From Mariprofundus ferrinatatus (GTDB lineage Bacteria; Pseudomonadota; Zetaproteobacteria; Mariprofundales; Mariprofundaceae), in NCBI RefSeq assembly GCF_002795825.1, contig NZ_CP018800.1, forward strand, positions 1,116,001 through 1,180,000: 64,000 bases of DNA, given 5' to 3'. Below, in pieces: positions 1 to 64,000 of the stretch; positions within the stretch are counted from its first letter, which is position 1; every line of letters starts with the position of its first letter. Below the pieces are notes generated by a model. The model was not told the origin of the DNA, did no database searches, and saw nothing but the letters and a program-made list of their open reading frames with translations. The translations under genes and the position numbers were made by a program.

Positions 1-538
1 GTACGGCATGTTGTTCATACAGCCAGGCAATATCAGTTCGCAGTCTATCAAATGAGATGCCGTGCCCTTGATCCTCAAGATCCTGAAGCAGTTGAGCTTC
101 ATTGGTCGCGTATGTTTTTGAGCCGGCAAGAATCATTAGAATGCACAAGCGGCGATCTTCAAGGTTCTGCTGCTCTTCCTGGGACAATGCTGCCGGCCTT
201 TCTGATCTGAGCTTATTAGAAGGCTCTTCCGACGTTTCCTGGCTGTCAGTAGCCGCGCGTTGTTCTATCCTCTCCTGTTTTCTCAGTTCACCCGGATCGA
301 TGTTTTGCGCAAGAAGTGCCTTGGCAGCATCACGTTTTTCCCGTGCCTCTTCGAGCGCTACTGAGGGATAGACACCTAAGGCAAGGCTCTTCTGCTTGCC
401 TTCAAAACGGTAGGCCAGCTTCCAGTACCTGCCTGAAGATTTCACCAGTAGATAGAGTCCGCCACCATCGCTGACCTTATACTGGTTTCTTCCATAAGGC
501 ACTTTAGTGGCTTCTATTTCCGCATCAGTTAGTGGCAT
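1..538 (-). CDS. DUF4102 integrase-arm domain fused to phage winged helix (partial)
   Basis: The frame is open from an ATG at 538 (GAGG six to nine bases upstream) to the window edge, so the C-terminus is missing. Residues 1-90 match the DUF4102 arm-DNA-binding domain of P4-type tyrosine integrases, with motifs KVSDGGGLYLLV, LALGVYPSVALEEARE and AQNIDPGE. A normal integrase continues into a SAM-like core-binding domain. Here a charged linker (about 90-125) leads into NEAQLLQDLEDQGHGISFDR and LRTDIAWLYEQ, which resemble the small winged-helix protein of Mu-like phages (VpaChn25_0724 type). No catalytic recombinase domain is visible in the available 179 codons. It could be a DNA-binding regulator built from an integrase arm domain; function is inferred. 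The fusion could only be confirmed with sequence beyond the window. Confidence 0.75.
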   Translation of the reverse strand, partial: MPLTDAEIEATKVPYGRNQYKVSDGGGLYLLVKSSGRYWKLAYRFEGKQKSLALGVYPSVALEEAREKRDAAKALLAQNIDPGELRKQERIEQRAATDSQETSEEPSNKLRSERPAALSQEEQQNLEDRRLCILMILAGSKTYATNEAQLLQDLEDQGHGISFDRLRTDIAWLYEQHAV

Positions 539-550
539 GCTCGACCTCAT

Positions 551-674
551 TGTTGGTCTTTATAATACGCTTTAAGAACCAACAAAAGAACCAACAAGAT
601 AGTATGTTGGTTCTTTTGTTGGTCCCTATCATATTTAAGAAAACAGGGGGAAACAACAGATAAAAGAACCAACA
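551..674. repeat. ACCAACA/TGTTGGT heptamer cluster with 19-bp perfect inverted repeat
   Basis: Six copies of ACCAACA or its complement TGTTGGT lie at 551, 578, 590, 605, 617 and 668. Four of them form a perfect 19-bp inverted repeat (578-596 and 605-623, 8-nt loop). The cluster begins 13 bp upstream of the start codon of the DUF4102-fusion gene, so it is probably its promoter/operator region or a set of recombinase/regulator arm sites. Between it and the tRNA terminator at 834 I see no supported gene. Confidence 0.7.
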
Positions 675-833
675 CATGCGCACATGTCATTATTATGAGT
701 ACATGCTGGTTCCTTATCTTAAAGTTTATCACAGAGAATATGTTATGAAGGCCCCTTCCCCTTTCAGAAAGCCGATTCATGGGGGCTGGTGATCCAGTGG
801 AATGCCTGCTACAGCTAACAAGGATTTCAAGGC

Positions 834-868
834 ATAAAAAAAGCACTCACGGAATTCCGTAAGTGCTT
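834..868 (-). terminator. Rho-independent terminator of tRNA-Glu
   Basis: On the minus strand AAGCACT and ACGGAA pair with their complements (one mismatch) and are followed by a run of seven T. It lies 9 bp beyond the 3' end of the tRNA-Glu gene. Confidence 0.8.
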
Positions 869-876
869 GATTGATA

Positions 877-951
877 TGGTACTCCGTAGGGGAATCGAAC
901 CCCTGTTACCGGCGTGAGAGGCCAGCGTCCTAACCGCTAGACGAACGGAGC
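877..951 (-). tRNA. tRNA-Glu (anticodon CTC)
   Basis: A 75-nt cloverleaf with encoded CCA. The 5' end GCTCCGTTCGTCTAG matches the bacterial tRNA-Glu pattern, and the T-arm reads GGTTCGAATCC. The anticodon stem is CTGGC/GCCGG with loop CTCTCAC, giving anticodon CTC for GAG codons. The acceptor stem is GCTCCGT/ACGGAGT with a G-U pair at 1-72. Its 3' end faces the DUF4102-fusion gene, a position typical of elements that integrate into tRNA 3' ends, but no direct repeat of the tRNA end was seen in the 876 bases available. Confidence 0.95.
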
Positions 952-1072
952 ATGTTTTGCGGAGGGCGATTTGTAATGATCTCTGCGCTCTGCGTCAATG
1001 GCAAACTTCTATTCAGCCATTCAAATGGCTGCAATCTGTTCTATTTTGATCTGCCTTCGCTATAGTCCCGCT

Positions 1073-2056
1073 GTGACTAACTATCTGCTCAAACGACTTG
1101 CCGGCATGATTCCCCTGCTCTTCGGGATCACAATCATTTCATTCGGCATGATGCACCTTGCGCCGGGCGAGCCGGTTGTCGTTGGCCAGGAGTTTAATCC
1201 CAAGGTTTCGGCACAGGATATTGAGCGCCTTCGTGCCTATTACGGTCTCGATAAGCCCCTGTATGAGCAGTACCTGGAGTGGCTCAAAAGGCTCGTGCAG
1301 CTTGATTTCGGTAAATCGTTCTCGGCTGATGGGCGCGATGTTATCGATAAAATCGCTGAGCGCATTCCTGTGACCCTGTGGATCAATATCCTCGCCATGC
1401 TGTTGATTATCCTTATCGCCATTCCTATCGGTATTATAAGTGCGGTAAAACGTGACTCATGGCTTGATAAGTGTATGACGGTATTCGTCTTTATCGGTTT
1501 TGCCATCCCCTCTTTCTGGCTTGGGTTGCTGCTCATGATCACCCTCGGCGTTAACATGAACCTGCTGCCAATTTCAGGCCTTCACGACTACAACTGGCAG
1601 CAGATGGGTTTCTGGCAGCAGCAGTTCGACCTGTTAAGCCACCTTCTGCTTCCTATTTTCGTCTCCGCAATCGGAGGGCTTGCAGGTATGAGCCGCTTTA
1701 TGCGCACCGGCATGCTGGAGGTGATCAGTTCTGACTACATCACAACTGCCAGGGCAATGGGGGTTCCGGAACAGAGTATCCGCTACAGGCTGGCCCTCAA
1801 GAACGCGCTGCTTCCCATTATCACCCTTCTCGGACTCTCTATACCCGGCCTGATTGGCGGCTCTGTCATCGTCGAGCAGTTGTTCTCTCTCCCCGGAATG
1901 GGGCTACTCTTTTTTGAGGCGGTCATGTCGCGCGACTACCCGCTGGTGATGGGCATTACCGTGATTGGTGCGGTGTTGACGTTGCTGGGCAATCTGATCG
2001 CGGACATCTCCTATGCGTGGGCTGACCCGCGCATTCGGCACGGGAGAGGCAGATGA
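1073..2056 (+). CDS. ABC transporter permease, DppB/OppB type
   Basis: Inner-membrane permease of a peptide/nickel-type ABC importer. It begins with the family-typical [20 protein letters not shown] and has about six membrane segments. The cytoplasmic EAA loop is [20 protein letters not shown] followed by ALLPI. An ATG at 998 in the same frame would add 25 residues, but homologous permeases start at the (V/M)xxYLLKRL position, so GTG 1073 is preferred. No clear ribosome-binding site precedes either start. It overlaps the next permease by ATGA. No substrate-binding protein or ATPase is nearby, so the substrate cannot be named and the rest of the transporter must be elsewhere. Confidence 0.85.
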
Positions 2057-2874
2057 TTGCATTCGCCAGATCCTTCCCATTGATGTTTGCCGGTGGCCTG
2101 ATCGTCGCCATCGTTACGGTTTTGGCGCTGTTGGCACCCTGGATCGCGCCTTACGACCCCTCTGCCATCAATGTTAAGGTGATCCTGATGCCGCCATCCT
2201 GGGAGCACTGGTGCGGCACCGACACCCTTGGGCGTGATGTCTTTTCCAGAATGCTTTACGGAGCCCGTGTGTCGCTTGCCGTTGGTTTTGTGGCCGTAGG
2301 TATCTCTTTACTGATCGGGCTGATACTGGGTGCTGTTGCGGGCTTTGCAGGCGGCAAAACCGATGCTGTCATGATGCGCCTTACCGATATGGTACTCTGC
2401 TTCCCCACCTTCTTCCTGATTCTCGCTGTCATTGCATTTCTTGAGCCCTCTATCTGGAATATCATGATTGTTATCGGCCTGACATCATGGATGGGGGTAA
2501 CACGACTGGTGCGGGCTGAATTCCTTTCGCTTCGCCATAGGGAGTTTGTCATGGCCGCCCAGGGATTGGGCGTATCTTCGATTCGTATGATGTGGCGCTA
2601 CCTGTTGCCCAATGCCATGGGGCCGGTGCTGGTTTCGGCTGTACTCGGCATCGCCGGTGCCGTGCTTGTCGAGTCGGGCCTCTCATTTCTTGGGCTTGGT
2701 GTGCAGCCCCCCGATGCTTCATGGGGGAATATTCTTACCGAGGGTAAAGACAATATTCAGATTGCATGGTGGCTATCCATGTTTCCCGGCCTCGCGATTT
2801 TAATCACCGTACTCGGATATAACCTGCTGGGTGAAGGTCTGCGGGACTACTTTGATCCGAAGCTGAAACGCTAA
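2053..2874 (+). CDS. ABC transporter permease, DppC/OppC type
   Basis: Second inner-membrane permease, expected to pair with the DppB-type protein whose stop it overlaps by four bases. The 273-residue length is normal. It has an N-terminal membrane segment and then the family motif [20 protein letters not shown]. The EAA loop is [20 protein letters not shown]. The conserved C-terminal half contains [18 protein letters not shown]. The stop codon overlaps the ATG of tadA, so the three genes are probably one transcript. Peptides or nickel are typical substrates of the family; none is indicated here. Confidence 0.88.
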
Positions 2875-3332
2875 TGAAAGACGACACATTCTACATGAAT
2901 CTTGCGCTGCAACAGGCTGAAATTGCAGCAGAAAATGACGAGGTTCCAGTAGGTGCCCTGCTGCTGCTTGCAGATGGCACAGAAGTGCTTTCCCACAATG
3001 CTCCGATTTCCCTTCATGATGCCTCAGCCCATGCTGAGATGCGTGTTATTCGCGAGGCCTGCCGGATATCGGAGAACTATCGCCTTACCGGCAGCACGCT
3101 CTATGTAACCCTTGAGCCATGCTTGATGTGCGCCGGCGCAATTGTACATGCGCGAATAGGCCGTGTTGTTTATGGAGCAGGAGATCCGAAAACAGGCGCT
3201 GTAGCGTCACTTTACGAAGTTCTTTCTGATGAGCGCCTGAATCATCAGCCGGAAGTTACCGGAGGCGTTTTGGCCGATCAGTGTGGTGATCTGTTAAAGG
3301 GGTTTTTCCGCAGCAGGCGACAAAAGGCTTAA
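2874..3332 (+). CDS. tadA: tRNA-specific adenosine deaminase
   Basis: Converts the wobble adenosine A34 of tRNA-Arg(ACG) to inosine. The cytidine-deaminase-fold zinc site is complete: HAE (in DASAHAEMRVI) supplies the zinc ligand His and catalytic Glu, and PCLMC (in LEPCLMCAGAI) gives the two Cys ligands. The C-terminal tail LLKGFFRSRRQK is typical of TadA. At 152 residues it has the usual length. The ATG overlaps the stop of the upstream permease gene, so translation may be coupled; the pairing with a transporter looks incidental. Confidence 0.95.
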   Translation: MKDDTFYMNLALQQAEIAAENDEVPVGALLLLADGTEVLSHNAPISLHDASAHAEMRVIREACRISENYRLTGSTLYVTLEPCLMCAGAIVHARIGRVVYGAGDPKTGAVASLYEVLSDERLNHQPEVTGGVLADQCGDLLKGFFRSRRQKA

Positions 3333-3336
3333 CGCC

Positions 3337-3981
3337 CTACTCTCCTTTATAGTCAAGTCCGAGCAGAAAGAACTCCGGAGACGTTTTTCGACTGGCATCC
3401 GGTTTAATGTTTTTAATGCGCTTGAATGATTTTCCGAGTTCGCGGCGGAAGTTGTCATATCCCTCACCCATAAAGGTTTTCATCAGGATATCACCACCCG
3501 GTCGCAGGTACTGGCGAGCAAAGTGCAGTGTCATTTCATTCAACCCGATCATACGCATCTGGTCCACAAGCTTGTTGCCGCTCATCTCTGGAGCCATATC
3601 CGAGACGACTACATCCACCTGACGTCCGTTCAGGGCCTTTTTCAGGGCTTCCTGCCCTTCAGGAGAGTCGAAATCACCCTTGATCAGGGTTACGCCGGTA
3701 ATCGGGGTCAATTCAAGCAGGTCGATCCCGATAACAAGCCCTTCAGCGCCCACCCGACTGGCAAGCTCAACACTCCAGGAGCCGGGCGCACAGCCAAGGT
3801 CGACGACTACACTTCCCTTTTTAATCTCCAGCTTATGCAGATCGAGTATTTCAGTCAGTTTATATGCTGCGCGTGAGCGTTTCCCCTCTTTCTGGGCCCG
3901 TTTCACATGCGGGTCATTGGCATGGCGCTGGTACCAGGCTGAGGTTTTGCGCGCCGCTTTATTCTTGGAACTGTAACCCAC
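3337..3981 (-). CDS. rlmE: 23S rRNA (uridine-2'-O-)-methyltransferase
   Basis: RlmE (RrmJ/FtsJ) methylates the 2'-OH of U2552 in the ribosomal A-loop of the 50S subunit. The AdoMet motif VVDLGCAPGSWSVEL is near residue 60. The K-D-K-E tetrad is visible: K in RAAYKLTEI, D in VVVSDMAPEMSG, K in LMKTFMGEGY and E in RKTSPEFFLLG. Length (214 aa) is normal. It converges with tadA with four bases between the stops. In many proteobacteria rlmE is followed by ftsH; here brnTA lies upstream instead. Confidence 0.95.
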   Translation of the reverse strand: MGYSSKNKAARKTSAWYQRHANDPHVKRAQKEGKRSRAAYKLTEILDLHKLEIKKGSVVVDLGCAPGSWSVELASRVGAEGLVIGIDLLELTPITGVTLIKGDFDSPEGQEALKKALNGRQVDVVVSDMAPEMSGNKLVDQMRMIGLNEMTLHFARQYLRPGGDILMKTFMGEGYDNFRRELGKSFKRIKNIKPDASRKTSPEFFLLGLDYKGE

Positions 3982-3986
3982 GAGTT

Positions 3987-4256
3987 TTATGCGGCTTTGC
4001 TTAAATGTTCACTAAGCCATATCTTGATAAGAGACTGGTATGGAACATCACGCTTATTGGCCTCAATTTTGATTCTCTCAAGCATAGATTCGGGCAGTCG
4101 AATAGAAATTGCTTTGGTAGATGGCTTTAAATTCGGAAGACGCAACTGAACAGAGTTACTCCAGTCAACCAGGTCGGAAGAATCATGAGACTCCCAAAAC
4201 TCACGCTCACTTGCTTCATCTTTAAATTCAGGACGCTTCTTTTGATGCTTGCTCAT
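3987..4256 (-). CDS. brnA: BrnA-type antitoxin
   Basis: 89 residues. The first half contains the BrnA signature FKDEASEREFWESHDSSDL, and the second half is a ribbon-helix-helix motif (KAISIRLPESMLERIKIEA then PYQSLIKIWLSEHL). As known for the family it should bind and neutralise BrnT and repress the operon through its DNA-binding domain. The gene overlaps brnT by 29 bases and follows it, the usual BrnT-BrnA order. Confidence 0.9.
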   Translation of the reverse strand: MSKHQKKRPEFKDEASEREFWESHDSSDLVDWSNSVQLRLPNLKPSTKAISIRLPESMLERIKIEANKRDVPYQSLIKIWLSEHLSKAA

Positions 4257-4542
4257 AGATCCTCCTTTCTTTGCGATGCATATCCCGGGCTGAAATTATC
4301 CGGATCTTTTTTTCACGTTCACGCAAAGTAAATGTAATGTGAAGACGTCTCTCATAGTCTGTTATACCTAGCGCATGAAACCTCAGTTCACTGGAGCTAT
4401 GAGCATTGTCTAAAACAACAATCAACGGCTGGTTGAAAAACGGTTGCTCAGCCTCTTCTTGTGTCACTCCATGCTTGTCTGCATTTTTCCTGCTGTTACC
4501 ACTATCCCAGTCAAACCCTGTGATTAAGCTGAAATCAACCAT
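4228..4542 (-). CDS. brnT: BrnT-type ribonuclease toxin
   Basis: 104 residues with the family motifs FDWDSGNSRKNADKHGVT, a LRFHALGITDYERRLHITFT core strand and IRIISARDMHRKERRIYE at the end. BrnT is a RelE-fold endoribonuclease that inhibits translation. All conserved blocks are present, so it looks intact. It is the first gene of the operon; a 7-bp inverted repeat four bases before its ATG is a candidate BrnA operator. Confidence 0.9.
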   Translation of the reverse strand: MVDFSLITGFDWDSGNSRKNADKHGVTQEEAEQPFFNQPLIVVLDNAHSSSELRFHALGITDYERRLHITFTLREREKKIRIISARDMHRKERRIYEQASKEAS

Positions 4543-4545
4543 GTG

Positions 4546-4566
4546 CGTATATTATCACCATATACG
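4546..4566 (-). promoter_or_regulatory. Candidate BrnA operator
   Basis: Perfect inverted repeat CGTATAT / ATATACG with a 7-nt spacer, immediately upstream of brnT. Position and symmetry fit a ribbon-helix-helix repressor site; binding is inferred. Confidence 0.6.
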
Positions 4567-4598
4567 AAACAATTCAACGTTAAAGCAAAGCATAAAGC

Positions 4599-5369
4599 TC
4601 ACTCCTTCATCCTCCAGCCACTCTGCCATAGGTACCAGCAAGCGATAAACGTAACCGCAACTGAGCCGATGACAATAGCAACCGATGCAAAGGGATCGGT
4701 ATCCCCGGTACCAAGAAAGCCGTAGCGGAACCCGTCAGTCAGATAGAAGAACGGATTGGCGTAATTAAAATGCTGCCAGAACTCAGGCAGCTGTTTTACA
4801 GAGTAGAAGACGCCGGAAAGGAAGGTTAGAGGCAGAATCACGAAGTTGGTAATCATCGCGACATTATCGAAATCCTTGGCCCACATACCTGCGACGAGAC
4901 CAAATCCTCCCATAATGACACTCCCGCAGATGCCGTAGAGAAGAATGATGCCCGGATGCATGAGGGTAAGGTCAACGAATGGCAGCAGAACAGCCAGAAA
5001 CACAGTCGCGACGATTACAGCACGAACCACTGCAGCAGCGAGAAAGGCAAAGACCACTTCAATAGCGGAGAGCGGTGCCATCAGCAGGTAGATATGCATC
5101 CCCATCACCTTCCCCATAATCATGGAGCTTGAGGTGTTGGCAAAGGCGTTTTGCAGCATCGCCATCATGGCCAGCCCCGGCACCAGAAAGGTGAAGTAAT
5201 CCACATCAAGGCCGGGCACATGCCTGTCGCCCATCGCATAACGGAATATCACCAGATAGAGGATGGCTGTAAGTGCAGGCGTGAGGATGGTCTGCATCTT
5301 CACCTTCAGGAAGCGGCGTATTTCACGCAGGAACAGTGTCCAGGTGCCTCTGGGGTTCATTGGTCTCAT
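4599..5369 (-). CDS. ABC-2 type exporter permease (YadH-like)
   Basis: 256-residue integral membrane protein with about six transmembrane segments and the ABC2 signature region YLVIFRYAMGDRHVPGLD followed by FLVPGLAMMAMLQNAF. Residues ILPLTFLSGVFYSVKQLP and FFYLTDGFRYGFLG match YadH/NodJ-like permeases. It overlaps the ATPase gene by four bases (ATGA), so the two form one exporter. The substrate is unknown; homologues are linked to drug or polysaccharide/lipid export. Confidence 0.88.
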   Translation of the reverse strand: MRPMNPRGTWTLFLREIRRFLKVKMQTILTPALTAILYLVIFRYAMGDRHVPGLDVDYFTFLVPGLAMMAMLQNAFANTSSSMIMGKVMGMHIYLLMAPLSAIEVVFAFLAAAVVRAVIVATVFLAVLLPFVDLTLMHPGIILLYGICGSVIMGGFGLVAGMWAKDFDNVAMITNFVILPLTFLSGVFYSVKQLPEFWQHFNYANPFFYLTDGFRYGFLGTGDTDPFASVAIVIGSVAVTFIACWYLWQSGWRMKE

Positions 5370-6301
5370 GACGCCTTCTCCTTGGCTGTCAGGCGCAGGA
5401 AAACGTCCTCAAGATCCTCTGAGCGAACACCGGCATCAACAGGTGGACCGAAACGCGAAACGGCTGCTTCATAGGCAACATGAAAGGTCGATCTGTCCCC
5501 TTCCAGGCGGCCGAGCTTCATACAGACGCCATCTTCCGTCGCCCTGGGTTCAAACGATGCCAGTGCAGCCAGATCATCGTCCGTGAGTTCTATTGCCCTG
5601 CCGTAGTTGAGGCATAGATGCGATGAAGCAATTTCACGCATCATCTCACGCATGGGGCGAGCGGTCAGCAGGTTACCCTGATCTATGATTGCCACATGGT
5701 CGCATAGCTCTTCGGCTTCATCGAGATAGTGCGTGGTCAGAAGAATCGTAATCCCCTTCTCATTGAGTTCACGCATGAAGGACCAGAGACGCCTGCGCAG
5801 TTCGACATCCACGCCGGCTGTGGGCTCATCGAGAATGACAAGTTCAGGGCGATGCACCAGCGCCTGAGCCACCAGCAGTCTGCGCCGCATGCCTCCGGAG
5901 AGCTGGCGGGTGTTTTTATTGCAGTGTTCCTTCAGCTCGAGCCGCTCGAATAGTTCATCAAACCAGGCTTCATCAGGCTTACAGCCGAACAGGCCGGATG
6001 TGAAGCGAAGTACCTCACGTGGCGTAAAAAAGGGATCGAAAGCGATCTCCTGAGGCACAACCCCTATGCGCTTTTTGCACCATGCGCGATCGAGAAACAG
6101 GTTTTTTCCGAAGAGGTTTACCTTGCCAGATGTTGGCCTGACCGTATCCGCCAGCATGTTAATCAGGGTGCTTTTACCGGCACCATTGGGCCCGAGCAGC
6201 GCAAAAAAGCTACCTTGCGGAACCGTGAGGTTCACATTGTTCAGGGCAGTTTTGCCATTGCTGTAGGTTTTGCTCAGGCCGGTGATTTCAAGCGCATTCA
6301 T
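5366..6301 (-). CDS. ABC transporter ATP-binding protein (YadG-like)
   Basis: 311-residue ATPase partner of the ABC-2 permease. Walker A is GPNGAGKST, the signature motif is LSGGMRRRLLVAQAL, Walker B is LVILDEPTAGVD, and the H-loop His lies in LLTTHYLDEAEELC. The extra ~80-residue C-terminal part is usual for this subgroup. A tnpB element ends 27 bases upstream of the start codon, so the native promoter may have been displaced or replaced. Confidence 0.92.
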   Translation of the reverse strand: MNALEITGLSKTYSNGKTALNNVNLTVPQGSFFALLGPNGAGKSTLINMLADTVRPTSGKVNLFGKNLFLDRAWCKKRIGVVPQEIAFDPFFTPREVLRFTSGLFGCKPDEAWFDELFERLELKEHCNKNTRQLSGGMRRRLLVAQALVHRPELVILDEPTAGVDVELRRRLWSFMRELNEKGITILLTTHYLDEAEELCDHVAIIDQGNLLTARPMREMMREIASSHLCLNYGRAIELTDDDLAALASFEPRATEDGVCMKLGRLEGDRSTFHVAYEAAVSRFGPPVDAGVRSEDLEDVFLRLTAKEKAS

Positions 6302-6327
6302 AGTGGCGAATCATACTCCCTATATGC

Positions 6328-6500
6328 TTGACATCCTCCCCCGACTAAAGTCAGGGGATTCCCAAAACCGATCACGCGGCTAACGGGAGAGGCTGCATTG
6401 CTGCGCCTCCGGTTCCTGCTTCGCGGGGAGCCTTGCGGCCTATCCCTCCACAGGCAGTAGCGGCAAGCCCTGCCGCCAGAATGTTCCTTGCAGCGTTCAC
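6328..6500 (-). ncRNA. Predicted omega RNA (reRNA) of tnpB
   Basis: TnpB elements express a guide RNA covering the 3' end of tnpB through the right-end hairpin. Here the hairpin at 6340-6357 and the end of tnpB at 6372 give the expected layout. The guide would be read from the flank, roughly 6327 down to 6308, just ahead of the ABC ATPase start. The 5' boundary is not determinable from sequence alone. Confidence 0.45.
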
Positions 6501-7592
6501 GTCTGCGTTCTCCGCATGGCCACAGGCCATGCATGAGAACGATGCCTGATCGGCGCGGTTCCCTTTGTCGGTGAACCCACAGGCCGAGCATTTCCGTGAC
6601 GTATTGCGCGGGTCGATCAGGATCACCTGTCCACCGCGCCACTGCTGCTTGTACTCCAACTGCCGTCCGAACTCGAACCAACCCATATCGAGTATGGATC
6701 GGTTGAGCCCGGCTTTCTGCCGGACGTTGGAGCCGGGCTCATCAGCTGAGCCTTTTGCAGATGCCGTCATATTGCGTGTACGCAACTCCTCAAGGCACAC
6801 GATCGCGTGGTTTTTGCTGATCGTGGTGGTTGCCTTGTGGATCGCGTCGCTTCGGGCATCCGCGATATTGATGTGCAGTCGGGTGATTCGATCCCGCTGC
6901 TTATGCCAGTTGGCAGAGAGCTTCTTCTTACGGGCAAGCTGACGCTGCAGCCTGGCCAGCTTCCGCGACAGCCGGCGAAGCGGCTTTGATCCCTCGAACG
7001 CTGAGCCATCGGACAGGGTTGCCAGATTCACCACACCGCGGTCGATTCCGACAATCGAATCGGACGGATGAACCGGCGTATCCACTTCTACCCGGCAGAG
7101 GATGGATACAAACCAGTGCTTGCCGCGCCTGGACACTGTGGCAGACCGGATCTCTCCGGCCAGAGGCCGGGACAAGCGCATGCGAACCATCCCGATCTTC
7201 GGAAGAAAGACACGGGCTCCATCCACCCTGATGCCTTGCGGAAACCGGAACGAATCGTTCAATCCTTTCCGCTTAAATCGAGGCATTCGCTTACCAGGTT
7301 GTTTTTTATCGAAGGCATCAGCGAATGCCCGGTCTAAATCCTTGAGACACTGCTGTAATACCTGCGAATGTGCCTGAGCCAGAAAGCCGAACTCATCCGA
7401 CTGTTTCCACAGCCGGAGCATACCGGCTATGTCGCGGTACCGGATGATCGGGCGCTTGTGATCCAGCCGGTAGAGATTCAGTTCCAGCGCCTTGTTCCAA
7501 ACGAAGCGACGGCAGCCCGCGAACTCGACAAACGATTGTCTTTGTTCGGGAGTCGGCTCAAGCCGGAACCGGTATGCTTTCAGTATCTCCAT
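6372..7592 (-). CDS. tnpB: TnpB RNA-guided DNA endonuclease
   Basis: About 406 residues from the preferred ATG at 7592 (an in-frame start at 7634 adds 14 atypical residues). The N-terminus MEILKAYRFRLEPTPEQ is characteristic. The RuvC-like triad looks intact: D in VGIDRGVVNLATLSDG, E in VCLEELRTRNMT and D in NADVNAARNILAAGL. A four-Cys zinc finger (CSACGFTDKGN, then CMACGH) is complete. TnpB is an RNA-guided nuclease that promotes retention of its transposon. No TnpA is next to it. The C-terminal coding region should overlap the omega RNA. Confidence 0.9.
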   Translation of the reverse strand: MEILKAYRFRLEPTPEQRQSFVEFAGCRRFVWNKALELNLYRLDHKRPIIRYRDIAGMLRLWKQSDEFGFLAQAHSQVLQQCLKDLDRAFADAFDKKQPGKRMPRFKRKGLNDSFRFPQGIRVDGARVFLPKIGMVRMRLSRPLAGEIRSATVSRRGKHWFVSILCRVEVDTPVHPSDSIVGIDRGVVNLATLSDGSAFEGSKPLRRLSRKLARLQRQLARKKKLSANWHKQRDRITRLHINIADARSDAIHKATTTISKNHAIVCLEELRTRNMTASAKGSADEPGSNVRQKAGLNRSILDMGWFEFGRQLEYKQQWRGGQVILIDPRNTSRKCSACGFTDKGNRADQASFSCMACGHAENADVNAARNILAAGLAATACGGIGRKAPREAGTGGAAMQPLPLAA

Positions 7593-7690
7593 GGTGTACG
7601 ATTGTACCTGCACGTGGCGGTTAATCAACCGCACGAGGCGCCTGTGATCCCCTGACTGAAGTCAGAGGTTTTACGGCGCTTGCTATAAAC

Positions 7691-7715
7691 AAAAACGGGG
7701 CCTTCAGGCCCCGTT
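7691..7715 (-). terminator. Rho-independent terminator of erpA
   Basis: On the minus strand AACGGGGCC and GGCCCCGTT form a 9-bp stem with a TGAA tetraloop followed by five T, 18 bases past the erpA stop. Confidence 0.85.
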
Positions 7716-7732
7716 GTCAGATATGTCAGTTT

Positions 7733-8095
7733 TCAATAGCCGGCGTTGGCGCAGCCGCTGCCGGATTCGGACGGCGTAAATGATTTGCCACAGCCGCACG
7801 TGGAGGCCGCATTCGGATTGCGAATGACAAACGATTCACCCTGAATGGAGCTCTGATAATCAATCTCTGCACCGTTAAGCAGATCGAGGCTTGAGCGATC
7901 CACCAGCAGTTTAACGCCGTGGTTCTCAACAATGGTATCATTATCATTGATCTGGTCGTCGAAGGTGAAACCGTACTGGAAACCGGAGCAGCCGCCACCG
8001 GATACGAATACGCGCAGGTTCAGCTCTGCATTATTCTCACGGTCCAGAAGGCCCTGTATTTTATCAGCTGCAGCTTCAGTCAGCGTTACTGTCAT
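7733..8095 (-). CDS. erpA: Iron-sulfur cluster insertion protein, ErpA type
   Basis: A-type carrier that passes Fe-S clusters to apo-enzymes in the cytoplasm. 120 residues with the family block [17 protein letters not shown] (first Cys ligand) and CGCGKSF (two further Cys). The ending adds an extra Cys-containing tail ([10 protein letters not shown]). ErpA is the best match because of [17 protein letters not shown] and the length, but IscA-type paralogues are close. GAGGTGAT lies just upstream of ATG 8095. It is a single gene with its own terminator. Confidence 0.88.
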
Positions 8096-8234
8096 TGATC
8101 ATCACCTCGTATAACTGTCGGGAAACATGGATTCTGTATACCCGAGCGAAATTATCAGGAATTTTCGGCAGATATCAAACCCATAAGAATTATTGTTTTG
8201 TTGCACATGCCCTTTCAGAGGCAACAATAGCGCC

Positions 8235-9188
8235 ATGTTGCGCTCCTGCTTATTGATCCTCTCGTTGATTATTACTTCATGTTCTGCGCCTGCCGATATA
8301 CGCGACAGCCGTTTTATCATGGGCACACTGGTGGAGTTCACTGTAACAGGGATGGATGAAGCAACCGCAACGACTGCCATTTCCGAGGCTGCGAACGAGA
8401 TGCAGCGTATCGAGGATCTGTTCACCATCTACGGTGATCACGACAACAGTATCAAACAGTTCAACAGAAGTGAGATTGGCGTTCCGCTCTTATTGCCTGA
8501 TGAGGTCAGCAAACTGCTGAACAGTTCATTAGAGATAAAGAAAAAGAGCAATGGCGCATATGATCCTGCGCTTGGAAAGCTGAATATGCTCTGGGGCTTT
8601 TCCCAGCCGGACTCACCCTCTTTGCCGCCTGGGAAACAGGAGATTGAAGCTGCCATTCCCCCACTCCACTGCATCGAAAAAACTGAAGCTGGCTGGATCA
8701 GATCAGATGAGCGCTGCGTTCTGGACTTTGGCGCCATAGCCAAGGGTTATGCCATTGACCGCGGCATCGAAACCTTGAAACAGCACGGCATCCATAATGC
8801 GATCATCAACGCTGGCGGCGATATCCGACTGATCGGACGTCATGGGGATCGGCCATGGCGAATCGGTATCCGCCATCCGCGAAACAAGGGCGAAGTGATC
8901 AAATCCCTGGAGCTTGAAGGTGATGTGGCAGTGGTGACATCGGGCGATTACGAGCGGTTCTATATTTATGGCGGTGCGCGCTATCACCATATTCTAAATC
9001 CCGAATCGGGTATGCCGGCAACTGAGGTTCAAAGTTCAACCGTCATGGCAGAGAGTGCCATGCTCGCAGATGCATGGAGCACTGCCCTGTTTATACTGGG
9101 CAATCAAAGCCCGGCCGTTATTGATGGCATTAACATAAAGTCTTTAATTATTGATTATAAAGGGGAAATTATCATCAATACACTGTAG
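8235..9188 (+). CDS. apbE: FAD:protein FMN transferase (lipoprotein)
   Basis: Transfers FMN from FAD to Thr/Ser of periplasmic flavoproteins such as NqrB/NqrC and RnfD/RnfG. From ATG 8235 the protein starts with a lipoprotein signal whose lipobox ends ITSC at residues 12-15; an in-frame ATG at 8193 would spoil it. Family motifs are MGTLVEFTV, DFGAIAKGYAIDRG, INAGGDIRLIG and the ending HHILNPESGMPA. About 317 residues is normal. No Nqr or Rnf genes are in the window. Confidence 0.9.
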   Translation: MLRSCLLILSLIITSCSAPADIRDSRFIMGTLVEFTVTGMDEATATTAISEAANEMQRIEDLFTIYGDHDNSIKQFNRSEIGVPLLLPDEVSKLLNSSLEIKKKSNGAYDPALGKLNMLWGFSQPDSPSLPPGKQEIEAAIPPLHCIEKTEAGWIRSDERCVLDFGAIAKGYAIDRGIETLKQHGIHNAIINAGGDIRLIGRHGDRPWRIGIRHPRNKGEVIKSLELEGDVAVVTSGDYERFYIYGGARYHHILNPESGMPATEVQSSTVMAESAMLADAWSTALFILGNQSPAVIDGINIKSLIIDYKGEIIINTL

Positions 9189-9297
9189 AAGTATCTGTGC
9201 TATACTGATCAACACCAGAACCCTTGATACTGAGTATTAAGAAACTAGGGTTCCACCTGACCATATAAATGAAGAGAGAAAACAGCCAGAGAATAAA

Positions 9298-9912
9298 ATG
9301 CGTGATTTCAACCCACTACTGCTAAGATTGCTGAGATCGTTCACCACACTGTTTGTCGGTGGTGCATGTATTGGTCTGCTTCACCAGTATGATCTGGCCG
9401 CAGCCGGGGTTCTGTTGGTGATTGGATCCCTGATCAGCTGGAGCACCTACAAAACAAGGCCTACTTTTGCACGCGGGTTTATTCTCATTTGTGGCACGAT
9501 CCTGACCGGAGCTCTGGGCTCACTGGTTGAACTGTGGGGCATCAAGAATGGCTACTGGAGCTACAATGGTCTTACCGATGGCCGCAATTTTCCGGCCTGG
9601 TTGCCTTTCGCATGGGGCTTCGCATTTGTAGCCCTCTACCGGATTGAGGAGTTCTGTATTCACTTTCTGGGGCTCAGGACACTGAAGGATAAAATAGTGT
9701 TGGCCGTGACACTATCTGCGATTCTGCCAACCTGGGGCGAGATCATTGCGATTAATTTCGGGGTCTGGAATTACTCCTGGGATTATCAGATGTTCGGCGT
9801 ACCGCTCTTAGCAGTGCCGCTGCTGGTCGTCTTCCATGTCGGCATCTATAGCCTGTTTTCCTTTATCTGCCACAGGCATAGGCTACAGGATCCTGTTTTC
9901 GGCCGGATATAG
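9298..9912 (+). CDS. Membrane protein of unknown function, E-x-G-x-W-x-Y type
   Basis: 204 residues with about six predicted membrane helices. Two similar blocks stand out: ELWGIKNGYWSYNG with PAWLPFAWGF, and EIIAINFGVWNYSW with a Pro-rich helix after it. Each contains Glu, then Gly-x-Trp-x-Tyr. A divergent relative lies at 11645-12382. The pattern loosely recalls CruF-like carotenoid enzymes, but I do not assign that function. It starts 109 bases after apbE, converges with the outer-membrane gene, and has only a weak ribosome-binding site (AGAG). Confidence 0.6.
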   Translation: MRDFNPLLLRLLRSFTTLFVGGACIGLLHQYDLAAAGVLLVIGSLISWSTYKTRPTFARGFILICGTILTGALGSLVELWGIKNGYWSYNGLTDGRNFPAWLPFAWGFAFVALYRIEEFCIHFLGLRTLKDKIVLAVTLSAILPTWGEIIAINFGVWNYSWDYQMFGVPLLAVPLLVVFHVGIYSLFSFICHRHRLQDPVFGRI

Positions 9913-9917
9913 GTCCT

Positions 9918-11483
9918 TTAACGCGTAAAGAGTGAAAAGTTATAGGCAAACGCCAGCGTTAACACTCTGGCCCTGAAATTTCCTTTGGGTGCAGCCATAT
10001 AACCATATTGTGCAATCATGCTGTGGGCATCGGTCAGCTGGTAGCCCAATCCTGCATTGCCCTGCCACACAAGCCCTCCTCCAACAGCCATGCCTCCGCC
10101 ACCGGCCGCACCTATGAGGCCTTCAGCTTCGATAAAAAGAGGCGAGCCAAACAGGGGTAAATGAACGCCGGCGCCGACAAGTCCGGTCATATAGGCACCG
10201 GCCTTTCCTGAATATGCAGCGAGTCCCTGACCGGTAAGAAAGAAATTTTCATGAAGGAAAGCATCCAGCTGTATTCCCAGATTATTCACGTTGAGATTGG
10301 CGTGATGCGTTCTCCAGTTCGGGGCATCCTTCAGGTAGCTCTGATGGGCTGCCCTGATTCTGAACCTTGATCCGTTGAACGAGGCCAGATCCGACATGGG
10401 GATGGTTTCCTCACCAAGATCAGGGGTAAAGAAGTGATATCCAATCTTTCCTGCCAGACTGATGGCCCTGAAGTTGGTTTCTGGAACCTTTACATAGCCG
10501 CCTGAAACCTCTGCATAGAGGTGTTCAGACAACCGCTGTTGCAGAGAGACCACGCCATCGACAATAAAACCGCCACCGGTCGCCACATTGCCGCCACCAG
10601 CCACACCTGCTGATGCGGAAAGTTTCAGCCATGTACCATCCAGAACTTCCATGCGATATCCCGCACCGAGCAGGATCTGCATGTAGCCATTACTCTTGCC
10701 GCCCATTGCCCCTTCAGATTCAATGCGCAAAAACCAGTTGTCATCGAGGTAGCGGTTCCACTCGGCACCCATTAAATGAATCGTTCGATGCTGAGCCGCA
10801 CCATTGTCCGCCAGTACTCCTGAAGGTATCCGGTAAGTGCGAAAAACTGGAGCCAGCTCCTGCTCAGCCTGAAATGCCCGCCCTACCGGTGCTGACTCCG
10901 CTTCATTCGAATAATCCCAGCCAGATCCAACAAGTGTATTAAACGGGTACTCATAAGCGAAATAAGGCTGGGTACTGTGAATAGTCCCATCCGGGAAGTC
11001 GAGGTAGCTGACACCAACCCCGAAATGGCCGAAGTGATCCGTTTTGAGTGTTACACCGGCATGGTATCGCAGCATCAGACCGCCACCGGAAAGCTGGAAA
11101 CCTCCCCTGCCACCGCCTGCCCCGACAAACAGGCCACTGTTCAACTCGAGTGCGTCGGTTAACTCTCTCTTGAGCTCGGCAGCACCACCGAGAGTAATAA
11201 ACCCACCGCGCTGCCCGGTTAAAGCTCCGTACGCAAACGGCCCAATGGAGAACCAGTCACTGATGTCGTAGAGGAAGCCACCTCCCATGAAGCCCATTTT
11301 TTCATTGGCAGGAAGGGTTACGCTTTCGTAGGTAAGGCGGAACTTTGCGGCAGTAGGCTTAATGCTCTGATCTGACTGCTTGTCGGCCGCATGCAGTATA
11401 ACCGGAGAAACGACGAGTGTTGAAAAAGATAGAACGATGAGAGCAAAGCAGAGCCGAAAAAAACGATGCGATTGAACAGCCAT
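9918..11483 (-). CDS. Outer-membrane beta-barrel protein, unknown
   Basis: About 521 residues from ATG 11483 (an in-frame start at 11531 adds 16 residues ahead of the signal peptide). An N-terminal signal peptide ends near VILHAAD. The rest consists of repeated amphipathic strands rich in Gly and aromatics, for example LSGGGLMLRYHAGVTLKTD and FFLTGQGLAAYSGKAGAY. There appear to be two related halves, each with glycine-rich loops (GAGGGRGG, GAAGGGGMAVGGG). This is consistent with a barrel of 16 or more strands, but I do not recognise the family. It converges with the preceding membrane protein gene. Confidence 0.7.
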   Translation of the reverse strand: MAVQSHRFFRLCFALIVLSFSTLVVSPVILHAADKQSDQSIKPTAAKFRLTYESVTLPANEKMGFMGGGFLYDISDWFSIGPFAYGALTGQRGGFITLGGAAELKRELTDALELNSGLFVGAGGGRGGFQLSGGGLMLRYHAGVTLKTDHFGHFGVGVSYLDFPDGTIHSTQPYFAYEYPFNTLVGSGWDYSNEAESAPVGRAFQAEQELAPVFRTYRIPSGVLADNGAAQHRTIHLMGAEWNRYLDDNWFLRIESEGAMGGKSNGYMQILLGAGYRMEVLDGTWLKLSASAGVAGGGNVATGGGFIVDGVVSLQQRLSEHLYAEVSGGYVKVPETNFRAISLAGKIGYHFFTPDLGEETIPMSDLASFNGSRFRIRAAHQSYLKDAPNWRTHHANLNVNNLGIQLDAFLHENFFLTGQGLAAYSGKAGAYMTGLVGAGVHLPLFGSPLFIEAEGLIGAAGGGGMAVGGGLVWQGNAGLGYQLTDAHSMIAQYGYMAAPKGNFRARVLTLAFAYNFSLFTR

Positions 11484-11644
11484 GTTGGTTAATTTCCCCT
11501 TTCCTGTGCAGTTAATGCTGCCCACAACCATTTCCTGAGTCTAGGCGTACGGCAAACACTTTAGCTATCTTTAAAGCAATCAGGCAACGCCTCGCTAATA
11601 AGATATAGATAAAAACACTAAAGCGCTTTGGATTAGCAAGAAAG

Positions 11645-12382
11645 TCATGATGATTTTCTAAGGATGCTATTCTGATAGCGCAATTTTGTTTTTGGGTGCA
11701 ACAGATGCATATAGACCCAGAAAACAATCGCATCAAAAACAAAGTAGAACACAGCAATACCACTGGGTGGATTGCCACTGGTCGGCCATGCGGGCACATT
11801 AAACGCAGTCTCAGGCCAATACCAGCAACCTGTCGCTGTACCAATGAGTTCAATATAGCAGACAACCGTGAACATTATTAAAAAAAACAGCCGTGATTTT
11901 TTTGCAGAAAAAAGGATAACCATAAAAGCAATCGCACACAGGAAGCCAAACCAGTCATTGGCCCAAATCAGCCATAACGTACTATAGAAAGCAGCAAGAA
12001 GCAGCAGTGTATTCTGAATGACATCTGTTTTTTTGATAATCCACGGTTTATGGGAGATCCTGAATACCAGTGCGAAGATAAGACCATGGCCAAAAAGTAG
12101 CCAAAGGGGTACATTTTCCAGCCTATAATGATACATCCCTAAACCAAGGGAGAGAAACAGCTCACCGGCCATGCCGACAAACATGCCAATCAACATCACA
12201 TGCTTTATGCGTAGCGGATATGCGCGATATGCAGCAGTGAATGCAATAAAAACCAGTAGTGTTGCAAACTCCTGACCATAACCCAGAAGAAGCTTATCTC
12301 CATACTGGCTGTCAGTCATCAGAAGTACAGGTATGCCTGTTAATGCCATGATGATAAGCCGGTAATTCTTTAAGGATTCCAC
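11645..12382 (-). CDS. Membrane protein of unknown function, related to the 9298-9912 product
   Basis: 245 residues with about seven hydrophobic segments. Two blocks resemble those of the 9298-9912 protein: ELFLSLGLGMYHYRLENVP then WLLFGHGLIFALVFRI, and ELIGTATGCWYWPETAFNVP. The spacing of Glu, Gly, aromatic and Pro residues is shared, so the two are probably distant paralogues. It lies between the outer-membrane protein and the WecA-like transferase, all on the minus strand, and may be co-transcribed. Function unknown. Confidence 0.6.
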   Translation of the reverse strand: MESLKNYRLIIMALTGIPVLLMTDSQYGDKLLLGYGQEFATLLVFIAFTAAYRAYPLRIKHVMLIGMFVGMAGELFLSLGLGMYHYRLENVPLWLLFGHGLIFALVFRISHKPWIIKKTDVIQNTLLLLAAFYSTLWLIWANDWFGFLCAIAFMVILFSAKKSRLFFLIMFTVVCYIELIGTATGCWYWPETAFNVPAWPTSGNPPSGIAVFYFVFDAIVFWVYMHLLHPKTKLRYQNSILRKSS

Positions 12383-12484
12383 GATTGAGCATCCTCACGA
12401 ACACCGGAAAACAGTGCCAGACCAACAGTTAATAATCGCAGTGATTCGCTATTAGCGCCCAATGGTTTCAGGGATCAACGGCTT

Positions 12485-14167
12485 TTAAATACTTTTTAAG
12501 ATGATGATGCAAAGTATCATAATCATACCCGTTGCCATGGGCCAATTTTTGGTTGCCTTCCTTCGATCATCCGTGGGCCAGCCATCAGCTGATTTTCTTC
12601 TAACAACCAGTTTAATCGCTATGAACAGCGGGACAGCACCAAGGCAGGCCAGTTTTGTCGCCACTGAAAATTTTTCAGGGACTTCAATGGCCGGCAGCAC
12701 CACGAAAGGAATAAACCAGGAGGTAAAAATAAGCAATATCTCAAAACTGGATGTCAGGAACTTTGTTTTGCGTTGCTTGAATTTGATTTTCAAAGCCGCC
12801 CAGATCGAGATGAAGACCATAAATATCACAGCATATAACGTCAGATCGAACTGCTCATATGAGGAGACTCCCCAGGCAAAGAGGATGACGTATGCACTGA
12901 GGTAGAAAAGACCACAGACAACCGCCAGCTGTTTTGCTTCATTTTTCCACGGAAAGGCCAATGCGACAAACACCACTACAGCAAACCCCACTGTTGCCAT
13001 CTCCGCTTCTATGGCTGTGGAGAAGAGAAGCGGCACACTGAGTCCGGCAAGGATCACATATGGAAAGAAGCTTGTAGTTTTTCCAAGCATGACTACCAGA
13101 TCATGACGCAAAACTTCAGTTTCCTTGTTCGCCTTCACAATAGTTTTAAACGATATTTGATGATGTTCACACAGGAACAAAACGCCATAGAAAACCGCCA
13201 TCAAGGCCACACCGTTGGCAAGCTGCCAGTATTCCGGAAGATCCTTTACAACCAGTGCCAGCAGGCCAAAAGAAATCATGCCAACGTAGATCATGGAAAC
13301 CACAGTCGCATGTGAGAACCCTAAAGCCAGCAGACGGTGGTGAATGTGCGTTTTATCAGGATGAAACGGACTTTTTCTTTTCACTATGCGGCGGCTCATT
13401 ACAAGAATCGTATCAACAACGGGTATACCCAGAATTATTGCAACGCTGATCGGAGCCATCTTCCCACTAGACCCAAGCATGACACCTACACTGGCAAGCG
13501 CGAAACCGAGCATAAGGCTTCCGGTGTCACCCATAAACAGTTTAGCAGGATGCGTATTGAACTTCAGGAAACCCAGAACAGCGGCAAGTATTGCAGTCAG
13601 GAGAAGGAATGCATTCCCGTTGTTGATACCCAGGGCAAACGCTCCTAAGAAGAAGCAGGAGATTGCCGTTATGCCGCCGGAGAGGCCGTCCAGGCCATCA
13701 GACAGATTCATCGAATTAGTAACACCTAAGAGGCAGACCAGTGTGATCAGAAAGGCCCATAGACCCGGAAAGGTAATATCACCGAAAGAGAACAGGTCAC
13801 CGAAAGAGTCCATCTGCACGCCTGATAGCTCTATGAAGACAACAGAGGCAATGACCTGACCGGCGAACTTAAGCTTAGGGGAAATTGCCCAGATATCATC
13901 AGCAACGCCGGTAAGCGTGGCAATCAGCAACCCTGCCAGAAACCCAAGGAGTATCCGGTCGATATCGACAAGTAGCGGCAGAATAACAAGAAGAGACAGC
14001 GCCATGCCCAGCCCACCCATTCGAGGCATGACAGTCTTGTGGACACTTCTTTCAACAGGATGGTCAACAGCACCTACAAAAGCGGCGAAGTGTGCAGACA
14101 GAGGCGTAAGCAGTAGTGACAGGATAAGGACAGTGAAAAAAAGTAGTCCCAAGTCTTCCAGTGACAT
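12485..14167 (-). CDS. WecA/MraY-family sugar-phosphate transferase with extended C-terminus
   Basis: Polyprenyl-phosphate sugar-1-phosphate transferase that starts glycan synthesis at the inner membrane. ATG 14167 follows AAGGATC; the longer frame from 14239 lacks such a site. Motifs are MPRMGGLGMAL, DDIWAISPKLKF, NSMNLSDGLDGLSGG, MGDTGSLMLGF and the WecA-like HIHHRLL. The catalytic part ends near residue 340, and about 220 further residues add some six membrane helices, which is longer than WecA. It was probably once next to the polysaccharide locus at 28.2-55 kb, now separated from it by the accessory island. Confidence 0.85.
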   Translation of the reverse strand: MSLEDLGLLFFTVLILSLLLTPLSAHFAAFVGAVDHPVERSVHKTVMPRMGGLGMALSLLVILPLLVDIDRILLGFLAGLLIATLTGVADDIWAISPKLKFAGQVIASVVFIELSGVQMDSFGDLFSFGDITFPGLWAFLITLVCLLGVTNSMNLSDGLDGLSGGITAISCFFLGAFALGINNGNAFLLLTAILAAVLGFLKFNTHPAKLFMGDTGSLMLGFALASVGVMLGSSGKMAPISVAIILGIPVVDTILVMSRRIVKRKSPFHPDKTHIHHRLLALGFSHATVVSMIYVGMISFGLLALVVKDLPEYWQLANGVALMAVFYGVLFLCEHHQISFKTIVKANKETEVLRHDLVVMLGKTTSFFPYVILAGLSVPLLFSTAIEAEMATVGFAVVVFVALAFPWKNEAKQLAVVCGLFYLSAYVILFAWGVSSYEQFDLTLYAVIFMVFISIWAALKIKFKQRKTKFLTSSFEILLIFTSWFIPFVVLPAIEVPEKFSVATKLACLGAVPLFIAIKLVVRRKSADGWPTDDRRKATKNWPMATGMIMILCIIILKSI

Positions 14168-14549
14168 TTGATAAGATCCTTCTAGTTTCGTGCTACTACT
14201 TATAGATGGTGCCTTGAAGGTTGTCAAAGTCACCAGCAAGGAAAACCTAGTGCTTAGAATCCGTACGTCAATCTAATGAAGGGTACTACCCATTATTTAT
14301 GTATGCGGCTCTTTCCTGAGCGGGTTCCACCTATCGCCCACAATCGTAATAACAGCAGTTATCGAGAGTCAATTTACATTGATTTCAATACCACAACTTG
14401 AACTTCCTGAAGCTGCACTTGGCAGTTTAATCCAAAAAACCTAGATAAGTTATCAATCTTGCGAAGTGTCAAACACTCTTGCTGGAGGCTCTCATTTGAC
14501 ACTCCGTTAACCAATCTTTCCGTTGCTTTTCATGACGCTGATCGTCAGA
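14168..14549. promoter_or_regulatory. Divergent intergenic region with inverted repeat
   Basis: 382 bases between the WecA-like gene and the winged-helix gene. The only structure I see is a 9-bp inverted repeat, AGTGTCAAA at 14465-14473 and TTTGACACT at 14495-14503, with one TCATTTGA dyad (14492-14499) inside it. It precedes the winged-helix/nucleotidyltransferase pair by 50 bases and is a candidate operator. No gene is supported here. Confidence 0.5.
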
Positions 14550-14831
14550 ATGTCATATATGCCAAAAATGACGCGAAGGAAAAGTGAACTGCTGGCTGTG
14601 ATCGAGGCATCCCCGCCACTGCCGATCTACCAGCTGGCGAACCAAACGGGGCGCAACTACCGGCGCGTTTTCGATCATGTAAAGGAGCTGGCCGCTGCCG
14701 GACTGATCAGTATCCGCCCTGCCATCCGCAACGGGCGTAAGGTCTCCATTGTCGAGAGCATCTATCAGCAGCGGCTGCAGAGGCTCGACGACATGTTTGC
14801 ATTCAAGGTGAGCATCGATGCAGCTCAGTGA
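14550..14831 (+). CDS. Winged-helix DNA-binding protein (MarR/COG4190-like)
   Basis: About 93 residues, nearly all of it a winged helix: a first helix ELLAVIEASPPLP, a helix-turn-helix LPIYQLANQTGRNYRRVFDH and VKELAAAGLISI, then a basic wing RNGRKVSIVES. The start is uncertain; ATG 14550 or 14559 are likelier than codons further upstream, and none has a strong ribosome-binding site. It overlaps the downstream nucleotidyltransferase-like gene by 14 bases, so the pair is translationally coupled. Small winged helices followed by a nucleotidyltransferase are often antitoxin/toxin-like, but neither role is shown here. Confidence 0.7.
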   Translation: MSYMPKMTRRKSELLAVIEASPPLPIYQLANQTGRNYRRVFDHVKELAAAGLISIRPAIRNGRKVSIVESIYQQRLQRLDDMFAFKVSIDAAQ

Positions 14832-15333
14832 GGCTGCGTCAAGGCTGCTGGCCCTGCTCGATCCCGAGGGGGTGCTGATCGGCGGCATCTGCGGCGCCGT
14901 CTACGGCGTGGAGCGATTCACCCCCGGTGTCGATATTGCCGCAGAGCTCGATCCCGATGTGATTGTACAGCGATTGCATGATGCAGGCATCGCCTCGGAT
15001 GTGCGGCGCAGCAGTGAGCCAGGGGATCTGAGCTGGGTGGTTCATGGGGCGTATGAAGGTATCGACTTTCAGGTGCTTCCGGCTTCGGAAACAGGAATCT
15101 CACCGGCGCGCTTTGAGATGAAGGCTGGCCTCCGCATTGCCATCATCTCAGATTTCATCACCAGCAAGTGTATCGCCGCAGGGCAGCAGGATATGCATGA
15201 TGTGGCTGCCCTTAGCCTGATGCATCCCGAGCTTGAGCAGTTCAGTCGTGATTGTGCTGCAAAGCATGGCTGCCTGGAGAAGCTGGAGTCGTGGCTTGAT
15301 GATCAGCGTTTAAAACAGCGTTACAATCGATAA
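14818..15333 (+). CDS. Nucleotidyltransferase-fold protein with altered active site
   Basis: 171 residues. The N-terminal block GVLIGGICGAVYGVERFTPG resembles the GG-x(n)-G-x-x-R-x-T-x-D-x-D start of minimal nucleotidyltransferases used in toxin-antitoxin and AbiEii-like systems. The usual first Asp is replaced by Gly (TPGVD), so catalysis may be weakened or lost. A later segment DFQVLPASE and the helical RFEMKAGLRIAIISDFITSK are typical of the fold. It is coupled to the winged-helix gene and followed by a strong terminator. It could be an inactive partner or regulator; function is inferred. Confidence 0.6.
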   Translation: MQLSEAASRLLALLDPEGVLIGGICGAVYGVERFTPGVDIAAELDPDVIVQRLHDAGIASDVRRSSEPGDLSWVVHGAYEGIDFQVLPASETGISPARFEMKAGLRIAIISDFITSKCIAAGQQDMHDVAALSLMHPELEQFSRDCAAKHGCLEKLESWLDDQRLKQRYNR

Positions 15334-15351
15334 CAAACAGCCGAGGAACGA

Positions 15352-15383
15352 AAAAGGGGAGCAGCCGGATGGGCTCCCCTTTT
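15352..15383 (+). terminator. Rho-independent terminator of the winged-helix/nucleotidyltransferase pair
   Basis: Perfect 11-bp stem AAAAGGGGAGC / GCTCCCCTTTT with a 10-nt loop, followed by CTTT, 18 bases past the stop. Confidence 0.85.
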
Positions 15384-15503
15384 CTTTGAACTGGCTACTG
15401 TTCAAACAATCAGTCGCAAATGTCGGTTTGTATAAGGTGCATTATCGCAAGCTAGGCACTGTCGATGGACATCTCCTCCCTACTCTATTGAGTAACCAAT
15501 GTG

Positions 15504-15726
15504 TCAAATGACAAGCGCCTAGTGGACATTTTGTGTTTTTTCATTTGAAAGACAGGTGTGTCATTTGAAACATTTTCTTTTTGTCAGATGACTAACTCAT
15601 TGCTCAAATGAGAGATAATATTGACCCTGCCCTGCTTCTCTCATTTGAGAATCCATTCTTTCAAATGACATACCCGGTTTCATCTGAGCCGACTTGTGTC
15701 AAATGAACCATCGCTTTTTCAAATGA
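15504..15726. repeat. Array of ten TCANNTGA dyads with ~20-bp spacing
   Basis: Ten 8-bp dyads start at 15504, 15541, 15561, 15584, 15604, 15641, 15661, 15680, 15699 and 15719. Eight have AA or TT in the centre, one GA and one TC. Gaps between starts are 37, 20, 23, 20, 37, 20, 19, 19 and 20 bases, close to two (or nearly four) helical turns. Chance expectation is far below one in this length. The array lies between two convergent genes, past a terminator, so it is not an ordinary promoter region. Function unknown. Confidence 0.85.
15665..15708. repeat. 44-bp direct repeat, left copy
   Basis: Matches 19173-19216 at 38 of 44 positions, including the first 21 without a mismatch. It overlaps the last third of the TCANNTGA array. 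The two copies bracket 3.5 kb holding higBA, a small gene and hipBA. Confidence 0.85.
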
Positions 15727-15806
15727 ATGGCTTTTGCATTTCAAGATCAGAAATCACCATGAGGGACAGCTGGCTAGGAGCCAGGGCCAAGGGGTTGCCT
15801 GATAGC

Positions 15807-16088
15807 TTAAGCCAGTGAAATAGTCAGCCGCTTTCCAATAGCCTCAGCTGCAGCCTCCAGTGTCAGAAGAGTTACCGAAGGGTTGTTTGGGTCAAGAAGG
15901 CGATCTACAGATGAACGACTCGTGCTCATTTTTTCTGCAAGCGCTTTTTTGGAGATATGCATTTTTTCCATTTCTTGCTGTAACTGGAAAGCGAGAACAC
16001 GCTTGATCGCAGTTGCCTTTGCATCAGCAAGCATTCCCTCTTCGACTAAAAAGTCTTCAAAATTCGAACCAATATGCTTACTCATCAT
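15807..16088 (-). CDS. higA: HigA-type antitoxin (XRE family)
   Basis: 93 residues. The helix-turn-helix ISKKALAEKMSTSRSSVDRL is followed by LLDPNNPSVTLLTLEAAAEA and a short strand RLTISLA, typical of HigA antitoxins paired with Gp49-like HigB. ATG 16088 overlaps the higB stop (ATGA) and is preceded by AAAGGAG. It should bind HigB and repress the operon at the GTGTACC/GGTACAC palindrome upstream. Confidence 0.88.
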   Translation of the reverse strand: MMSKHIGSNFEDFLVEEGMLADAKATAIKRVLAFQLQQEMEKMHISKKALAEKMSTSRSSVDRLLDPNNPSVTLLTLEAAAEAIGKRLTISLA

Positions 16089-16375
16089 TTCTCTCCTTTA
16101 ACTTCTTTCAATCTGTTGCGAGCCAATTTCTTATCGTTATCAGGCGTTGCCTGAGTTTTCTTTACAAATCCGTGTAGCAACACAATTTCGCCTTCTATCA
16201 TCGCAAAAAGAACTCGGCCAATTCCATTTTTCATCTTTGAGCGAACTTCCCAGATATCTCTTTCAATGTTGTCGACCAATGGCATCCCAATTGGCCAGCC
16301 AAACTGAACGGTCTGGATATCTCTTCCAATTACCTTCCGATCTTCCAAATCTAAGCCCTTCAGCCATTCTCTCAC
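16085..16375 (-). CDS. higB: HigB-type toxin (Gp49-like), true N-terminus probably further upstream
   Basis: RelE-superfamily mRNA interferase. The visible part from GTG 16375 includes VREWLKGLDLEDRKVIG, TVQFGWPIGMPLVD and VLLHGFVKKTQATP, all typical. However, the same frame continues upstream with PIPAKFYRTARGNEP, which belongs to the conserved N-terminus of this family. No ATG, GTG or TTG exists in that extension before a stop codon. An ATT at 16415-16417, ten bases after AAAGAGA, is a possible rare start. Either start usage is unusual or the start codon was lost. Confidence 0.8.
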   Translation of the reverse strand: MREWLKGLDLEDRKVIGRDIQTVQFGWPIGMPLVDNIERDIWEVRSKMKNGIGRVLFAMIEGEIVLLHGFVKKTQATPDNDKKLARNRLKEVKGEK

Positions 16376-16442
16376 CGGCTCATTCCCTCTCGCGGTTCGG
16401 TAGAATTTTGCTGGAATTGGCTTAAGTCTCTTTATTCGTCGA

Positions 16443-16472
16443 AGTGTACCAAAATAGGTACACCAATGTCAA
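16443..16472 (-). promoter_or_regulatory. higBA promoter and operator
   Basis: On the minus strand TTGACA (16467-16472) and TACACT (16443-16448) lie 18 bases apart. Overlapping them is a perfect inverted repeat GTGTACC / GGTACAC (16444-16450, 16457-16463), well placed for autorepression by HigA. Confidence 0.65.
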
Positions 16473-16663
16473 TGTATTTATTTGCGATACGTTATACTGA
16501 CATTTTATATTTATACGTTGGCATGCCAATCGATAAACACCAGGTAATTCCCTTCAAGATAAAAATGATGCACCCTGATGAGGGGCTATTATTTCAAAAT
16601 AAATAAAAAAATGACGATTCTGTGCCAAATTGACACACACTTTCCAAACCTGCACCCTGCTGA

Positions 16664-16912
16664 ACTATTACTAATTATGACATTGGCGAACGGCAGTGGC
16701 TCGAACACATTACTCAATTACTTCTGTGTTCCTTCACTGCATTAACCAAAGCAGAATTTGGCCTTGGAGGATTATCCAAAGCAGAAAAGAAAGCAGGTTC
16801 ATCGCCAATCAGGTCAATCATCACGCGCCAACATCTGACTAACCCGATTTTGCCGATTGAAGATTTTCGGCCTCAAGATCACCCGATCGCAGAAGGCTTT
16901 GCGATGCCGTAA
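16664..16912 (+). pseudogene. Possible gene remnant (83-codon open frame without start)
   Basis: Within the 550-base gap between higB and the next gene, one plus-strand frame is open between TGA 16661 and TAA 16910-16912. It reads like protein sequence (for example NYDIGERQWLEHITQ and NPILPIEDFRPQDHPIAEGF) but lacks a start codon until its last two codons. I do not recognise the family. It may be the 3' remnant of a gene; 16473-16663 shows nothing else. Confidence 0.3.
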
Positions 16913-16926
16913 GAGGTATCCAATGG

Positions 16927-17271
16927 TTAAAAATAGCCTAATTCACTACGTATCCAAGTTCCGACACACATACAATTTTCTGGAGTGAGATACCATGTAT
17001 CTGAGTGATTCCCATCCAAGCAAAGCCCCCTCTGCCCCAATGTGATGTCCTCAGATAATAACTCATCATCCATGCCGAGTAATGTTTTAACATAGTAACG
17101 TGATATAAATTGACCTTCTGGATCAGAGTTCTTATGTCTTGCATCGTAAAACTCAACTACTGGTTCTTCTTCATCATGCCTTAAACATTTATTTAAACCG
17201 TATTGGTCCCCTTTATTTAAAATTTTTACATTAAATTTCACTTTAGATTTATTGTTGATGATAGTAAACAT
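16927..17271 (-). CDS. Small conserved-type protein of unknown function
   Basis: 114 residues with an excellent ribosome-binding site (AGGAGGT seven bases before the ATG at 17271), so it is probably expressed. Motifs are GDQYGLNKCLRHDEEEPVVE, VEFYDARH, GQFISRYYVKTLL and GLCLDG. Similar-looking small acidic proteins with this VEFYDARY-GQFVSRYY pattern are, from memory, scattered in bacterial accessory regions without a known role. It lies between higBA and hipBA inside the segment bracketed by the 44-bp repeats. No signal peptide or membrane helix is visible. Confidence 0.7.
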   Translation of the reverse strand: MFTIINNKSKVKFNVKILNKGDQYGLNKCLRHDEEEPVVEFYDARHKNSDPEGQFISRYYVKTLLGMDDELLSEDITLGQRGLCLDGNHSDTWYLTPENCMCVGTWIRSELGYF

Positions 17272-17534
17272 TGAACCACCTCCTTTTTTTATTAGTTTTT
17301 ACAATAGATTTGGCTATTGGGTTATTTAGCCATTAATCTCCAATAAAACGTAAACCAGTCAATGAGTGAACAGCAATAAGATGCAGTGCTACCTGAACCC
17401 CGCCACTCCTTCTGTTGCTGTTTTTTTCTTCTCCCTGACAAACACGCTCACCCTTCCAAGGCTGTTGAAAAAATTACTATCAACCATAGGAGCCAGCATA
17501 CCTTCAGGGCCATAGGAAATCCGCACAACATGCT
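17272..17534. other. Divergent intergenic region, no gene seen
   Basis: Carries the ribosome-binding site and presumed promoter of the 114-residue gene on the minus strand. The stretch to the hipBA operator at 17535 shows no supported coding region or clear repeat. Confidence 0.4.
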
Positions 17535-17581
17535 ATATATTGCTCATTAAATATATATGTATACTTTAATAGGCAATATAT
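17535..17581 (+). promoter_or_regulatory. Candidate HipB operator upstream of hipBA
   Basis: Imperfect inverted repeat: ATATATTGCTCATTAAA at 17535-17551 and TTTAATAGGCAATATAT at 17565-17581, 15 of 17 positions pairing. It ends 14 bases before hipB. Placement matches HipB autoregulation sites. Confidence 0.65.
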
Positions 17582-17595
17582 GACATAATACAGCC

Positions 17596-17913
17596 ATGAA
17601 AAAAACGGCGTTTTCAAACGACATCGTAAACACCTGTAAGCAGATGGGCCTAAACCTAAAGGATCTTCGGATTAACAGTTTCGAAGATACACAAGAAACC
17701 ATGGCAACACGGCTAGGCGTATCACTACGCACATACAGCCGTATGGAGGCTGGAGATCCAACGGTGAAAATCGGAACCTGGCTCGAGGCCGCAAAGATCA
17801 CTCGCCAAATAGATCGATGGATCTCGTTATTTACTGAAGAGAAGAGCTTGTTTGATCAGTTCGATCAGGCAACCAATAAGACCGCTAAACGAAAAAGGGT
17901 GCGAAAGACTTAA
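17596..17913 (+). CDS. hipB: HipB-type antitoxin/repressor
   Basis: 105 residues with a Cro/CI-type helix-turn-helix: DLRINSFEDTQETMATRLG then VSLRTYSRMEAGDPTVKIGT. It ends in a basic tail NKTAKRKRVRKT. HipB proteins bind DNA upstream of hipBA and sequester the HipA kinase. The stop codon overlaps the hipA ATG (TAATG), and a 17-bp inverted repeat sits just upstream. Confidence 0.85.
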   Translation: MKKTAFSNDIVNTCKQMGLNLKDLRINSFEDTQETMATRLGVSLRTYSRMEAGDPTVKIGTWLEAAKITRQIDRWISLFTEEKSLFDQFDQATNKTAKRKRVRKT

Positions 17914-19112
17914 TGGAACGAGCTCTTTATAAAGTTCGCCTGACAGGCGAGTCTGGATCCACCCTTGAGGTTGGTGACCTCGTCAGCACGGGAGAGGTGT
18001 GCGCATTTCGCTATGCAAACACATACCGGAAATTAAGTTCATCGTTTGCAATAGATCCGATCAATCTCCCCACGCAAAAAAACTCCCATGAAACAAATAA
18101 GGTCCTATTTGGCGTGTTTGAGGACTCTTTGCCTGATGGTTGGGGCAGAGCCTTGATGGGAAGGGCTTTAAACTTATCTCATGCCCAGCAGTCCCCTCAC
18201 CTTCTTCTGCAATACCTTGATCACAAAGCAATTGGAGCGATTAGCTATGAGCGGCTTGAAGGAAATCATCCTGAAGAGCGATATCAGGAGTCAATCAATT
18301 CAATTGACGAGCTTGTACAGGCAGCCACGGCGTTTGAACGAGGTGAACTACAGGACAGTGCCATGCTGCAGCGCTTATTCAGATCCGCAGGATCATCCGG
18401 TGGAGCACATCCTAAGGTAAACGTTATTGGAGAAGATGAAAGCCTTAAGATCGTAAAGTTCTCAAGTGTTCGGGACATCTATGATGTGGTCGGCTTAGAG
18501 GCTGCATGCCTTGATCTTGCTCGTATGGCAGGCATGAAAGTTCCCGAGTTTAAAGTTCTGGAGTTAAGTAAAACGAAGGTTTTGTGTCTTGACCGCTTTG
18601 ATCGAACAGAAGATGGCTGTCGGCACATGATAAGTATGCAAAGCCTACTGAATGTGACTGGATACTATCACTCCAGTTATGTACAAATGGCCGACGTTAT
18701 TCGTACGGTTTCTAGAGTGCCCGCAGATGACTTACAGGCACTATTCAAACAGATGATATTTAATGCAGTTATCGGCAACACGGATGATCATTTAAAGAAC
18801 TTCTCCCTGTACTACCGAGATGGATACTGCCTCACTCCGGCCTACGATCTGTTGCCTGATGTGAACCAAAGGGCAACTCATACCCTCTCATTTTGTAATA
18901 ACGATGTTGGCCCATATAGAAGCGAGGCGACAGGAAACCTTGCCGCCCGCTTTAAGATGGCTACTTCAACTGCTGAAAAGATTGTAGATGAGGTTGTTGA
19001 GATAGTTGCCACCAACTGGCCAGGTGTATGCTCAAACTATGGTGTGCCGGCAGATCAGATTCAGTACTTTAACTCATACATTGAGAGGCAGCGAAAAAAA
19101 CTTGAGAAGTAG
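17913..19112 (+). CDS. hipA: HipA-type serine/threonine kinase toxin
   Basis: 399 residues, usual length. The N-terminal subdomain contains FGVFEDSLPDGWGRALM, and the kinase core carries the Ser-loop-like SSGGAHPKV, LCLDRFDR, the catalytic IGNTDDHLKNFSLY and metal-binding PAYDLLP. All residues expected for activity are present. Known HipA proteins phosphorylate GltX and cause growth arrest and persistence. It is translationally coupled to hipB. Confidence 0.92.
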   Translation: MERALYKVRLTGESGSTLEVGDLVSTGEVCAFRYANTYRKLSSSFAIDPINLPTQKNSHETNKVLFGVFEDSLPDGWGRALMGRALNLSHAQQSPHLLLQYLDHKAIGAISYERLEGNHPEERYQESINSIDELVQAATAFERGELQDSAMLQRLFRSAGSSGGAHPKVNVIGEDESLKIVKFSSVRDIYDVVGLEAACLDLARMAGMKVPEFKVLELSKTKVLCLDRFDRTEDGCRHMISMQSLLNVTGYYHSSYVQMADVIRTVSRVPADDLQALFKQMIFNAVIGNTDDHLKNFSLYYRDGYCLTPAYDLLPDVNQRATHTLSFCNNDVGPYRSEATGNLAARFKMATSTAEKIVDEVVEIVATNWPGVCSNYGVPADQIQYFNSYIERQRKKLEK

Positions 19113-19172
19113 CACCTTTATTCGTTCTGCTTAAAGAGTTCATAAAGCCTATGGGGATAAGTAAATCTATTT

Positions 19173-19216
19173 ATGACATACCCGGTTTCATCTATGTGGA
19201 CTTGTTTCAATTGAAC
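19173..19216. repeat. 44-bp direct repeat, right copy
   Basis: Second copy of 15665-15708 (38/44 identical). It includes one TCANNTGA dyad (TCAATTGA at 19207-19214). It lies downstream of hipA and 158 bases before the four-gene recombinase operon. Confidence 0.85.
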
Positions 19217-19359
19217 AACCCCTTCCCCAAAAGGATGACTGTCAAGGCGGGTGCCTCATTCAGAAAAAACATAGTCCCATAGCCAGTTGAAGTGCGAACT
19301 TCAGAATTCACTGCTATTGCCTCAGATTGAGATACTGCTTCAGTACACAGCATCTATTT

Positions 19360-20418
19360 CGCCGGCTAGACATAATGACCGAATCCAGCTACAATGCGGC
19401 CATGATTTCATCATCCAACAAACAAATTGAGGAAGCGATTTCAGCCATTCTGGATGGAAAGGAAAGAACCTGGAGTCAATTGGCGGCACTCATTATTGCA
19501 GTGCATGAAAGTAAATATTGGGAAGGAAAGTCTGACTCATTCAGCAAATGGCTTGATGAATTCGGCAAAGAAATTGGTTATGGAATGGCAACGCTTTGGC
19601 GATATTTTTCAGTCGGCAGGAAGTACAATAATTTAAGAAGGTCAGCAGCATTTAGGGGCCGCGAATATCCACCCCTAGAAGAGCTACAGAAACACGTTAG
19701 TGCAGAAAACTTTGAGCTTCTAGAAAAGATTTCAAGGGTTGTAGATGAAGAGGATATCTATTTAACAATGGATGAGATTCTTGCTGGTACTATCCGAAGA
19801 AAAGAACTTCGAGATCGCTGGAATGCATTTAAGCCTGCACTGGAAGGACAAACTGCTAGGGGCAACATTTCTACACCCAAGGTGGATCGAAAGAATCAAA
19901 CCCAGCTCAATGCCATAATGAAGGCGAAGATTCTAGACGCACTTAGGAAGCTAGGCCCATCCTGGCTTAATATTCAGGAGCCAATCTATTATCAATTGCT
20001 TTCTGATGTGGTGGCTGAAGGCCGAATTAAAGTAGGTGATTTCCAGAATCCCTATGAACCCACCTATTATGCGCCCGGCTTGGTTGCGCTTGTAAAAGAG
20101 ACAAAATATTCTCCCATGGTAGTTCATGGTATTGAGATATCACTGCAACTCACACCAGGAAAAATGAAGCAACTTCATGAGATGAGCAGGTACTGCAATG
20201 TTGCCTGGTTGATTATACCTGAGACCATATCTGAACTTGATCCAGATTTAATACCGGAGGGCGTTGGAGTTCTTGGATTCAAAGTGAACGGTGAATTTGT
20301 AGTTATCACTGAGCCTTCAACTGACCCTTCTCCCTCCCATATTGATCATATCTTAAAGGGCATCATTTTGAAGGGTGTTGGGGCATGAGTTTTTTTGCAC
20401 CCCACTGTCTAGCCGGCG
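19360..20418. repeat. 13-bp perfect inverted repeats flanking the first operon gene
   Basis: CGCCGGCTAGACA at 19360-19372 and TGTCTAGCCGGCG at 20406-20418. The left copy ends two bases before the ATG at 19375; the right copy follows the gene's stop by 17 bases and precedes the next gene's likely start at 20432. They may be operators for one regulator or recombination sites. Confidence 0.7.
19375..20388 (+). CDS. Four-gene operon protein 1: N-terminal helical DNA-binding-like domain plus nuclease-like C-terminus
   Basis: About 337 residues; ATG 19375 or 19402 are plausible, neither with a strong ribosome-binding site. Residues 20-90 contain a helix-turn-helix-like stretch (TWSQLAALIIAVHESKYWEG, then EIGYGMATLWRYFSVGRKYN). 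The C-terminal ~130 residues run VVHGIEISLQLTPGKMKQLH, EMSRYCNVAWLIIPE, then DLIPEGVGVLGF. This strand-helix order recalls restriction-endonuclease-like folds, but no clear D-(D/E)xK set is visible. I do not recognise the family. It is the first gene of a run of four on the plus strand and lies between 13-bp inverted repeats. Confidence 0.6.
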   Translation: MTESSYNAAMISSSNKQIEEAISAILDGKERTWSQLAALIIAVHESKYWEGKSDSFSKWLDEFGKEIGYGMATLWRYFSVGRKYNNLRRSAAFRGREYPPLEELQKHVSAENFELLEKISRVVDEEDIYLTMDEILAGTIRRKELRDRWNAFKPALEGQTARGNISTPKVDRKNQTQLNAIMKAKILDALRKLGPSWLNIQEPIYYQLLSDVVAEGRIKVGDFQNPYEPTYYAPGLVALVKETKYSPMVVHGIEISLQLTPGKMKQLHEMSRYCNVAWLIIPETISELDPDLIPEGVGVLGFKVNGEFVVITEPSTDPSPSHIDHILKGIILKGVGA

Positions 20419-20431
20419 GGACATTTTCCGC

Positions 20432-21220
20432 ATGAATGCCTTTCTTTATATTTCACCTTCATTTAAGTCTTCTGGAAAATATTGCCACATCGAGATTAAA
20501 TGTATCGATAATATTCACCTTCCAAATGGATATGAATATCCATCAGAAAAACATGAAGTGGACTGCCCCCACTTCCCTATTCTAATTCAGAGAGGCGAAG
20601 GCAAGTTCGAATGTTTGGATGATGCCTCCTATTGGGCGAGCATTACAAAGCAGTATCAGGCCACCCATTTAAGATGCTTTGTTGTCGATGATTCGAAACA
20701 TTCAGTAGTGGAAACACAGGAACTGAAAATCATGTGTGAGTTTTACATCCCAGCCACTCGGAGCTCAGTATCATGTGAAAGGTTTATTGAGGAATATTAC
20801 ACGAATCCATATTTTAAAGGGTTAATACAAAGGTTCTTCTTTCTAGGCAGAAATATGACTGACGAATGTTTTTTCAGCCTTTTGGGCGCGTGGGGTAAAA
20901 CGCTTAGGACACTAGGCCGGCGAAAAGCAAAACATGACGCTGTTACTCCCCATAAAAAAGAAGTCGAGAGTCCAGAAGCTGCTTCTCAAAAACAGTCATC
21001 ATCTGATAGTTCTGATAAAGCGCATCCAAAATCAAATGAAGAGCTGTGGAATCAATTTGCGCGTACTAAAGGCGCCCTTTGTTACGAAGAAGTCATTAAA
21101 CTTTTGAATTCAGAAGAAAAGATCAAAACATTCGACGCTCTCATTAGTGACAACCAACTTGACCAAGCTATTCAACGACTAAACAAATACATTGAAAAAT
21201 TGAGTCACAATGGAAAATAA
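20432..21220 (+). CDS. Four-gene operon protein 2, unknown
   Basis: About 262 residues from ATG 20432 (an upstream in-frame start at 20375 would overlap gene 1 and run through the inverted repeat). The N-terminal ~160 residues look globular, with Cys-containing strands (KYCHIEIKCIDNIHLPNGY, DCPHFPILIQRGEGKFECL). A charged, low-complexity linker follows (about 170-205), and the end is helical (IKLLNSEEKIKTFDALISDN, LDQAIQRLNKYIEKL). No recognised domain. It overlaps the next gene by 11 bases, suggesting coupled translation. Confidence 0.6.
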   Translation: MNAFLYISPSFKSSGKYCHIEIKCIDNIHLPNGYEYPSEKHEVDCPHFPILIQRGEGKFECLDDASYWASITKQYQATHLRCFVVDDSKHSVVETQELKIMCEFYIPATRSSVSCERFIEEYYTNPYFKGLIQRFFFLGRNMTDECFFSLLGAWGKTLRTLGRRKAKHDAVTPHKKEVESPEAASQKQSSSDSSDKAHPKSNEELWNQFARTKGALCYEEVIKLLNSEEKIKTFDALISDNQLDQAIQRLNKYIEKLSHNGK

Positions 21221-23579
21221 ATCTTTATCCAATATAGAGAGAGATCCTATCGCCACCCTACCAGATCAGGCTATGGCGGATTTAATTACGTTGATGGCTG
21301 ACAGCGCTCAGGATGATATAAGGGAATTAACTCAATTGCTTATTTTTCAAATCCCATCACCCTCAAAGTATTTATCACTTCTTTGTCAGATGTTAATTGA
21401 TATGGAAATTTATGATCCTAATCACATCTCCAAAGATCAGCTATTCTCTATCAAAAAGCACTGGGCAAGCCAAGCAGCATCGAAGGTAATCTGGAAAGAT
21501 GCGAACAACGGCGCAAAAAAGTTCCCCGCCCTATTTGGAATCCTTAAATTTCATAAAAAATGGTTACTGAAAAACAAGGATGACGCCTACGTTAGTGCAT
21601 GCAAAGTTTTCCTATCAATTTGTCAGGTTGATTTCTCGACCCCCTGTAACGGTAGGCAATACTATGAACATACATACCGAGTCCGGGATGTGCTTATTAA
21701 GATTGCCGACAAGCATCCTGAACTTCTTTCAGGTTCAATTAAATCCTCTCGCATACGCATTTTGCAGTTCATTACTGAACTTAAGCATACACCTCTATGT
21801 AAGACAATAAATGACAATGAAAAATGGGAGGTTATAGAAAGTATATTATGTGATACTAGAACTTTTGCATGTCCATTACGAGCGGATGAACCAGAATGTG
21901 AATCACTGCCAACCTTAAGCAATGATACTATAGATTCAGCTGATGCCCCCTCCTCCATGCCATTTGATGTCGAAGAAACATCTGATCCATACGACTCAGC
22001 GGAATCTGAGGCCGCGTACAAGAGAAAGACCGGAAAGGCAGGATCCAGACTCACAAAAAAAGATGATCAGCGTACACTCATGTACAAATATCAAGCACTG
22101 GGTGCACGTAATAATTTTGCAATTACAGATGTACACAGACTAACCCTGCTAGCTCTATCCCGTTTCCTTAGTGAGTTATTTGAGGATGAGGATGCCACCG
22201 AACTCGATATTGCGTATGCGTTTATTCTGCTCTCTTGCGGAGTCCCAGAAGACAGGCTGGCTGAGATGGTCTCAACTACTGAACAAATGGCATTCAAAGA
22301 GGGGCTTATTTACTTCAGATGCGACACAGAAATTTTATACGTCTCCCTCAACAATGGTCATGCCACCTGGCCTGATGCAGATGGAGGCCATGCAGATCAG
22401 TTCATGGAAATTCTTTTACCTGCAGAGGTATGCAGAGTTATTAAAAGTTCAAAGGATGAGCATCCTTTTAAAGTGATTGCCGATAAATTTGATTATCGTG
22501 CACAAGCATTCGGACAGCATCACCCAGGTCTTACCCCCACAGCACGGCGAATTAAAAGCTCCTTTCACACTGTCTTTGCAGCAGACTGTTTTAAAGGCCC
22601 TTTAGAGGCATCATTTCTGAGTGGTACGATCCCCTATCAATATGCAGCTCAAGCGCATTATTACCGGTTTGATATGGAGAAGCTCAACCAGAAATACCAA
22701 CAGGGCGTTCTCGATTTAGTAGAAAACATGATTTGGAATGGCCAAGGATCAGTCGAGTTCATGCAATACATTGCTTTGTTCCGTCAGTTCAATCAGGAAA
22801 GTTCACCCTCTGGATCCATTGGCAGCAGACTGGATGCTGATAGAGATGAATATTTTAAATTCATGGCATTCATACGAAGTGAATTCCATGATCACAACGA
22901 CAGGATTGACTGGTACAGAGGTGAACGTGAAATCCAGCACGTGTTTTTGACGCTTCAACTTCAGCATCTAAACCTTTATTTCCTGACTCAGGTCGCAACA
23001 GCCCTTCGACCGCCTGGTAAAAAAACAACGTTTTCAGCAAACGAGCATTTTGATCTGGCATATAGCGACACTAAACCTTCCACAGATTTCACTGAGATAA
23101 ATGTAGCGCCCGTGCACAAGGTCCTTAAAGCGCAAATCATGCAGTGTAGAGAGGATCTGGAAAAGCTTGAGCTATGGGCTAAGCAGAGAGGATTGATATT
23201 GAATCAAACTCGAAAATTTCATCACGATCTTGCCCTTACTTTCCGCCTTCGCAAAAATTCCAGAATGATTGTCCCCGAAAGGATGACCGGAGCAAAGGTA
23301 AGAGACATCGTTACCAAATTAACAGCCGAGAATGGTCTCAGTTTTAGCTTGCCAGTCAAAGCCAACAATCTCTTTCGCCACAAAAATGCAACCGCCCTCT
23401 ATCAGGATGTTCCTGATATTTTACTGGATGAATACATGGCACATGGGCGTGAAGGCCTCGACATGTTCAACCCTTGGTCCACCACATCGTTCACATGCTA
23501 TCCAACACTTGAGGATAAAATTGATGAACTCATTAAAGGGCTTGTCGGTAAGCCCTTAAAGGTAAACTTCCATGTTTGA
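21210..23579 (+). CDS. Four-gene operon protein 3: large, degenerate tyrosine-recombinase-like
   Basis: 789 residues. The N-terminal third is helical. Residues about 295-500 follow the order of a tyrosine-recombinase catalytic domain: a helical start with LDIAYAFILLSCGVPEDRLA (Arg in the first motif), strands LIYFRCDTEILYVSLN, then LTPTARRIKSSFHTVFA in place of HxxR, and QYAAQAHYYRFD near the expected Tyr. The HxxR His appears to be Thr and no GH motif is visible, so catalysis is doubtful. It overlaps gene 4 by eight bases. It could be a structural partner of the gene 4 recombinase. The fold call is inference from pattern only. Confidence 0.6.
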   Translation: MENKSLSNIERDPIATLPDQAMADLITLMADSAQDDIRELTQLLIFQIPSPSKYLSLLCQMLIDMEIYDPNHISKDQLFSIKKHWASQAASKVIWKDANNGAKKFPALFGILKFHKKWLLKNKDDAYVSACKVFLSICQVDFSTPCNGRQYYEHTYRVRDVLIKIADKHPELLSGSIKSSRIRILQFITELKHTPLCKTINDNEKWEVIESILCDTRTFACPLRADEPECESLPTLSNDTIDSADAPSSMPFDVEETSDPYDSAESEAAYKRKTGKAGSRLTKKDDQRTLMYKYQALGARNNFAITDVHRLTLLALSRFLSELFEDEDATELDIAYAFILLSCGVPEDRLAEMVSTTEQMAFKEGLIYFRCDTEILYVSLNNGHATWPDADGGHADQFMEILLPAEVCRVIKSSKDEHPFKVIADKFDYRAQAFGQHHPGLTPTARRIKSSFHTVFAADCFKGPLEASFLSGTIPYQYAAQAHYYRFDMEKLNQKYQQGVLDLVENMIWNGQGSVEFMQYIALFRQFNQESSPSGSIGSRLDADRDEYFKFMAFIRSEFHDHNDRIDWYRGEREIQHVFLTLQLQHLNLYFLTQVATALRPPGKKTTFSANEHFDLAYSDTKPSTDFTEINVAPVHKVLKAQIMQCREDLEKLELWAKQRGLILNQTRKFHHDLALTFRLRKNSRMIVPERMTGAKVRDIVTKLTAENGLSFSLPVKANNLFRHKNATALYQDVPDILLDEYMAHGREGLDMFNPWSTTSFTCYPTLEDKIDELIKGLVGKPLKVNFHV

Positions 23580-26040
23580 GACTAAAGCCTATGGAATCAT
23601 CAATAGTGATCCTCGTTTCTGGACGGCAAACAGAATTATATATTTAGAGGTATGCCTGCCCCACATCAACATAAACCCTTATATTGATGCATTCCGCCTT
23701 TCCGTGATCCAGAATGAAATCGCTGCTTCAAAAGAGATCAAGCACACTAAAAGAAAGGCTGACGGCTACATTCACGATGTACTGAACTGGTTGAATGAAA
23801 TGGGGCTTTCCGATGCAGCATTGCCAGCAATCCCCATAAAAAAACCGCGTAAATCCATGTTAACCAGGAAAGAAATTGAGTTCGTACATTCAGGTGCGGT
23901 TGTTAAATTGCGAAAATTCTTCTGGGACACATGGCTTGCCTCATCCATCAATGCCGGAATAGATCAAGAAATCTTGTTTCCATTTGCCGTTGCATTCTCA
24001 GCCTCCTGTGAGGCCGGATTTGGTAAACCCATCATCTACTCCATGCTTTCAGAGCTTAAGCCGACCGATCTTATGAGTAATTTCTCGTTCCGAACCAGGA
24101 TACACCCAGATGATAAGTCGGATAAATACAGCATCCTATATTTACCAACAACTACCCAGTTCATTCTCACCTCTTTTCTGCTGAAGAAGCCTAAGTGGCA
24201 ACAAGAAAAGTATTTGTTTTTAACCGATAGCAACAGCAGTAGCAAAAAAGAACGACGCAAAAAGGCGCTCAAACTTCTCAAAGATATGTATAAGGGTTTT
24301 ATTGAAGGCTTTAAGAAAGAGCATCCAGTCGTAAGTGTACCCGAGACTTGGGAGCAGTTTGGCAATGTGGCGCCATTGATTACTGTATTGAACAGGGAAA
24401 TTGGATTAGAGCCATACATTGCAACCGTACAATCTGGGTACGCTTTGCCAGTAGCTCACCCTAGAGAGCTTGCATGTGCACTAACGACGGATGAAAACAA
24501 CACATCAGGAAACAGGCGTATCAATTGGAATGGGATAGAGACTTTTAAGGCCAAGAAATCACTTTCATCTGTTGCAGTAAAGGAATTACCCGTCGAATCA
24601 ATTGATGACAATGATTGGTGCGGTAAAAGCAAGTTGGTCATTAAAGTGCTTTGTAAGAAAGTCAAAAGCACCGTAAAAGAACACCAACAAATAGCTGCAG
24701 ACGGAGTGACAGCAAAAGTAACTCAGCTTATCAATGAAGCAAAAGCAGAAGCCGATAAAATCACAGGCAATCCAAAAAGTGCACTTCACCTCGCTTTGAA
24801 CTGGATTGAAAGTAAAGCCACAGGCTCAAATCCAATTGCCGCATCAACGTTCCATGATTACCTATACCGTGTATTTTATAATGGCCTGCTAAATGACCCG
24901 GATAGTGCAAACCTTGATGAATGGGAGCCAGAAGACCACGAACTGCTACTAGAGGATATCTTATCCCGTGACTCAATTAAATCTGAGAAAACAAGGAAGT
25001 CCATTACAACCCCTTACCTTCAGGCATACAAATACGCTAACGATCATGGATACTTTAGTGACGTAAACCTTAAATATATTAAACAGGAATGGGGAGGCGG
25101 CACTCCGAGAAATGAGATCATCGGCTTAAAAGATTTTGATTCATTTATTAAAATTGTTATGGAAAAAAATGACCCTTCACACTTCATGCACATGCTGGCT
25201 GTCGTTTGTCTTTTGGCTTACTACGGATGCATGAGATCAGGTGAGATCAGCAGACTCACTCTTAAGGATCTGGATATTAGCCAAGACTTTCTCTGGATTG
25301 ATATACTGAAAGGAAAATCGGCATCTGCCCGCAGAAGAGTGCCCTACCACCTTTTAGCCCCTGAATATGCTCAGAAAATCATTTCAGATTATTACGCTTA
25401 TAGGCGAACACAGTTTCGCGATGATGCTCTCTTGAAAGGGATTGCCCTATTTGGTCCGGAGAAGAACAGGAATCGATTTACAAGAAGTGCATTGGCTGAT
25501 CAAGCCATCAGACTCTTACAATCATTCTTCGGAAAATCCTTCGCACTGCACTCCCTTCGCCATAGCGGCTGCTCATTTTTGCTTCTACGCATGTATAGCG
25601 CCAGATACCCTGCTATGACCGATTCACTAGTAGTTAGAGATCACGAAATATTTAGCCCGGAATACAGATCAAGAGCTGCATACCTTTTCTCTGGGAAATC
25701 TGTAGATGAAATACCTAATTATTGCGGTTCTTCCCTTATCAGGCTCAGCAAACTTATGGGGCACCTGGGCCAACAAACCACATTCAGGACTTATATCCAC
25801 ACCTTTCATGCCATACAGGCACATGCCATGACAAGGGTATCTGATGTTTTTGGAGATGAGGAATTAAATGGTAAAACTATTGGTACCCTACTGCCTAAAA
25901 GGAAATCCGGAACCACCCGGGCAGGAAAATACAAGGATAAAACGATAAACGCCTTGCTCGATGTTACTTATGAGGGAATTCGTCAAAGCAAGAGTCTCAG
26001 AAAACTCTTTGAAGGAATGGTCCTGTCTACGAAACCATAA
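23572..26040 (+). CDS. Four-gene operon protein 4: large tyrosine recombinase
   Basis: 822 residues, far longer than XerC/D. The C-terminal ~300 residues are a tyrosine recombinase domain with apparently complete catalytic residues: R in YYGCMRSGEISRL, HxxR in LHSLRHSGCSF, H in KLMGHLGQQTTF and Y in RTYIHTF. A helical core-binding-like segment lies before it (about 390-510). The N-terminal ~370 residues are unusual, with ILYLPTTTQFILTSFLLKKP resembling a second, decayed recombinase half. Start ATG 23572 overlaps the gene 3 stop. The XRE gene converges with it seven bases downstream. Likely mobilises the island or acts on sites within it. Confidence 0.8.
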   Translation: MFETKAYGIINSDPRFWTANRIIYLEVCLPHININPYIDAFRLSVIQNEIAASKEIKHTKRKADGYIHDVLNWLNEMGLSDAALPAIPIKKPRKSMLTRKEIEFVHSGAVVKLRKFFWDTWLASSINAGIDQEILFPFAVAFSASCEAGFGKPIIYSMLSELKPTDLMSNFSFRTRIHPDDKSDKYSILYLPTTTQFILTSFLLKKPKWQQEKYLFLTDSNSSSKKERRKKALKLLKDMYKGFIEGFKKEHPVVSVPETWEQFGNVAPLITVLNREIGLEPYIATVQSGYALPVAHPRELACALTTDENNTSGNRRINWNGIETFKAKKSLSSVAVKELPVESIDDNDWCGKSKLVIKVLCKKVKSTVKEHQQIAADGVTAKVTQLINEAKAEADKITGNPKSALHLALNWIESKATGSNPIAASTFHDYLYRVFYNGLLNDPDSANLDEWEPEDHELLLEDILSRDSIKSEKTRKSITTPYLQAYKYANDHGYFSDVNLKYIKQEWGGGTPRNEIIGLKDFDSFIKIVMEKNDPSHFMHMLAVVCLLAYYGCMRSGEISRLTLKDLDISQDFLWIDILKGKSASARRRVPYHLLAPEYAQKIISDYYAYRRTQFRDDALLKGIALFGPEKNRNRFTRSALADQAIRLLQSFFGKSFALHSLRHSGCSFLLLRMYSARYPAMTDSLVVRDHEIFSPEYRSRAAYLFSGKSVDEIPNYCGSSLIRLSKLMGHLGQQTTFRTYIHTFHAIQAHAMTRVSDVFGDEELNGKTIGTLLPKRKSGTTRAGKYKDKTINALLDVTYEGIRQSKSLRKLFEGMVLSTKP

Positions 26041-26046
26041 GCTTAT

Positions 26047-26295
26047 CTACTTTCGTTGATGGTCCAGGTGAAGGATTACACCTGGATTCACTAGTGGATC
26101 GCCGGTGAATTCAATGCCTGTATTTTCTAGTGCTTCCTTCACCATCATTAAGCTTTGAATCTTTGCAGCAGGAATCCCTTCTTGCAGTTCCCACCTTCTC
26201 AGCGTCGCAGGTCCTATCCCACTTCTTTCCGCGAGATCTAATGCAGTCCAACCTAACAGTGCTCTTGCAGCCTTAATTTGCGATGAGGATATCAA
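26047..26295 (-). CDS. XRE-family transcriptional regulator
   Basis: 82 residues. The helix-turn-helix is SQIKAARALLGWTALDLAER followed by SGIGPATLRRWELQEGIPA, and the end (GIEFTGDPLVNPGVILHL) is the usual extension of this small XRE family often seen on mobile elements. It is divergent from the OB/HD gene with about 60 bases between start codons and converges with the large recombinase gene, so it may control the OB/HD-recombinase pair. Confidence 0.85.
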   Translation of the reverse strand: MISSSQIKAARALLGWTALDLAERSGIGPATLRRWELQEGIPAAKIQSLMMVKEALENTGIEFTGDPLVNPGVILHLDHQRK

Positions 26296-26355
26296 CCATT
26301 GACTCCCAACGATATATATTATATCATGTATGCAATCGTATTGGAGAATATTAAC

Positions 26356-27312
26356 ATGCAGAGCAGGATTATGGAAAATAAAGTTGAAGGAGTCTATTCG
26401 GTAATAGAATACAAAATGCGGGCATCAAATAATCAGCATGACTACCTTAGACTAATACTAGAAAACGCCCATGAACGCCTAATCGCAAACTGCTGGATGA
26501 GTAACTATTGTGGCCCCTTGAGATTTAACACCAATGAAGTTGTAAGGATTACCGGAAAGAAAAATAAGTTGAGTTCCTCCACTGACACCGTAGATGTCTA
26601 TTCTGCAGATGTAGTTACTCCTACAGGAAAAGATGCCCTTATAACGATTCCTGAGTCCTTAGTTGGCTGCCCCGAAGACATTCATAAACTAATTGAGCTT
26701 GTAGACTCTATCTGTTCAGAAGAATTGAAAGATTTTGTATATGAAGTATTTTCAAGTAGAGAGTTCGCCCTGCCATTTTGTACGCTAGCTGCCACTCATA
26801 ATCCCCAACACTCAATAGAAGGCGGGTTATTAAAACATAGTGTTGAATGTGCAGAAATAGTCGCTGGCTGCCCATACTTGAGAATCATTGACCGGGACAT
26901 TGCCACGGTCGCCGCCCTATTTCATGACGCTGGAAAAATACTGCCAAGGAAGATTGGGGGAAATGCTTCCCACATAAAGATGATTGATACGCTTAAGGTG
27001 TTGCACTGGTCACTATTAGGCTTGGATCATGACTGTCCAAATTTCGGCAAGGCATTGCGTGATATTTGGAGTTTGAATAAACCCACTAGGCATTGGGAAT
27101 ATGAGGAAAAGATGTCTATCGCAACAGTGGTTCAAATGGCGGATCGAATTAGTACTAATCTCAATATGGAAAAACAGCCTTTTTCAGTAGAAGAAACTTG
27201 GAGGAACCATGTAAGACACCCCATAACCGACCAACGGTTTTGGCGGCCATCAGAGGCGGCTATACCAAATAGCTTCTCTGAATCACTGAGCAACTCGGCT
27301 CAGTGGAGGTAA
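26356..27312 (+). CDS. OB-fold and HD-domain protein, YhaM-like
   Basis: About 318 residues from ATG 26356, preceded by GGAG; an in-frame start at 26299 has none. The N-terminal part (YLRLILENAHERLIANCW, then NEVVRITGKKN) follows an OB-fold pattern. The C-terminal half is an HD phosphohydrolase domain with GGLLKHSVECAE and VAALFHDAGKILP as His and HD metal ligands, and MADRIS near the last Asp. YhaM-type proteins join these two domains and act as 3'-5' exoribonucleases. Here it sits three bases ahead of an XerC-like recombinase gene, an unusual pairing. Confidence 0.72.
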   Translation: MQSRIMENKVEGVYSVIEYKMRASNNQHDYLRLILENAHERLIANCWMSNYCGPLRFNTNEVVRITGKKNKLSSSTDTVDVYSADVVTPTGKDALITIPESLVGCPEDIHKLIELVDSICSEELKDFVYEVFSSREFALPFCTLAATHNPQHSIEGGLLKHSVECAEIVAGCPYLRIIDRDIATVAALFHDAGKILPRKIGGNASHIKMIDTLKVLHWSLLGLDHDCPNFGKALRDIWSLNKPTRHWEYEEKMSIATVVQMADRISTNLNMEKQPFSVEETWRNHVRHPITDQRFWRPSEAAIPNSFSESLSNSAQWR

Positions 27313-27315
27313 ATT

Positions 27316-28182
27316 ATGATTGATGAAATTATAAAGAAGTTTGATGGCGCATTTGCGGAGAATACGATCCGGGCATACAGGTCCGACTTCATCCAGTTTG
27401 AGCTGTGGTGCAGGAGTAAGGGAAAGGAGCCAATCCCAACGGATGCTGAAACACTTGCTCAGTACGTCGATGAAATGTCGCTCACATTAAAGAGTGCCAC
27501 CATACGCAGGCGAATCGCAAGCCTCTGCTCCATATTTAAGCTCTCAAGGAATCCTGACCCAACGAATGACCCTGAGGTCATACTCGCTTTGAAAAGGATG
27601 CACAGGAGGATTGGAAGGGCTCAGGAGCAGGCTGCTCCCCTTACCCGAGATATTCTTGAACAGATGTTAGCCACCTGTGATGGCAGCCTTATCGGCCAGC
27701 GCAACCGCGTCATGCTTCTGCTTGGCTATGAAACGATGAGAAGGCGCTCAGAGATTTGCGACTTTAAATTTGAGGACGTTACTATCCTGCCAAACAAACA
27801 GACCGCGATTCGGCTCAACTTCTCCAAAACAGATCAGTACGGCGAAGGAAAGGTAATACCAATTAGCAGAGAGCTTTATGACACGATCTTAAACTGGAAA
27901 GAAAGCATTGCTGCAACGGATGGTTACATCCTGAGACGCATCAACCGGCATGGACAGGTTGGAGATCACCTGTCCCCCTCATCAATCAGCAAACTCTTGA
28001 AGGAAATTCAGCAGCAAGCATTTCAACACATTGAGCGGGAACTGAGCGGCCACTCATTCCGTGTGGGAGCTGCACTCGATCTTCTTAACGATGGATATGG
28101 TCTAGAGAAGATTATGCTGAGAGGAGGTTGGCGTACCGAATCAACCGCACTGAGGTACTTGAGGACATGGTCAGAGATCTAA
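27316..28182 (+). CDS. XerC-like tyrosine recombinase
   Basis: 288 residues. SAM-like core-binding domain at about 1-100 (ENTIRAYRSDFIQFELWC), then a catalytic domain: R in YETMRRRSEICDF, HSFR in LSGHSFRVGAAL, W in GGWRTESTALRYL where many enzymes have His, and Tyr in ALRYL. A Trp at that position occurs in active relatives. It follows the OB/HD gene by three bases and ends 15 bases before the convergent rfbB stop, so the island's right border must be in or beside 28183-28197. Confidence 0.88.
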   Translation: MIDEIIKKFDGAFAENTIRAYRSDFIQFELWCRSKGKEPIPTDAETLAQYVDEMSLTLKSATIRRRIASLCSIFKLSRNPDPTNDPEVILALKRMHRRIGRAQEQAAPLTRDILEQMLATCDGSLIGQRNRVMLLLGYETMRRRSEICDFKFEDVTILPNKQTAIRLNFSKTDQYGEGKVIPISRELYDTILNWKESIAATDGYILRRINRHGQVGDHLSPSSISKLLKEIQQQAFQHIERELSGHSFRVGAALDLLNDGYGLEKIMLRGGWRTESTALRYLRTWSEI

Positions 28183-28197
28183 CTGCAATCATGCGTC

Positions 28198-29205
28198 CTA
28201 AGGCTCTAGATACCATTGCACGGTTTTTCGAATACCCGTTTCAAATGTTTCAGAAGGCTGCCAACCAAGCTCCTTGCCCATTTTTGTAGCATCAATGGCG
28301 TAGCGCCAATCATGTCCGGGGCGATCCGTCACAAACGAAATTAGTGATTCGTGCGGAGAATTCTGTTCGTTGGCTTCATCCATCAATCCACAAATACATT
28401 TCACGATATCGATATTGTTCCACTCATTGATACCGCCAATATTATAGACCTCACCCAATGTGCCCTTACGGATAACCGCATCAATACCGGAGCAGTGGTC
28501 CTCTACATAGAGCCAGTCGCGAATATTGGAACCATCGCCGTAAACAGGGATCGGAGTACTATTTAGACAGTTGCGAATAATCGTAGGAATCAGCTTTTCA
28601 CTGTGCTGATAAGGGCCATAGTTGTTGGAACAGTTCGTTGTTGTTACCGGCAATCCATAGGTATGAAAATAAGCTCTCACCAGATGATCGGAGCCAGCCT
28701 TAGAGGCAGAATATGGAGAATTAGGCGCATATGGTGTCGTTTCGGAAAATGCAGGATCATCTGCTTCAAGTGTTCCGTACACCTCATCAGTCGAAATATG
28801 ATGAAAACGACACTGGCTCTGATCAAAGGCCTTTTCCTGTTGCCAGTACTGGCGGGCAGCTTCAAGCAGCGTGAATGTACCCAGTACGTTAGTTTTAATA
28901 AATATTTCAGGGCCTGAAATAGAATTATCCACATGAGATTCAGCTGCAAAATGAACCACAGTATCGATTTCATATTCACGCAACAGGCGTTCAATCAATT
29001 CACGATCACAGATATCACCCTGCACAAAGGTATGACGCGACTCATCCGGCAATTCCTTAAGGTTTTCCAGCGAACCAGCATAAGTCAGCAAATCAAGATT
29101 AATGATTTTCACATCCGAATCAGTAGCCAACATGTAACGTACATAGTTACAGCCGATAAATCCGGCGCCACCGGTAACCAGCATCACTTCAGGTTTAAAT
29201 TTCAT
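28198..29205 (-). CDS. rfbB: dTDP-glucose 4,6-dehydratase
   Basis: Converts dTDP-glucose to dTDP-4-keto-6-deoxyglucose with bound NAD. Extended SDR: TGGAGFIGCNYVRYM at the N-terminus, STDEVYG, and SPYSASKAGSDHLVRAY with the catalytic Tyr-Lys. 335 residues, full length. It overlaps rfbA by one base, so both are expressed together. rfbC and rfbD are not in the window, so dTDP-rhamnose is not the evident product. An aminotransferase at 47680 can use the 4-keto intermediate. Confidence 0.95.
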   Translation of the reverse strand: MKFKPEVMLVTGGAGFIGCNYVRYMLATDSDVKIINLDLLTYAGSLENLKELPDESRHTFVQGDICDRELIERLLREYEIDTVVHFAAESHVDNSISGPEIFIKTNVLGTFTLLEAARQYWQQEKAFDQSQCRFHHISTDEVYGTLEADDPAFSETTPYAPNSPYSASKAGSDHLVRAYFHTYGLPVTTTNCSNNYGPYQHSEKLIPTIIRNCLNSTPIPVYGDGSNIRDWLYVEDHCSGIDAVIRKGTLGEVYNIGGINEWNNIDIVKCICGLMDEANEQNSPHESLISFVTDRPGHDWRYAIDATKMGKELGWQPSETFETGIRKTVQWYLEP

Positions 29206-30086
29206 CAGAATCCCTTCAATAGTGAACTAAGGTATGCCCCATATCCGCTTTTACCCAGAGACAGGGCGAGACTTTCCAATTGAGCATTATCAATATAACC
29301 CATACGCCAGGCCACCTCTTCCGGGCTGCCAATTTTCAACCCCTGACGGTGCTCGATGACTTCCACATAGCGTGCAGCATCCATGAGAGATTCGTGCGTA
29401 CCCGTATCCAGCCACGCCATGCCACGCCCGAATAGTTCAACTTGCAGCTCACCGCTTTCAAGATAGATGCGGTTAATATCAGTAATCTCCAACTCGCCTC
29501 GAGGAGATGGATTCAGATCTTCCGCGATATTTACCACGCGGTTATCATAAAAATAAAGTCCGGTGACTGCCCAGTTACTTTTCGGTTGTTGAGGTTTCTC
29601 TTCAATCGACACGGCGCGAAAATCTTCTTCAAATTCCACAACGCCGTAACGTTCCGGATCCTGCACTCGGTAAGCAAAAACTGTGGCACCGGAAGTCTGC
29701 TGTGCAGCTGTCCGCAGCTGATTAACCATACCCTGACCATAGAAAATGTTATCGCCGAGAATCAGGGCAACGGAATCTTCCCCTATAAAGTCCCTACCAA
29801 TGGTAAATGCCTGTGGCAGCCCATCAGGACTCGGTTGTTCAGCATAGGAGAGCTTCAGCCCCCATTGCGAACCATCACCAAGTAGTCGTTCAAAGTTCGG
29901 CAAATCTATCGGCGTGGAGATAATCAGGATTTCACGAATACCTGCCAGCATCAGGGTGGAGAGCGGGTAATAAATCATCGGTTTGTCGTACACCGGCATC
30001 AATTGTTTACTAACTGAAAGCGTTAACGGATGAAGTCGTGTTCCAGACCCGCCTGCCAAAATAATTCCCTTAACTGATAAACTCAT
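29205..30086 (-). CDS. rfbA: Glucose-1-phosphate thymidylyltransferase
   Basis: Makes dTDP-glucose from dTTP and glucose-1-phosphate. The N-terminal signature [16 protein letters not shown] continues into [20 protein letters not shown], and later [11 protein letters not shown] and [17 protein letters not shown] are typical. About 293 residues from ATG 30086; an in-frame start at 30110 adds eight residues. The 3' end meets the start of rfbB. Confidence 0.95.
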
Positions 30087-30155
30087 AACTGAAGTTTCAC
30101 CTTTTTTCACTATTCTTGTTTCGCCACAAACCGTAGTACGACTGATACGAATAAA

Positions 30156-30584
30156 TCACTTAACACACAATCGTGCGCTAATCCTTCCCCAACCGATGAC
30201 ACACAAAGTGCATGATAAAAGCCCTGCCAGTACACCAACCATATCCAAGGCAAAGTCGCTCATCCAGGGCTCTCGGCCCGGCACCCAAAATTGAACAAGT
30301 TCACTGGCACCGGCAAATAGTGCCAAACAGACAACTAAGGTGCGCAGAGACAAAGTCGGAAGTGCGACCCTTGCTACAAAACTCAGTAGTGCAAATAGAA
30401 GAGCGTGCATGATATCTGAAGATGGCCAAAAACTATCAATCCAATTTAGAGGTTGCCCGATCCAGCTGAATTCCGATCGTAACCTTTCTAATGATGTGCT
30501 CGACAAGGTCATGGAAACAGTGACCCACACAAGCGTAAACAGAAAGAGTATCCACCTGACTACCGCCACAGCATTACACCTCAT
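30156..30584 (-). CDS. VanZ-like membrane protein
   Basis: 142 residues with four predicted membrane helices. It shows the VanZ pattern SDIMHALLFALLSF, a GASELVQFWVPGREP block and SDFALDMVGVLAG. VanZ-like proteins occur in many polysaccharide loci; their function is unclear. It lies between rfbA and the GDP-fucose genes on the same strand. Confidence 0.8.
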   Translation of the reverse strand: MRCNAVAVVRWILFLFTLVWVTVSMTLSSTSLERLRSEFSWIGQPLNWIDSFWPSSDIMHALLFALLSFVARVALPTLSLRTLVVCLALFAGASELVQFWVPGREPWMSDFALDMVGVLAGLLSCTLCVIGWGRISARLCVK

Positions 30585-30614
30585 CTCGAGCCAGCGGCTT
30601 CTGCACTAGCGGCC

Positions 30615-31583
30615 CTATTTCCGTGCTGTAGCCTGTGACTCCAGGAACCATCGGTAGGCATTTGCCAGCCCATCACGAAGGCTTATAGATGCACACCACC
30701 CCATGTTGGCAAGGCGACTGCTGTCCATCAATTTACGCGGTGTGCCGTCAGGCTTGGTTGAATCGAAACGAATCTGGCCTTTAAAGCCTGTAACATCGCC
30801 AATGAGCCCGGCCAACTCTGCAATGCTTACTTCCTGGCCACTACCCACATTGATATGGGAGAGCATCTGCTGGGTATTTGTCTGATAAATATCGGATGGC
30901 AGGTCGAGAACAAACAGGGATGCAGCAGCCATATCATCCACATGAAGGAACTCGCGGTACGGCTTTCCACTGCCCCAGATCACCACCTCGGATACACCAG
31001 ACTCCACCGCCTCATGGAAACGCCTGATCAGAGCCGGCACCACATGTGAGTGCTCCGGATGAAAGTTGTCACCCGGGCCATAGAGGTTCGTCGGCATGAC
31101 GGAACGATAATCAACGCCATACTGGCGGTTATAACTCTCGCAAAGCTTTATGCCGGCAATCTTGGCGATGGCATATGGCTCATTGGTTGATTCCAGCGTA
31201 CCCGTAAGAAGTGCATCCTCGCGCATGGGTTGCTCTGCCATGCGCGGATAGATGCAGGAGCTGCCAAGGAACAGGAGCTTCTGCACCCCTGCTTTCCATG
31301 CCTGATGAATCAGGTTGCACTCGATCATCAGATTGTCATAGATGAATTCAGCCGGGTAGGTGTTGTTGGCATGAATGCCCCCTACTTTGGCGGCAGCTAC
31401 AATCACCATGTCCGGACGTTCTGTTTCAAGAAACTCACGCACTGAGGCCTGCTCGGTCAGGTCCAATTCTGCATGCGTTCGCGTTAGAATGTCGAGTTTT
31501 TCACCTGCATCTTTGCGTGCTTCGAGTTGGCGAATAATTGCTGCGCCCACCATCCCACGATGGCCTGCTACATAGATTTTCAC
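30615..31583 (-). CDS. fcl: GDP-L-fucose synthase
   Basis: Epimerase/reductase converting GDP-4-keto-6-deoxymannose to GDP-L-fucose. NADP-binding [14 protein letters not shown] at the N-terminus, [14 protein letters not shown], and [20 protein letters not shown] with Tyr-Lys are characteristic. 322 residues. Fifteen bases separate it from gmd, which supplies its substrate. Confidence 0.95.
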
Positions 31584-31598
31584 TTTTTTGTGTTCCAG

Positions 31599-32717
31599 TT
31601 AGTTTTCAATGCATACAGGCATGTCATACCCATTCTCTTTCAGGAAAGCGTGACGTTGAGCCACCTTGAGGTCTTCAGCAACCATCTCGGCACACATCTC
31701 CTGTACGGTGATCTCAGGTATCCAGCCAAGGTTCTCCTTTGCCTTTGTTGGGTCTCCTAGCAATGTTTCAACCTCTGCGGGGCGGAAATATCGAGGATCA
31801 ACCCGCACCACCACATCCCCCAATTTGAGTGCTGGAGCTTTATCACCTTCTATAGCATCAACTATACCTATCTCTTCAACACCGGAGCCTTCAAAACGAA
31901 GGGTGACTCCAAGTTCATTAGCTGACCACTCAACAAACTGACGCACCGAATGCTGAACGCCGGTGGCAATTACGAAGTCTTCAGGAGCATCCTGTTGCAG
32001 CATCATCCATTGCATACGCACATAGTCTCTGGAATGTCCCCAGTCACGTAGAGCATCCATATTACCCATATAGAGGCATTTCTCTAGCCCTTGGGCAACG
32101 TTTGAAATGCCTCGTGTGATTTTGCGCGTTACAAAGGTTTCACCTCGACGCGGTGACTCATGGTTGAAGAGGATGCCGTTACAGGCATACATGCCGTAAG
32201 ACTCACGGTAGTTCACCACGATCCAATAGGCATACAGCTTGGCTACGCCATAAGGAGAGCGCGGATAAAATGGAGTGCTCTCATTCTGGGGTATCTCCTG
32301 TACCTTACCAAATAGTTCGGAGGTGGAGGCCTGGTAGAATTTCACCTTCTTTTCCATGCCCAGCAGGCGGATCGCCTCAAGCAAACGGAGTGTGCCTATG
32401 CCGTCCACGTCGGCGGTATATTCAGGGACCTCAAAACTCACTGCCACATGCGACTGTGCACCCAGATTATAGACCTCATCCGGCTGCACCTCTTGCAGGA
32501 TACGGGTCAGATTAGATGCATCAGTTAGATCGCCATAATGCAAAATGAAGTTTTTGTTTTCGACGTGCGGATCCTGGTAGACATGGTCAACGCGCTGCGT
32601 ATTAAATGATGAAGCACGGCGCTTAATACCATGCACCTCGTACCCCTTCTCCAAAAGAAATTCAGCCAGATAGGAACCATCCTGTCCTGTTACACCTGTT
32701 ATCAACGCTTTTTTCAT
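31599..32717 (-). CDS. gmd: GDP-mannose 4,6-dehydratase
   Basis: First enzyme of GDP-L-fucose synthesis. [46 protein letters not shown] and [12 protein letters not shown] are hallmark motifs. 372 residues, full length. With fcl it provides GDP-L-fucose (or a GDP-6-deoxyhexose) for the polymer. Confidence 0.95.
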
Positions 32718-32749
32718 ATCTAAACCCTTGTCAATAAACTTTGATCCAA

Positions 32750-33427
32750 TCAGCCACTGTGATTGAGTGCTGATTTGAGCTCATCTGGGGGGACAGGTAG
32801 CCCATCAAATGCCCGCCACACTAAATCGGAGTTTGGAAAAAGTACTACCCATACAGTCACAGCAATCACAGAGAAATAGACCCTCAAGGTTTGGTGGTCA
32901 ACGTACCATGCCTCGACCATGCCTTTGTATGGAGCGATAACCTGATCATAGAAGTCCAGTGAACCAGCATGCCCAGCGAGTATATCCTCTTCTCCTCGAA
33001 AGACGATCGGTCCAATACCAGAAAGCCCCGGTTTTACTTTTATTATTATTTTCTGCATATCATCTGGAAAAGCATTAAAGCAGCGCTCTGCCTGTGGTCT
33101 CGGACCAACGATGCTCATATCACCCAAGAAAACATTCAGTAATTGAGGCAACTCATTAATTTTCGTTTTCCGTAGAAAGCGGCCAACAGGAAGCACGCGC
33201 GGATCTCCCTTCATAGTCACTGTGCCGCTGCCAATGTTCGGGCTGTCTTTGAGCATAGTTGCAAATTTATAGAGCTTAAAAAGCTTACCATTTTTGCCAA
33301 CACGTTCTTGAAGAAAGAACACCTCGCCTTCACCGCTAAACTTCAGCACAACCACTATTGGAATTAGTAATGGTGAAAGTAGAAGAAGAGAGAGGCCAGA
33401 GAAGAGTACATCTAAGAGTCGTTGCAT
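32750..33427 (-). CDS. Monotopic initiating sugar-phosphate transferase (PglC/WcaJ C-terminal type)
   Basis: 225 residues: one re-entrant N-terminal hydrophobic helix ([18 protein letters not shown]), then [40 protein letters not shown] and VGPRPQ. These are the conserved blocks of bacterial polyprenyl-phosphate sugar-1-phosphate transferases. The small size resembles PglC rather than WbaP. It may start the repeat unit with an amino-trideoxy sugar made by the two genes just upstream. A second, polytopic initiating enzyme lies at 12485. Confidence 0.9.
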
Positions 33428-33429
33428 GC

Positions 33430-34629
33430 TTACATCCTTTGGTCAAGATATTTGCCGGTTTCTTTATGTGCAAATTCAGGCAACAATCCAAAAAATAGAC
33501 GGACAATATCGTCCTTTGACCAACTTGCATTTGTCTTTAGCGCAGCCATACCTTGCATAAAACTATCTAGCTTATCACCATCAAACTGTGGCTGATTACG
33601 AATCACCCCGATACTTTCAAGTCGCCCCATATCCAAATCTTCTTCGTCGGTAAAAAATTCCTCGAAGTCCTTCTCGCCAGTTGTGTCACTCTTAAAAAAG
33701 TAACAGGGCCACTGCTTTTTCAATATCAACTCATCAGCCCTCTCTCGAGCCTCGTCTTCACTGGCGCACTCATAGGGTTCAAATCCAAGTTGCTGCAGAT
33801 AACGAACTGCAATGTCAGAAAAGGAGATCAAGTGAAGTTTTTCACTTAATTTGGGAAAGAAAATATTTCGGTTCTCTCCTAACAGGCATGACAGCAGGCA
33901 CAACTCGCCGGATTCCTGTGGCGTGACAAAATAGCGGCGAACATCGTAAGGAGCAGAAATTGGTTGTCGCTTGGCAAACCGCTGATTAAAACCATGCAGC
34001 AGTGAGCCATCAGAAAAGGCCACATTGGCAAAACGTGCCATCGATACTGGCAACGTCAGACTCTCCCGCATCAGGAACATCTCCATGATGCGCTTGCTGG
34101 CACCCATCATATTGACCGGATTGGCGGCCTTGTCGGTAGAGACGCAAAAATATTTACGGGCCCCGCTGGCTCTCGCTAAATTCATAGTCTTTACAGTGTT
34201 GAACACATTAACTTCGATCATGCGCATTAACGTAAAGGGGTCTTTCTCGCTTCGCACATGCTTCAGAGCCGAAAGGTTCAACACATAGTCATAAGGGCCT
34301 TCTGCTACCATGAGCGCTTCAAACTCACGTCCCCCACAGTCAATGGCAAATGTACGGAAGTCACCATCAATGTATCCGAGCGTACTGCGAATATCGCGCA
34401 CCAGCTCCACCATGTTGTTCTCGCTGATATCAACCACATGCAGGGCTCTAGGCTTACGCTTGAATATCTCACGTGTCACGGCCTGGCCAATAGAACCAGC
34501 GCCACCAATGACCAGAAACCGGGCACCAGCTACCTGCTCAAGCAATCGATCATTCAACCGGGAAATATCTGCATCAAACAGCGGAGAACTTCTGCCTATC
34601 AGCTGTAGCGTAGTCGTATCCAGACTCAT
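33430..34629 (-). CDS. UDP-GlcNAc 4,6-dehydratase-like protein (WbpM/PglF/CapD type)
   Basis: 399 residues, soluble short form. NAD-binding LVIGGAGSIGQAVTREIF; STDKAANPVNMMGASKRIME shows the Met-x3-Lys that replaces Tyr-x3-Lys in this group. It has a longer C-terminal region than PglF-like catalytic domains. With the aminotransferase next to it, the likely product is a UDP-4-amino-4,6-dideoxy-N-acetylhexosamine. It overlaps that gene by four bases. Substrate is inferred from family and context. Confidence 0.85.
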   Translation of the reverse strand: MSLDTTTLQLIGRSSPLFDADISRLNDRLLEQVAGARFLVIGGAGSIGQAVTREIFKRKPRALHVVDISENNMVELVRDIRSTLGYIDGDFRTFAIDCGGREFEALMVAEGPYDYVLNLSALKHVRSEKDPFTLMRMIEVNVFNTVKTMNLARASGARKYFCVSTDKAANPVNMMGASKRIMEMFLMRESLTLPVSMARFANVAFSDGSLLHGFNQRFAKRQPISAPYDVRRYFVTPQESGELCLLSCLLGENRNIFFPKLSEKLHLISFSDIAVRYLQQLGFEPYECASEDEARERADELILKKQWPCYFFKSDTTGEKDFEEFFTDEEDLDMGRLESIGVIRNQPQFDGDKLDSFMQGMAALKTNASWSKDDIVRLFFGLLPEFAHKETGKYLDQRM

Positions 34630-35759
34630 ACCAGAGCCTCCAGTAGCGCCGAGGTAACAGAATCTACCTCATCAATAGTCAGGGAAGGAAATAGCGGCAA
34701 AGTCAGCTCCCTCGCACAAATCTCGGCAGCCACTGGAGTATCTGCAGGGTCAAAATAGCCTTCGTAAGCGGAAAAACTCCAGAATGGTGGATAGTGGATG
34801 CTCGACTGGATCCCCTTCTGCTTCAGCGCCTCAATCACTTTCACCCGATCAACTTCTTCTGGCAACAACACTGGTAGAATATGATAAGCTGAAACACTAT
34901 CTGGCAACATGACATCAAAGGGAATAGTTACCGGTGAATTCACAAGGTTGGCCCTATAACGGGCCGTCAACTTTGCACGCCGAGCGTTACCGGCAGGCAG
35001 CTTATCTAATTGTACCAGACCAATCGCAGCCCGAATTTCATCCATACGATAATTCAAACCCGGTTCAGCCACATCATAAGTTATAGCTCGACCCTTATGC
35101 CGATCCAGAGTCAATGTGGTCATTCCATGTGAGCGCAGATAGCCCAAACGCTGGTGCAAGCCTTCATCCTGCGTCGCTACCATTCCACCTTCACCGATCG
35201 ATAGGTTTTTGTTACTAAAAAATGAGAAGCAGCTGATGTCCCCCCAAGTGCCACAGTTGCGTCCACCAACCGATGCACCAGGTGCATGAGCCACATCTTC
35301 AATCAGATGGATTCCGTACTCTCGGCACAACTCTGCAATAGCAGGCATATCACAAGGAAAACCAGCATAGTGCACCACAATCACAGCCTTTGTACGTGAA
35401 GTGATGCATTTCTTGATCGACTCTGCAGAAACATTCCAGTCACTTAATGATCTGCAGTCGGCCAAGACAGGTTTAGCGCCAACCATCTGTACAACATTGG
35501 CATCAGCAACAAAGGTCAAAGCAGGAATAATTACTTCATCTTCTGCCTCTACATCCAAAGCCAATAAAGCCATATGCAGTGCAGCAGTACCATTAGAAAC
35601 CGCAACGCACTTTGTATCACCCCCCAGGTAGTCAGAAAAAGTTGATTCAAACCCAAGGATTCGCTCGCCCATCGTCAGCCAGCCACCCTCAACCACTTGT
35701 GCTGCAGCCTCACGTTCAAGGTCATCAAAATTTAATTTAAATAACTGTATATTCCACAT
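34626..35759 (-). CDS. DegT/DnrJ/EryC1 aminotransferase
   Basis: PLP-dependent sugar aminotransferase, 377 residues. VAVSNGTAALHMALLAL and VHYAGFPCDMPAIAELC are typical. The PLP Lys lies in FFSNKNLSIGEGG. It most likely aminates the 4-keto product of the dehydratase encoded four bases downstream of it in the transcript. The stereochemistry of the product cannot be read from the sequence. Confidence 0.9.
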   Translation of the reverse strand: MWNIQLFKLNFDDLEREAAAQVVEGGWLTMGERILGFESTFSDYLGGDTKCVAVSNGTAALHMALLALDVEAEDEVIIPALTFVADANVVQMVGAKPVLADCRSLSDWNVSAESIKKCITSRTKAVIVVHYAGFPCDMPAIAELCREYGIHLIEDVAHAPGASVGGRNCGTWGDISCFSFFSNKNLSIGEGGMVATQDEGLHQRLGYLRSHGMTTLTLDRHKGRAITYDVAEPGLNYRMDEIRAAIGLVQLDKLPAGNARRAKLTARYRANLVNSPVTIPFDVMLPDSVSAYHILPVLLPEEVDRVKVIEALKQKGIQSSIHYPPFWSFSAYEGYFDPADTPVAAEICARELTLPLFPSLTIDEVDSVTSALLEALV

Positions 35760-35861
35760 TCAAAGATTCCTTTTGCATATCCCATTTGGCCAGGAGCATG
35801 CTCAAAATATAAACAAATTCATTGCCCACACACATTGTTGCAGTAGTCCAAAGCGCTTATC

Positions 35862-36740
35862 CTAGTGATTATAACCTAGGCGGTTAAGTGTCTCACTTAT
35901 TTCAGTCATAATTAGGTCGTAGGACTCTTGGGAAAGGCGACTTTTCCATGCACTTAAATTTTTCACATCCACATGACTTTCAAAGTATTGCAATACGTTT
36001 TGTTTATCCTTAATACCTATAAAATCACACAGTTTTTCCAAACAAGAGGAATCATTCATTAACTCTTCGTACCTTACTTCCATAATCTGAGAAGTAGGTA
36101 TCTGTTTCAATTGCTGTTGAGCAATTTCAACACACATGCGCCACTGTTTTGAACAGACAGTGGCCAATGGAAGGTTTGCGGCATCTTCATCTATGCCAAT
36201 GTATCGTGGACCCCAGATATGCTGACCTCTTTTTCCAGAAAACTTTCCTTTAACCATATTTGATAAATACCACCAGGCATATTTATAATTCGACCAAGGA
36301 AAGTATTTCAGTTTTTTCATCAGATATGATTTATCAGCTGGCTGCACCCACATTCTCATCGAAGATTCTGTAACAGCTCTTCCGTCACGAATAAGGTGAA
36401 TATATTTTGCTTCAGGGTATATACTATATACAAAATTCGGTCTTAAAGTATTTGGAACTGATTTTTCAACCATAAACCTAGCATGCGGCTTTCCTATTCT
36501 ATTTGCTAATTTTGGTAAAGTATTTCGGATATATGCGGTGATATTATTTTTAAGCATCTCACTAGTAAATTGATCGTGAGAGATGGATTCATTTCCATAG
36601 CGCCACACATAACCAACATCATAGGGAACAGCCACAACCTCACTGCTGGATGCCAGAACTGAACGCAGAAATTTAGTTCCTGACCTTCCTGCTCCTAATA
36701 GGATTACCGGCATCAACTCCTTATTATCTAACTTTTGCAT
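35862..36740 (-). CDS. Sulfotransferase
   Basis: 292 residues. PAPS-binding motifs are present: the 5'-phosphosulfate loop LLGAGRSGTKFLRSVL and the 3'-phosphate site HLIRDGRAVTESSMRMW. It probably sulfates the polysaccharide or a lipid-linked intermediate in the cytoplasm, using PAPS from CysC (55339-55980). Overlaps the glycosyltransferase gene by 13 bases. Acceptor unknown. Confidence 0.85.
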   Translation of the reverse strand: MQKLDNKELMPVILLGAGRSGTKFLRSVLASSSEVVAVPYDVGYVWRYGNESISHDQFTSEMLKNNITAYIRNTLPKLANRIGKPHARFMVEKSVPNTLRPNFVYSIYPEAKYIHLIRDGRAVTESSMRMWVQPADKSYLMKKLKYFPWSNYKYAWWYLSNMVKGKFSGKRGQHIWGPRYIGIDEDAANLPLATVCSKQWRMCVEIAQQQLKQIPTSQIMEVRYEELMNDSSCLEKLCDFIGIKDKQNVLQYFESHVDVKNLSAWKSRLSQESYDLIMTEISETLNRLGYNH

Positions 36741-37933
36741 TCTCTAAATACCTCTGCAAATTTATCTAGCACGACCTTTTTACCGAAGTGTAGCTCTGCA
36801 ATTTTTGCAACATCAGCTTTAACAAAGAATTTTTCCTTATGCAAATTAATCGCCCTCTCAATTGCATTTTCAACTTCATCTATAGAATCTGGTGTCACAG
36901 CAATACCTAAACCGTTTTCATTTATAAAATCAAATAATTCTGTTCCTTTATCTACTATTGAGAATAACGGCAGCCCATTTGAGAGGTACATCATTGTCTT
37001 GCTGGGATAAGCAACCTCAGAAATATTCGGAGCTAATGAAACAATCCCAAAATCCGCATTTGCCATGGCTGAAATTGCTTCATGAACACTTTTTTGCCCC
37101 AAAAAAAAGACATTATGTATATCGTTAGACCGAATGCGACTTTCAAGTGCTTTGCGACAAACACCATCCCCCATAAAATAAAACTCCACATCTGTTCTAT
37201 CTTTATAGCGCATGATCGCATCAATTAGAAGATCAAGGTTCTGGAAACGTCCCATAGTTCCAGCAAACAAAAAATGAACCACCGAGTTATTTTTGAGTGA
37301 AGTAGACTTCGGCTCTTCTGGCTTCTCAAACACGAAGTTATTAATAATTTTCACATGATCGATTCTACATCCACGTTTAAGCAGAGTTTTCTTCATGTCA
37401 TTTGACAATACAATGACATGAAGTGCCTGATTTACATTGTTTTTATCCAGAAAACTAAGCCATCGATACACCCAGCCCTGAGAAAGGTTACCATTGAGTT
37501 TCATTGCCTCTGGATGGATATCCTGACAGTGATATATATACTCAAACCCGCCCAATTTACTTGCCCATCTAACAATTGCCCCCATGATGACAGGAGGCGT
37601 TGTTGCTACCATAGCAAGAGTTGGTCTGTGCCTGAGCAAACCAATAAATACCCATATTCCAAAATAAAGTGCATCAATTATTTTTCTAACAGGTGACAAT
37701 CCTCTGCCACCAGCAACTTTAATGGAGCGGACCTTTAGACCACCTAATTCAGTTTCTAATTGTTTACGTTCATCAATTTCCGATTTGTTTTCATGGGTAG
37801 TAAGTACCTCTACCATATTCCCTTCTTCTGAAGCCCTTTGGGCAATGTATTTTAACATCTGAGCATAAGGGTAGTTTTGAGGCCAGAAGTAACGGTGAAT
37901 GATCATCAACCGAGAAGAGCCATCACCAATCAT
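36728..37933 (-). CDS. wbuB: Glycosyltransferase family 4, WbuB-like
   Basis: 401 residues with GT-B features: N-terminal LMIIHRYFWPQNYPYAQML, a long Rossmann part, and a C-terminal FLFAGTMGRFQNLDLLIDAI plus VSLAPNISEVAYPSKTMMYL. It resembles WbuB, which adds L-FucNAc, and lies directly after the three L-FucNAc synthesis genes, with which it overlaps by 11 bases. The symbol rests on this context. Confidence 0.75.
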   Translation of the reverse strand: MIGDGSSRLMIIHRYFWPQNYPYAQMLKYIAQRASEEGNMVEVLTTHENKSEIDERKQLETELGGLKVRSIKVAGGRGLSPVRKIIDALYFGIWVFIGLLRHRPTLAMVATTPPVIMGAIVRWASKLGGFEYIYHCQDIHPEAMKLNGNLSQGWVYRWLSFLDKNNVNQALHVIVLSNDMKKTLLKRGCRIDHVKIINNFVFEKPEEPKSTSLKNNSVVHFLFAGTMGRFQNLDLLIDAIMRYKDRTDVEFYFMGDGVCRKALESRIRSNDIHNVFFLGQKSVHEAISAMANADFGIVSLAPNISEVAYPSKTMMYLSNGLPLFSIVDKGTELFDFINENGLGIAVTPDSIDEVENAIERAINLHKEKFFVKADVAKIAELHFGKKVVLDKFAEVFRECKS

Positions 37934-39071
37934 ATCGACTAAAATTTTCCATGTTTCTCCAACGGTTTGTTAGTTTTGCTGTTCCAACAATGAGTTTCAA
38001 CACACGCAATGAAGTATTTTCGACTTCATACTCAATTGGAATTTCTCGCTTAAGAAACATCTCATTTTCTTTGATGACAATCTCGATTGATTGCAGTAAA
38101 ACATCTGGGTTCAAACCAGTAATGACAATCGATCCTGCATCAAGTGCCTCCGGGCGTTCAATAGAGTTTCTTAGGGTTACTGCAGGGAAATCCAACATGG
38201 CGGACTCCTCACTGATAGTGCCGCTATCAGAGATGGCACAATAAGCATCCATCTGAAGCTTATTGTAATCGAAAAAACCAAATGGTTTTAAAAACCTTAT
38301 GTCCGCACCTGAAAGGTCCGGTGCCAAAGCTTCCAGTCGGTTGCGAGTGCGGGGGTGAGTCGAAACAATCACTGGATAACCATAGCGTTTATGGAGCTCT
38401 GCAAGGCATTTAACTACCGTCTTCAAGTTACTCTTGCTATCCACGTTCTCTTCACGATGGACACTTACTATGAAATACTTTCCAGGTTCAAGTTCAAGGC
38501 GATTAAGCACATCGGATGATCTTATCTGATCCATTTTACTGTTGAGTACTTCTCGCATTGGAGAACCCGTCACATAGATGAATCGATGTGGAAGCCCTTC
38601 ACTGATCAGATGCCTGCGCGCATGTTCAGTATATACAAGGTTATAATCTGCCATATGGTCTACAAGCTTACGGTTATTCTCTTCAGGCACATTCGCATCA
38701 AAGCTGCGATTGCCTGCTTCCATATGGTATGAAGGAATCTTCATTCTCTTGGCCATGATAAGTGAAATCGCGCTGTTCGTATCACCCAGGACCAGGAAAG
38801 CATCAGGCCTCTCTTTCAACAGGACCTCTTCCATCTTGATCAATATTTCGCCCAATGTCTTTCCGAGCGTGCTGGTATCAACACCCAAGAAGTAATCCGG
38901 CTGACGAATCCCTAAATCTTCAAAGAACACTTCGTTTAACTCATAATCATAATTCTGTCCGGTATGAACAATCTTCTGATCAACAAATTGATCCAACGTT
39001 TTTATCACGCTTGCCAGACGAATAAGCTCAGGTCGCGTTCCAACCACAGTGACTACTTTTAATTTTTTCAT
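37923..39071 (-). CDS. fnlC: UDP-sugar 2-epimerase (FnlC/WbjD type)
   Basis: Non-hydrolysing UDP-GlcNAc 2-epimerase family, 382 residues: VVGTRPELIRLASVIK, HTGQNYDYELNEVFFEDLG, ISVHREENVDSK-like SVHREENVD and SDSGTISEESAMLDFP. Placed after FnlA- and FnlB-type genes, it should invert C-2 to give UDP-L-FucNAc. A WecB function cannot be excluded from motifs alone, but context favours FnlC. Confidence 0.85.
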   Translation of the reverse strand: MKKLKVVTVVGTRPELIRLASVIKTLDQFVDQKIVHTGQNYDYELNEVFFEDLGIRQPDYFLGVDTSTLGKTLGEILIKMEEVLLKERPDAFLVLGDTNSAISLIMAKRMKIPSYHMEAGNRSFDANVPEENNRKLVDHMADYNLVYTEHARRHLISEGLPHRFIYVTGSPMREVLNSKMDQIRSSDVLNRLELEPGKYFIVSVHREENVDSKSNLKTVVKCLAELHKRYGYPVIVSTHPRTRNRLEALAPDLSGADIRFLKPFGFFDYNKLQMDAYCAISDSGTISEESAMLDFPAVTLRNSIERPEALDAGSIVITGLNPDVLLQSIEIVIKENEMFLKREIPIEYEVENTSLRVLKLIVGTAKLTNRWRNMENFSRYDW

Positions 39072-39080
39072 AACATAACC

Positions 39081-40202
39081 TTATCTCAATACGGGTTCAA
39101 AATAGGTGTCAGATTTTTCGGGGTCAAAAAACTCATTGGACCAAAAGAGCGTAATAAGTTCAGAGTCTCCAATATTGCTGATTGAATGTGTGTGCAATGT
39201 CGGGATATCCACGAATGAGGGGTGATTTCCATCGAGCTTGTAGGTAATCACTTCATCCGTGAATAGTTTGCGTAAACGAATTTCGGCTTGCCCCTGTAGT
39301 ACAAAGAAGCGTTCAACCTTTCTTCTGTGAAAATGATTCCCCCGGGTAATACCCGGTCTGGTAGTTGAAACAAAACACTGCCCTGCTGAACCAGCCTTTA
39401 CTGTTTCTATCAACCAACCACGCTCATCGCTGTGCTTTTTCGGTGTACTCATGCGATCATCATTCTGCATTGCCCCTCGTAGGGAATTAAAGAGACTTCG
39501 CTGAAAACAATCACTTAGATCGGGAAGTTGCCCCTGAACTCGATAGGTATGCCAGAGGTTCTGAAGAACCGCCTCTGCTTCAGCAACCCTTATCGCATGC
39601 CCACTTACTCGGATATCTCCAGAGCCCCCCTTCTTAAAGGCAGCAAACATCTCTTCAACCAGATCCTGCACATGTACCAACTCCAGCTGTCCATTGCCAT
39701 TTACCGTTGTTTGCTCGCCTCTGACAATCTGATGACAGAATGTTGCAATCCCTGAGTTATAAAACGGGCGTCCATATTCACCAAAAACATGAGGGATAAT
39801 CATATTGATAAAACGAGCGCCATTATTCTCAGCCCATTCGAAAAGAACATTGGCAGCACCGGCTTTACCATTACCATACGCATTTACAGGCTCTTCTGCA
39901 TGTGTACTGGATGAGAGGATCACACAGGGGGTACAATCAACCCGTTCCATCGATTCGATCAACTGCTTTGCCGGAAGTATATTGCCATCAAGCAGTTCCT
40001 GCTCATCTGCCCTGTTCACTCCGGCAAGGTGAAATACAATATCCAGCCCATCAACAAAGGCATCGAGTTTTTTTGGATCTGCAAAAGTGTTTCGATCTGC
40101 AGTTCTAACCTCAATAACGTCATCAAGCGTTGACATAAAACAGCGCATGTGCCACCCAACAAATCCATTAGCACCTGTTATTCCCACATTTAGAGCACTC
40201 AT
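39081..40202 (-). CDS. fnlB: FnlB/WbjC-type reductase with C-terminal cupin
   Basis: 373 residues. The N-terminal two-thirds is an SDR (NVGITGANGFVGWHMRCFM, FHLAGVNRADEQELLDGN), and the last ~130 residues form a cupin like that of RmlC (TRPGITRGNHFHRRKVERFF). This SDR-cupin fusion is typical of WbjC/FnlB/CapF, which acts on the 4-keto-6-deoxy intermediate in UDP-L-FucNAc synthesis. It follows the FnlA-type gene by one base. Confidence 0.9.
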   Translation of the reverse strand: MSALNVGITGANGFVGWHMRCFMSTLDDVIEVRTADRNTFADPKKLDAFVDGLDIVFHLAGVNRADEQELLDGNILPAKQLIESMERVDCTPCVILSSSTHAEEPVNAYGNGKAGAANVLFEWAENNGARFINMIIPHVFGEYGRPFYNSGIATFCHQIVRGEQTTVNGNGQLELVHVQDLVEEMFAAFKKGGSGDIRVSGHAIRVAEAEAVLQNLWHTYRVQGQLPDLSDCFQRSLFNSLRGAMQNDDRMSTPKKHSDERGWLIETVKAGSAGQCFVSTTRPGITRGNHFHRRKVERFFVLQGQAEIRLRKLFTDEVITYKLDGNHPSFVDIPTLHTHSISNIGDSELITLFWSNEFFDPEKSDTYFEPVLR

Positions 40203-40203
40203 C

Positions 40204-41235
40204 TTAGCTTACCTGTCCAACCCAACCGTCTAGTTCTTCCCGAACCTCTGGCAGGCTCAACAGAAGTTCCTTGATCTCGTCAATACTCAAGCGGTAAGTG
40301 TTGTGAGAGTGATAGTCTTCCATCTCAGACTCTTCAATATCGCCCTCGGTAAAGAACTTGCCATAATTCAAATCACGTGCATCCATTGAAACACGGTAGT
40401 AATCCCCCATGTCCTCCGATCGGACAAGCTCTTCTGTGCTGGCCAGTGTTTCAAAAAGTTTCTCACCATGGCGAGTTCCTATGATGTTTATGATCTGATC
40501 ATTCGCGTTAAAAAGTTGTATCAGCGCTTCAGCCAAATCTGCCACTGTAGATGCAGGGGCCTTCTTCACAAACAGGTCCCCCTGTCTTGCATTTATAAAG
40601 GCAAACTCGACTAGATTCACCGCCTCACGCAAAGGCATCAGGAATCGTGTCATTTTAGGGTTAGTAATTGTGATCGGTTTGCCGGCCTTGATCTGTTTTA
40701 TAAACAGTGGAATCACTGAACCACGCGAACACATGACGTTGCCGTAGCGAACACATGATACAATTGTATCAGTCTCTCCAAGATTACGGCTCACGGACTG
40801 CGCCACTTTCTCCATCATCGCTTTACTCATGCCCATTGCATTTACAGGCATGACTGCTTTATCAGTACTTAGACACACAACACTCGCCACCTTATGCTCA
40901 ACGGCAGATAGCAGAACATTGTGACTGCCAACGATATTTGTCTGAACTGCCTGCATAGGAAAAAACTCACACGACGGAACCTGTTTCAGCGCTGCTGCAT
41001 GAAAAACCATATCCACACCCTGCATGGCATCATCCACACTAGCCCGATCACGGATATCACCAATATAAAACTTTATATTGGTAGAATTAAGGTCGGTACG
41101 CATTGCATCTTGCTTCTCCTCATCCCTGCTGAGGATACGAACCTCCTGACATCCCTTGTCCAGCAAATGGTGCACCATTGTTTTACCAAACGAACCCGTA
41201 CCTCCTGTTATCAGAACAACTTTATCCGTAAGCAT
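40204..41235 (-). CDS. fnlA: UDP-GlcNAc 4,6-dehydratase/5-epimerase (FnlA/WbjB/CapE)
   Basis: First step of UDP-L-FucNAc synthesis. About 343 residues from ATG 41235, which follows GGTGGGG; an in-frame start at 41286 adds 17 atypical residues. VVLITGGTGSFGKTMVHHLL, CLSTDKAVMPVNAMGMSKAM and CVRYGNVMCSRGSVIP are family motifs with the Met-x3-Lys catalytic pair. Followed directly by fnlB, fnlC and a WbuB-like transferase. Confidence 0.92.
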   Translation of the reverse strand: MLTDKVVLITGGTGSFGKTMVHHLLDKGCQEVRILSRDEEKQDAMRTDLNSTNIKFYIGDIRDRASVDDAMQGVDMVFHAAALKQVPSCEFFPMQAVQTNIVGSHNVLLSAVEHKVASVVCLSTDKAVMPVNAMGMSKAMMEKVAQSVSRNLGETDTIVSCVRYGNVMCSRGSVIPLFIKQIKAGKPITITNPKMTRFLMPLREAVNLVEFAFINARQGDLFVKKAPASTVADLAEALIQLFNANDQIINIIGTRHGEKLFETLASTEELVRSEDMGDYYRVSMDARDLNYGKFFTEGDIEESEMEDYHSHNTYRLSIDEIKELLLSLPEVREELDGWVGQVS

Positions 41236-41333
41236 ATATTCCCCACCTGCAGCAACTTCAGTGCGCCTAGTATTCTTCAAAGCCATGATGCAATCCTCTA
41301 AACCTTATACACCCAATAGAATAACCGGATTGA

Positions 41334-42041
41334 TTATTTTTCTACTAGGCGATAAAGAGCCCCTCGGTCATCTTCTGCAAATTGAACAAACCCATAATCA
41401 CAAATTGTCTTGAATTTTTCCGGTTCACCGATAATGGATATATAGCGCACCTTTGTCGCTCTTCTCTCAATCCCTTTCAAAATCTCATCTTCGGAGCCAT
41501 TGCTGGTCACGCTAAGAAAGTCGACTGAATCAATCTGAAGGCTATCTAGAATGTTATCGACACTGTTAGCATCTACGAGAACCTCCCTGTATTTGGAGCG
41601 ATCCACCCTACCCGAGTCATAAACCTCTTCGACCAAATTTGATGCGGGGTGCTTATCGTCAATCAGAAATCGTAATTGAGTTGCCTTGCTCCATGCTGCA
41701 TTTTGAACAACTGTAATATTATTAATCCCATGGTTTTCTATGAATACATTTAAGGCCTTAACGTTTGCCTCATCAGCTTCAATTACGACAACGCGTCCAT
41801 CATCACCAACTCTCTTGGAAAAATAGATCGAACGCGACCTGCCTGCTTTTAACAGGTCCCAAGGTGCTCCAATTTGGACAACCGTCCAGCCTTTCTCAAT
41901 CATCTTATATGGCAATCGCGTGGAACGAAACATCTCACCAACGCCATACTTCAAGCTTACAGGTAAAACAAAGAGAATAGAGTTAGCAATTCTCCTTAAA
42001 ATATTATGAAACACAGATAACCTAGAAACTTTGTAAAACAC
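41334..42041 (-). CDS. FkbM-like methyltransferase
   Basis: 235 residues. The AdoMet-binding part is GWTVVQIGAPWDLLKAGRSR with VVVIEADEANVKALNVFIE, and the later LVDANSVDNILDSLQIDSVD with FLSVTSNGSEDEILKGIE follows the FkbM pattern, although the usual D-x-E (KIDVEG) position reads SVTSNG. It may methylate a sugar hydroxyl. The altered motif makes activity uncertain. Confidence 0.7.
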   Translation of the reverse strand: MFYKVSRLSVFHNILRRIANSILFVLPVSLKYGVGEMFRSTRLPYKMIEKGWTVVQIGAPWDLLKAGRSRSIYFSKRVGDDGRVVVIEADEANVKALNVFIENHGINNITVVQNAAWSKATQLRFLIDDKHPASNLVEEVYDSGRVDRSKYREVLVDANSVDNILDSLQIDSVDFLSVTSNGSEDEILKGIERRATKVRYISIIGEPEKFKTICDYGFVQFAEDDRGALYRLVEK

Positions 42042-42195
42042 AGTAGTACTCCTTTTTTATAAAAAGCATGTATTAAAAAATAAATGCATTAACAACAAAC
42101 TCTCAGTCTTTATTACGCCTAATCCGGTTGAGGGTTAAAAAAACATAGAGGTGTAAATAGATAAAACATTATAACAACTACACAAGCGATAATAA

Positions 42196-43473
42196 TTAAC
42201 CAAATGATACTGGCCCTGCTTGATTAGCAGGACTTAAAATTAGCCCCCCCTTCTTTCGAAGATAATAACGTCCCAACAATATGGTTGGGATGAAAAGCTT
42301 CAAGAAAAAAACGGTAGCTCCAAGAAAGTCTACACCTATCAAAATGATCAGCGAAAGAAAAAATACTGTATAAAACACAGCCAAAAGTGGGTCACCAAGA
42401 GATGCGCGCCAAGTGTTCCAAGCCAGTCTAGAAGCGAGACCAAATATAAACATACCTAGGATTATACCAAACCAAGAAAAGTTAAGGAACAACTCACCCA
42501 ACAGTCCAGGTGGAACACCCGACAAATTATTCAGTTTATAAACCTGTTGAGAAACAAACATCCGAGATTCTACGGATGGCTTATCATTCCACAATGTTCT
42601 TGGAATCGGCATTACCAAGGTCGAAATGTAGGTGCTTCCGTACCAATATTCACCTCGCTCTGCAATAGTGCCAACGATAAGAGATAACTTATCCATGCTA
42701 AGCATGTATGGCTTGGTCATGATATGCTCTAGCGCTGTCCCCCATACACTTTTGCTATCCTCTACGCCTTGAGCAAGTGAACGCAAAACTCCAAGTCCCC
42801 CTACAACTATCAAAGCTCCTACAAAAAGCGTTACAATAGGTAGCTTACATCCACTAACAAGGCGCCTTACCATAAAAGCTGCTAATATATAAAGAAGGAT
42901 GGATAGCCTCGCCCCTAACATGGCACTACAAATAAGCGCAGCTGTAAGCATTAGCCAGTGTAAGTATCCAACACATTTAAACTGGCGAACTTGTGCAACC
43001 TTCAACAGAAAAGCTACAAATAAAATGTCCCCCCCCCATGCTAGGTAGGCGTATGATGTGCGGCTCCCTTCTTCTGTTAGAAGAAACCTAGCTCCAATCA
43101 CCCCAGTCTTCTGGAAAAACAGGATGAAGAGGGTGAATCCTCCTATTATAGTTAGAAAGTAAAAAAATTTAGAGCGTGGGAAACACATTGTTTTCCAGAT
43201 ATTTCTAGTGGCAATGTGATAGTTCTGAGGTATAAGATAACCAATCAGAAAACCTAGCATTCCAAGAAACAACGCCAAACTACCATAAAGAAAGTAAGGT
43301 GGTTGCTCATATAGATAATATGGCAAACGCAACACACAACCTACCAAGACCAAAAAAAACAAAACAAATGGTGGAGAGAAGGGGTGAATGCGACCTCTAT
43401 GCATAGACAGACCCAAATAACTAATTGTAGTAATGCAAGAGGACAGCAAGCCAAAAGCGATGGAGGCCCCCAT
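42196..43473 (-). CDS. wzy: O-antigen/repeat-unit polymerase (Wzy)
   Basis: 425 residues with about 11 membrane helices and a large loop between helices (about 230-310) ending in STLVMPIPRTLWNDKPSVES, a pattern typical of oligosaccharide repeat-unit polymerases. It joins undecaprenyl-linked units in the periplasm. Near residue 147 the coding strand has nine consecutive G (43029-43037) and another run of seven G lies near the 3' end (42244-42250). Confidence 0.85.
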   Translation of the reverse strand: MGASIAFGLLSSCITTISYLGLSMHRGRIHPFSPPFVLFFLVLVGCVLRLPYYLYEQPPYFLYGSLALFLGMLGFLIGYLIPQNYHIATRNIWKTMCFPRSKFFYFLTIIGGFTLFILFFQKTGVIGARFLLTEEGSRTSYAYLAWGGDILFVAFLLKVAQVRQFKCVGYLHWLMLTAALICSAMLGARLSILLYILAAFMVRRLVSGCKLPIVTLFVGALIVVGGLGVLRSLAQGVEDSKSVWGTALEHIMTKPYMLSMDKLSLIVGTIAERGEYWYGSTYISTLVMPIPRTLWNDKPSVESRMFVSQQVYKLNNLSGVPPGLLGELFLNFSWFGIILGMFIFGLASRLAWNTWRASLGDPLLAVFYTVFFLSLIILIGVDFLGATVFFLKLFIPTILLGRYYLRKKGGLILSPANQAGPVSFG

Positions 43474-43546
43474 TCTAACTACTTACCTTGTATTTAATCA
43501 TTATTCCACATTGTGATACCGCCCAGCGAAGTAAATTCTTTACTAA

Positions 43547-44941
43547 TTAATTTACAGCAATTAAATACTTTCGGAAGTCTTTATTCGCAAAAGGAAAAGT
43601 TAGTCCCAAATATATGAAGAAAAAAAGAAAAGTCATCAATATTGGCTCGACATCAACAAAATAAGCAAAAAGAACACATGCAGCAATAAGAATTATTGAA
43701 TAATAAACTTGTATAAAACCGATATAACCAATAGAGAAGAAATATCTAAATTCTATATATTTAATTATGTTCGCTATGATTAGAACCAGTGCATTAGCAA
43801 TTGCAGCACCAAGAACGCCATAAGAAGGAACCAACCATATGATTAGAGCAAACATCAAGGCAATGCTTATCAAGTTATTCACAACTTCCACATGACGTTT
43901 TTCCGAATAGACAAAATACTTTCCTATGTTCCCAGTAATAATATTGAAAAAACGACCGAGAAACAATAACTCAAGTATCAACACATTGGTTTCATCTATA
44001 CCCCACAACAATAGGAGTTCTGGACCGAATAAAAAAATCAGGGCAACTAATGGTACTGACACGAAAACCAGCATCTTGCTGGTTAAAGACATTATATCCG
44101 CGGCTGAGACATGGTCACCTTTAACAAGAAGCTTGGCCAAGGCTGGGCTATTATGGCTTCCTACAACCGTTAAAAAGATATTCATTAAAACTGCAATACG
44201 GGAACAAACAAAGTAAATACCCAGATCTGTTGGGGCAAGAAACAGAGCCAACAGAAGAACATCCCCGAGTGCCGTGATGTTCAATAGTACATCATTGAAA
44301 TAATAAGCTGATGACTTCTTGAAAGAAGCAGACCAGCCTCCCTTATCTCGCAAAGTGTCTTTCAATATCGGCATATAGCGTAGTGAGAATATGAAAAATA
44401 ATATTAAGAAAAGAGCTGTCCAGCCAAAGTAAAAGTGGTTTTTCAGTTCAGGAAGTGCATAAAGAGCAATAACCAGTAAAAACGTTGCAAAATGCCGACC
44501 ATAATCACGGAAAAAGCCAAGATGGACAAAGTCTTTTTTTACAAGTGCAACGCCACTGAAGAAACTGGAAATCACCAGAAGTGCAACAGCTATAGAGAAA
44601 CTAATTGAATGATCAAGAATGAATTCATATGAGCCTAAAGACAGACCTGGTTCACTACTTACAACAAAGAGAAGGACAGCCATAATTGAACACATCATTA
44701 ATGCCACCCTTAGGAGTGCGCCCATGTGCGTTGTTTTCTCTTCGCCACCACTGAATTGAATTGTCGAAAAATCTCTGACTCCAAACTGGAAAAGTACAGC
44801 CATTAACATTATAGAACTAAGGAAAACACCATACTCCCCTACTGCTGAGATACCAAGGGCCCTTCCCAGTAGAACAGTATTCGCAACCTGAAGAATTGAG
44901 GCAAATGCGAACGACCCCAGTATAATAAGAAGGTGCTTCAC
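43547..44941 (-). CDS. wzx: Repeat-unit flippase (Wzx)
   Basis: 464 residues with about 12-14 membrane helices of the polysaccharide-transport MOP superfamily: start LLGRALGISAVGEYGVFLSS, GVRDFSTIQFSG, and the typical LGAAIANALVLIIANIIKYI near the end. It moves lipid-linked repeat units to the periplasmic face. It overlaps the upstream glycosyltransferase gene by four bases. Confidence 0.88.
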   Translation of the reverse strand: MKHLLIILGSFAFASILQVANTVLLGRALGISAVGEYGVFLSSIMLMAVLFQFGVRDFSTIQFSGGEEKTTHMGALLRVALMMCSIMAVLLFVVSSEPGLSLGSYEFILDHSISFSIAVALLVISSFFSGVALVKKDFVHLGFFRDYGRHFATFLLVIALYALPELKNHFYFGWTALFLILFFIFSLRYMPILKDTLRDKGGWSASFKKSSAYYFNDVLLNITALGDVLLLALFLAPTDLGIYFVCSRIAVLMNIFLTVVGSHNSPALAKLLVKGDHVSAADIMSLTSKMLVFVSVPLVALIFLFGPELLLLWGIDETNVLILELLFLGRFFNIITGNIGKYFVYSEKRHVEVVNNLISIALMFALIIWLVPSYGVLGAAIANALVLIIANIIKYIEFRYFFSIGYIGFIQVYYSIILIAACVLFAYFVDVEPILMTFLFFFIYLGLTFPFANKDFRKYLIAVN

Positions 44942-46035
44942 AAATCCTCATATTCAGCAATCAGCAGATCAGTACAGTTGCTTTCAAGGTACATTTGCTC
45001 AATATATTGAGAATTACGCTGGGTCATTTCTACTTTCCTTGATGCGGGTAATTCATATGCTTGCTGCATAAGTAATGCTAAAGATTCAACATCGACAAGT
45101 TTTTTATCCAACCAGACAATCTCATCTTTCAACAATACATTTATGTACGAATTTAGGTCATTCAAAATCATCACATTTCGACATAACATCCCCTCAAGCA
45201 CAGAGTTGGCCAACATATCATTCTCACCAATGCAAACAAAACAGTCGGATCCACATTGAGCTGATAGGTATGAATCATACTCAAGGCCATCAATAAAAAT
45301 CACCCTATCAAGCACACCTGCTTCATCCAACTCTTGCCTAACTTGAGATATCAGCGCCTGCTCTTCTGTCGAAGGGGAAGGATAAACAAATAATAAAACC
45401 GAATTATCTAAGTGTAGGGTTGAAAATGCCTTGGCTATAATATCTACACGCCAGAAGCGTGTGAAACGCCTGCAGTGAAGGAATACAGTAGCACTGCTAT
45501 CAATACCGTATTGCTCTCTAAACTTATTTCGCCTTTTATTATAACATTCATTCCCCCCAAGGGGTTTAATACCATAAGGCACTATAGCATATCGCTTATT
45601 TTGTATCCCTTTGAAAGTGGCAAGATAATCATGAACAGTACTTGTAGAAGATGAAAGTGTGTGTGCCCGGCTAAGTAAATAATTGACGACCAACTTCGTA
45701 AAAATATTCCTTAAAGCTTCAACATATACATCTGGACCATAGACACTGATCATAAAGTTGCGTCGAACCAATAAACCAAACAAAGCATACGATGATGCCC
45801 CATGAAAGTCTAAGGCTTGAAAATCTAATCTTTTTAATAGCTTGTACACGCTTGGCATCGAAAGCAAATACCCTGCAAGCCCTCTCATAAATGGCTTAAA
45901 ATAATGATTGTCCTCATGATATTTTGAGTGTTTCTGAAGTGAAACAAAAAAAACTCTGTGCCCTTTCTCTCTTAACGAATCAACCCTGCGATTTAAAAGG
46001 CTGTAATTGCCTCTGCCGAATATCACAATATTCAT
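44938..46035 (-). CDS. Glycosyltransferase (GT-B)
   Basis: 365 residues. IVIFGRGNYSLLNRRVDSLR at the start, HCRRFTRFWRVDIIAKAFST in the middle, and CVGENDMLANSVLEGMLCRN near the nucleotide-sugar site. These fit a family 4 transferase. Sugar specificity is not evident. Overlaps both neighbours by four bases. Confidence 0.82.
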   Translation of the reverse strand: MNIVIFGRGNYSLLNRRVDSLREKGHRVFFVSLQKHSKYHEDNHYFKPFMRGLAGYLLSMPSVYKLLKRLDFQALDFHGASSYALFGLLVRRNFMISVYGPDVYVEALRNIFTKLVVNYLLSRAHTLSSSTSTVHDYLATFKGIQNKRYAIVPYGIKPLGGNECYNKRRNKFREQYGIDSSATVFLHCRRFTRFWRVDIIAKAFSTLHLDNSVLLFVYPSPSTEEQALISQVRQELDEAGVLDRVIFIDGLEYDSYLSAQCGSDCFVCIGENDMLANSVLEGMLCRNVMILNDLNSYINVLLKDEIVWLDKKLVDVESLALLMQQAYELPASRKVEMTQRNSQYIEQMYLESNCTDLLIAEYEDL

Positions 46036-47000
46036 TCTGACTCCGCCTTATTTGACCATGCAAAGCCATATTGAGAATTACAAAACTCAATATCTTTCAA
46101 ATACTCATTAAATAGTTCATTTTTAATAAAAAAGTCGGAGTCAGATATGCCACCATGTGACAATCGACTCCTATCATTCATACGGTGATACATTTTGCTT
46201 ATAACATTCCTTATTGGTTTCACAATATATAGTAAAGGAGTATCCAAAATGGCTATATAAACACTCCTTAATCTCATATATGCATTGTATATGAAACGAG
46301 ACTGAACAATCACAGTTTTGTTGGATACATTGAATTCATAGTCATTGTAACAACTAGAATCTAATCCAATAACACTACATAGCCCCTTCATCAATTCGCA
46401 TGGATTCTTCTGCAATTGATCAAAATCATATGCTTTAAACTTTTCTCCGAAAGCCTTGGAAAAACTTGGTATGAATTTCTCATACCTTCCAGAGTCCTTA
46501 GCAAAAAAACAGGAGTCTGTATCTTTGAAAGCTACACAGATAGGACGGTTCATCTTATAAAAACTCTCAAGGGAAGTGTCGTCAACTATTGACCCTTGTT
46601 GAATAGCAAACCTGTGCCACGATATAAACCTATATACAGGATGGCGCAGGATGGCGATAATGTATACAGAGCGGAAATGACTCCCTATAGACTGAATGCG
46701 ATCGATAACTCCAGGGGTGTGCAAATAATCAGGAGTAGATTCAACAAGAACTTTCACATTAGGACCAATAGGAGGGAATAAACTCAAGAAGTCATCAATA
46801 TTTTCTGAAAATTTTCTTGGTACTCTTGATTTATTCAACTTGTAAAATTCAGGTGACATGAAATAAAAAGACTGCTTCATAGTTGAACCTAAGACCTGAT
46901 CATGATAGCAAAGGTATTTATAGAGGCTTGAAGTACCAGACTTTTGAGCGCCTACTATTAAGACAAGATCAATTTCTTTACAGGATACCACGACAGACAA
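46032..47000 (-). CDS. Sulfotransferase (Sulfotransfer_1 type)
   Basis: 322 residues. LVLIVGAQKSGTSSLYKYLC carries the 5'-phosphosulfate loop and AILRHPVYRFISWHRFA the 3'-phosphate site, as in heparan-sulfate-type enzymes. With the sulfotransferase at 35862 and CysC at 55339 it indicates a sulfated polymer. Its codon use looks AT-rich relative to metH. Acceptor unknown. Confidence 0.88.
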   Translation of the reverse strand: MSVVVSCKEIDLVLIVGAQKSGTSSLYKYLCYHDQVLGSTMKQSFYFMSPEFYKLNKSRVPRKFSENIDDFLSLFPPIGPNVKVLVESTPDYLHTPGVIDRIQSIGSHFRSVYIIAILRHPVYRFISWHRFAIQQGSIVDDTSLESFYKMNRPICVAFKDTDSCFFAKDSGRYEKFIPSFSKAFGEKFKAYDFDQLQKNPCELMKGLCSVIGLDSSCYNDYEFNVSNKTVIVQSRFIYNAYMRLRSVYIAILDTPLLYIVKPIRNVISKMYHRMNDRSRLSHGGISDSDFFIKNELFNEYLKDIEFCNSQYGFAWSNKAESE

Positions 47001-47100
47001 ACCCCTTCCAGCCTACTTTAATAATCACAATACATCAGTGTTTACCATCAATTAACCGAATAATAACTATATCAATAGTCCTAACTTTCTGCAGTATATT

Positions 47101-47679
47101 CTACTGCTTCGACTCTACTGTGCTGATACAAATATTTTTTTCCAGCAGCAATAGATCCCTTTTGCGCGGTTTGATTCGTTTTGCCGGACTACCGGCATAT
47201 ATCTCAAATGAACTGCAACTATTTACAATTAAACTCAGAGCCCCCACAGCAACACCATCCTCCAGTGTCACACCTGGAAGAACAACGCTTCCGCATCCAA
47301 CAATAACATGCCTCCCTAGGAAAACATCAGCATGCTTAACATTTGTACATTGCACAGGAACCATTGGATTGGTCATGTATTCACCGGAATAATCGTCGCT
47401 ACTTGAATAGATCGAAACACGCGATGATAAATTGCAATAATCAGACAGCACTATCCGGCCAGCCCCAATAAGTGAGGTATAAACTGCCATATGGACATAA
47501 TTTCCAATGCTTATTCCTCTCTCACCGGCGGATATAACACAAAAATCATCAATGCGAACATCATTAGCAATGGAAATTCTTGAACAACCATAAAATGAAG
47601 CTCGGTCGGAGAGTAACACTCTGTCCCCTATAGACTTGAACCCCATTTGTTCTATTTGTTCTCTAGTCAGGTGTGCCAT
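47101..47679 (-). CDS. Hexapeptide-repeat acyltransferase
   Basis: 192 residues forming a left-handed beta helix: repeats such as ISIANDVRIDDFCVISAG, and FLGRHVIVGCGSVVLPGVTL then VAVGALSLIV. The family-typical IYSSSDDYSGEYMTNP and YAGSPAKRIK are present. It starts one base after the aminotransferase gene ends, so it probably acylates the amino sugar, like VioB-type enzymes. Confidence 0.85.
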   Translation of the reverse strand: MAHLTREQIEQMGFKSIGDRVLLSDRASFYGCSRISIANDVRIDDFCVISAGERGISIGNYVHMAVYTSLIGAGRIVLSDYCNLSSRVSIYSSSDDYSGEYMTNPMVPVQCTNVKHADVFLGRHVIVGCGSVVLPGVTLEDGVAVGALSLIVNSCSSFEIYAGSPAKRIKPRKRDLLLLEKNICISTVESKQ

Positions 47680-48843
47680 CTATTTAGCAGAACGAATAAT
47701 AGTGACAATTATGTCGACCATTTCTGGCGTAACAGTTGTCCCTGTTGGCAATACTATTACGCTATCCGCAACCCTTTGAGTGTTCTGGAGCATCAACCCG
47801 GCATGAGGAAAAAGATCACGATATGGTTTCATATTATGGCAACCTGGCCAAAAATATTTTCGGGCAAGCACATTCTCTGCATGTAGAGCTTGAATAATCC
47901 TATCTCTGCTGACAGGGCTAGATTCGTCAACTTGCATCACTACATATTGATAATTGTTAGCCTCAGCCTGATCGAACTCTAGAAGAGTGACACCCGGAAA
48001 ATCTTCCAATCCGTTTTTATAGGTTTGGTAATTTTTTTGATTAGCAGCTATCACCTCGTCGAGAGCATCGAGATTGACAAGACCCATAGCGGCGGAGATT
48101 TCAACCATTTTTCCATTCGTCCCTGGGTGAATAACGTTGTCAAGACCAGCAAACCCAAAATTACGCATTAGACGCATAGTCTCAGCTAGCTGATCATCGT
48201 TAGTGAGTATCGCCCCACCCTCAAAGGCATTAAAAAACTTCGTAGCATGAAAACTCAATACTTCACATGAACCAAAACTTCCTATCTGCCTCCCTTTATA
48301 TGAACAACCAAATGCATGCGCTGCATCAAATAAGAGCTTCAAATCATGATCATCTGCAATTCTCTGCAATGCCTCGACTGGAGAGGGCCGCCCCCAAAGA
48401 TGAACCCCTATTATACCAGTAGTCCGTGGTGTAATCATTTGACACACGGAATCAGGATCAAGGTTATGAGTGTCTGGATCAATATCAGCAAAGACTGGAG
48501 TAATGCCCTGCCAACTAAGGGCATGAGCCGTGGCAATAAATGTGTACGAGGGTACGATGACTTCACCCTCTAGGCCAAGAGCCCGGATAGCTATTTCGAG
48601 TGCAATAGTTCCATTACACATAGCAATGCAGTGCTTTACATCATGTTTATCCGCTATACGCCTCTCTAGATCCTGCACCAAGGGGCCATTATTACTTAGC
48701 CAACATCGGTCAAATATATCGTTTACATATCCAATGAATGCTTCGCGACTGCCAATATTGGGACGCCCGACATGCAGAGGTTGATCAAAAAGAGGTTTTT
48801 TTTCAGCACCGGAGAAATCACCATATCCCAGTTTATTTTTCAC
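47680..48843 (-). CDS. dTDP-4-amino-4,6-dideoxyhexose transaminase-like protein
   Basis: DegT-family PLP enzyme, 387 residues. CIAMCNGTIALEIAIRALGL, VIVPSYTFIATAHALSW, LFDAAHAFGCSYKG and the PLP-Lys segment SFHATKFFNAFEGGAI are present. It resembles VioA/FdtB/WecE. With RfbA/RfbB and the acyltransferase it would form a dTDP-4-acylamino-4,6-dideoxyhexose. Gluco or galacto configuration cannot be decided here. Confidence 0.88.
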   Translation of the reverse strand: MKNKLGYGDFSGAEKKPLFDQPLHVGRPNIGSREAFIGYVNDIFDRCWLSNNGPLVQDLERRIADKHDVKHCIAMCNGTIALEIAIRALGLEGEVIVPSYTFIATAHALSWQGITPVFADIDPDTHNLDPDSVCQMITPRTTGIIGVHLWGRPSPVEALQRIADDHDLKLLFDAAHAFGCSYKGRQIGSFGSCEVLSFHATKFFNAFEGGAILTNDDQLAETMRLMRNFGFAGLDNVIHPGTNGKMVEISAAMGLVNLDALDEVIAANQKNYQTYKNGLEDFPGVTLLEFDQAEANNYQYVVMQVDESSPVSRDRIIQALHAENVLARKYFWPGCHNMKPYRDLFPHAGLMLQNTQRVADSVIVLPTGTTVTPEMVDIIVTIIRSAK

Positions 48844-48894
48844 TAAAACGCTCCATCTTGTTTATTAATTCCACAACACTGTTTTCCTGACACT

Positions 48895-49863
48895 TCACTC
48901 GGAGGCATAACCCTCACCTCCTTTCGCCGTCCAGCTTTGAGCCAACACGAAAATTATTCCTAAAAAGCCTGCAATAAGAGCAGATAAAATCACAATAAGG
49001 ATTCGTTTCGGCTCAGACTTTTCATCCGGAGCAACAGCACCGTCCAGGATTTGGAAGGCGAACTCCTTCTGGGTGTTTGCAAGCATGGCCTTTTGCTGTT
49101 CCTGACTTATCAACTCAAAAAGCGCTCGACGCATATCCTCTACCTGAGTCCTAGTCAGTTCCTCGTAAAGATACTTGAGGTTTTCCTGACTTCGAGCGAT
49201 TGCCTGTTGGCGCAGATATTCATTCAGCCGAGCCACGAGTTGATTAGCCCAACTAGCAGCAACTTCAGGATCTTTCCATGCAATACCGATGGTAATTAGT
49301 CCGGAATCTTTGTTGATGGATACAAAGAGCAAACCCTTCTTGGTAAACATCCGATATGCATCCCAAAGGGTTGGTTGCTCCTCTGGATCAGTATCTTTCC
49401 AATTTCCAGTCTCTGAGTTCCAATCATCTGCGAACAAAACCTGCATCAACTTCTGTTCCTTCACGAAAAGCCAAATAAATTCGCGTGAATTCAGTACAGC
49501 AAGGTTTTCCTGCACGTTACCTCCACTGGGCAAAGAAATGCCAGCAAGCGAGGCTAAGCCTCCTAAGCCACTCAATGTTGAGGAGATCCCCCCGTTAGCC
49601 CCCTCCTCACTAACCGGAGCGAGAAGAGTCTCAGCACGGTAAATGTTTGGCATTAAAAGAGATACTCCAGCTGCTAACAGCGCCACTGCTATAGATAGAG
49701 AAAAAATAAGTTTTCTTTTATTCCAGATAACCCTCCAGTATTCTAGAAGATCAATTTCATCTTCCTGCTGCATGCCATACATAGCGGCCATCATGCGAGG
49801 ATCAAATGGGGGCAATTGCGGCTGATTTTCTGGATTAGCATTCTCTTTTTTCTTATCAGACAT
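48895..49863 (-). CDS. wzz: Chain-length determinant protein (Wzz type)
   Basis: 322 residues: an N-terminal membrane helix after EIDLLEYWRVIWNKRKLIFS, a periplasmic region with helical coiled-coil tendency (AIARSQENLKYLYEELTRTQ), and a C-terminal helix ILIVILSALIAGFLGIIFVL after the Pro-rich DEKSEPKR. It controls polymer length with Wzy. Overlaps the export gene by one base. Confidence 0.88.
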   Translation of the reverse strand: MSDKKKENANPENQPQLPPFDPRMMAAMYGMQQEDEIDLLEYWRVIWNKRKLIFSLSIAVALLAAGVSLLMPNIYRAETLLAPVSEEGANGGISSTLSGLGGLASLAGISLPSGGNVQENLAVLNSREFIWLFVKEQKLMQVLFADDWNSETGNWKDTDPEEQPTLWDAYRMFTKKGLLFVSINKDSGLITIGIAWKDPEVAASWANQLVARLNEYLRQQAIARSQENLKYLYEELTRTQVEDMRRALFELISQEQQKAMLANTQKEFAFQILDGAVAPDEKSEPKRILIVILSALIAGFLGIIFVLAQSWTAKGGEGYASE

Positions 49864-52700
49864 CAGAGAATACCCACTGTAACCATGGATGCGGTAAAGA
49901 TACCGATCTGCATTAGCACCTTAGACCAGTCGAGTGTCGTATCGAGAAGGTTAAATACATCTAGCCTTTGAGGAACGATAATTGTATCTCCTGGATAGAT
50001 TTTGTGGTTGCTGCTCCATCCACTGCCTGATTCCACATAGCCGTTCGCCCTGACAATATAGATCCTATCAGTGTCAGCCATGGCAGTCGTGCCACCTGCA
50101 AGATCAATGAAGTCATCCCGATCCATGCCCTTGCGGTAAAGCATGGCGTTCTGGTTGTAGACCTCGCCCATAACAAGCACCTGATCAGGCCTCTTGGGCA
50201 CATAGAGGACATCTCCATCTGTAAGTTTCAAGGTGGAGTCACCTATCAGCTTACCATCGCTTCCAAGTTCAACAAGAAGTCGTCCGGTCGGTTTCACTTC
50301 ACGCAATTTCGCTAATGCCCTTTCAGCAGCGATTAGTCCCTTCTGTTTATCATCCAAAACCTCACGGTTGCTGATTGTGGAGTTTGTAATTTCAGCCTGA
50401 GCAATATCTTTTTCCAGTCGACTAATTGATTCATTGAGATTCACTTGTTGTTGTGCCCGAATTGATTCTCGTGAAAACACAGCTGCCTGGGTGAAGGCAT
50501 CTTCTGTAAGCCCTCCGGCACGCTCTATGACCTGCTCAAGCGTTTCACCCTCTTCAACTGTGTATGTGCCTGGAAACCTGAATTCACCCTTCAGTGTAAC
50601 CTGTTCATGCGAGCGCCAATTACTGATGGTCCGTACCATCAGAACATCATAAGGTTGAAGCAATATATTTGCCTGCTCCTTCCCCTGCAGGGCATCGCGA
50701 AGATCTATGGAAAGATGGGATGTTTGTCGCTTCTCTCCATCAATAACCTCATATCGGGTGATTTCAGCTTTATGCATATAAGCCTGTTCGGTCACGCTTC
50801 CTGCAGCAAAGATCAGATCAGAGACACGCATTTCTGAATCTGCAAATAGAAATTCTCCAGGGTTGTTTACCTCCCCATGAATTCGAACAGTATGCCTCTG
50901 TTTATCTTCCCATACAGAGTGAACAACCACCTTATCCATATCTTGCAACAGGATGTTTGCATCTGCTTGACCATCAAGAGCAGCAGCAAGCGAAAAGCGG
51001 GAGATGGATACCTCCTTGGTTTCAGGATCTGTACGGTAGAGCTCTGCGTCATCAAAAGAGCTGCTGCGGATTGTTCCACCCGCTGCCAAGATCAGATCCA
51101 ATATGCGCATACTCTTCTTTAGTTCGTACTGGCCGGGCGACTTCACACTGCCGGCAATGGAAGCCTGCGGGGCTTCACGGAAATGGGCGCGGTGAAAGAC
51201 ATAGACCTTATCTCGTGGCATCAGATAGAGATCAACCTGCTCACTGCCTTTCATAAAGAGTTCACTAACCTTGAAACGGATCACCTCCGGCTCACGGTTA
51301 CCCTCAGCCTCACGTTCGATCAGGCCATAGTCCATAAATGTTTCAGGAAGAAGCATGTCCTGATCAGGTAGCAGTGCGGAAAGGCTCATCCCCTTAGTCC
51401 AGGCATATTTTCCCGGCCGTTTAACATTGCCAATCAACAATACCGGGTTATCTTCATAATCCAGAGCTGAAAAAACCTTGATTATATCACCATTTCTGAC
51501 TTGAGTTTTATTTGGGCTCTTTCCTTTTAGGGACAAACCAACTACCGACTTATCTCCGGATGGATTAATACGCTCAATCAAAGCCTTGTCACGATAAGCC
51601 TTGGGAAGGAATCCGCCCGCCAGCTTGATCATATCAGACACATCTGTGCGCCTTCCCACTTCATAGATAGCCGGACGAACCACTTCACCGGCGATACCTA
51701 CCGTGATACCGATTGGAGGTACAAACACCACATCACCGGGCAACAGGCGCACATCACCGCTAGTATCTCCTCTGAGAAGGAAATCGTAGAGATCAATGGC
51801 AGCAACCACTTGTCCACCACGTTTAAGCTGAATATTGCGCAGCGACCCGATTTTTTTAACACCTCCGGACACCAAAAGCGCATGAGAAAGCGTAGCCAAG
51901 CCACTAACAACATAAGAGCCGGGCTGCTCAACCTCACCGAGAGCAAAAATACGGATGGAACGCAACTTACCCATATTAATACTGGCTGTAACGCCAATCA
52001 TCTTTTCGCCAACCTGCTGAGCTAGCGTTGCTTTAGCATCCGCGAAACTCATTCCTGCTAGCATAACCGGCCCCACCTCAGGAAAAGCGACTACACCTTC
52101 TCGATCGACAACCAAAGTGAACTGATCATTTTTTCCACCAAAGAGCTGCACGACCAACTCGTCCCCGGGCCCCACCACATATTCAGGGGGAACGGGCACA
52201 TCAGTTGCCGGAGCAAATGTCGTTGGTGAGCCGGCAAACAGATCATAACCGAACTGCTTGAGATTACCTGCATTGACAGTCAGGGGCTTGGACTCACTGA
52301 CAAAATCTGCGAATGCACGCCTGACCTCAAGTGCGTCTGCACCTGCTGTTCCGGCCACCTTTTCTACTGGAACGTCAACACCTGCCGATTTTGCGACTTC
52401 CTGTGCCTGCTGAGAGGCATCCGAAGTGGCACCAGTCATTTCTCCTTCCAAAGGGCCACTACTTACAGGACGAGGTTGTACTGTTTGAGGAGATTCAATA
52501 CTCCTTGCTGAAGCCTCTGGTGAAGAAACACCAGCCTGTTTGGCCAGGGCTTCACGTTCAGCTGGTGACAACTGCTGAATCTTCTGAATCTGATCAGGAG
52601 TAAGCGTGATTGCAAAAGCAGGTGCAACAGCCATGACCAGGAGCAGCAGCGAAAACACACCCCCGAGCATGATTGACGGGTTAATTTTAAAACAATTCAT
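49863..52700 (-). CDS. Long SLBB-domain polysaccharide export protein (Wza-like)
   Basis: 945 residues with a signal peptide ending near APAFA. A poly-export domain (about 165-240; VPPEYVVGPGDELVVQLFG) is followed by at least five SLBB-like domains, recognised by repeated G-V-x-x-PG-x-Y/F patterns such as GSVKSPGQYELKKSMRILDL and GEVNNPGEFLFADSEMRVSD. It ends in a hydrophobic helix. Wza is about 380 residues, so this is the longer form found with some group-4-like or exopolysaccharide systems. No lipobox Cys is visible at the cleavage site. Confidence 0.88.
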   Translation of the reverse strand: MNCFKINPSIMLGGVFSLLLLVMAVAPAFAITLTPDQIQKIQQLSPAEREALAKQAGVSSPEASARSIESPQTVQPRPVSSGPLEGEMTGATSDASQQAQEVAKSAGVDVPVEKVAGTAGADALEVRRAFADFVSESKPLTVNAGNLKQFGYDLFAGSPTTFAPATDVPVPPEYVVGPGDELVVQLFGGKNDQFTLVVDREGVVAFPEVGPVMLAGMSFADAKATLAQQVGEKMIGVTASINMGKLRSIRIFALGEVEQPGSYVVSGLATLSHALLVSGGVKKIGSLRNIQLKRGGQVVAAIDLYDFLLRGDTSGDVRLLPGDVVFVPPIGITVGIAGEVVRPAIYEVGRRTDVSDMIKLAGGFLPKAYRDKALIERINPSGDKSVVGLSLKGKSPNKTQVRNGDIIKVFSALDYEDNPVLLIGNVKRPGKYAWTKGMSLSALLPDQDMLLPETFMDYGLIEREAEGNREPEVIRFKVSELFMKGSEQVDLYLMPRDKVYVFHRAHFREAPQASIAGSVKSPGQYELKKSMRILDLILAAGGTIRSSSFDDAELYRTDPETKEVSISRFSLAAALDGQADANILLQDMDKVVVHSVWEDKQRHTVRIHGEVNNPGEFLFADSEMRVSDLIFAAGSVTEQAYMHKAEITRYEVIDGEKRQTSHLSIDLRDALQGKEQANILLQPYDVLMVRTISNWRSHEQVTLKGEFRFPGTYTVEEGETLEQVIERAGGLTEDAFTQAAVFSRESIRAQQQVNLNESISRLEKDIAQAEITNSTISNREVLDDKQKGLIAAERALAKLREVKPTGRLLVELGSDGKLIGDSTLKLTDGDVLYVPKRPDQVLVMGEVYNQNAMLYRKGMDRDDFIDLAGGTTAMADTDRIYIVRANGYVESGSGWSSNHKIYPGDTIIVPQRLDVFNLLDTTLDWSKVLMQIGIFTASMVTVGIL

Positions 52701-53190
52701 TACAGATATTACCCCTAATCTCTTCTGATGATCTTAAATATTTCATGTCACATCAAATACGAAGTGATCATTTGTTTGGTGACGGAAGAATACCCATTCT
52801 TCAGAATAAAGGAACCTGGCCCCCTGTTGCTGCTCCAAACTGATTCGGAACGAGCAGAAGAGACATACCTACGCACATTCGCCATATGTCCAATTCTTTT
52901 CATCTGGCGATAGAGCTTTCACTTCGGTTCAGAAGCAGTTTAATTTGCCAATTGGAATAGATTTTATTTGCCAAACGGCTAAATATTTTGCCATTTGGCA
53001 AAACTTGGAAAATCCACTCTACGCTTGCCATTTGGCAAGCCCTAAAACCCATTGGATGCGGAAAACGTTGGAAAATAAGGCTTCGCTAAGGGTCGATAAT
53101 TGCTATTATCAACCCTGTCCGGTTCAGACGATGTGAACCTTGCCATGAGATGCCAAAGAAACCGAGGGTATGTTGCCAGCCCTTCGAAGG
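52701..53190. promoter_or_regulatory. 490-bp region upstream of the export gene with four TTGCCA dyads
   Basis: Dyads with TTGCCA-N2-TGGCAA symmetry start at 52945 (TTGCCAATTGGAA), 52968 (TTGCCAAACGGCT), 52988 (TTGCCATTTGGCAA) and 53025 (TTGCCATTTGGCAA). Spacing is 23, 20 and 37 bases. A further imperfect hairpin lies at 53088-53115. The ops-like element is outside this stretch. No gene is supported here. These look like operators of the export operon's own promoter. Confidence 0.65.
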
Positions 53191-54357
53191 TTAATCATTT
53201 CCGAACAGGTCACGCGTATAGACCTTACTCTCGACATCACAGAGTTCATCCGACATGCGGTTGGCAATGATTATGTCGGAGGCATTTTTGAACGCATCCA
53301 GGTCAGTGATCACGAGCGAGTTAAAGAAGCTATCCTCTTCCAGGGCCGGTTCGTAAATAACCACCTTGATACCTTTCGCCTTGATCCGCTTCATGATGCC
53401 CTGGATGCTGGATGCACGGAAGTTATCCGATCCACTCTTCATGATCAGGCGATAGACCCCTACCACCTTCGGCTTAAGCTTGAGAATGGAGTCGGCAATG
53501 AAATCCTTGCGCGTCGTATTGGCCTCAACAATGGCATTGATCAGGTTCTGCGGCACATCGCTGTAGTTCGCCAGCAGCTGCTTGGTATCCTTTGGCAGGC
53601 AGTAACCGCCGTATCCAAAAGAGGGGTTGTTATAAAAGTCTCCGATGCGGGGATCGAGACACACCCCTTCAATGATCTGGCGCGTATCAAGGCCATGCGT
53701 CAACGCGTATGTATCAAGCTCATTGAAATAGGCAACGCGCATGGCCAGATATGTGTTGGCAAAGAGCTTGATCGCCTCCGCCTCTGTCGAGTCGGTAAAG
53801 AGAACATCGATATTCTGCTTCAGTGCACCCTGCTGAAGGAGTGAGGCGAACATTTCGGCCCGATCGGAGCGCTCGCCGACCACGATGCGCGACGGATAGA
53901 GATTGTCGTGCAGCGCCCTGCCCTCGCGCAGAAATTCAGGGGAAAAGATCAGGTTCTCGCAATCGAAGTGGTCCCGCATCCTGGCTGTATAGCCCACCGG
54001 CACGGTCGACTTGATCACCATCACCGCATCAGGATTGATATCGAGCACATCGCGGATTACTGCCTCGATCGAACCGGTATTAAAATAATTTGTTTCAGGA
54101 TCGTAATCTGTAGGTGTAGCGATAACGACGAAATCAGCCGCCTGGTATGCCAGATGCTTGTCCAGTGTTGCTTTGAAATTGAGCGCTTTATCGCGCAGGA
54201 AGGTCTCGATCTCCGCATCTTCGATCGGCGACTGCTTCATGTTGAGCAGCGCTACCTTTTCCGCATCGATATCAAGCGCCACCACCTCATTGTGCTGGGC
54301 AAGGAGCATGGCATTGGAGAGGCCGACATATCCTGTTCCTGCAATCGCAATCTTCAT
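53191..54357 (-). CDS. ugd: UDP-glucose 6-dehydrogenase
   Basis: NAD-dependent oxidation of UDP-glucose to UDP-glucuronate. [20 protein letters not shown] at the start, [20 protein letters not shown], and [15 protein letters not shown] with the catalytic Cys. 388 residues from ATG 54357; an in-frame start at 54390 adds 11. It is the first gene after the ops-like element at 54409-54420. Confidence 0.93.
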
Positions 54358-54408
54358 CGCTTTCTTTACAACCTCGATTAATATTAACATGGAACCACTT
54401 ACCGGCAG

Positions 54409-54420
54409 GCACGCTACCGC
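54409..54420 (-). promoter_or_regulatory. ops-like element (RfaH recruitment site)
   Basis: On the minus strand the sequence is GCGGTAGCGTGC, matching the E. coli ops consensus GGCGGTAGCGTG except for the first base, followed by CTGCCGG as in JUMPstart. It is 51 bases upstream of ugd, and the RfaH-like gene is directly upstream. Confidence 0.8.
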
Positions 54421-54520
54421 AATTCAGGTGCATTCGCAGCTGAACTGATTGCGGGCAAAAAGGCACAGTATATACAGGGCGCAAACAGCCCCGGTGACCG
54501 GAAGATCAACTCGCCGATCA

Positions 54521-54554
54521 ATAATAAAAAAGCAACACCCTGGTGAGGTGTTGC
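54521..54554 (-). terminator. Rho-independent terminator of rfaH
   Basis: On the minus strand GCAACACC and GGTGTTGC form an 8-bp stem with a 7-nt loop, followed by TTTTTTATTATT. It separates rfaH transcription from the ops-controlled operon. Confidence 0.82.
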
Positions 54555-54718
54555 AGTTCAATAATACACAGAAGAATTGAAGCCGGATGATAGCCTGTCA
54601 ATCGACAGCGAAACACCCTTTTCCTCCATGGAAAATCTTACCAGTGAAACTCCCCCAAAGCTTTGCTGAACTGTTTATAGACCATCCCCGCTTGTTTGCA
54701 AGGTTGATAGAGAAGATA

Positions 54719-55231
54719 TCATGTGGTTGACGATAGGTTATCGATAGTGGTTTCAACTCGTATTTTTTTCTGCATCCAGTCCAGCAGAATAAGCGCCCGG
54801 TCATCGCCTCTCATCTCGACAAACACCCCTTCAAGGCCCTTCAGGGAACTGTCGCGCAGTCGCACCGCCTCCCCTGATGCAAATGGAGCTCTGGGCGTTC
54901 CCGATATTGCGATAAATCCGTTCTCATCCTGACTTGACTGAAGCATCCCTATTGCACTGTCCGGAATCGGTGGATAAAAGCTGCCAAAAGAGACCGGAGC
55001 CAGCACGCCGACGGTACTGCGAATGGAGCTCCAGCGCCGCTCATCCACGCCAAGGTGCACAAAAAGATAACCGCTGAAAAATGGTCGCGGCTGCCAGCTC
55101 ACCTTGCGAGCATGGGTAATGCGCCTGTTCACCAGCGGCAGATAAACCTCGAAGCCCTGATTTTCAAGCTGATCGCGTGCAACGCTCTCTTTTCTCGGCT
55201 TGGTGCGCACGGCAAACCACTGCTTTGGCAC
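54719..55231 (-). CDS. rfaH: RfaH-like transcription antiterminator
   Basis: 170 residues. The NusG N-terminal domain starts QWFAVRTKPRKESVARDQLE and contains VYLPLVNRR and FFSGYLFVHL; the C-terminal KOW-like part has FASGEAVRLRDSSLKGLEGV. RfaH binds the ops hairpin in the paused transcription complex and suppresses polarity in long surface-polysaccharide operons. An ops-like site lies 300 bases downstream, ahead of ugd. A terminator follows the gene. Confidence 0.92.
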   Translation of the reverse strand: MPKQWFAVRTKPRKESVARDQLENQGFEVYLPLVNRRITHARKVSWQPRPFFSGYLFVHLGVDERRWSSIRSTVGVLAPVSFGSFYPPIPDSAIGMLQSSQDENGFIAISGTPRAPFASGEAVRLRDSSLKGLEGVFVEMRGDDRALILLDWMQKKIRVETTIDNLSSTT

Positions 55232-55338
55232 GGACTCCCTCCAGAAATTTTAATGCAATTTTATTAATACAATAAATCCGATTTCTCAGCACAGATGCAT
55301 TGTCTGGGCTCAGTCAGCCCGGGATCGACCTGCTCCCT

Positions 55339-55980
55339 TTATGGCTGCACGTCCATATGACGGATAATGCACTGTTCACGCAGATAAGAAATAACATGAT
55401 CGACACATTCATCCAACTCAAGTGTACCGGTTTCTGCAATGATCTCCGGATTTTCCGGCTCTTCATATGGGGAGGAGATGCCGGTAAATGCAGGAATATC
55501 CCCTGCCCTGGCCTTTGCATAGAGCCCCTTCACATCACGGGACTCACACACTTCAAGCGGAGTCCTGCAATAGACTTCAATGAAGTCGCCTTCGGCAAGA
55601 AGAGCGCGCACCTTTGCCCGGTCGGAGCGAAACGGCGAAATAAATGCGGTCAGCGTAATCAGGCCCGCCTCAACAAACAGCCTGGTCACCTCACCCACCC
55701 GGCGGATATTCTCCACCCGATCTTCATCCGAAAAACTCAGGTCGCCACAGAGGCCATGACGCACATTGTCGCCATCGATGACAAATGTCTTTGCCCCCAT
55801 CTCGTGCAGCCTTTCTTCAACTGCATGGGCGAGTGTCGATTTTCCGGCACCTGAAAGGCCGGTAAACCAGAGTACTGCACTGCGATGGCCATTGGACTCT
55901 TCCCGTTTCTTACGGGTAATTTCCGCCTGATGCCAGACGACGTTGCTGCTTTTGGATATTGATGGAGAACTCATGGGCAT
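55339..55980 (-). CDS. cysC: Adenylylsulfate kinase
   Basis: Phosphorylates APS to PAPS. Walker [46 protein letters not shown] and [20 protein letters not shown] are all present. 213 residues. cysD/cysN are not in the window. Its place at the head of the polysaccharide locus, with two sulfotransferases downstream, suggests it supplies PAPS for sugar sulfation rather than (only) sulfate assimilation. Confidence 0.95.
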
Positions 55981-56081
55981 AAACCTAGCGACTGCGCTGA
56001 AAATCGAAACAGAATAAATTATAAAGTGCCCCGTTATTTCAATATTTCTCCATTGACCTCAAACTGATAGCGTGCGCCGCC

Positions 56082-59000
56082 ATGAACAGAGCCCTCCTTT
56101 TACAGCAGCAGATGAAAAAACAGATCCTGATCCTGGATGGTGCCATGGGCACGATGATCCAGTCCTACGGATTGCAGGAGGCCGATTATCGCGGTGATCG
56201 CTTTGCCGACTGGCCGAGTGAACTGAAAGGCAACAACGACCTGCTCTCGCTTACCCAGCCCCATATCATCAGGGAAATTCACACCAAGTACCTCGAAGCG
56301 GGCGCCGATATTGTTGAAACGAACACCTTTAACGCCAACTCGGCATCAATGGCCGACTATGGCATGGAGTCTCTGGTTTATGAGTTGAATGTAGCCGGCG
56401 CTAAAGTTGCCAGAGAGGCTTGTGACGCCATCGCCAGTGATGACAAACCCCGTTTTGTAGCTGGTGTACTGGGCCCGACGTCGCGCACCTGTTCGATCTC
56501 GCCCGATGTGAATGATCCGGGCTTCCGTAATGTTACCTTTGACGAACTGGTTGAAACCTACACTGATGCAACCCGCGGCCTGATCGATGGCGGCGCGGAT
56601 ATCCTGCTGATCGAGACGGTCTTCGACACGCTGAATGCCAAGGCGGCCGTTTTTGCCGTAAAGAAGTATTTCGAGGATTCAGGCATTGAGCTTCCGATCA
56701 TGATCTCCGGCACCATCACTGATGCATCAGGTCGCACACTCTCAGGACAGACTGCCACGGCATTCTACAACTCGCTTGCGCACGCCAAGCCGATCTCTAT
56801 TGGCCTGAATTGTGCCTTAGGTGCCGCAGAGTTACGCCAATATATTGAAGAGCTTTCTGATACAGTCTCCTGCGGAATCAATGCCCACCCCAATGCGGGC
56901 CTCCCCAATGCTATGGGTGGCTATGATGAAACAGCCGAAGAGATGGCGGCCGAGATCAGGGAGTGGGCCGAGTCCGGATTCCTCAATGTGATCGGTGGCT
57001 GCTGTGGAACCGGCCCCGACCATATCCGTGCCATGGCCAAAGCTGTAGATGGTATCGCTCCCCGCCCGACCCCTGATCGCGAAGTGATGTGTCGATTGTC
57101 CGGACTGGAACCTCTGCACATTGATAAGAACTCACTATTCGTGAATGTCGGTGAGCGTGCCAATGTAACCGGCTCCGCCATCTTCAAGCGGCTGATTCTT
57201 GAGGGAGACTTCAATAAAGCACTCGATGTCTGTCGTGATCAGGTGGAAAACGGAGCCCAGATCATCGATATCAACATGGATGAGGCGATGCTGGACGGCA
57301 AGAAAGCGATGGTGACTTTCCTGAACCTGATCGCCTCCGAACCGGACATCTCACGCGTTCCGGTGATGATCGACTCGTCCAAGTGGGAGATTATCGAGGC
57401 GGGTCTGAAATGCATCCAGGGCAAAGGCATCGTTAACTCCATTTCGCTCAAAGAGGGCAAAGAGGCGTTTGTACACCACGCCAAGCTGCTGGCCAAGTAC
57501 GGTGCAGCGGTTGTGGTCATGGCCTTTGACGAAGATGGTCAGGCAGACACCTATGAGCGCAAGATTGAGATTTGCGAAAACTCCTACCGCATTCTGGTGG
57601 ATGAGTGCGGCTTCCCGCCTGAAGATATCATCTTTGATCCGAACATTTTCGCCATTGCCACCGGTATCGAAGAGCACAACAACTATGCGGTCGACTTCAT
57701 CAAAGCGACCGGCTGGATCAAAAAGAACCTGCCGCATGCGATGATTTCCGGCGGCGTATCCAACGTCTCCTTCTCTTTCCGCGGCAACAACCCGGTACGC
57801 GAAGCGATCCACTCGGTGTTCCTCTACCACGCCATCAAACAGGGCATGGACATGGGCATCGTCAATGCAGGCATGCTCGAGGTATATGAGGAGCTGCCGA
57901 AAGAGCTGCGTGATGCAGTCGAAGATGTAGTACTCAATCGCAATGTCAATGCCACCGATCACCTGCTCTCCATTGCCGACAACTACCGCGGCGATGGCAC
58001 CATCGCCAAAAAGGCTGATGAGGAGTGGCGTAAACTGCCAGTTGCGAAAAGGCTTGAGCATGCCCTGGTCAAGGGTATTGATAGCTACGTCGATCAGGAC
58101 ACCGAAGAGGCGCGTCAGCACTTCAGTACCCCGATAGAGGTGATTGAAGGACCGTTGATGGATGGCATGAACGTGGTCGGTGATCTGTTTGGCGACGGCA
58201 AAATGTTCCTGCCACAGGTGGTAAAATCGGCACGCGTTATGAAGAAGGCTGTCGCCTACCTGATGCCATATATCGAAGCCGAAAAGGCCAGTGGCGTCTC
58301 CTCATCCAACGGCAAGATTCTTATGGCAACGGTTAAGGGCGATGTGCACGACATCGGCAAGAACATCGTTGGTGTGGTTCTGCAGTGTAACAACTTTGAG
58401 GTAATTGATATTGGCGTCATGGTGCCTGCAGCAACCATTCTTGAAAAAGCCAGAGAACACGATGTGGATATCATCGGTCTCTCAGGCCTGATTACCCCGT
58501 CACTCGATGAGATGGTGCACCTGGCGAAAGAGATGAAGCGACTGGGATTCACCAAGCCGGTCATGCTTGGTGGCGCCACCACCTCCAAGGCGCACACAGC
58601 CGTTAAAATCCTGCCGGAGTACGATGAGCCGGTAATCTGGGTAAAAGACGCCTCACGCGCCGTTGGCGTTGCCCAGAACCTCATATCCGTTGCCAACCGT
58701 GCTGAGTTTGTGCGTAAAACCCGTGAAGAGTATATATCAGTTCGTGAACGCTATCTGGGCCGCCAGGGGCAGACCGAGTGGCTTTCGCTTGCTGATGCGC
58801 GCGCAAACAGAAGCGAATTGAATGAAGCAACGATCGCTCAGGCTCCAAAACAGGATGGGGTTCAGGTTCTGAATCACATCTCCATTGCCGAACTGCGTGA
58901 CTATATCGACTGGACACCATTTTTCTCAGCATGGGAGCTCAATGGTGCCTACCCTCGCATCCTGAATGATCCACACAAAGGTAAAGAGGCACAAAAGCTC

Positions 59001-59738
59001 TTTGCTGATGCACAGGCCTGGCTTGACCGCATTATCTCTGAGAACTGGTTCGAGGCCCGTGCCATCTTCGGCCTCTATGCAGCAGCATCCACCGATGAGG
59101 ACAGCATTATCGTTTACAGCGATGAGGATCGGGCCGAGGAGGCAGTTCGATTCCACTTCCTGCGTCAGCAGCAGGATAAGAAGGACTCCCGAGCCAACCT
59201 CTGCCTTGCCGATTTCGTAAGCAGAGAACGTGACCATATCGGCGCTTTTGCATGCGCGATCTTCGGTGCCGAAGAGAAGGCCAGGGATTTCGAAGCCAAA
59301 CATGACGACTACGCAGCCATCATGGTCAAGGTACTGGCGGACCGTCTGGCCGAGGCGCTGGCCGAGAAACTGCATCGCGATGTGCGAACCGTTCACTGGG
59401 GTTACGCGAGTGATGAATCGCTCAGCAGTGAAGAGCTGATCAGAGAGAAGTATCAGGGCATCCGTCCTGCTGCCGGCTACCCGGCCTGCCCCGAACACAC
59501 CGAGAAAGGGACGCTCTGGAAGCTTCTCGATGTTGAGGGCAATATCGGCATGGGACTCACCGAATCGTATGCCATGACGCCTGCAGCGGCCGTTTCAGGC
59601 CTCTACTTCGCCAACCCCGAAGCGCACTACTTCACCGTTGGCAAAATCAATAAGGATCAGGTCGAAGATTATGCCACACGAAAAGAGCTGGCTGTTGAAG
59701 AAGCCGAAAAATGGCTCGGACCTAATCTGGGATATTAG
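56082..59738 (+). CDS. metH: Cobalamin-dependent methionine synthase
   Basis: 1218 residues. Homocysteine-binding domain (1-330) with zinc Cys in GLNCALGA and [10 protein letters not shown]; pterin-binding domain (350-640; [13 protein letters not shown]); cobalamin cap and Rossmann domains (650-890) with [15 protein letters not shown] carrying the axial His; and AdoMet activation domain (900-1218) with [15 protein letters not shown]. All four modules are complete. Only 101 bases separate it from the divergent cysC, too short for a full cobalamin riboswitch. Confidence 0.97.
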
Positions 59739-59823
59739 GATTCACTATTTAAATACGCGAAAAAACAGATACTGTAGGGCTCTAATGATTTAAAAGTTCT
59801 ACATAATAACACGAGGAATGATT

Positions 59824-60315
59824 ATGACCGATATAGACACCACCACACCCGATGAGAACACCCCCGTTTTCAGCCTGCAAAAGTTGTACACCAGGGACAT
59901 CTCGTTTGAGAACCCCAACGCTCCTTTTGTATTTGCAGGGTCAATGGGCCAACCAAAAATTGACATGAACCTTTCCACGAAAAACAGGCAGATCGATGCT
60001 GAGCACTGTGAGGTGACCATTAAGGTGTCAGCCCAGGCTCACGACACAGAAAACGACAAGCTTCTTTTCGAAGTTGAAGTGGAATATGCCGGCCTGTTTT
60101 ACATGAAAAACATCCCTGAAGAGCACCTGGAAATTCTTCTGGGCGTTGACTGTCCTGCCACCATTTTCCCATATGTTCGACAGCTGATCAGCCAGCTTAC
60201 CGGCGACGGTGGCTTCATCCCGCTGATGCTGGATCCGGTCAACTTTTCTGCTGCCTTTGAGCATAATCGCCAGCAGATAGCAGCTCAGGAAAAAGCTGCA
60301 GAAACCACCCACTAA
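59824..60315 (+). CDS. secB: Protein-export chaperone SecB
   Basis: Cytoplasmic tetrameric chaperone that delivers unfolded preproteins to SecA. About 163 residues from ATG 59824, six bases after GAGGA; the ATG at 59818 is too close to it. FSLQKLYTRDISFENPNAP and the later CPATIFPYVRQLISQLTGDG are typical. It has its own terminator, so the following icd is transcribed separately. Confidence 0.93.
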   Translation: MTDIDTTTPDENTPVFSLQKLYTRDISFENPNAPFVFAGSMGQPKIDMNLSTKNRQIDAEHCEVTIKVSAQAHDTENDKLLFEVEVEYAGLFYMKNIPEEHLEILLGVDCPATIFPYVRQLISQLTGDGGFIPLMLDPVNFSAAFEHNRQQIAAQEKAAETTH

Positions 60316-60327
60316 CGCTGAATATAA

Positions 60328-62664
<2,337 letters not shown>

Positions 62665-62681
62665 GCAGAAGGTATTCGCTG

Positions 62682-63086
62682 ATGGGCAGAGATCTGAAAA
62701 TGTATGTGCGTGGCAAGGGCGTATCAATGCTTCAGGAGTTGTTGCAACGCATGGGCTACCCCATGAACGACCGACCCGGCCTGTTTGGCGTTTCAACCCG
62801 CGATGCCGTTAAAGATTTCCAGTCAAAGAAAGGCCTGAAGCCCACTGGTGTGGTTGATGAAGCGCTTTTGAACATGCTGCGCCAGAATTTCGGAATCGAT
62901 GTGCAAGCCAGAAGCAGTGCCGTCAAGGCTACGGATAAGGCCCTCCCAGATGACCGCGATCATCAGATACAACTGCATGCCATTACCCGTCTCCTGATTC
63001 AGAAAGGCATTATTACTGAAGATGAGTTACGGCAGGAGATCGAGCGCCCTCAACCTGTGCGGATTTCGGAGCCGCCACTTACCTGA
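62682..63086 (+). CDS. Peptidoglycan-binding-domain-like protein
   Basis: 134 residues without a signal peptide. Residues 10-65 match the PG_binding_1 fold: VSMLQELLQRMGYPMNDRPG, FGVSTRDAVKDFQSKKGLKP and GVVDEALLNML. The C-terminal half is helical and polar (ITRLLIQKGIITEDELRQEI). The absence of a signal peptide suggests the domain is used in the cytoplasm. It meets the next gene with an overlap of one base (TGATG). Confidence 0.75.
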   Translation: MGRDLKMYVRGKGVSMLQELLQRMGYPMNDRPGLFGVSTRDAVKDFQSKKGLKPTGVVDEALLNMLRQNFGIDVQARSSAVKATDKALPDDRDHQIQLHAITRLLIQKGIITEDELRQEIERPQPVRISEPPLT

Positions 63087-63748
63087 TGCAGCATGAATCT
63101 CCCAGCATCCTGAGGCCCGAGTTCACAATCTCTCTGGCCGACAGGTTATGTTTGGGTGAGTCGATCAACCTGATAAGTCCGCATGGTCAGGGACGCAGGC
63201 GGACACTGGAGGATCTGCAGCAATACATCCCCCCCTCCATTCTGATCATTCAGATTAATATGTGCTTCTATCGTCTTGATTACAAAGGGCTTCTGAAGGC
63301 CATATCAAGCAACTTCTGGCATCATGATGATCAGATATCTTCTCTCGGAGATATATTCGATCAGATGCAGGAGAAGAGTCTGAACGCGCTGCTTATTCTG
63401 CATAATTTTGACGAACTCTGGTGCAGCAATCATTTGCAGGAGAGTTATCCTCGCCGCTTTATTGATGACCTGAACGATATAAGAAACAGGGCCAATATTT
63501 CGCTGCTCTGCGTATCAGAAGATAGGCTTGAACCGATAGATCATATCAAGCTGGATGCATCCCCGCTTCTCCTGCCCGAAATAACCCACAGTCAACTGCT
63601 TACCGAGATCCGCTACCGATCTCTTCCGGTCAAACACTCCGATTTTTCATCACTTGCAGAGTGGCTGTTGAAACAGAAAGCGCCCTACTCTCTGCTTGAT
63701 GAGCTTGATCCGGAGTGGTTCTCCAGCAAGGGGTGGAAAACCCCTTAG
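63086..63748 (+). CDS. AAA-like ATPase with altered Walker A
   Basis: 220 residues. ISPHGQGRRRTLEDL sits at the Walker A position, but Lys is replaced by Arg. LNALLILHNFDELW resembles Walker B with D-E, and NISLLCVSED resembles sensor 1. It ends with SKGWKTP. It may be an inactive or weak nucleotide-binding protein. It is translationally coupled to the PG_binding_1-like gene, and its stop faces the end of purA, ten bases away. Family not recognised. Confidence 0.6.
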   Translation: MQHESPSILRPEFTISLADRLCLGESINLISPHGQGRRRTLEDLQQYIPPSILIIQINMCFYRLDYKGLLKAISSNFWHHDDQISSLGDIFDQMQEKSLNALLILHNFDELWCSNHLQESYPRRFIDDLNDIRNRANISLLCVSEDRLEPIDHIKLDASPLLLPEITHSQLLTEIRYRSLPVKHSDFSSLAEWLLKQKAPYSLLDELDPEWFSSKGWKTP

Positions 63749-63757
63749 CGATGATAA

Positions 63758-64000
63758 TCAGAGGTGAATGATATGGTTACGATCCGGACCCGTTGAGAGC
63801 ATCGATACCGGGCAGTCACATACCTCTTCAATCCTTCTCAACAGCGCAACCGCATTGGCAGGCAGCTGGTCCAGTGATGTGGCACCAAACGTGTTCTCGC
63901 TCCAGCCCGGAAGCGTCTCATAGACAGGCGTGACCTGATCCAGTTGCTGGCAGCAGGCCGGCACCGATTCCAGTACTTCACCATTCAGCTCATAGCCGGT
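63758..64000 (-). CDS. purA: Adenylosuccinate synthetase (3' part)
   Basis: Only the last ~80 residues are in the window. YELNGEVLESVP, TPVYETLPGWSENTFGATSL, LPANAVALLRRIEEVCDCPV and LSTGPDRNHII match the PurA C-terminus (PVYETLPGW, STGPDR). The enzyme makes adenylosuccinate from IMP, aspartate and GTP. Confidence 0.92.
   Translation of the reverse strand, partial: TGYELNGEVLESVPACCQQLDQVTPVYETLPGWSENTFGATSLDQLPANAVALLRRIEEVCDCPVSMLSTGPDRNHIIHL

Follow-up and report, generated by a model that had tools for sequence, protein, structure and literature searches.

A Conserved Gene Trio of Zetaproteobacteria and Gammaproteobacteria as the Probable Recombination Core of an Integrative Element

Three consecutive genes of Mariprofundus ferrinatatus, encoding a small protein (P2), a protein with a probable tyrosine recombinase (TR) fold (P3) and a large TR (P4), probably form the recombination core of an integrative element, a reading to which we give a probability of roughly 0.6. 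The element would occupy about 20.4–28.18 kb of the window (the 64,000-nucleotide stretch analysed here, part of a closed 2.3-Mb chromosome), in which only its right end has been mapped. In its favour are how the genes are ordered and conserved, the catalytic residues, the company of integrases and the right end; against it, neither an att site of the trio nor an empty site was found, the type of partner integrase varies, and some trios (L077 and L178) show no integrase in the sequence covered. A role of the trio in mobility is likely, and the data are pointing to a conserved, undescribed lineage of multi-recombinase mobile elements.

Gene Layout of the Locus

The features of the locus, in window coordinates, are the following.

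19360–19372, minus strand: left copy of a perfect 13-bp inverted repeat, TGTCTAGCCGGCG, flanking P1
19375–20388, plus strand: P1, 337 aa, HTH-like plus PD-(D/E)xK/MmcB-like; optional companion of the trio
20406–20418, plus strand: right copy of the 13-bp inverted repeat, between P1 and P2
20432–21220, plus strand: P2, 262 aa, small, first in the trio; no known family
21210–23579, plus strand: P3, 789 aa, probable TR-fold protein with two modules
23572–26040, plus strand: P4, 822 aa, large TR with a complete catalytic set
26047–26295, minus strand: small Xre-type HTH protein, 82 aa, conserved in G011
26299–27312, plus strand: HD-domain protein, 337 aa, with a weak TraI_2/MobH-like match; also found beside integrases of other trio islands
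27316–28182, plus strand: XerC/XerD-like ordinary TR, 288 aa, candidate partner integrase

An earlier note on this DNA had described a coupled operon of four head-to-tail genes, and the list of open reading frames agrees: P2 and P3 overlap by 11 bases, P3 and P4 by 8, and a gap of 43 bases separates P1 from P2. The unit itself has to be redrawn, however, since most trio loci lack P1, which also has solitary relatives; the true unit is the three-gene core P2-P3-P4 (20432–26040), with P1 a separate, often co-travelling gene, and the conserved set reaches beyond the four genes to the HD-domain gene and the XerC-like integrase downstream (26299–28182). The P2 frame starts mechanically at GTG 20375, and the true start is most likely ATG 20432, because the homologue in the same-genus genome G011 then aligns from its first residues; by homology, P1 probably starts at 19402. 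As the note had proposed, P1 and P2 belong to no recognised family (P1–P3 matched none in Pfam, NCBIfam or PADLOC), and no single named family covers all four proteins.

P1 homologues were found in 5 of 150 relatives, just upstream of the trio in G000, G021, G058 and G069 and beside an IS21-type gene in G030, and the solitary relatives lie on Enterococcus plasmids. The HTH-like and endonuclease-like segments ascribed to P1 find only weak counterparts, both below cut-off, in its Ghiorsea homologue (DUF3102, E=0.013; MmcB-like, E=0.008). The 13-bp inverted repeats enclose P1 and not the trio; an equally long repeat arose in 4 of 2000 random placements, and the exact 12-mer occurs only twice in the genome. 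GCTAGAC/GTCTAGC-type sites lie on both sides of P1 in the window and in L031, and similar ones in L066:

L031, about 7094–7106 and 8095–8110; L066, about 1424–1436 and 2471–2485: P1-flanking inverted GCTAGAC/(G)TCTAGC sites

These sites may be an operator pair or the ends of a P1 unit. In G021 (L082, 3278–8883), restriction-type and helicase-like genes, assigned by eye, stand directly upstream of P1-P2-P3.

Distribution of the Trio

At every locus where the contig lets this be seen, P4 is the immediate neighbour of P3 and their order is unchanged, and the pairs occur in both Zeta- and Gammaproteobacteria. G011 has P2-P3-P4-HTH-HD-XerC-like in the order of the window, with identities of 36% for P2, 47% for P3, 66% for P4, 58% for the HTH protein, 75% for the HD protein and 96% for the XerC-like integrase, and with an AbiE-like gene pair at the place of P1. 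The P3-P4 pair is also present in two Ghiorsea-type genomes and one MAG contig, accompanied by P2 wherever the contig extends far enough (that of L021 ends without P2), and in Halomonas and Vreelandella, the latter with a 257-aa gene at the place of P2 and a XerC-like gene further on. More divergent sets were found in Zetaproteobacteria (L025, L026, L027, L028, L031 and L126). This order of P2-P3-P4, kept in many genomes, is not due to chance.

A 13-member P3 profile matched in 25 of 398 Pseudomonadota genomes, its weakest matches (about 540 aa) looking like single integrases, and a narrower five-member profile in 2 of 369 gammaproteobacterial genomes. Compared as profiles, the P3 sets are linked, at 98% for the two main zetaproteobacterial sets and 34–97% for the others, and so are most P4 sets, mostly at >97% (the weakest pairing, with Acinetobacter, reaches 60%); the same comparison detected no relation between the P2 families of different lineages. 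Among plasmids, one P4 relative occurs in Acinetobacter and one in Sphingobium. Since scans of viral contigs with P4, divergent P4, P3 and P1 found no relative, the trio is not an obvious phage module.

Ghiorsea-type trio loci also carry a 507-aa serine recombinase and tRNA-Glu. The recombinase gene (L021, 5607–7130; L022, 13849–15372; L039, 6527–8050) is downstream of the trio in all three, and its 3′ end overlaps tRNA-Glu(ttc) on the opposite strand. Directly upstream of the trio in L022, at about 6900–7600, there is a partly N-masked array of near-identical short repeats.

P4, an Intact Large Recombinase

P4 bears the full R-HxxR-H-Y set that the earlier note had read in it, and its catalytic set is complete with R555, K582, H660xxR663, H731 and Y741. 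Among 22 homologues, several of which are only 10–25% identical to the window protein, R555, R663, H731 and Y741 are invariant, while K582 and H660 seldom vary. Residues 543–671 match Pfam Phage_integrase (E=1e-8), the PHROG integrase match has E=7e-22, and the fold match of the P4 model is XerA (E=5e-5); the AlphaFold models of P3 and P4 were built from five-sequence alignments and are weak, with mean pLDDT of 43 and 53, respectively. By its R-K-HxxR-H-Y set and its fold P4 is a member of the TR superfamily, and it would be expected to cleave and rejoin DNA. The N-terminal half of P4 was also tried as a second TR module and did not rise above decoys (3.4 bits vs. 8.4), and profile comparison gave no support for an internal duplication in either P3 or P4.

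P3, a Probable Recombinase Fold With an Incomplete Catalytic Set

Sequence comparison suggests that P3 is a TR-fold protein made of a middle module (about 300–500), containing Tyr484, and a C-terminal module (about 570–765) with R600/K622/N720xxR723/H745. Tyr484, Arg600, Lys622 and His745 are invariant in all 18 P3 sequences, the last five of which were fetched after the residue pattern had been described; position 720 is Asn, in place of the HxxR His, in 16 of them, and position 723 is Arg in 16 and Lys in two. The claim that P3 lacks both the HxxR His and the GH motif thus stands for the former, replaced by Asn720, but not for the GH histidine, which is His745 in 18/18; Gly alone of this motif is replaced, by Ala, in the window protein. 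The residue missing from the C module is the Tyr: among the 18 sequences no conserved Tyr follows His745, three having one at +11 (that of P4 is at +10). The middle module retains Tyr484 without other catalytic residues at aligned positions.

Profiles of the two modules were compared with 36 TRs and 756 reversed or shuffled decoys. The best TR scores of the middle and C modules were 15.4 and 15.9 bits vs. 5.3 and 5.2 for the best decoys, and the top match of both was the window genome's own XerD-like protein, with Tyr484 aligned to the catalytic Tyr of XerD, Arg723-His724 on the HxxR-H stretch and His745 on GH. The recombinase fold order proposed for P3 in the earlier note is in keeping with these matches and with the order of the motifs. 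The poor P3 model (pLDDT 43) matches mostly TRs in the PDB, not significantly (best E 0.27). Matches of the middle module to designed TIM barrels were short and were judged an artefact.

An incomplete catalytic set could mean that P3 is a recombinase in decay and that the operon is a remnant being lost, but the 18 homologues have open frames, keep the same residues and lose the same ones, and because the pattern is conserved this reading is contradicted and very improbable. The description of one intact and one degenerate recombinase in an operon conceptually like trio-type elements is borne out.

The invariant Arg-Lys-His of P3 would be compatible with a role in binding phosphate at att DNA and, on a bolder view, with a split site that includes Tyr484. 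It is conceivable, but rather doubtful, that P3, far from being a dead subunit, is a recombinase whose active site is split over two tandem TR-like modules; equally doubtful is the assignment in which the C module would provide the Arg-Lys-Arg-His pocket and the middle module Tyr484, and we would put no higher the idea that the modules act together, within or between subunits, like the trans cleavage by Flp. If true, P3 with its split site would, together with P4, make a two-protein recombinase, one partner being a tandem split enzyme, and the residue pattern of P3, with the pocket in one module and the Tyr in the other, provides a precise, mutable prediction.

Partner Integrases, Islands and Element Ends

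The trio usually stands beside an ordinary integrase or shares an island with it, and the HD gene recurs with them, the integrase type differing between loci: XerC-like in the window and G011, with a relative in Vreelandella; an arm-binding phage-type integrase in G015, G069, G071 and G003; a large serine recombinase in Ghiorsea. In the gammaproteobacterial loci L175, L176 and L179, P3-P4 occur alongside a small protein, and the integrase there, also of the arm-binding phage type, is 51–52% identical to that of G015. Eight of the ten integrases at least 45% identical to the G015 one share an island with P3/P4 or with a P4 remnant (the latter in G030); in G136 the trio is about 45 kb away on the same contig, and the tenth integrase is G071 C66. 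A compact arrangement is found in G003 (L126), where HD-small-integrase-HTH-P4-P3-P2 share a strand and have other genes on either side.

Hydrogenase islands have the integrase at one end and the trio at the other, about 25 kb apart, a spacing that counts against the core reading. In G061 and G058 a NiFe-hydrogenase cluster is framed by an integrase and a trio or pair. The NiFe-hydrogenase clusters of three zetaproteobacterial genomes are flanked on one side by a phage-type integrase and on the other by a large-recombinase module or remnant (L078, 3176–4631, with L026, 7361–12689, in G061; L159 with L027 in G058; L158 with L029 in G030), and the modules framing the three differ in type. The Ghiorsea bivora cluster had been reported as one that “is surrounded by an integrase and a recombinase” (PMC6501319). 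Because it is found at the ends of NiFe-hydrogenase islands of iron-oxidising Zetaproteobacteria, the family may have a part in how hydrogen metabolism spreads.

The right end of the window element is the stop codon of the XerC-like integrase (28182): three genomes of the genus (G000, G011 and G018) have the sequence up to the last codons of this gene in common and diverge from the stop codon on. Neither the left end nor a repeat matching the right end was found in repeat searches of the window. Several trios lie just 3′ of tRNA-Met, which was considered as their att site and rejected: islands with other integrases and without the trio use the same tRNA, so that this site points to phage-type integrases.

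Several further repeats were observed. Repeated TGTGCCCA motifs lie between tRNA-Met and P4 (L025, 5844–6110; L026, 12660–12870; L012/L080; L032), as do the inverted sequences GCCCGATGGTCA...TGACCATCGGGC, spaced by about 45 bp, an arrangement conserved in four genomes. In the window, a 68-nt direct repeat (78%; 15665–15732 and 19173–19240) bounds a toxin-antitoxin-like stretch containing HipB/HipA (17596–19112), and 15483–15730, which has no long ORFs, carries a cluster of direct and inverted TCAAATGA-containing repeats.

The main rival explanation is that the trio is cargo in islands that the adjacent ordinary integrase moves, and that it serves another purpose, be it defence, stabilisation, DNA inversion or immunity to related elements. 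Partner integrases of three types, flanks rich in HipA, AbiE, restriction and STAND-type genes, the lack of a trio-specific att site among the results and the fact that a phage-type integrase is generally enough to move an island are all consistent with it. We consider it a possible but distinctly less probable account, as P4 homologues keep the full recombinase active site, PADLOC gave no match, and one integrase subfamily (at about 50% identity) and a small protein family (at about 30% identity) accompany the trio across two classes, a company that exceeds what would be expected for random cargo.

If P2-P3-P4 are instead the recombination core, the element would also encode the HTH protein, the HD protein and the ordinary XerC-like integrase. 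P3 would bind the same att DNA as P4, as a second, non-equivalent subunit, with P2 as a putative helper, and P4 and P3 would assemble with the ordinary integrase into a mixed synapse at the element ends, with cleavage possible for only some of the subunits. Because only a part of the subunits could cleave, such a synapse might, as a tentative extension by analogy, favour single-strand exchange and yield a circular copy that replication then resolves. A circular copy of this kind is reported for SEs and suspected for GInts, in which joining attL to attR requires more than one recombinase, a defective one included, and often leaves no empty site (PMC10214605; PMC9345347; PMC5385486).

Comparison With Known Systems

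That the trio is a divergent member of a named class (SE, GInt, gamma-mobile-trio, Tn554 or BIM) appears improbable. The gamma-mobile-trio (GmtX/Y/Z) is a mobile trio with a TR and defence-type cargo; it is set apart here by the GmtY model and layout alone, as model NF040693 (441 positions) matched none of P1–P4 at E<=1 and, elsewhere in the genome, only two places far below cut-off. NF040694, tried as a model of this class, proved an unrelated family.

SEs (intA-tfp-intB-srap) are the closest in parts, which is the argument for a named class: an ordinary TR, a large RHRY TR, a TR-fold protein whose motif is not complete, and a small helper, encoded by head-to-tail coupled genes at one element end (PMC10214605; PMC9345347). 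The proteins corresponding to P3 and P4 have, however, 581 and 720 aa vs. 789 and 822 aa in the trio, whose ordinary integrase lies outside the operon, sometimes on the other strand, whereas the SE intA is within it with srap; the trio is also accompanied by the HD gene and occurs in Zetaproteobacteria too. Comparison with SE-6945 (L073) gave hhalign probabilities of at most about 2% for P3-Tfp, P4-IntB and P2-Srap and no hmmsearch hit, and its IntA matches P4 weakly and generically, as expected for any TR. SE ends are imperfect terminal inverted repeats with a 6-bp spacer footprint, and SEs recombine attL with attR with a strand bias and without an empty site.

GInts (ginABCD; PMC5385486) share with the trio a multi-recombinase operon with one defective TR (GinC), a small fourth protein and cargo islands, but have three TR-fold genes plus ginD, whereas the operon here has two (P1 and P2 matched no TR family in a family search), a distinction drawn from layout and description and not from sequence; moreover, GinC lacks the first Arg, which the P3 C module keeps. 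Tn554 (TnpA, TnpB, TnpC) likewise includes an abnormally long TR (611–828 aa in the family, together with a short TR; PMC3414803), but has no pseudo-recombinase, and its short TR adjoins the long one, a separation by gene order only. RIT elements (PMC3414803) also have adjacent recombinase genes in islands, but three TRs, each with the catalytic motif, and BIM, compared by description only, has one TR and an unrelated Famint45 protein (PMC3414803). GInt, RIT and Tn554 as defined are ruled out because their gene layout differs. SEs and GInts raise the question of why several tyrosine recombinases, one of them defective, are employed, and an SE-like set without detectable sequence relation to SEs suggests that mobile elements have arrived at a defective partner repeatedly rather than by accident.
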